Assembly (NCBI GenBank): GCA_009602725.1
Contig: WELB01000059.1
Coordinates: forward strand, 334,113 to 365,563
DNA length: 31,451 nucleotides
Direction of reading: 5' to 3'
Source: Spirogloea muscicola
Taxonomy: Eukaryota > Streptophyta > Zygnematophyceae > Spirogloeales > Spirogloeaceae
The notes under the pieces are model-generated. The model did no database searches. It was not told where the DNA came from and worked only from the letters and a program-made list of their open reading frames with translations. The translations under genes and the position numbers were made by a program. Shown piece after piece: positions 1 to 31,451 of this stretch (position 1 is the stretch's first letter; each line of letters opens with the position of its first letter).

Positions 1-3000
1 CCGCCGCAGCAGCTGGACGCGGCGGCCGCGGCGGCGGACGCGGCGGCGGCCCGGGAGCTCGGCTTCGAGGTGGTGTCGTCGGACGTGGTCTCCGAGTACG
101 GCGCGGCGTGCGTGCTGTACCGCCACGCGCGCACCGGCGCGGAGGTGATGTCCGTGGCGGCGCCCGACGAGAACAAGGTCTTCGGCGCCGTCTTCCGGAC
201 GCCGCCGACGGACTCGACGGGCATCCCGCACATCCTGGAGCACAGTGTGTTGTGCGGCAGCCGGAAATATCCCATAAAGGAGCCGTTCGTGGAGCTCATG
301 AAGGGCTCCCTCAACACCTTCCTCAACGCCTTCACGTACCCCGACCGCACCTGCTACCCCGTCGCGTCCACCAACCTCGCCGACTTCTACAACCTCGTCG
401 ACGTGTACCTGGACGCCGTCTTCTTCCCCCGCTGCGTCTCCGACGAGCGCGTGTTCCAGCAGGAGGGCTGGCACTACGAGGTCTCTGCCGGCGACGACCG
501 CGAGCTCACCTACAAGGGTCAGCGAGCCCGCCGCCGCCGCCGCCTTGCCGCCGCCGCCGCTGCTGCCCCTGGCTCTGGTCGCTGTCAGCGGTGGCTGTGC
601 ACCAGCCGGCTCGGCTTGCCCTGACGCTGACGCGCCGTTGCTGGCGGAGCAGGAGTGGTGTTCAACGAGATGAAGGGCGTGTACTCGCAGCCGGACAGCA
701 TGCTGGCGCGCTACTGCCAGCAGGCCATGTTCCCCGACAACACCTACGGCGTGGACAGCGGCGGCGACCCCGCCGTCATCCCCTCCCTCACCTTCGCGCA
801 GTTCCAGGAGTTCCACCGCAAGTTCTACCACCCCAGCAACGCCCGCATCTGGTTCTACGGCGACGACGACCCCACGCGCCGCCTCCAGATCCTCAGCGGT
901 ACGGCCTGGAAGCAGCGTGCATCAGCGTTGGAGTTTGCAATAAAGCCCCATGGCTTCGGTATCGAGGGTCTGACTGGTTGTGATGGCCAACCTCTGCGCT
1001 GTCATTGCAGAGTACCTCGACAAGTTCGACCAGAGCAACGCGGCAGCTGAGTCGGAGGTCACGGTGCAGCCGCTCTTCAAGGAGCCTCGCGCCATTGTGC
1101 AGTCATACGCTGCCGGTACTGGGCCGCAGGAGGACGACGAGGATGATGATGGTACACCCGCCAGCGCCACCGAGGAACGGCGTGGTCACATGGTGTCTGT
1201 GAATTGGTTGCTCGCTGAAGAGCCGCTGACGGTGGAGCAGGAGCTGGCGCTGAGCTTCCTGGACCACCTGCTGCTGGGCACGCCGGCGGCGCCGCTTCGC
1301 CAGGCGCTGCTGCAGTCGGGCCTGGGCGAGGCGCTCGTCGGCGGCGGCCTGGAGGGCGACCTCCGCCAGCCCAGCTTCGCAATTGGCCTGAAGGGCTGCA
1401 CGGCCGAGTCGTCGGGCAAGGTGGAGGACCTGGTCCTCGCAACGCTCCGGGACCTGGCGGACGGCGATGGCTTCTCTGATGACGCGGTGGAGGCGTCCAT
1501 CAACACCATCGAGTTCTCGCTGCGCGAGAACAACACCGGCTCCTTCCCACGCGGCCTGTCGCTCATGCTCCGCTCCATGGGCAAGTGGCTGTATGGTGGT
1601 GACCCGCTGGAGCCGCTGCGGTTCGCAAAGCCGCTGGCGGACCTCAAGGCGCGGCTGGCGGAGCAGGGCATCAAGGGGGTCTTCTCGCCGCTCATCCACC
1701 AGTTCCTGCTCAACAACCCCCACCGCGTCACCATCAAGCTCCAGCCAGATGCGGAGCTCGGCAAGCGGCAGGAGGACTTGGAGCGGCAGCAGCTGGCGGC
1801 CGTCAAGGAGAGCATGACAGAGGAGGACCTGGCGGAGCTGCAGCGCGCCACGGACGAGCTTCGCCGCATCCAGGAGACGCCTGACGACCCAGAGGCGCTG
1901 CGCGTCGTGCCGTCGCTGTCTCTCGAGGACATCCCTCAGGAGCCGGCGCATGTCCCGATTGACGTACGAGCTGTGCTTCCACTTTCAGACTTGCATCTCA
2001 TGAGCCGCTCCTATGCCAGAGTGGCAGCATGTCAGCGTAGCTACTGCAGCACCTCTGAGAGCTTAGACGTAGATGGCTTTGGCAGGTACACGACGCAGGG
2101 GATGGAGCTGTTGTCCTCCGCCACGATCTTTTTACCAATGATGTCTTGTATGCTGAGCTGGCGCTGGACATGCGCGGCGTGCCCGCCTCTCTACTGCCTC
2201 TAGTGCCCTTGTTCTGGTAGGCCCCTATACTACCCTAAGCTTATCCAGGATCAATATAGGTAAATAGAGTGACTGAACCAGAATCTTTGTCACCCAGCAA
2301 TAGTAGGATCAATATAGGAGAATAGAGTGACTGAATCAAGATTTTTGTCGGCCAGAAATAGTACCTGAATTGTTGTTGAAGCTTAATGATTGAGGGTCTC
2401 GAGTCAGACGTGTAGCCAGGAGTTGTCAGAGTATAGGAGTGGAGAAACCCATAGGAGGGCTTTAGGTGCTGGCTGTGCCTCAGCTAGTGCTTTATATGTT
2501 ACAACTGTTTCATCATCTCTTGGTTTGTCAACACTGCAGTCAGTCGCTGATGGAGATGGGCACAGACAGCATGACATTTGTGGAGCTCAGCCAGCTGATT
2601 GGTCGCAAGACCGGGGGTATCTCCGTGTATCCGATGACCTCCTCTGTGCGTGGCAAGCCGGACCCATCATCTCACCTCATTGTCCGTGGCAAAGCGATGG
2701 CTGGTCAGGCTGCTGATCTTTTCAACCTGGTGCGCTCCCAACACAAGCCTTGACTCTGCAACATCCGCTTCGTAATGCTTGTCCACTTTCGTACTCTCTA
2801 CAGTTGCTTAGAAAAGAGAATGACTGGAGCCTGACAGCCCATCCTGCTCCCTCTGCAATGACAGATGCGCACGTTATTGATGGAGGTCTGCTTTGAGGAC
2901 CAACAGCGCTTCAAACAATTTGTCAGCCAAAGCAAGGCTCGCATGGAGGTGCAGTGCTTCTTGCCTGCTCTGATCCCTATTGCATCAAGGCTTGACCACC

Positions 3001-4787
3001 ATGTTAGTGGGCTGCCTCAGTAAAGCATCATCTCGTTCAACTATCTCTCTCCTGGCAGCCACGAGTGACGGGCGTGCTCTGCCATCATATGCATGGAACA
3101 GAGTAGGGTGATTGGGAGCGGGCACAGCTTCGCTGCTGCACGCCTGGATGCCATGCACAGCATCGCCGGCTGGGCATCAGAGCAGATGGGCGGGCTCAGG
3201 TGCGGTTGTGTCCTTGACAATCTTCCATTGACGTCTTCCATGTTTGCATCTGATAACAGCAGCTCAGTACATACTCCAAATGGCAGGATATGCTCCTCTT
3301 ACCTCTTTGGGTTCTCCTGGCTGTGCAGCTACTTGGAGTATGTACGGAGCCTGGAGAAGCGGGTTGACCAGGAGTGGCCTCAGGTTGTGGAGGCGCTGGA
3401 GACCATCCGCAGGAGCGTGCTGGCACGCCACGGTGCCATTCTCAACCTCACCGCGGACGAGGCGACGCTCACGAGCTCCGAGGCTCTCTCAGGGTCCCTC
3501 TTGGATCAACTGCCAAGTGCCGCTCCAGTGGACACTGCTGGAGAGCCCTGGAATCTGGTTCTACCAGTCTGCAACGAGGGGCTCATAATCCCCACTCAGG
3601 CATGCTCTGTGTCTGCTTGAAATAGCTAGAATTGCTTATGAAGCCCAACTCCTTGCGGACTTGTAATCTAGATCTTAAATATTCCCTCTTACGCATCCAC
3701 AGAAGGTGCTACAGGAGCTGCCACTCTGCTGTCTCAAATTTGTTGCTTCTGGGCATGTGTTGCTCCCAGGTGAATTACGTCGGCAAGGCTGCCAACTTAT
3801 TTGATACTGGGTACAAGCTGCATGGAAGCTCATATGTAATCTCCAAGCACTTGGGCACGACGTGGCTATGGGACCGTGTCCGAGTCAGCGGGGGAGCCTA
3901 CGGCGGCTTCTGCGACTTTGACTCTCACTCTGGTAATTGCCACTTGATGGGGCAGTAATGACAGTCACTTTCTTCTCAGCTAGAAACTTTATCAGCTAGA
4001 ACACTTTCAGTGTCTATCCTAGGCACTTGCATTTGAGTGTGGCGTTGCTTGATCCTATTATTGTGGTCGCACAACCTGAACAGGGATGTTCACATACCTC
4101 TCGTATCGCGACCCAAACCTGTTGAAGACATTGGACAACTACGACGGCACTGTGGACTTCCTGAGGGCCCTGGAGCTCGACTCCAGCACGCTCACTAAAG
4201 CCATCGTAGGTACAATTGGAGACATTGACAGCTACCAACTGCCGGATGCAAAGGGTTATTCCAGGTAACGCAATGGTCTTGGAAGGCATCTTCAAAGTGA
4301 TGTTGTTGCCAACCCTGTCTTTGTGCTGGTCATGCAAGCAAATAGTGTGATGATACTGACGAAGCATTGTTGGGACCCTACACTCAATCTGTTAATATCA
4401 ATTCTCATTGTTGCGACTGCAGCATGGTGCGGTATATGCTGGGCATCACTGAGGAAGAGCGACAACAACGTAGACACGAAGTGCTCTCCACAAGGTTACC
4501 GTCATCCCCACTTTGTGCAGCAGCAATGATGTGCTCTTCTCTTGTATGCTTACCACTATACTCAGCAGCTCCACTCCGTGAACGAGATGTGTATTACTGT
4601 CTCCTTTGGAGTGACTGAGACTTGGCTACATCGCTGGTGCAGCCTTGATGACTTCCACAAGTTTGCGGATGCTCTGGAGGTCGTGCGCAACAGTGGCTCC
4701 ATAGTGGTGGTGGCTGCTGCTGATAGTGTTGACAAGGCAAATGCTGATAGGCCATCCTTAAATTTGACTAAGCGAGTAGTGCTTTGA
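1..4787 (+). CDS. PREP1: Presequence protease PreP (M16C zinc metallopeptidase), 5' partial, 12 exons
   Basis: Spliced model: 1-517, 653-898, 1011-1963, 2086-2216, 2540-2729, 2865-2948, 3102-3199, 3329-3599, 3770-3932, 4084-4264, 4423-4494, 4643-4787 (1016 codons plus TGA). Every junction keeps frame and joins blocks conserved in plant PreP. The inverted zinc motif HILEH lies at residues 77-81 counted from the window start: two His zinc ligands and the catalytic Glu80; a further metal-ligand Glu is expected in the downstream FQQEGWHYE block. The C-terminal half carries RVSGGAYGG and SYRDPNLLKTL, diagnostic of the family. Plant PreP degrades cleaved targeting peptides and other short unstructured peptides in the mitochondrial matrix and chloroplast stroma. 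Codon 1 already lies just before the mature core, so only the start codon and transit peptide are missing. Intron 8 (3600-3769) starts with GC if the conserved PTQ-VNYVGKA junction is kept. Family identity is very secure; exact splice sites are inferred. Confidence 0.95.
2248..2363. repeat. 58-bp tandem duplication inside PreP intron 4
   Basis: Two adjacent copies, 2248-2305 and 2306-2363, both start GGATCAATATAGG, share AATAGAGTGACTGAA and end in ATAGTA, with about ten differences. The pair lies wholly within the intron between the exons ending at 2216 and starting at 2540. Confidence 0.85.
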
Positions 4788-5881
4788 GTGAAGACTTGAC
4801 AGAGAGGGCTTAGGCGTAAGCCACCGTTGTGTATAAATTCGACTGGCCCACATTGGGCCAAGCCCAGTCTAGTATCATCCATTATGGCAAGTTGGACTAT
4901 TTGCTTGCTGGCTTCTTTCAGTGGCCTTGTGGTACAGTAAAGCAGCAAAACAAAACCTCAAAACATGTTTCTCTTCTGGTGCGCAAGAATTACTGCTAAC
5001 CTTCACTGGTAGTTTCTCATCACTGCAGATCATTCTACTGTTGTTACACTCTGGATAAATGTCAGATTAGAAGAGCACTGTACTTGACTCCACAAGCGGA
5101 CAGGTCAGGAGCTTCTACAAGTAGAAGCTCCTGAACGTATGGCTGAGTCAAAGCTGTTCATCCTCACGACACTTACATTCACTTTCGAAATGCTAATGTA
5201 GTGAGCTACAAGCCCTGTCGAAAGAAGTGAGCAATGAGAAGCATTGACTACGAAACATGCCCTGCAATGGCAATTCATTAGTTTCCTACGACAACTGGAG
5301 GTCAACTTCGAACCAGAGGAGCAGCACAATACTCGAAGGGATTGAGCAAAGCCAAAGGAAGACACTGCACGTCAGATGTTGTTGCGTTGAAAGAAGAGCT
5401 CACGTCTCTGGAGGAAATCAAGGCTGCACTAGGCTTGTCAAGTGCTTGGCAAATGCATCAAATCAGATTGAAGTTTCTGCCGGAAGCAGCAGAGGGCAAG
5501 GAGAGTGGCTCTCCCAATGAGGGCAAGGGCTGTGATAAGCCAGCCCGAAAAGAATTGACAAGTTTTGAGGGCAAACCTTCTTGTATATGTGAACATGTTG
5601 ACCCAACAAAAGAGCAGCTTTTCTTATGTAAGTCAATGGCCCCGTTTGAGGGCCACAATACCATGAGACCTTCTGACTAGCAAGAGGGGCTTGCCTACTG
5701 CAGAGACGATGATTGCTATTAGGAAGAGATGGGGAGAACAAAGTGTGGGACAAGATAAGGGAGAGGAGAGAATGTGTGAGTGGCACAATTTATCTGGCCC
5801 CCTTTTGTTTGACATGAGTGACTGCAGTGTATTGCGAAGTTGGATGAGACTAAAGTCCTAGTAACAGGTGCTCAATATGTT
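4788..5881. other. Convergent intergenic region between PreP and PurC
   Basis: PreP ends at 4787 on + and PurC ends at 5882 on -, so this 1.1 kb holds both 3' UTRs. An open frame at 5342-5680 (+) reads as a lysine- and glutamate-rich peptide with a short possible coiled coil, but I recognise no domain and see no convincing flanking exons. I do not call a gene. The only clear structure is the hairpin at 5105-5134. Confidence 0.5.
5105..5134. repeat. Perfect 14-bp-arm hairpin with 2-nt loop
   Basis: TCAGGAGCTTCTAC (5105-5118), then AA, then the exact reverse complement GTAGAAGCTCCTGA (5121-5134). It sits about 320 bp past the PreP stop, between two converging genes. It could be an RNA 3'-end structure for either transcript, a small transposon remnant, or a recombination-prone palindrome. 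Confidence 0.85.
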
Positions 5882-8549
5882 CTACATTGATGTAGAGCTC
5901 CTCAATTTGAGGAGGGCATTATTCACATTCCGTGCCATACATTCGTGCACGTTTTCCTGAGAAGAGCAGAGTAACACAACAAGTATCAAACAGTCTGTCA
6001 CTAGCCATATACTTATACATTGCTTAGTAGCTTGCTGCCTCATGAGAGGCTTTCTTACCTGCAATTTCGGTGCCACAAATGGTAGCCCAGTAATAGATTC
6101 GTAAAGTAGGATGTATCTGAGATGAAGCCAGATTCCAGCAAGCAGGAAAATACCAACAATCAGCTCTTGAGCTTGTAATTAGATCTATGGATGATCACTT
6201 GCAGTTACCAAAGTCAGATGCAAGAGCAGGATCTCTGAAGGATGCCTTCATGATACTGTACAAGATAGTCAACATCCTCACCTCCAAGACAACTCAGCTA
6301 CCAGACTTGCTGGAGCATCAGGTAGGGCCTACATGTGCAGTGCGTAAAGATTGTCAGACAAGTAGGCCCTCAAGTCTGGCAAAGCACATCTGCTTTCTAC
6401 TTCTTAGGCTGCAAGGTTGCAACTCTAAGTAGAGACACACCTTGTCTTGATAAGGATCACAATTCTCTTTAAACCATAGGCGTAAGAACTCCTGTAAGAC
6501 CCGCCCAACCAGTCCAAGCATCACAAGGTAAGCATCATGGGCTATGACATAGTCAGGATAGCATACGAGCATTAACGCTAAGTTGAGAGAATTCTTGTTT
6601 ATGAACCTTGTCAATGCTCTGCGGCTCCAATCCAGCAGCATGCCTCTCATCGTAAGAGGCCGCTAACCAATAACGACTTGAATCTGGAGTGTGTATCTGC
6701 ATCCGGCAATTATTATTGGATTGTCAACTCAAAACCTCAGGCAAAGTGCTGGTGAGAAGCAAGTTATGCACATTCTGCCTTTGAAACACTCAAGTTGCAC
6801 TTGCTATTTGTGTGATAGCCCACATAAGCTAATTCCTACATAGACTCAACCATCACTATACACAAACTAGTCCAACAGAAGCAGTTCAAGACCTCACCTC
6901 ATCTGCCAACAGGATGTCACCATCTTTGCTTTTGCCGAATTCATACTTGGTGTCAACAAGAATGAGGCCATGGCTAGCAGCTACTTGCTGCAAGCTCGCC
7001 AACTCCTCACCTTAAGTTGCATTACTGGATTGGCATGCAGATTGATGAAACACAAATGCCAGCTAAGCTTGCCATAATTTGCCAGTGGTAGATTTCAGCT
7101 GCCATTTGGACGGTGCTGACCTGACCATGTAGAAACAGGGCCAGCGCTTTGCTCTTGACATCATCAAAGTCCACCCTAGTCATGAGGCCTCGATGGACTA
7201 TCTGCACGCACCATGAACAACTCTGGGGCCAGTTTGGTGCCTGCTTGTGCATGCACAGCGCCTCCCTCTGCCAAATGCGAAGCATGTCGCAAGCTGACAA
7301 GTCTTTGCGAAACTACAGTTGAGCTGACAGTCAAAGCAGCACAGCATAGGCACCTGCTCTGGATTCACAGGCTCATCATGGTCCTCAGCCTTGGTCGTAG
7401 GAGTGAGTATGTTGCATGCTAGCCGGTCATTCTTTCTCAAGCCTGCACTCTGCCAACGGTGACACTTCCTAAGAAGCAGCGCTTTACTCGACAAGGCCAG
7501 TCCAATCACACCAATCTAGTGAATTAAGGTTTCTGAGCAGAGTTTAAAACTGTAATTTCTCAACAGCAGGTATCTGCACTGGAGATCTGAACAACCTTCA
7601 GGAAGGGCGTTGCCGCAGTAGGTACGCATGCCCTGGTTGTACACAGTCCACAAGGAGGTACTTGTACTCCCAGTCACGAAAGCTCGCACTAAGAAGGCCC
7701 AAAAAGAGGGTTGCTCAGCTAGCAATTGCCAAACAAGGTTCAAGTGTACGTACGAAGGTTCTACTGTTCACCAAGGGATGTCAAGATGCTTAGACAATGA
7801 AATCTCTACGAAAAGCTGTGTTTCACTACTACATGCTTAGCTCTCGAGTGCAACTTCAGGAAAGTATTATCTAGGTCTCCAGTCCTAATTGATGCACGAA
7901 TTCAATTTCCTGCCGCAAGCTGTTCGCACCTACAAACTCCACGGGGAACATGGAGCACTTGCGGGCGATGGTGACATTCGGGTCTGGCGCCGAGACGAAG
8001 GCGTTGGCGGCGATGTGACGTGTGTTGGTGAACCACCAGGCGCTCGTCTCATTCAGGACCTACACCTTCCAGAGGCACGTTGTGAGCTGCCTGGTTGCGC
8101 TACTGCAGGGTCTAGCAGCCCGAAGACTTTACTGGCAGGGCTACGTATCCTGATGAAGGTGCACGAGCTACAAGCAGCCAATCTGCTCCAATCCAGTACC
8201 TGGCCCTTGAACGGCACCGACGCGAGGAGGCGGTCGAATGCGCTCTGACGGTCCGTGGTCACCAGAACCATGTACTCATCGGCGTCGTACACGTCGCGGA
8301 CCTGCCAGCGCCAAGCCTGGCGACGTGAGTAGGAGCCAGCCGGTGAGCACCTTGACGACGCTGGCGCTGCGCTGGTGCTCGGCGTCAGGGCCACGGCCAT
8401 GGCCGACGCCGGGCCGGGCGCGCACCTTGCCCTCCATCTTCGGGCCGAGGCCCGGCACGGCGCCGCCGTCGAGGCGCGAGCGCGTGAGGCAGCGCGGCAG
8501 CGCCTCCTCGATCGCGGNCCACGAGCGGCGCTGGCGGCAATGCCGCCAT
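5882..8549 (-). CDS. PURC: Phosphoribosylaminoimidazole-succinocarboxamide synthase (SAICAR synthetase), 12 exons
   Basis: Exons on the minus strand, first to last: 8549-8426, 8301-8200, 8059-7930, 7688-7596, 7442-7354, 7201-7121, 6987-6898, 6696-6607, 6491-6441, 6328-6282, 6116-6059, 5956-5882. With the N at 8518 removed this gives 342 codons plus TAG. The enzyme joins aspartate to CAIR with ATP to make SAICAR in de novo purine synthesis, a plastid step in plants. Both family signatures are visible: [14 protein letters not shown], split by the 7930/7688 junction, and LVDTKYEFG in the exon 6898-6987. [20 protein letters not shown] marks the ATP-binding N-lobe. ATG 8549 was chosen because it gives a phase-0 first exon once N is dropped, and because the order of blocks then matches monofunctional plant PurC. 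I see no obvious transit peptide in this start; an upstream start cannot be excluded. Confidence 0.93.
8518..8518. other. Single ambiguous base that breaks PurC exon 1
   Basis: An isolated N lies in plus-strand CGCGGNCCACG. Exon 1 (8426-8549) is 124 nt with it and 123 nt (41 codons) without it. Only the N-less reading joins the ATG at 8549 to the conserved residues before the first intron. It is best read as a base-calling or consensus insertion. Confidence 0.8.
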
Positions 8550-9928
8550 GGCGACCAGCAAAGCCAACGAGAAAGAGAAGGCTGTTGACGTTTAAAGAGC
8601 GGCTGTAGAAGACGAGAAACCGCCGTCTATCGACGTTGCGACGGCGGAGAGAAGGCGCGCGGTGATCATGGAATGAAGGAGACGCCACTTTATTGCTTCC
8701 TCCAATTTGGAGCCAATACACTGTGGATCAGTAGCCGACAGGGAGCTGAAGAAAGAAGGTGCTCGCCCATAGGAAATGGGGTCCAGAGTGGGGCGATGGC
8801 CATGACGGGTTCCTCCAACCACATCCAAAGAGAAGAATCTTCCAAGGAGAGTTTATTCAGAGCAGGAGATGCGGCGCTTGCCAGGTACAAGGAAATAGTA
8901 GTGAGCTCATTGGAATGGGGCGAAGGCCTTAAAAGGCCAGCCCGATCAAAGGCACAACCAGCTTGGCCGGACACTGGCCCTCCGAGGAAGTGGAAGATGT
9001 GAGAGAAGAGGAGCTTGACGCGCATCATACATCTCGCAAAGCTGTGTGCCAGTATACTGTCCAGACTGAGTAGTAGCTCAGTGGAGGGAACTACTAGAGT
9101 GAAGCCTTTTGGCTATAATTGAGGTAAGTAGCGGGGCGAATACAATCAGTAGTGTTCAAGTAGGAGAGAGAATCTCGTGTGTAGGGGCGGTGGCTTAAGT
9201 GGCCAGCCCAGGACTGAACAAGGAACAAAGGGGCCGGAAAGCTCATATCACTCGAGTGGCTACCACAAAATGCCTTCCAAAGAAGATGGGCCCAGACCCT
9301 GATACACACAGAGGGCTTACAAACGCTGGCCCCCTGCTTCCACTGCCTCAGTGCTGCAGTCAGGACTAGGACCACTCGCATCTTGATCATTGACAACATT
9401 GCGACTGTAAAAGGTCATTGGCAACAGGCCTAGGGCTACAGGCTGATAAACTTGGCAGACTACTCTTGGCAGATGCCATGGGAATCGCCAGACAGTACTT
9501 GACGATGAAGTCTCCAGCTTCGGGCTTGGCAGATCCTAGCAAGTTGAGTCCTTTGAAGGTGGTCAGCAACCATCTGAGTGACCAGTAAGTTAGAGTGGCC
9601 GGAATGACAGTGCTCGCTGACTTCGTCAGCAGGACCTTGACTTAGCATCTTGTCATATCACCCTCCCCATCCCGGACCGAGCTACCAATAATGGCCAGCA
9701 CCACACTTGCGAGGGAACCTTGAGAAACTTGTGAAAGCCAGGCTCTATGCACCCACAGGGCTGAGGGGGGGTGTCCCCTCAAAGCCTTGAATCCACAAGA
9801 GGTGTATTTTCAACATAGAGAGAATGAGAAGAATAGTACAGGATGAGGATGGGTAAGTCCCCAGGAAAGAAGGGGGCAGAGCAAAGAGGGAGCGTGAGTC
9901 CTGTCAGGCATGAGTCCAGAGGAGTCGC
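8550..9928. other. Intergenic region between the PurC 5' end and the LHCA3 3' end
   Basis: Both flanking genes are on the minus strand, so this 1.4 kb holds the PurC promoter and the LHCA3 3' UTR. Open frames here are short and unlike known proteins. It contains a degenerate copy of the window's dispersed repeat (8695-8790) and several GGCCAGCCC words (near 8935 and 9200) typical of that repeat. A small GC stem, TGAGGGG/CCCCTCA, lies near 9761-9780. No gene is supported. Confidence 0.5.
8695..8790 (+). repeat. Degenerate copy of the GCTCGCCCAT dispersed repeat
   Basis: GAGCCAATACACTGTG near 8710 matches GAGCCAATACATTGTG near 30540, and 8761 starts GCTCGCCCATAGGAAATGGG, matching the core copies at 19259, 19343, 30698 and 31280. 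The palindromic part is eroded. Confidence 0.55.
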
Positions 9929-12031
<2,103 letters not shown>

Positions 12032-15000
12032 GCCGCCGGCGCCGGCGACGGCTGCTGCGCCTCCACCGCCGCGTCCTCCGGCGGCGCCCGCGCCGCCTCC
12101 GCCGGCGCCGGCTCCAGCATCGTCGCCCTGATTGAGAACCGGGCCAGCGAGGTGCTGCGTTCATCAGCCTGCCGGACGCGGTCACGCACATGCATGCTGG
12201 ATCGGGAATGATAGTCCTACTATCTGGACATGACTTCTCTGTGTTTATGCTCCCTGATCGCTTTGCGTCCATGGTCCTTGACATGCTGGTTCCTACTACG
12301 GCAGCGTAGTGCCGGCTCCACACTCTGCATTTGACAGGTCAAAAGCTGCAGGTCGGCATGGCAGCCATCGATCTCCGATCCGCCACGCTCCACCTCTCTC
12401 AGTACATCGAGAGCAGCCAAGTGTATCACAATACGGCTACGCTGCTGCAGATATTCAAGCCAGATGTAGTCATTTTCCCAAGCAATGCGACTGCAGCACA
12501 TTCAGCGAGTGGCATGGGTCTCATTGGCCTGTTGGAGAAAGAGGCGGCCAAGAAGGTATGCTGTCATGCTCCCGCGTCAAAGACATACAAGAGGAGCCCT
12601 GGGTCTTTCCTGCTTCCAACGTACCCACCATTCTGGTGGCGAGAGGCTAATTGCACGTGACAGATGCCTTCACCTACCAAGTCAATGACCGTGAGCTGTC
12701 AATCTTGGCAAGTGGCAGATTGTGCTTGCAAGAGGGTGCTTCGACGACACCAAGGTGAGCAAGAAGTTGCATGCATTGATCAAAGAAGGCCGTATGCAGT
12801 ACTGTGCTCTATTGCGCCCGAGATCTATCGCACTTGCATGTGCAAATCTTCCGGTACCTCCATGGTGCCACATGTATTCCTGGTCCTGAATCATGGCGTG
12901 CCAACAGGGGTCCTTCCTGTTGCAAGATCTAGCATCGCAAGAGACCCTGCAACAGACCATGGATAGCCATCAAAAGGAGTACTACCTGTCTTTGGCCGCA
13001 GCTGCGGCACTTTTCAAGTGGTAAATTTGGCAGCCTGATTGTGAACCTGCGAGCTACTATCTGAATGACTTGTCAGCTATTGTGGTGACAAACTGTGGCT
13101 CAACAATACAGTTGCTGTGAGGTACTAAAGCACAAAGAATGTCCATACTTCGACAAAGGACATCTGCTCCATAACATGCATGGCTGTTATGCAAAGTCAG
13201 GTCAGGCAGAAAGAGGATCTTTTGAGGTCGACTCAAGGCCAGAACATGAGTCTGACTGAAAGTTTCCTGTGATAGGCTCGACAGCGATAAAGGAGTCATG
13301 GTGACGCACCATTCCTTGCAGGTGCTATCGGTACTAGGTGGCCATGAGGGACTACTTTCACATGTCTTCTTGCCGTGCTCGATGTAGCAGATGAAGGCAC
13401 TGTACTTGTCAAGGAGCATGGCTGCATCACAATGCTTGTAGATTTGGATGGACGCAAGCCGTTAATGGTCAAGATGGTTGCCAGTGCAGATTACCTACAA
13501 TGGATCATTTGATCACATGCATATAGATGCAAACAGGTACATATCATGGGTAATGGACAGTATTCTACAACTTGCAGCAGCGTCCCAGAACAGGAGCTCG
13601 GCGGACGCCAGCAAGCTGCACTAGGAGGGCTAGGGCTTAGGCTCGTATTTCCAAGAAGGTAGCATCATCGGTATATATCTTCGACGTGTTATTTGTGATA
13701 CCGATGAAGCTACCTCCTTGGACCTACGAGCCTAAGCCCTAGCCCTCCTAGTGCAAGCTTGCTGGCGTCCGCCGAGCTCCTGTCCTAGGACGCTGCTGCA
13801 AGTTGTAGACTCCTGTCCCAGTGTCTCTGGCAGGCAACCAGTTCCTTTAAGTAGTTACCTATGTAATCCATTCTGCATAAGGACCGTTATCTGGAGGTTC
13901 TTTACAAATCTGCATTCTCAACATCCATATGTATAACTTGATTGCTTTGTGAGATGGTGAACAGCATTCGTAACCTGGAGATTGTGGAATCTTTGGCACC
14001 AATTGCAATGGGACGTAAGGTCGAGCGGACTGGCAGCTTATTTGGCACCTTGAAAGCAACGAAGACAGCTGGAGGGTATTGAGAAAGACTTGATATACTT
14101 CTATGCTGCCGTGGCCAAGGACGGTCTTATAGCTAGACATTAGGAAGTTGGCAACTTCTTGCGCAAGCTAGGTCAAGGATCAAAGGAAAATTTTAAGACA
14201 GGCTGGTTGATTAAACAGTGACAGGAAGTGGTGGGTTGTGGGTGCTACTTTCTCATGGCTAGCCGACCATTTCTCAAAGTCCCCCTCTCACAGATATCAT
14301 TCTACGCAGGACTCGATTACTACGTGCAAACCTGCTCCAGCCCCTGAAAGATATGAACACCATAACGTCAAGACTGGACTGTATGGTGAACATCTGCTCC
14401 TGCTGCTCCGCAGCATCTTGCTCATGACATACCTAGGCATGAGCAAGCACTGAAGGCAATTGATGAAGCAAGTATGCATGCCTCATGTCAGTCATTGCAG
14501 GCCTGCTTGCTCAGCCCTTTCTTAGAGAGTCGACCGCAGGATGAGCTGACAAGCAATGAGGACATATTCTTTGGACTATGTCAGATCCTCTCAATGTTAC
14601 ATAAGGACTCAGGTGATCAGCTGTTGCTCAGATGTGCTGCTCTGACACTATAGGTGTCAAAGACTTGCTGCAGCAACCATTTCCAAGAGGGGAAGATTTG
14701 ATGCCTTGCCGTGTATGATAAGATTGTGAGAGCAGGCATTGTGACATCCTCATTGTAAGCCTCCGCATGCAGACCGCATATTGTCACACCTGGTATACAA
14801 GCCCGCAAGAGTACACGAGCAAGACTTGGACGGTGCAAGGACTAGAAGGAACGAGGCTCTGGTGGCCAGCATTATCTCACTGAAGGAAACGATGGACCTG
14901 CTGCCGCGACTTGCAGAGGTTGACGGTTACCAACTCACGCCGATGTTGCATTTGCCCCGTCTCTTTGCGATGATTGGCTTAAAGTCCATGATGACACATT

Positions 15001-18000
15001 TGAATGTTTCTCTCTGGCAGGTTCTTGAACCGGCCAAGAGTATGCTTCTTCATAACATCAGAAGAAATGTCTGCTTGCAGCCAACACTGGAAGCTGTTAA
15101 AGACAAGTAAGACTTCAGCAAGCCGTGCCTTGTCGTCATTTCAATAGACCAGGCAAGATCCTCGATCCCGAATTTGCACCTGACAGTGTTGCCCGGGTGT
15201 TCTTGTCATCATCAGGATTGCCCAAGTCGTGGAAGCTGACGTGCTCCACGCCCGAGCACCATTTGTGGCAAGAACACAGCAATGCTTTGCTGTGAAGGCT
15301 GGCATTGATGGTTTCCTTGACCTAGCTAGGAAGATTTTCTGTGAAACAAGCGAAGGTAAATTCAGCAATCACAACTGTGAAGTAGTCTAGCAATGATAAC
15401 TTGGTGAGAAGGGGAAATTTTATACGAAGGACGAGAGGCTGATGCTTGTGTAGCGCTTGTGCACTGCTACGCCAGCCATTCATGAGCTTGGTAGACACTA
15501 TAGGGAAACATTTGATCTGCCAAGTCTGAAGATGCCATTCAACAGTAGAAGAGGCTTTTACATCAGCATCCCTGTGAAGGAGTTCAAGAAGCTGCAGAGA
15601 CCGAGCCTTTTTGTGCAGTTGAGTGCCTCCCCATTGTCACAATCCTGCTGGTTTTGTTGTATGAAAGTAAGAGCCATGTCGTGCTCTGATACTGCTGGAA
15701 ATCAAGCAGCGGCCATATTGAGGCTCGAACCCTCAAGGTCGCACTACCATGTGGCGTACAACTTGCAGGTCAGCAAACATGGCAAGTCCATCCAATGTTC
15801 GACACCAGACCTTACTTCCGTGAGTCAAAAGCACATGCACTAATCTAATTCTTAGCTCTGCATCACTCTCAGGGTTGCTGATTTTCTGACCTGATACCTC
15901 TCAGTAATTCTGCCTGGACTTACTTAGGCACAGGATTGAAGATAACGCTCTAGAATGCTTCTAAATGCTTCATCTGCTCCAGCTCAACTTACGAAATAAA
16001 GAGGCAGCAGCTGAGTGTTACGTGAGAAGTGAGCGCTGCTTGGAAGGTGCGACATGGTTGATACCTGCTTATGCCAAGCAGTAATACCTTACATACTGTA
16101 ATTGTGTATGAGGTTATTACACTATCGGTAAGCAGTTCCAACTGTTGTATGCATCAGGTCTCTGTGTGGAACTTCGGAAAAGCTTGCCATGGCTGGCACT
16201 GTTGTCGGAGTCCCTCTGCTTCTTGGATATGATGGTTAATGCTTTTGCCTTCCTTGTCTCTTCCAATCCGTCAAAAGAGTTTGTGCGACCTGAGTTCACA
16301 AGTATGTACTCTCAAATGTCAATGCAGCCCATTGGCAAGTCTTTGGCTGCTGCAAGGACTATGTCCCTCATGCTGCATTTGTCATACACATTCTTGTCAA
16401 GGCAGGTCATGATCTTTTCGATGATGATTCGTGCAAGGGTGACACATGGCCACCTCATCATGTTCTTGTGGTGGATCCTTGGTTGCATGAAGCCAATGGA
16501 CCACTTGCCATTGAGGGAGGTCGACATCCAGTTCTGGAGAAGCTGCTTGAGGACGAGTACGTTGTAAGTGCAAGGCCCTGCAGTTGCATCCCACTTCACG
16601 GTGGCTCTAGCACGCGTTGCTGGTGCTGTGCAACTCCAAAACACCAATGTCTTGCGGCTCTAATGGGCAGTGCCAGTCCTACAAGTCTTGATTGGACCGC
16701 AAGGAACTCTGTATTGCAGCCCAACAACACGTTTCTGTCAGAAGCTTCAAATATGATGATCATCACAGGTCCAAACATGTAAGTGACACCTCCGCAAAAC
16801 GAGTATTCTGTACGTAAGTGGCGTGGTCGGGCGCAAAGCTCGACGTTTACGGTAACTTGCAGCTTGCTTTTATCGCTAGCAACAAGATCTGCAACGGCAC
16901 CTGTGGCAGGAGTGGCAAGAGCACCTACCTTCGGCAGGTTGCTGTGATTACTATCTTGGCACATGTTGGATGCCATGTACCGGCAAGATTTGCGTCGTTC
17001 CAGATTGTTGACAGGCTCTTTACTCGTATTGGAAGTAGCGACAGCCTTGAGTCGAACTCCAGCACGGTCAGTCCAAAGGCTCCCCTGTTTGTGGAGACTG
17101 ACACGTAATTATGCGTTGCAGGCTGCTCGTTTGCACTCCACTGGCAAGCAATGACTTCTATCGTGCATCTGTCAGTGCAGTTCATGGCTGAGATGAGGGA
17201 GACAGCTTACCTGATCAATAACCTGACATCCAGGTCTACAAGTGCCCTCGTCTTTGTACAATGAGCTATATCGACATGCATTGCGAGCAGTGATCTATGT
17301 CGTTTGACTGACACTATCGATACTGACTGGCTGACGCAGGAGCTTGATCCTAATTGACGAGTTAGGGAAAGCAACGTCGTCTGCTGATGGCTTTGCCCTT
17401 GCATGGAGCTGCAGCGAGTACCTCATGTCTCTTGGAGCGTGAGTCACATTCAATGACCTGCCCAGAGCACGCAAAGGCTCAGAGATCAAATGAAGTAGGT
17501 AAATGCCTTTTACCTCACTGGCCTTGTCTAAGACAGAGCGATACAACTTACGGTGCTTTTGTTGCCAGGTACACAATCCTGACAACTCACATGCAGAGAA
17601 TGGCAGAGATGTCAAGTATTTACCCCAACGTGAAAGTCTGCTACTTCTCAGTGGACATAGTGGACGGTCGCCTGGAATACAAGGCGAGCCAAGTTGACAC
17701 ATCCTTGCAATGGCAAATAATATCAAAGTTGCAATTAGCACAAGCATACGGCTCAGCACATTGGCTTCGGGCCTTCCACCTCAGCAAATTGTCGTGCCAA
17801 ATGCCACAGTTTCTTCTGAAAGAGGGGCAGACCAACATCCCGCACTATGGCCTTCATTTGGCTGAGATTGTGGGCTTTCCACCTGCTGTGAGAAGCGATG
17901 CGCGGCGCATCGCCAAGGTCTTGGACGATGTGGTGAGTTGGGAGGGCCACAGATATCTATAGGAACCAAACACGACGCCACATGGCACAGACGAAGTTGC

Positions 18001-18269
18001 ACTCGTACAATGTTGTCGTATCTGCAGAATTGTTCAATTACCACTCCCGCTGTTACCTTCTGTTCAAGGAACCAAGCATGCTTGACTTCTGAAAGTACTT
18101 GCCAATCGTGCAGGAAAGCAAAAGGCTACACAGAGGCCGTAATCTGTACTTGGAGTTGCACAAGACTTATGGCGTTGCACAGAAGCTGCTATGTCTGAAG
18201 CATGCCAATCTGGCCGAGGCCGATATGCGGCGGTACCTGCAGAGTCTGAAGAATTTGTACCTGGAATGA
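12032..18269 (+). CDS. MSH4: MutS homologue 4, meiotic crossover factor, 5' partial, 24 visible exons
   Basis: Exons: 12032-12151, 12352-12555, 12719-12791, 12927-13020, 13077-13116, 13490-13536, 13965-14075, 14310-14385, 14540-14612, 14773-14918, 15021-15106, 15216-15355, 15476-15612, 15769-15819, 15983-16046, 16158-16301, 16493-16563, 16720-16778, 16910-17066, 17181-17233, 17340-17438, 17569-17683, 17810-17932, 18114-18269 (812 codons plus TGA). MSH4 pairs with MSH5 as a clamp that stabilises meiotic recombination intermediates; it lacks the MutS mismatch-reading domain. ALIENRA and [18 protein letters not shown] at the N-terminus mark MSH4. The ATPase has Walker A GPNMSGKST (residues 576-584, split by an intron), Walker B LILIDELG (651-658) and TTHM (687-690). 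All catalytic blocks are intact and no stop interrupts the model. The Gly/Ala-rich N-terminus runs into the gap. Least certain junctions: 12791/12927, 15612/15769, and 17683/17810, which uses a GC donor. Confidence 0.93.
13556..13817. repeat. 262-bp near-perfect inverted repeat (foldback) in MSH4 intron 6
   Basis: Left arm 13564-13674 and right arm 13698-13809 are reverse complements over about 111 nt, with one 1-nt indel and roughly ten mismatches, around a 23-nt AT-rich loop. A second block, GACAG at 13556-13560 and CTGTC at 13813-13817, extends the stem past a 4-nt mismatch. The element lies entirely between exons 13490-13536 and 13965-14075. I see no clear target-site duplication and no coding capacity. 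It may be a foldback/MITE element or the stem of a small-RNA precursor carried by the MSH4 transcript. Confidence 0.93.
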
Positions 18270-18822
18270 TAATAATGCAAGTGGGAAGTGCATGAGCGTT
18301 TTACAGAGCAATTACACTGCCGGGGTCTGGGTCATGTAGGAGGGTTGGGCTTGAGAGCCTTCTTTGCCAAGCTTCGCTACTTTTGAAGAGAGGGGGGTAG
18401 CTCCTGGCTGGTTACTCTTGGTGGATCTGAATGTATCTCCCAGGCGGCCCACTCGCAGCTGCAGAGCTTCTCAGATGTGCACAAGGGGTCCACAGGACGA
18501 CTGCAGGCTTTGGCCTTAGCTACTGAAGGGCGTGCGTCGAGAACGCCCCGGCATCCATAAGATGAGTGCCCATGCTGGTCCATCTCACCTCCTCCATCGT
18601 TGTGCCGTCTCCTGATCACCCGGTATGCATCCACCGGTGTACAGCCACCGGCTCCAGGGCGAGAGCGAGAGGCTTCGGCAGGAAAGAGAAGCTGCTTAGT
18701 AAGGGGAAGTAAGCGCTTCCACATGGGGCGAGCCCTCTGAAACCAGAAGATAGGCCAGCCCCGATATGGATGACAAGGTCCAATGGGGCCGAGAATCGCC
18801 GACTGACATAGCCCTGTCCAAA
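18270..18822. other. MSH4 3' flank without a supported gene
   Basis: The 550 bp after the MSH4 stop have no conserved protein frame. Open frames on the minus strand are arginine- and proline-rich without domain likeness. Words such as GGCCAGCCCC near 18755 suggest that the dispersed repeat starting at 18823 extends into this stretch. Confidence 0.45.
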
Positions 18823-18929
18823 GGCATGGACTGTAGTGTAGTTCTTTTTCGGCACCTCTTTCTTTGGCTTGGGATATTGTCCATTCTTTTGGGGCTGGCT
18901 TTGCCAGCCACTCTTCTCTATGGGCGAGC
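18823..18929 (-). repeat. Dispersed palindromic repeat, minus-strand copy
   Basis: Read on the minus strand it runs from GCTCGCCCATAGAGAAGAG through GGCTGGCAAAGCCAGCCCC and AGAATGGACAAT to AAAGAAAGAGGTGCCGAAAA and ACTACACTACA. The plus-strand copy at 31280-31380 follows the same order over roughly 100 bp with scattered mismatches. Confidence 0.8.
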
Positions 18930-18984
18930 ACTTCTTCGCTCTGCAAGTACTACGGATGAGGGTCCCTCAGTAAGGCCTACAGGA

Positions 18985-19258
18985 AGCCACGGCTAATGAG
19001 AGCCGGCTCTTGCAAGAAGAGAGAAGGCATGCGGTGCGCATGAGATGTAAGGGTGGCCAGTTCAAGCGCTTTCACTGTTCAGGCAGAAGCCAGTGCAGAA
19101 AGCGGGGCTACTTGACGCGAACACTGTGCCGAGGTGGCTACGGATCAGTGTGACGTTAGAATCCACACGGCGCATGCAAACCCGACAGCCTGAATTGGGG
19201 CAAGAATTGGGCACCGAGGGGCACATGGCAGCGCGAGGCTGCCAAGTAGAAAGAAAGA
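18985..19258 (+). repeat. Upstream part of the dispersed repeat
   Basis: GAGAGCCGGCTC, AGAAGAGAGAAGGC, GGTGCGCATGAGATG and CAGGCAGAAGCCAG between 18997 and 19096 match, in order, GAAGGCCGGCTC, AGAAGAGAGAGAAGGC, GGTGCACATGATATGG and CAGGCAAAAGCTAG at 30467-30571. In both places the palindromic core follows 100-200 bp downstream on the same strand, so the two parts belong to one repeat family. Confidence 0.6.
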
Positions 19259-19426
19259 GCTCGCCCATTGAGGATAGGGGCTGGAACAGCCAGCCCAAAA
19301 AAGAGTGGACAAAGAACGAGAAGGGAGCCAGGGGAAGAAAGGGCTCGCCCATTGAGGATAGGGGCTGGACAAGCCAGCCCAAAAAAGAATGAACAAAGAA
19401 CGAGAAGGGGGCCAGAGGAAGCCAGA
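19259..19426 (+). repeat. Two tandem 84-bp units of the palindromic repeat core
   Basis: Unit 1 (19259-19342) and unit 2 (from 19343) both begin GCTCGCCCATTGAGGATAGG, then GGCTGG-spacer-CCAGCC, then CCCAAAAAAGA and ACAAAGAACGAGAAGGG. They differ at only a few positions, so the duplication is recent. Confidence 0.9.
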
Positions 19427-19478
19427 GGAAGCGCTAAGAAACCAAAGCACACAAAGAAAGAAAGCAGCTACAAATTAC

Positions 19479-20870
19479 TCAGTAACCCCTGCTAAGCAGC
19501 CGCAAATCAGAGAGGCTAGGGTCCTGGAAGTGGGTCCCCTGGACAGAGCCAGAGGCAGCAGCGAGGGCTCTCCCGACACAAAGGTGCAGCGCACGGGCCA
19601 TGGACCTCTGCAGCGAGACGGCCAAGCGCATGCGATACACTTGCGCCAGCGACCCGGCTGCAGGAAAGTCTACCGGTTCACCATGGAAGCGACGGGCGAT
19701 TGCGTGGCGGGCGAGCTGGTTAAGTAGCTCAAGCCACCGAGCGCCCAGTGCCCCATGGATGTCAATTGCCAACGGGAAGAACTCGTCTTCCGGTGGATGG
19801 TCGGCGTACTTGATCTCTTTTGCCCGAGCGGCGCAGGCGACCGCATACCCAGCCTTGGTGGCAGACTGGGCTGGGTGGGAGCGGTCAAATGCGTCGGTAG
19901 TCACCACATCCAGAAGCAGACGTGGCCCGCCGGCCTGTGGGGTGGCCACCAGGTCGACGCGACGAGCGTGGAGACCGTCGGCCCTGGCCTGGAGCGGCAT
20001 GACGCCGGAGTGCTCCGCTGCCACCGCGAAGCCAGCCTCCACCAGGATGCTGTGCATCGCGTCCCGGAGGCGGTCGTGGGCCGCCGTCCTCTCGCCGCCA
20101 TGGGAACAGCGCAGGACGTGAGCAGCCAGCTCGCCAGGCTTGGCCCCTCGCTCGCCACACTGGCATTGACGCACGCCCTGGAGGCATGGAGGCGGCAGCC
20201 CCAGGAGCCGGTGGACGGCAGTGCGAAACACCTCATCTGGGAGGGTCAGGGCGTCAGTGATGGGGAGTGCCTGGAGCCACGCCGCTGCCCCCGGGGAGGA
20301 GGCCGAATGTAGTCTCGCGCGCCCGCGCAGGTCAGCCTCAGGAAGCTGCAGCACGGCGGTGGTGTAGGCGGCCTTGTCGACGACGGCCGCGAAGCGCGCT
20401 TGGACGCGCAGGTCAGCGGTGTGCGCGAGGTGCGCAAAGGAGACCGCCTGGCCGGCCATGTCGGGGTGCGCCGCGAGCAGCTCCTGGTGGGCGGTGCGAA
20501 GCGCCACCTGGAACGGCAGCGCGCCTTTGTCCACCTCCACCACCGCCTGCTCCAGTGCACGCCGGCCATGGACCATGAAGCGCTGAGCCACGGAGGCGGC
20601 AGTCTGCGCCCAGCTGCCGAGGTATGCAGCCCGGCATGAGCGGACGAGCGGGCGCAGGCCGAGACCCCCGTGGCTGATGGGTAGCGCCGCCTGGTGGATA
20701 GCGGCTGGCGACTGGGGGAAGCCCTGGTGGCGGACCAGGGCCGCCAAGCTCGCCACCATGCCCGCGTCGAAAGTCGCGTACGCCGCCAATGCCTCTGGGA
20801 CGGCGCAGTGGCCCGCGTCAAGTACTGGGGCCGCTGCCCGATGGCCTTGGTCAGCATAAGCGGGGAGCGC
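19479..20870 (-). mobile_element. 5'-truncated non-LTR retrotransposon, RT C-terminal part plus restriction-like endonuclease
   Basis: An open minus-strand frame ends at TGA 19481-19479. From its N-terminal side it shows ALPISHGGLGLRPL, a block typical of the region after the catalytic domain in LINE reverse transcriptases (about 20650-20690). Next comes a zinc-binding-like CQCG...HVLRCSH cluster (about 20100-20165). A PD-(D/E)XK-like endonuclease follows: RRVDLVATP, LLLDVVTTDAF, AKEIKYAD and FPLAIDIHGALG (about 19740-19970). Such endonucleases occur in R2, NeSL and related clades and nick target DNA for target-primed reverse transcription. The catalytic RT motif (YxDD) is absent; element-like sequence fades upstream of about 20870, where the frame enters unrelated GC-rich DNA. 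The copy is therefore a 5' truncation, as is usual for LINEs. The 3' part has no stop and may be young. I see no poly-A tail or target duplication. Clade assignment is open. Confidence 0.8.
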
Positions 20871-22340
20871 TAAGAAGTCGATCGAGCGAGGCGGTGACGC
20901 TGACGCCAGCGCCAGCTGATGCGACGGGGGACGAGCAGCGACGAGCAAACGTTCCCGTTCCGTCCATTTGGCCGCCGTCAGACCGCCCGGCTTCCCGGAG
21001 GCTGGCAAGTGCCGCTGCCACTTGGCGCGCCCCCCGGGCCCCGCGGCGCGCCTCGCGGCGGATCTCGCGCCTCCCAGCTGCCGCCGCCGCCGCCGCCGTC
21101 GCCGCCGCCGCCGGCTCGGCTTCCTGCTTGGGAAGGAGCACGGGGGGAGGTCCAAGTGGCCGCTCCGAGGGCTCTTGCGGCGGCGGCGGCGGATGCGCGG
21201 AGGCGCGGCCCGCCGCCATGGCCACTGCAGACGGCCCCAGCCTGTGAGCCGCGCGGCTCCGCCGCCGCCGCCTCCCCCGCCGCCGCCGCCGCCGCCGCCG
21301 TCAATGCTGCTGCCTTGCCTGCCTGACGTCCCGCTGATGGCTCTCGTCGTCGTCCCTGAGGCGGCGTCAGGCGGGGCCCTCCCCCGACGCCCGTGGAGGT
21401 CAGCCCCTCGCACCCCGCCCACGGCGGCCGCGCAGGTGCCCCGCCGCGCCCGCCCTCCCGCGACCCCCCCCGCATGACGCGCAAGCACTCCTCCCGACGG
21501 CGCCATGAGCGCCATGCCTCGGCGGCACCGGCCTTCGCCAGCCAGCGCCACGGCGTGCCGCCGCTGCGCTCTGCTGGCTACGTCTCAGCGCCTGCCGCGT
21601 CGTGACGGTGGCAGCCAGTCAGCCGCACCGCGCGCGGCGCGGGAGGGGCTCGCCGGCGCACCCCCAGGACGACGGCGACGCGCCCGCTGGCCACCGGGTG
21701 ACGGCCTCCAGCCCCACGTCGCCCGGCGTCATCGGCTGGCACCGCGCCACGCTGTGGCGGCGGGCCTCGGGTACGCGAGCACCATTGCCTGCTCATAAGT
21801 ATGCTCAGCTTGAGAAACGGTGACCCTCCATCAATGTGAGCCTGGGCTCGATGACCATCCTGACAGACAGAAAGCGCCTAAGCTCGGCGGTGGAGCTCTT
21901 GCCGAGCCCATTAGCTTGTTCGAGATTGGTCACGACGTTGCCGAGTAGCCTCTGTGCAGCTCAGGGTGGACCTGCCACTTTGATGTGGACAAGGGAATCT
22001 CTGGTAGCAACAAGTAGCCCATTGATTTCTTCAGTTGGGCTCTGTCGCTGCGGCGCTGCACCAGATGCGCGGGACAATGCGTCCAACATCGAGGCGGCAG
22101 TGCGGGCGATATTGATCGACAGCATTGCTGGTAGTCCTCGTCGTGGAGTGTGAACCCCGTTGTTCAGGTTTTAGGGTCCATATATGACACTCGCAAATGG
22201 ACATAAGCGGATGATGAATTTTGGGCATGCACGTTGCATCATACACCCTTGTGAAGCTTGGCAGAGCACTGTGTGACATGAACAAGCTTTCCATGACAGG
22301 TATCTTGCAGCATGATGGGAGCCGGCATGCTCTGATGCAT
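20871..22340. other. Very GC-rich region with GCC microsatellites; possible 5' exons of the RING gene
   Basis: Open frames overlap on both strands because of composition, so none is convincing alone. Trinucleotide GCC/CGG tracts occur at about 21081-21113, 21178-21192 and 21260-21300. Two plus-strand stretches look exon-like. The first, about 21602-21774, ends at a GTACGC donor and reads SPTSPGVIGWHRATLWRR. The second, about 22050-22132, ends at GTAGTC and reads NIEAAVRAILIDSIAG. Either could belong to the gene that continues at 22348, but I cannot link them by phase. Confidence 0.35.
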
Positions 22341-22347
22341 GGGGAGG

Positions 22348-23074
22348 AAGACACGTGGACATAATGAGGAGCTGCTGGAGCTTGACGAAAGCATCATGCG
22401 GAAGTGAGTGGGACCTCAATACCGAGGAAGAAGAGTTGCAGGACAAAGGCATCGTCAGGGGTAGTGTCGCCAATCAATCTGCATCGTGTAGTATACAGAT
22501 GCCCCATGTAGTGGCAGGAGGATTGCATGCTGCTGGCTGGAGCAGCGCTTAACACCTTGCAGGGGCTTGAGCTTGCAAGAGGTTGAGAGATTGGAGAGGC
22601 GCAAGCTCCATCTGAACGACGAGAGGCGTGATTGCCAGGTCATTTTGTGGGCGGCTTGACACTGTGATTGAACGTGGTCCTGCTGTGCACAGTGTCTGTC
22701 ACACATTGTGCACGCCTGACGTTGTGTACACTTCTTTATGGGCCAGATTTGCATGTCGGAGACATGTGTTGGCGAGGTGCTGGTGAAGCTATCGTGCGCC
22801 CACCTCTATCAGTTCGTAAACTGACCCTATCTCTATCAGGCTGTCAATGCAAACCGGCTTGCACATTCTGCTGCTACAGAACGTGGCTCCTTGGCCATGT
22901 GCTCTGACAGTCCACAGAGCAGGAAGTTCATGAGCATAGCATTGATGTCCTTTTGCGTATGCTCCGCTTACACCTCTGCGTTGTTGCGCATGCAGCGAAG
23001 CATGCATCACCCCGTGGTTAGAGACACGGCGCACATGCCCCATCTGCCGATCCGAGGTGTCGGGCACGCTCTAG
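22348..23074 (+). CDS. RING-H2 finger E3 ubiquitin ligase, C-terminal exons
   Basis: Supported exons: about 22348-22403, 22563-22638, 22747-22811, 22996-23074 (TAG). Spliced together they give a C3H2C3 RING: CQIC at the 22638/22747 junction, then CAHLYHEAC at the 22811/22996 junction, a conserved Trp (PWL), and TCPIC. The preceding EELLELDESIMRKGLS matches the short segment before the RING in RLIM/Arkadia/Big Brother-type ligases. Such proteins recruit a ubiquitin-charged E2 through the RING and pass ubiquitin to substrates. The 5' part and start codon are not resolved; no in-frame ATG fits without further splicing. An alternative ending is possible through the GTGTCG donor after CPICRSE. RING-H2 identity is strong; orthology and substrate are unknown. 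Confidence 0.75.
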
Positions 23075-23956
23075 CTGTGACAGTTCGCCTACGATTTCCT
23101 CGAGCGTTCATTCTACATGTAGCCTCTTAGGCCCACCCCTGCTATGGGAATTGATTGGCCAGCTAGTGGCATTGCACCGCCACTGGCGCAACAATCATTT
23201 TTGCCAGGGCCTGCATTCGGTGAAGCAGGCAAGCCCTCACAATGCAGGGCGTCAACAGCAGCTCACTGTCAAGCCCCAAGTCTACTGCTGCCACAGCAAG
23301 CATGGTTTCATTGCTGTCAAACTGGGAGGGCGACTAGTAACCAAGTAAGCAGTGCACCACAGTGAGTGCTAGAAGCTTGTCGGTTGTGGGCTTAGCTGGC
23401 CAGGATACGAAAAGCATCATGTTAGCCTTGACATTGAAGGGGAGCAGCTGCCACGAACGGCCTCCAGTCGCTTGCAGTCTGTGACGAAGAATTTGGGTAG
23501 CGGCAGGCAATTGTGAGTGAGCCAGCTAAATGCACGCAGGAGACTGGTACAGAAGTTGCAAACCCCGTTTGCGACTTCTGTTGAAGATAGACTAAACCTG
23601 GACGGTGTCCGAGAGACGAAAAGGCTACACTGCAAATATGACAACTGGGCGAGCCAGCATCAGCGGAGATATCAAGGAATCAGCTTCTTCCAAATTTACC
23701 AGCGATGGTTGTAAGAGGCCAGCCCAATGGCAGTCTTGTCGGGAGTCCGGGAACCCCATGTCTGCAGCCGACGGAGGGACAGAGCTGGGGAAGAGAGATG
23801 GAGAGCTCCTCACCGGCTGCAGTGCGCTCGTGACAGCATCAAGTCCCACACGCAGAACTCTGGCCTTTGAGGCGCCTCGTCGTGGCGAGGCCTACAGACA
23901 CGGCGACGGTGGTGGCGGCGGAGCTCAGCGGCTCCCAGTGAGGCCGTCGGTGCGCC
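23075..23956. other. Region between the RING gene and the TPR-SGNH gene
   Basis: Two overlapping plus-strand frames are open at about 23138-23348, one reading LIGQLVALHRHWRNNHF, followed by a GTAAGC donor-like site, but I recognise neither. The rest holds a GGCCAGCCC word (near 23718) like the dispersed repeat, and, just before 23957, GC-rich DNA likely to be the promoter and 5' UTR of the next gene. No gene is called. Confidence 0.4.
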
Positions 23957-26900
23957 ATGCGGCTGTACGTGCACTTTGACGGCCCGCCAGCGCACACCCA
24001 CTTGGCCAAGCTCGACGACACCGCCGCCGGCGGCCTGCAGACCGTCGCCCAGCTTCGTCAGGTCGGGCGTGTGCTCCGCCAGCCGGCAGCCATAGATGCT
24101 CTGCAGCGGCAGATGGGGCTGACTCGCCGCTCTCTCCATCTGCGGCGCCGCTGCAGGAGGCCGTTGTGGCTTACAACGAGCTCGTGAGTAGTCGTAGAAC
24201 CTCTACTTGCTTTGCTTGAGGCGCTTCACTCGCATGCGGAGCTCGTAATTCGTTGCTGCTGGTGTTATAGTGGTTGTGGAACTCAGCTAATAACCCGCCA
24301 TCTCTGGGCAGCACGCTGGCGGATGCCTTGCCCTGGACCCGGGCTCCGTCACACTTCTCAATGACCGGTGTGTTCCAAGAGTATCAGAGTACCATAACCC
24401 AGCTTTTAAAGCATCATAAGCCAGCTATTAGAGTTCAGGACTCAGCAATGGGGAGATACATTGACGCTCGGCGGTCAGGAGTGAGCACTTCTGATCTGTG
24501 TGAAGGGCTGAGTGGTCCAGGAAGGTGGCGCTGGAGCCGTCCACGCCTGTGGCCAAGTGCCTACACGACAGGTGCGCTGTGTGCAGCATGTGCCGCTTTC
24601 CTCGATTACGTGTGGCTATGGCTGACTGCACGTAGCAGGTGACACCGACCAGGCTCACCAGCGGGATCCTTCAGTCTCACAGGGCAGACGTCTTTGCGGT
24701 CGTGTCGCCGACTTCCATCAGAGTGACTTCGCCTGAAGGTCAAGCTTGTGGCTCCTCTCAGTATGCAGTCTGCTCAGGACTGCCAATGAATTGTGAACTG
24801 CAGCAGCTTGCATAAGTTTATTTGGCTTGGCCGAGCAGATCTTCGATCCTGTGCTTGCAACCTGCATTACTGCAGGTACCTGCAAGTGCTGGCTCGGAAA
24901 GAGCAGGAATCCGCCACTTACAAAGCAGACTCTTCACTTGCTGCTGTCCTCTGAGGGCTTTGCTCTTTCATCCATGCATTGGGCAGCTGCAGACAAAGCC
25001 ATGCAATGTGAAGGAGAGCTGGCCACATCATACTTGCGACGCGTTACTGACGGCTCAAGCTTTGCAGCCAGCAACGAGGTGTCGGCAAGTCCCACAAAGC
25101 CACCGGTGAGTGTCACTGACCGTACATGCTTGAATGAAATGCTACTGCCACCCTCATCTTACATGACGAGCTTGCACCGTAGACTCCTCATTGGAGCTGT
25201 TGATGACGCTATTTTTAGGAGCTGTGACTAAGTTCAGAGTTGGGCTCAGCAATGGGTTTATAGGACTGGGGTTTGTTGCAACGTGCGCCAATAAGTTGCA
25301 TCTTTGGCTTTTGCATTGCTTATGATACACTGTGGTCTGCAGGAAGTTCATCAATCACTGCCCACGCTGGCGCCCTTCCTTCGGGGGATTCTACATAAGG
25401 CATTGGGGCTTCAGAGAGGAGGCAAGTACAAGGTAAGGAATGGACATGCAGAGCAAAGCAGCAATTACAATCGCATGTCATGAGGCCTTTGACCTCATCC
25501 TAAATAAGTATCAAGATTTCCTTCTGTAGACTTCAGCCTTCACCTGTAAGCTCAAGCACATTCAGGGCCCTAGACCCTGAGTATGCTTGAAGATTCGGTT
25601 CAAGTGAGCTTATCTCTTCCTATTTCCTGTATATGTGACTGAAGCTATGATGCTATGTTGTAGAGCGCTGCTAAGATATATGAGGCTGTTCTGGAAGCTG
25701 CGCCGCAGATTTGCCTCCGCGGGCTCGGTAAGCCACTTGTTGCTCCTTGTCTTGGTAAACACAAGCTTATAATCTATGCATCAGCAGTAGACAGTGCTGG
25801 TGCAACTCTTTCACACAGGGTGCATGTCATGCTCTTGAAGAATAATTAGATTCTGAGCTCTGAACTGCAGCCCTGGTTGCTCTACACTTGCCATTTGGGC
25901 ACACGGAGCAGGTTCCATGGCACTGGCTGTTCAAAAGTACGACCGCGCTATGTCATACTTTCAGCTGGGCACTGTTGCATACTCTACTGACGCGCTTTTC
26001 CATGCAAGGTATGTCTCACTTTTGATATGTTGATCATGAATATAGTGCATGACATATAGTCTCCATGTGTACCTCAAAGCCCAAGTTTCCGATGGCTCAG
26101 TATGGTTCCAGTGATAACCTCAAATGCAGGCTTGGTGAGGTCCTCGAAAGTCTGAAGCAGCACCAAAAAGCGCTCAATGCATATGAGCGCGCCCTGAGCC
26201 TGTTGCTGAGTTGGCCGGACTACGTCATTGAGAGCAATACTGCTCTAGATGAGATTGACCGCAGTGAAGCTGGTGACATGGGCAGCCCAGTTACTGCAAA
26301 CAACCTCAAGGTAGCCTCTGCGCGGTGTCGCTATGCTTTGGGCATGAAGGGCCCCGCATATGACACAGGTCAGTGAACCCTGGCACTGGCAGTTGGTTAA
26401 CAATCTGAAAGTATTTATAATTTTATTCTGTGCGTAACATCGAGGTCGAAAACTACTGTCTCAGCTGCAGGTAGGAGCATGCATGACACTTGTGCCGGTT
26501 GCTTCTTTACATGCTTTGCTGCTCCAGTTGCTGCTGTACTGAAGGAGGAGGACGACAACGTCAGCGCAATACTCGAGTACGCTGCCATCGCCAAGGATAA
26601 CAATCTTGTGGACGACGCCATGCGGGCATTGCTCCGGCTTGTGGTCTTGCGGAAGGACAACAGCAGGGCTATTCGATCACAGCTTGCAGGGCTCGTGCAA
26701 CAGGAGCGTGGCCGCAATGTACTCTTTGGGTACCTGATGGATGTGGAAAATGAGCAGTCGGCGCCGGTCATTCTCTACATAGCCAATACGATCAAGGAGC
26801 AAGGAGGTAGAGTCTTGGCACCTCGCTGCATTGTGATTGCAGCCTTGTTGGTTTTAAGGCAGGGGTGTACTCATCCTGTCTCTCAGGGCTTGTGAAAGTG

Positions 26901-29305
26901 ATCTAGAATCTTGGGCCCAGGAATTATGACTTGAGGCTTTGGATTATGGGAGGTTTTGCATGCATCAAGATATTGGTGTTGAGCTGTCCATGTGCAGGCC
27001 CGAATAGTGCGTATATGTAGGCAGTGTGAAAGAATGCTATAAATGACCAGGGCTGGGATTTAGATCTGGCTGTTGAAGTCAAAGAGTCTGATTAGTCATG
27101 GTTTGACATGGTTCTCATATGGGTTCTACTTGAGTCTGAGTCTGTCATGATTTTGAGTACTTATATTGCACAAATGCATTCTTGGTATTGTAGTGCAAAT
27201 TTGACATTGCTCATGCCGATGGTACTTTGACAGCGGTGGCCGAAGCAGTGGAGCTCATGACAAGGGCTACCAGCTTGAAACCCAAGTCAGCATCATACTC
27301 GCTCAATCTCATCCATACATTGGAGGTGAGCATCAGTTGCGAAGACAGCATACTCACCTCATCTGTGGCATGCTTCTGCTAGCTACTTCTTTGACGTAGT
27401 CACGTGACACAAATCTGCTGAAAGCATCACAACACCGCACTTACCAACATTGGCAATGTGGCCATGTCAGATCTGCAACCGCCTCGAAGACGCCCTGCAA
27501 GAAGCGCTGCGCTTCCTCCAGCTCCAAGAGACCATGGTACTCGGGACTTTGGCCCTGCCGGCGATCGTCCCGCTCCTTGAGGGCCTACCTGTACGAACTG
27601 AGCGTCAATCTAGCATCAAATTGCGGAGCAGCGACACAGGGTTCCTCCTCGAGCACGACAGAAGAGTGTCTACCAAGGGGGCTGACGCCAGGCAGCTCAT
27701 AGGTGAAGACAAGAGCCAGGTATTGCCAGAGGTTGCAGGGCAAATTGATGAAGCTTTGGTTCTGAGAAAGCATTTCAGGTCAGAAGGTGCAGATGAGGTG
27801 CGCCCGAGAGTGAACGTTCCTGCAGACTTCGATCTTCTAAATGTCCTAGACGAAACGAATCAGGAAAGAGGGCAATCTGAGAATCAACATCAGAGCCGCA
27901 TTTCTAGCAGTGACAGCACAGCTTGCAGTGATGGGAAGCACACAGACAATGGTACAGGATCTGTTGACTACCAGTCGGAGCAGCTTGATGTCCTGGCGCT
28001 CCTCTTCACGGTCGTCAAGATCCTGTTCCTCGGAGGCGCCGTGGAGCGGGCACGGCTCATGGCCGGCCTGGTGCAGCGCGCAAGATTGGCCTCCCGGGTG
28101 CCCCTCCACAAGACCATCTTCCGCAACGAGGCTGCATACTTTGGGTGCATCCATCAGGTGCGACCATCGTCCTGGCCGATGAGGTTACATCACAGTGCAG
28201 CCGTATTGATCATGCTCTTCTGTTATGCAGAATTGGGTTCTGGTCCCTTTGTGGTTGCATCTTGCGCAATACAGTGCATCTTGGGAAAGTCTCATGATGA
28301 GGTAAGCATGCACAACGGAAATGGTGGGCATGTGCAGCTCATGGAAGAACACCCAATCAGCCTGCCGCTTCCGCCGCGGGACGAGCAGCCGCTGCTGTAC
28401 CTGGCGGGCGACAGCCACTGCCTGACTGGGGCATGGCGGGCCGTCAGCCTGCATGGGCGCCGCCGGCTGCTAGCGCCCGTCCTCGTGACAGGCCTCAAAG
28501 CATGGCACCTGCGGGACGAGAGCACGTTCTACCCAAAGGTGATGTTCGAGGAGGTCATGGCGCAGATTCCGAACGGCTCCCACTTGATCATGATGTTCGG
28601 CGAGATCGACTGCCGGGAGGGTATCCTCGTCTCGGTCGAGAAAGGCCGCTATAAGGCAGGTCACGCATGCAGACCTGCACCTGCTCATTTAGCAACGCTT
28701 AGCGTTTCTCTAGCTACTCAACGAACGAGCCTCTGAGGACTCGTTTATCGTGTTTATGCCAGGATGTTGAGGAGGGCATTGAAGTCACTGTTGACATCTA
28801 CATAAAGGTGCTCTTGAAATTGATTCACAAGCGGGGGTTTAAGATCTTTGTTCACCCTGTGCCGCCGGTGCTGGACATCACTCGTCCAGTGGTCATCATT
28901 TACAACCGCATTCTAAGGGCAAAGGTGTCGGCAGCCAGCAAGCAGCTCCAGGGAAAGCTGTACTGGTTGGACTTCTTTGAAGACTTGCTGTGCCCCAGAG
29001 GTGTGCAAAGTATCTCCAATGAGCTTCTACTCACCATCACTGATAGGCACTTGGGACTTGGTTGTGGGTTGCAAAGACAGATGCATCTCTTTGCTTATGG
29101 ATAGCTTACATGTCTGCTTCCATGTCTAGGAATAGAGGACACTATGATAATTATATTCTGCCAACTCCATCTAATGTCGTTGCTCTTCACTTCAGGCACG
29201 TTGAGAAAGGGCTTGGAGCTCGATGGAACGCATATGAGCCCTTCGTACATCCAATATCTGTCTGACGCACTCTCGCAAGTCTCCTTCGCCACAAGTGCAT
29301 CGTGA
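23957..29305 (+). CDS. TPR-repeat protein with C-terminal SGNH/GDSL-like hydrolase domain, 16 exons
   Basis: Model: 23957-24056, 24113-24183, 24312-24367, 24521-24571, 24683-24738, 24804-25105, 25343-25432, 25664-25727, 25912-26008, 26130-26368, 26528-26806, 27234-27325, 27471-28157, 28338-28655, 28763-29000, 29196-29305; 949 codons plus TGA. Residues 1-115 are of unclear fold, perhaps ubiquitin-like. Residues from about 220 to 520 hold helical TPR-type repeats (KYKSAAKIYEAVLEAAP, VQKYDRAMSYFQLGTVAY, HQKALNAYERALSLLL). A polar linker at about 540-660 is probably disordered. Residues 745-940 form an SGNH-like domain: GDSH with Ser754 as candidate nucleophile, GEIDCREG in the GxND position, and DGTH with Asp923/His926 as candidate partners. 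TPRs bind proteins; the enzyme-like part would be an esterase or acyl hydrolase, substrate unknown. No signal peptide is evident. The intron after 28655 starts GC. The acceptor at 24804 is a tandem CAGCAG. The first two exons are the least certain part. Confidence 0.78.
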
Positions 29306-29366
29306 TGCTTGAGAGTGAGGTAATGGCTTGTAAATGTGCTCCTCGACAATGGGAATTGCCAGTCAG

Positions 29367-30336
29367 GAAAACTTGCTGGCTTTGAGGCAGCATTTGAGCT
29401 ACTGGGTCAGGGGCCCAGTCCAGAGCCCCAGTTGGTCGACCTGCGTCAAGTATTTTTGAATCCTGACCAGGTGACAATGACGTCGACGGAGCTGGCCATA
29501 GAGAGGTGCAGTAACGCTTCAAGCCCGATAATCCAGGGCTGCTGAGTGTGGGATAAGTGTTATTGGTAATTGAGCCAGGGAGCAATGGCGGTTGCGTGCA
29601 GCCGACCAAGTGAGACTGCACTGCTTGCTCGATGCCCTCTATCTGGTGCTGACACCACGTCATGGTTGATCCTTGTTGACAAATGCATACCAGGACACTT
29701 GGCAGCAGGTCATAATGGATCAGGGGTCCCGCTTTCAGAACCCAAGCAAGTGTCAACTGTGTCGATGCTGCTCATGCGAAGGATCAATGTTTGTTAGTGC
29801 TGCTCACACGGACTTCATAGTACCGCGCAAATGCTCCTCAAGGGTAGCTGCACGAGCTCCAAATTGGAAGACACAGGGCTCGCACTCTTACAAGCTTGTG
29901 GTAGAACATGGTTGTCAAAGTAGCTGCAAAAGCCCCAATGCAGAGAACAGGGTCTGAACAAGCTTGCTTGACAACAATGAAGGGCCATGAGTCATCAAGA
30001 GCAGAGTTCAATTGGTCCAGCTTCGACCTGATTTTGAATTTGCCTCAGGCGCTCTTGAGGCACCAGACTGCAAATCGCAGGCACCGCTGGATGAAGGACG
30101 TGCTTGGGATCCCTTATGTGAGCGATGTAGCTTGCATTGCATGCCTCCCACAAACTGGTGTGAGTCATCACAATTGTCGTGATTCATTCACGGTCTTCCA
30201 TTTGCTTTTGTATGTAAATGGCCACCAAGACCACTGCTGCAAGACTTCTATAGCAGCATTGTCTCAGAAAGTCAAGGTGCAGGTCTCCGAGGCGTGGCGC
30301 AGTATTAAGAGCCTGCAACAGCTTCTCAGGACCTAA
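29367..30336 (+). CDS. Unidentified protein-coding exons (separate gene or 3' continuation of the TPR-SGNH gene)
   Basis: Exon-like blocks with good splice signals: 29367-29470 (reads GFEAAFELLGQGPS and VDLRQVFLNPDQ, GTGACA donor), 29694-29749 (reads DTWQQVIMDQGSRFQNPS), 30049-30117 or longer upstream (reads RRHRWMKDVLGIPY, GTGAGC donor), and about 30268-30336 (reads VSEAWRSIKSLQQLLRT, then TAA). A third exon between 29750 and 30048 is needed to close the phase. Only 61 nt separate the upstream stop from the first block, and the donor A|GTGCAT near 29294 would put it in frame with the hydrolase gene. I do not recognise the family and infer no function. Confidence 0.4.
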
Positions 30337-30454
30337 CAATAGAGCGCGCAGACTCTTCCTGGCAAGCCGCTTGTCCTCGCTTTGGGCGTTGAGGCACGAG
30401 AATCGGAGCCGAAATGTGCAAAAGGCCAGTGGCTGAGAGGAGCAGCTTGTTCGA

Positions 30455-30755
30455 GCAGGGCGGAAGGCCGGCTCGAAGATAGACAGCGAGAAGAGAGAGA
30501 AGGCCCGTGGTGCACATGATATGGAAGGGAGTGGCCTATTTCGAGCCAATACATTGTGCAGGCAAAAGCTAGAGCTGTAAGTGGTTGACCAGCCCAAAAT
30601 AATGAATGATAAAAGTTTGAAGGGTCCAGGAATGCGCTAAAGCGCACAGCAACCAAAGTGGCCACTGGGTGCTCAATATCCCCTGAGATGAGAGAGAGCT
30701 CGCCCATAGAGAAGAGGGGCTGGCAAAGCCAGCCCAAAAAAGAATGGACAAGCCA
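30455..30755 (+). repeat. Dispersed palindromic repeat, fuller plus-strand copy
   Basis: It contains the upstream segment (30467-30571, see the match at 18997-19096) and then the core from 30698: GCTCGCCCATAGAGAAGAGG, GGCTGGCAAAGCCAGCCC and AAAAAAGAATGGACAAG. The palindrome GGGCTGGC-AAA-GCCAGCCC is perfect here. Confidence 0.75.
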
Positions 30756-31025
30756 CATTACTTCTCTCGAAGAGCTAACACGCTAAACTAAGTGAGAGCC
30801 GCATTCTGCAGTGTGCAACTAAATGCCTGCGAAATGCAAGAGAAGGAGCACGCCCCCCAACGGAAGGTCAAGCCACTCGGCAGCGCAAGCGGGCCCCCGC
30901 GGTCGGCCACTCCGTACTGTCGGAAGCGAGGGGGGCGGGAGTAGGTGCCTCGCTGGAGCCGGGTGCCGCGACGGGTTTGAGTGAGTATTGAGTGATGGAG
31001 GGCCTGAGTTTCCAAAGCACAAAAA

Positions 31026-31272
31026 GCCGACGGTCTCCACGCTCGTCGCGTCGACCTGGTGGCCACCCCACAGGCCGGCGGGCCACGTCTGCTTCTGGAT
31101 GTGGTGACTACCGACGCATTTGACCGCTCCCACCCAGCCCAGTCTGCCACCAAGGCTGGGTATGCGGTCGCCTGCGCCGCTCGGGCAAAAGAGATCAAGT
31201 ACGCCGACCATCCACCGGAAGACGAGTTCTTCCCGTTGGCAATTGACATCCATGGGGCACTGGGCGCTCGGT
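31026..31272 (+). mobile_element. 247-bp internal slice of the non-LTR retrotransposon endonuclease
   Basis: Read against the reverse complement of 19736-19982, this segment has the same length and I found no mismatch. It codes for the same endonuclease stretch (from HARRVDLVATP to DIHGALGAR) on the plus strand. It begins in mid-frame and stops in mid-frame: at 31273 it meets AGAAGGTGCTCGCCCATTG, the dispersed repeat. It lacks both ends of the element, so it is not an ordinary 5'-truncated insertion. Confidence 0.9.
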
Positions 31273-31279
31273 AGAAGGT

Positions 31280-31380
31280 GCTCGCCCATTGAGAAAAGGG
31301 GCTGGCAAAGCCAACCCAAAAAGAATGGACAATGTTCAAAGCCAAAGAAAGAGGTGCTGAAAAAGGACTACACTACAAAG
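31280..31380 (+). repeat. Dispersed palindromic repeat abutting the retroelement slice
   Basis: The core GCTCGCCCATTGAGAAAAGG and GGCTGGCAAAGCCAACCC is followed by AAAAAGAATGGACAAT, AAAGAAAGAGGTGCTGAAAA and GGACTACACTACA, matching the minus-strand copy at 18823-18929 throughout. Confidence 0.8.
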
Positions 31381-31451
31381 TGCAAGATGGTGCAGAGGGA
31401 GATGCAGATGGCTGCTCAGTATCCACGTGTGAGCAACAGCAGATCAGAGTA

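Follow-up and report, generated by a model that had tools for sequence, protein, structure and literature searches.

The window, that is the whole stretch of 31,451 nucleotides of Spirogloea muscicola DNA that was analysed, carries on its forward strand a gene of the MutS type, as indicated by a profile search (MutS_V, E 7.7e-60; a further match to MutS_III, E 6e-4, lies below its cut-off). The earlier note had called it MSH4. The MutS assignment stands, and the name is one that we, too, presume, from exon order and motifs rather than from an MSH4-specific model; the gene is referred to here as MSH4-like. Just upstream, positions 11486-12031 consist of approximately 120 T followed by approximately 420 N, an assembly gap, and therefore part of the 5' end of the gene may be missing. 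A GT...AG intron of 428 nt (13537-13964, forward strand), across whose junction the reading frame is kept, separates an upstream exon (13490-13536, conserved in the three copies of the gene) from a downstream one (13965-14075), with the exon bounds set by eye.

This intron contains, on the sense strand and within its limits, as had been claimed, a foldback of 264 nt at 13555-13818, almost exactly where the earlier note had placed it (13556-13817). The 23-nt loop was recovered as described (13675-13697), with arms that are longer than the proposed value of approximately 111 nt, namely 120 nt for the 5' arm (13555-13674) and 121 nt for the 3' arm (13698-13818). The 3' arm agrees with the reverse-complemented 5' arm in 112 of the 121 alignment columns, the differences being eight substitutions and a single 1-nt bulge. 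When 13540-13830 was folded as RNA, the minimum free energy was −229.7 kcal/mol, against −95.4 ± 5.3 kcal/mol for its dinucleotide shuffles (z −25), and none of the 200 shuffles was as stable. The hairpin is also the sole inverted pair with adjacent arms found in the window (scan at ≥75% identity, within 1500 nt); the scan returned two other inverted pairs, of approximately 60 nt each and some hundreds of bases apart, within 18877-19396. Annotation criteria for plant MIRNA genes call for a foldback shorter than approximately 300 nt, without a large internal loop, and for no more than five mismatches in the miRNA/miRNA-star duplex. By its overall length, 23-nt loop and single 1-nt bulge the foldback falls within these limits, and any 21-column stretch has at most four of the nine differing columns, with one within 13589-13609. 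Half of the eight substitutions are T/G differences, which occur pairwise, at columns 6 and 8 and at columns 94 and 95. Not one of the eight gives a G:U wobble and all three transitions yield A:C, so that there is no sign of selection for kept pairing in the stem.

The genome holds three copies of the MSH4-like gene, one in the window and one each on contigs C148 and C157. The matching introns of the other two copies, with corresponding splice junctions, measure 137 nt (C148) and 133 nt (C157), and the hairpin is absent from both (folding z −1.2 and +1.9, respectively). Approximately 75 nt that these two introns have in common are replaced in the window copy by approximately 350 nt (13555 to approximately 13905) that include the hairpin, and the non-hairpin rest of the block (13819-13905, forward strand, the end being approximate) has no recognisable match to either homeolog. 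A derivation of the arm from the old intron middle was considered and dropped, since it gained no support from free alignment (246, 55, 261 and 175 of 300 shuffles reached the observed score) or from anchored extension (77 of 500 and 500 of 500 from the 5' side, 256 of 500 from the 3' side).

The base of the hairpin starts 18 nt past the 5' splice site, a position that would suit a cis-acting structure by which the hairpin, or its dicing, reduces the splicing of this MSH4 copy or sets its timing; Chlamydomonas Dicer-like 3 is reported to cut mRNAs with such structures, both in untranslated regions and in translated ones (PMC4817775). However, all three copies retain intact splice sites and, according to the same source, a Chlamydomonas intronic miRNA hairpin leaves splicing possible and host mRNA abundance is unchanged by intron-derived miRNAs, so that a cis-acting role has only a very slim chance of being correct. 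With the hairpin looped out, arithmetic gives an intron of approximately 164 nt, as compared with the 133-137 nt of the homeologs.

Substitutions private to one copy are similarly distributed on the two sides of the intron, with 24, 28 and 34 in 13021-13553 and 32, 29 and 39 in 13906-14600 for the window, C148 and C157 copies, respectively. Because the three copies are thus about equally distant beside the intron, as in a star-like local history, the short intron form common to two of them is probably the ancestral one. When the whole of 13906-18240 is counted, it is the window copy that stands apart (280 private substitutions, as opposed to 118 in C148 and 174 in C157); were it a true outgroup, parsimony would leave gain and loss undecided. 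The arms differ from each other at 8 of 120 positions, while the homeologous introns, with bounds set by eye, differ at 349 of 2374 (C148) and 376 of 2340 (C157), giving Fisher p values of 0.011 and 0.004. As the arms diverge less than the introns, the hairpin is probably younger than the split of the gene copies, on the assumption that arms drift like introns; conversion between the arms would likewise reduce their divergence, as would selection acting on the stem. As a separate observation, the comparison of 12032-18243 with L026 and L027 shows that the MSH4 copies are mosaic, with approximately equal distances up to about position 15,000 and with C148 nearer to C157 than to the window copy from there on, for which conversion between homeologs is a possible explanation.

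The earlier note had considered that the element might be a MITE, and the same may be asked of any foldback transposon inserted in the intron, given the long terminal inverted repeats, the short total length, the hairpin-free homeologous introns and a genome rich in short repeats able to form foldbacks. However, a DNA search of the whole genome (153 Mb, 471 contigs), which may pass over very common words, returned the hairpin locus alone, with no second copy of the hairpin or of one arm, and no further copy was found in 227 kb comprising the window, the homeologs and 18 random 10-kb stretches. Thus, the arms appear to be single-copy or nearly so. The edges that were tried gave no target-site duplication of ≥4 nt, the longest candidate being of 3 nt, and the many near-identical copies with such duplications by which a plain MITE was to be recognised did not appear. 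Nor do the homeologous introns represent a clean empty site, since they have no hairpin and keep the approximately 75 nt that are missing from the window copy. On copy number and target-site duplication, a MITE or other transposon was therefore set aside as very unlikely. The genome search also yielded no founder gene for the whole arm.

Several repeats were observed in the course of these searches. A short interspersed repeat of approximately 60-90 nt, with the core GGGCTGGC, has matches (E < 1e-5) in 14 of the 18 random stretches, often with several copies per 10 kb and in either orientation, which allows adjacent copies to fold back on each other; it lies in the window at 5504-5578, 18856-18936, 19252-19410, 30691-30752 and 31273-31353, and the sampled foldback L043:8310-8488 belongs to it. 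A GC-rich foldback of 488 nt (L045:5176-5663, −419 kcal/mol) is in part similar to L040:2480-2612. On the reverse strand of the window, 19482-21584 is a 701-aa open frame without a Pfam match that by eye looks like the C-terminal portion of a non-LTR retroelement protein, and 247 nt of it (19736-19982) are repeated at 31026-31272, inverted and 100% identical.

The earlier note had also suggested looking for target sites of either arm in coding genes. Three tiles that the two arms share without a difference were run against the genome, with ≤3 mismatches allowed. The tile at 13619-13642 found itself alone, and that at 13564-13585 found four other sites, each with three mismatches, against two in the reversed control, which is chance level. 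The third tile (13592-13615) found eight other sites, against none in the reversed control, and seven of the eight fall in one gene family; the remaining site, on C44, belongs to an unrelated GC-rich gene and was left out of the family set. Of the three tiles, this one alone stood out, and it led to a segment of the 5' arm, 35 nt long and antisense to a single family, which is a possible target. A protein search placed the family at no fewer than 20 places, a lower bound because these were all the candidates to which the search gave a score; one place (C105:400666-400788) does not cover the motif and was left out. The 5'-arm segment (13581-13615, reverse strand with respect to the family) runs antisense to a coding motif conserved in the family, matching the C24 member at 31 of 35 positions and a C82 member at 29 of 32, and the same motif is found in sense in the 3' arm (13759-13792, forward strand; 17.7 bits by nhmmer in the window scan).

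The profile built from 19 members scored 17.8 bits on the intron, with the match spanning approximately 35 nt of each arm, whereas one-arm dinucleotide shuffles (n = 3000) gave 46 reported matches, the best of 3.6 bits. By a plant-type target score, the 21-mer at 13589-13609 (forward strand), taken as an illustrative guide that would have to be excised from the stem, scores ≤4 on 13 of the 19 members, with a best value of 0.5; 19 windows have a qualifying score, all of them in the 5' arm, and the family is antisense to just one of the arm strands. At ≤2 mismatches in the genome, all seven non-self sites of this 21-mer are family members, all antisense, with none in the reversed control. At ≤3 mismatches it has 11 members, whereas 400 GC-rich 21-mers drawn from the window as controls have none; as the family was found by searching with the arm segment, the shuffle and 400-mer controls give no genome-wide probability.

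MIRNA genes reportedly may be born by inverted duplication of gene pieces, the model being that of Allen et al. 2004. An arm that resembles a gene family, as here over approximately 35 nt, would be in keeping with such an origin. Similarity did not persist, however, once the miRNA-like segment was removed: with the 35-nt core taken out, the arm flanks were at shuffle level in four of four tests (204, 77, 262 and 126 of 300 shuffles reached the observed score), and with only the 24-nt centre taken out the corresponding numbers were 28, 239, 21 and 268 of 300. Since the flank similarity is at shuffle level, plain inverted duplication of a longer piece of the family is not supported by these comparisons, and a captured patch, selection on the guide or chance remain as sources of the 35-nt match. 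From mismatch counts in sampled sequence, a beta-binomial fit gives 5.6e-5 expected chance sites per 35-mer at ≤4 mismatches (calculated for 13582-13616, one base off the best-matching 13581-13615) and 9.2e-5 for a 34-mer of the other arm. By taking into account approximately 86 positions and the free choice of length, we estimate the probability of a chance match of 35 nt at roughly 0.005-0.02. For the 24-mer at ≤3 mismatches the same fit predicts approximately 0.9 chance sites, in line with the one unrelated site, and the seven family sites, being one family, are not independent. A quadratic extrapolation for the 24-mer (38 genome sites at ≤2 mismatches) is skewed by ten repeat sites; the beta-binomial, which gives 0.05, is the kind used.

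As to the family itself, its places (L048-L052 and L054-L068) form clusters on C57, C82 and C105, with open frames of up to approximately 600 aa, and stops occur at some of the places. No Pfam match was found for the three members scanned, no NCBIfam match for the one scanned, and no significant match in the PDB. By its look, the product may be similar to a BTB/POZ protein.

The machinery that might act on the hairpin was sought by profile searches of the genome, which identified three loci that each match Dicer_dimer once and RNase III twice, and four that match both PAZ and Piwi. In-frame TAG codons in the Argonaute matches had raised the idea of a code reassignment, which was dropped, the TAG being read as splice-acceptor sequence. 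According to PMC7994812, S. muscicola, whose genome underwent a triplication, has three DCL2/3/4 genes, three AGO1/5/10 genes and an AGO2/3/7 clade, and neither of the two Zygnematophyceae genomes covered by that study yielded a DCL1. The locus counts agree with these published values, the clades being taken from that article, and point to the host as a streptophyte (a zygnematophyte), so that Chlamydomonas, with which the earlier note had compared the hairpin, is the wrong lineage. That article, in the literature collection searched the only one found on miRNAs and hairpins of Spirogloea, describes the knowledge of small RNAs of streptophyte algae as 'almost non-existent', and one orchid paper was the only one listed there for hairpins, introns, miRNAs, whole genome triplication and homeologs together.

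With three Dicer-like and four Argonaute loci in the genome, it is plausible that the hairpin is a small-RNA precursor. It is a long, near-perfect intronic foldback, as expected of hairpin-siRNA loci and sirtrons, with transcription assumed from its sense position in the gene. The foldback is of known kind and makes a good candidate hairpin-siRNA or proto-MIRNA locus. The sequence of events that we tentatively favour, with a little less than even confidence, is that of a young locus of this type. A single-copy inverted duplication would have replaced the middle of the MSH4-like intron in one of the three homeologs, and the 120-bp stem would fold once the pre-mRNA is made. Dicers of the DCL2/3/4 type would then cut it into small RNAs. 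Since the Dicers are of this type and no DCL1 is reported, siRNA-like products would be expected over one precise miRNA. The spliced mRNA would be little affected, as the hairpin would loop out of the intron by itself. Those small RNAs that come from approximately 13581-13615 of the 5' arm could pair with the mRNAs of the gene family, and we infer that they may be loaded into the silencing machinery and target the family.

The main rival, nearly as likely as a small-RNA locus, is that the hairpin is inert DNA, a by-product of the repair of an intron break with filler DNA and a foldback duplication, which is spliced out, degraded and drifting. Replacement of the intron middle by unrelated sequence lacking a target-site duplication of ≥4 nt, mismatches with no bias to pairing, the patch-like family match and an effective intron length near that of the homeologs are all consistent with it. 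However, some cutting would be expected of a transcribed, near-perfect duplex of 120 bp in a genome with three Dicer loci, and the 21-mer match is limited to one gene family and to one orientation. A more ambitious interpretation, that of a nascent MIRNA-like gene in a lineage reported to lack DCL1, which arose after the split of the gene copies, is expressed from a meiotic gene and guides silencing against a multi-copy family, is rather unlikely. An established, precisely processed miRNA gene would account for the size of the foldback, for the low number of differing columns per 21 nt and for the strong complementarity of the predicted guide to one family. However, in its length and near-perfect pairing the stem is like those of young loci, it is found in one of three gene copies, and the Rfam search of the hairpin returned nothing at threshold (the one weak match being mir-6095, with E 0.19 and 21.9 bits, where the cut-off is 100), a match to a known family not being required of a new MIRNA gene. 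By taking into account also that PMC7994812 reports no DCL1 from its two Zygnematophyceae genomes, this is the least probable of all the readings.

The absence of the hairpin from the homeologs and the 35-nt antisense match are additions to what the earlier note could see. The locus offers a roughly datable single-locus foldback beside two hairpin-free copies in the same cell, that is a natural control, and would bear on whether a new intronic hairpin is used by a silencing system that is reported to comprise AGO1/5/10-type and DCL2/3/4-type proteins and no DCL1. Zygnematophytes being the algal sister group of land plants, the nascent MIRNA-like gene, if real, would imply that small-RNA genes arise without DCL1 just outside the land plants.

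Among known systems, sirtrons are RDR-independent and give rise to siRNAs and to methylation of the host gene. The Spirogloea hairpin is like them in lying inside an intron and would likewise need no RDR (for the term, see PMC5545994). According to PMC4817775, the intron-derived miRNAs of Chlamydomonas reinhardtii (e.g. cre-miR1157) also come from a stem-loop in the intron of a protein-coding gene, with splicing expected to be unaffected; however, that alga belongs to another lineage, its DCL3 and miRNA genes are described as having non-plant characteristics, and its intronic miRNAs are demonstrated, whereas the Spirogloea hairpin is known as a sequence. The non-conserved MIRNA loci of Arabidopsis share with it a single-locus foldback of which one segment is complementary to a gene family, but 16 of their foldbacks keep similarity to genes without the miRNA region (PMC1790633), while the similarity in the present hairpin is lost in such a test. 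Several non-conserved plant miRNAs with long hairpins depend on DCL4, among them miR822, miR839 and miR7695 (PMC4211545). Sequenced small RNAs, in part with known targets, set these three apart, as siRNAs and host-gene methylation set apart the sirtrons, from a hairpin recognised by sequence alone. What the DCL4-dependent miRNAs and the hairpin-siRNA loci have in common with the Spirogloea hairpin is a long, less imperfect stem, for which processing by DCL2/3/4 rather than DCL1 would be expected.
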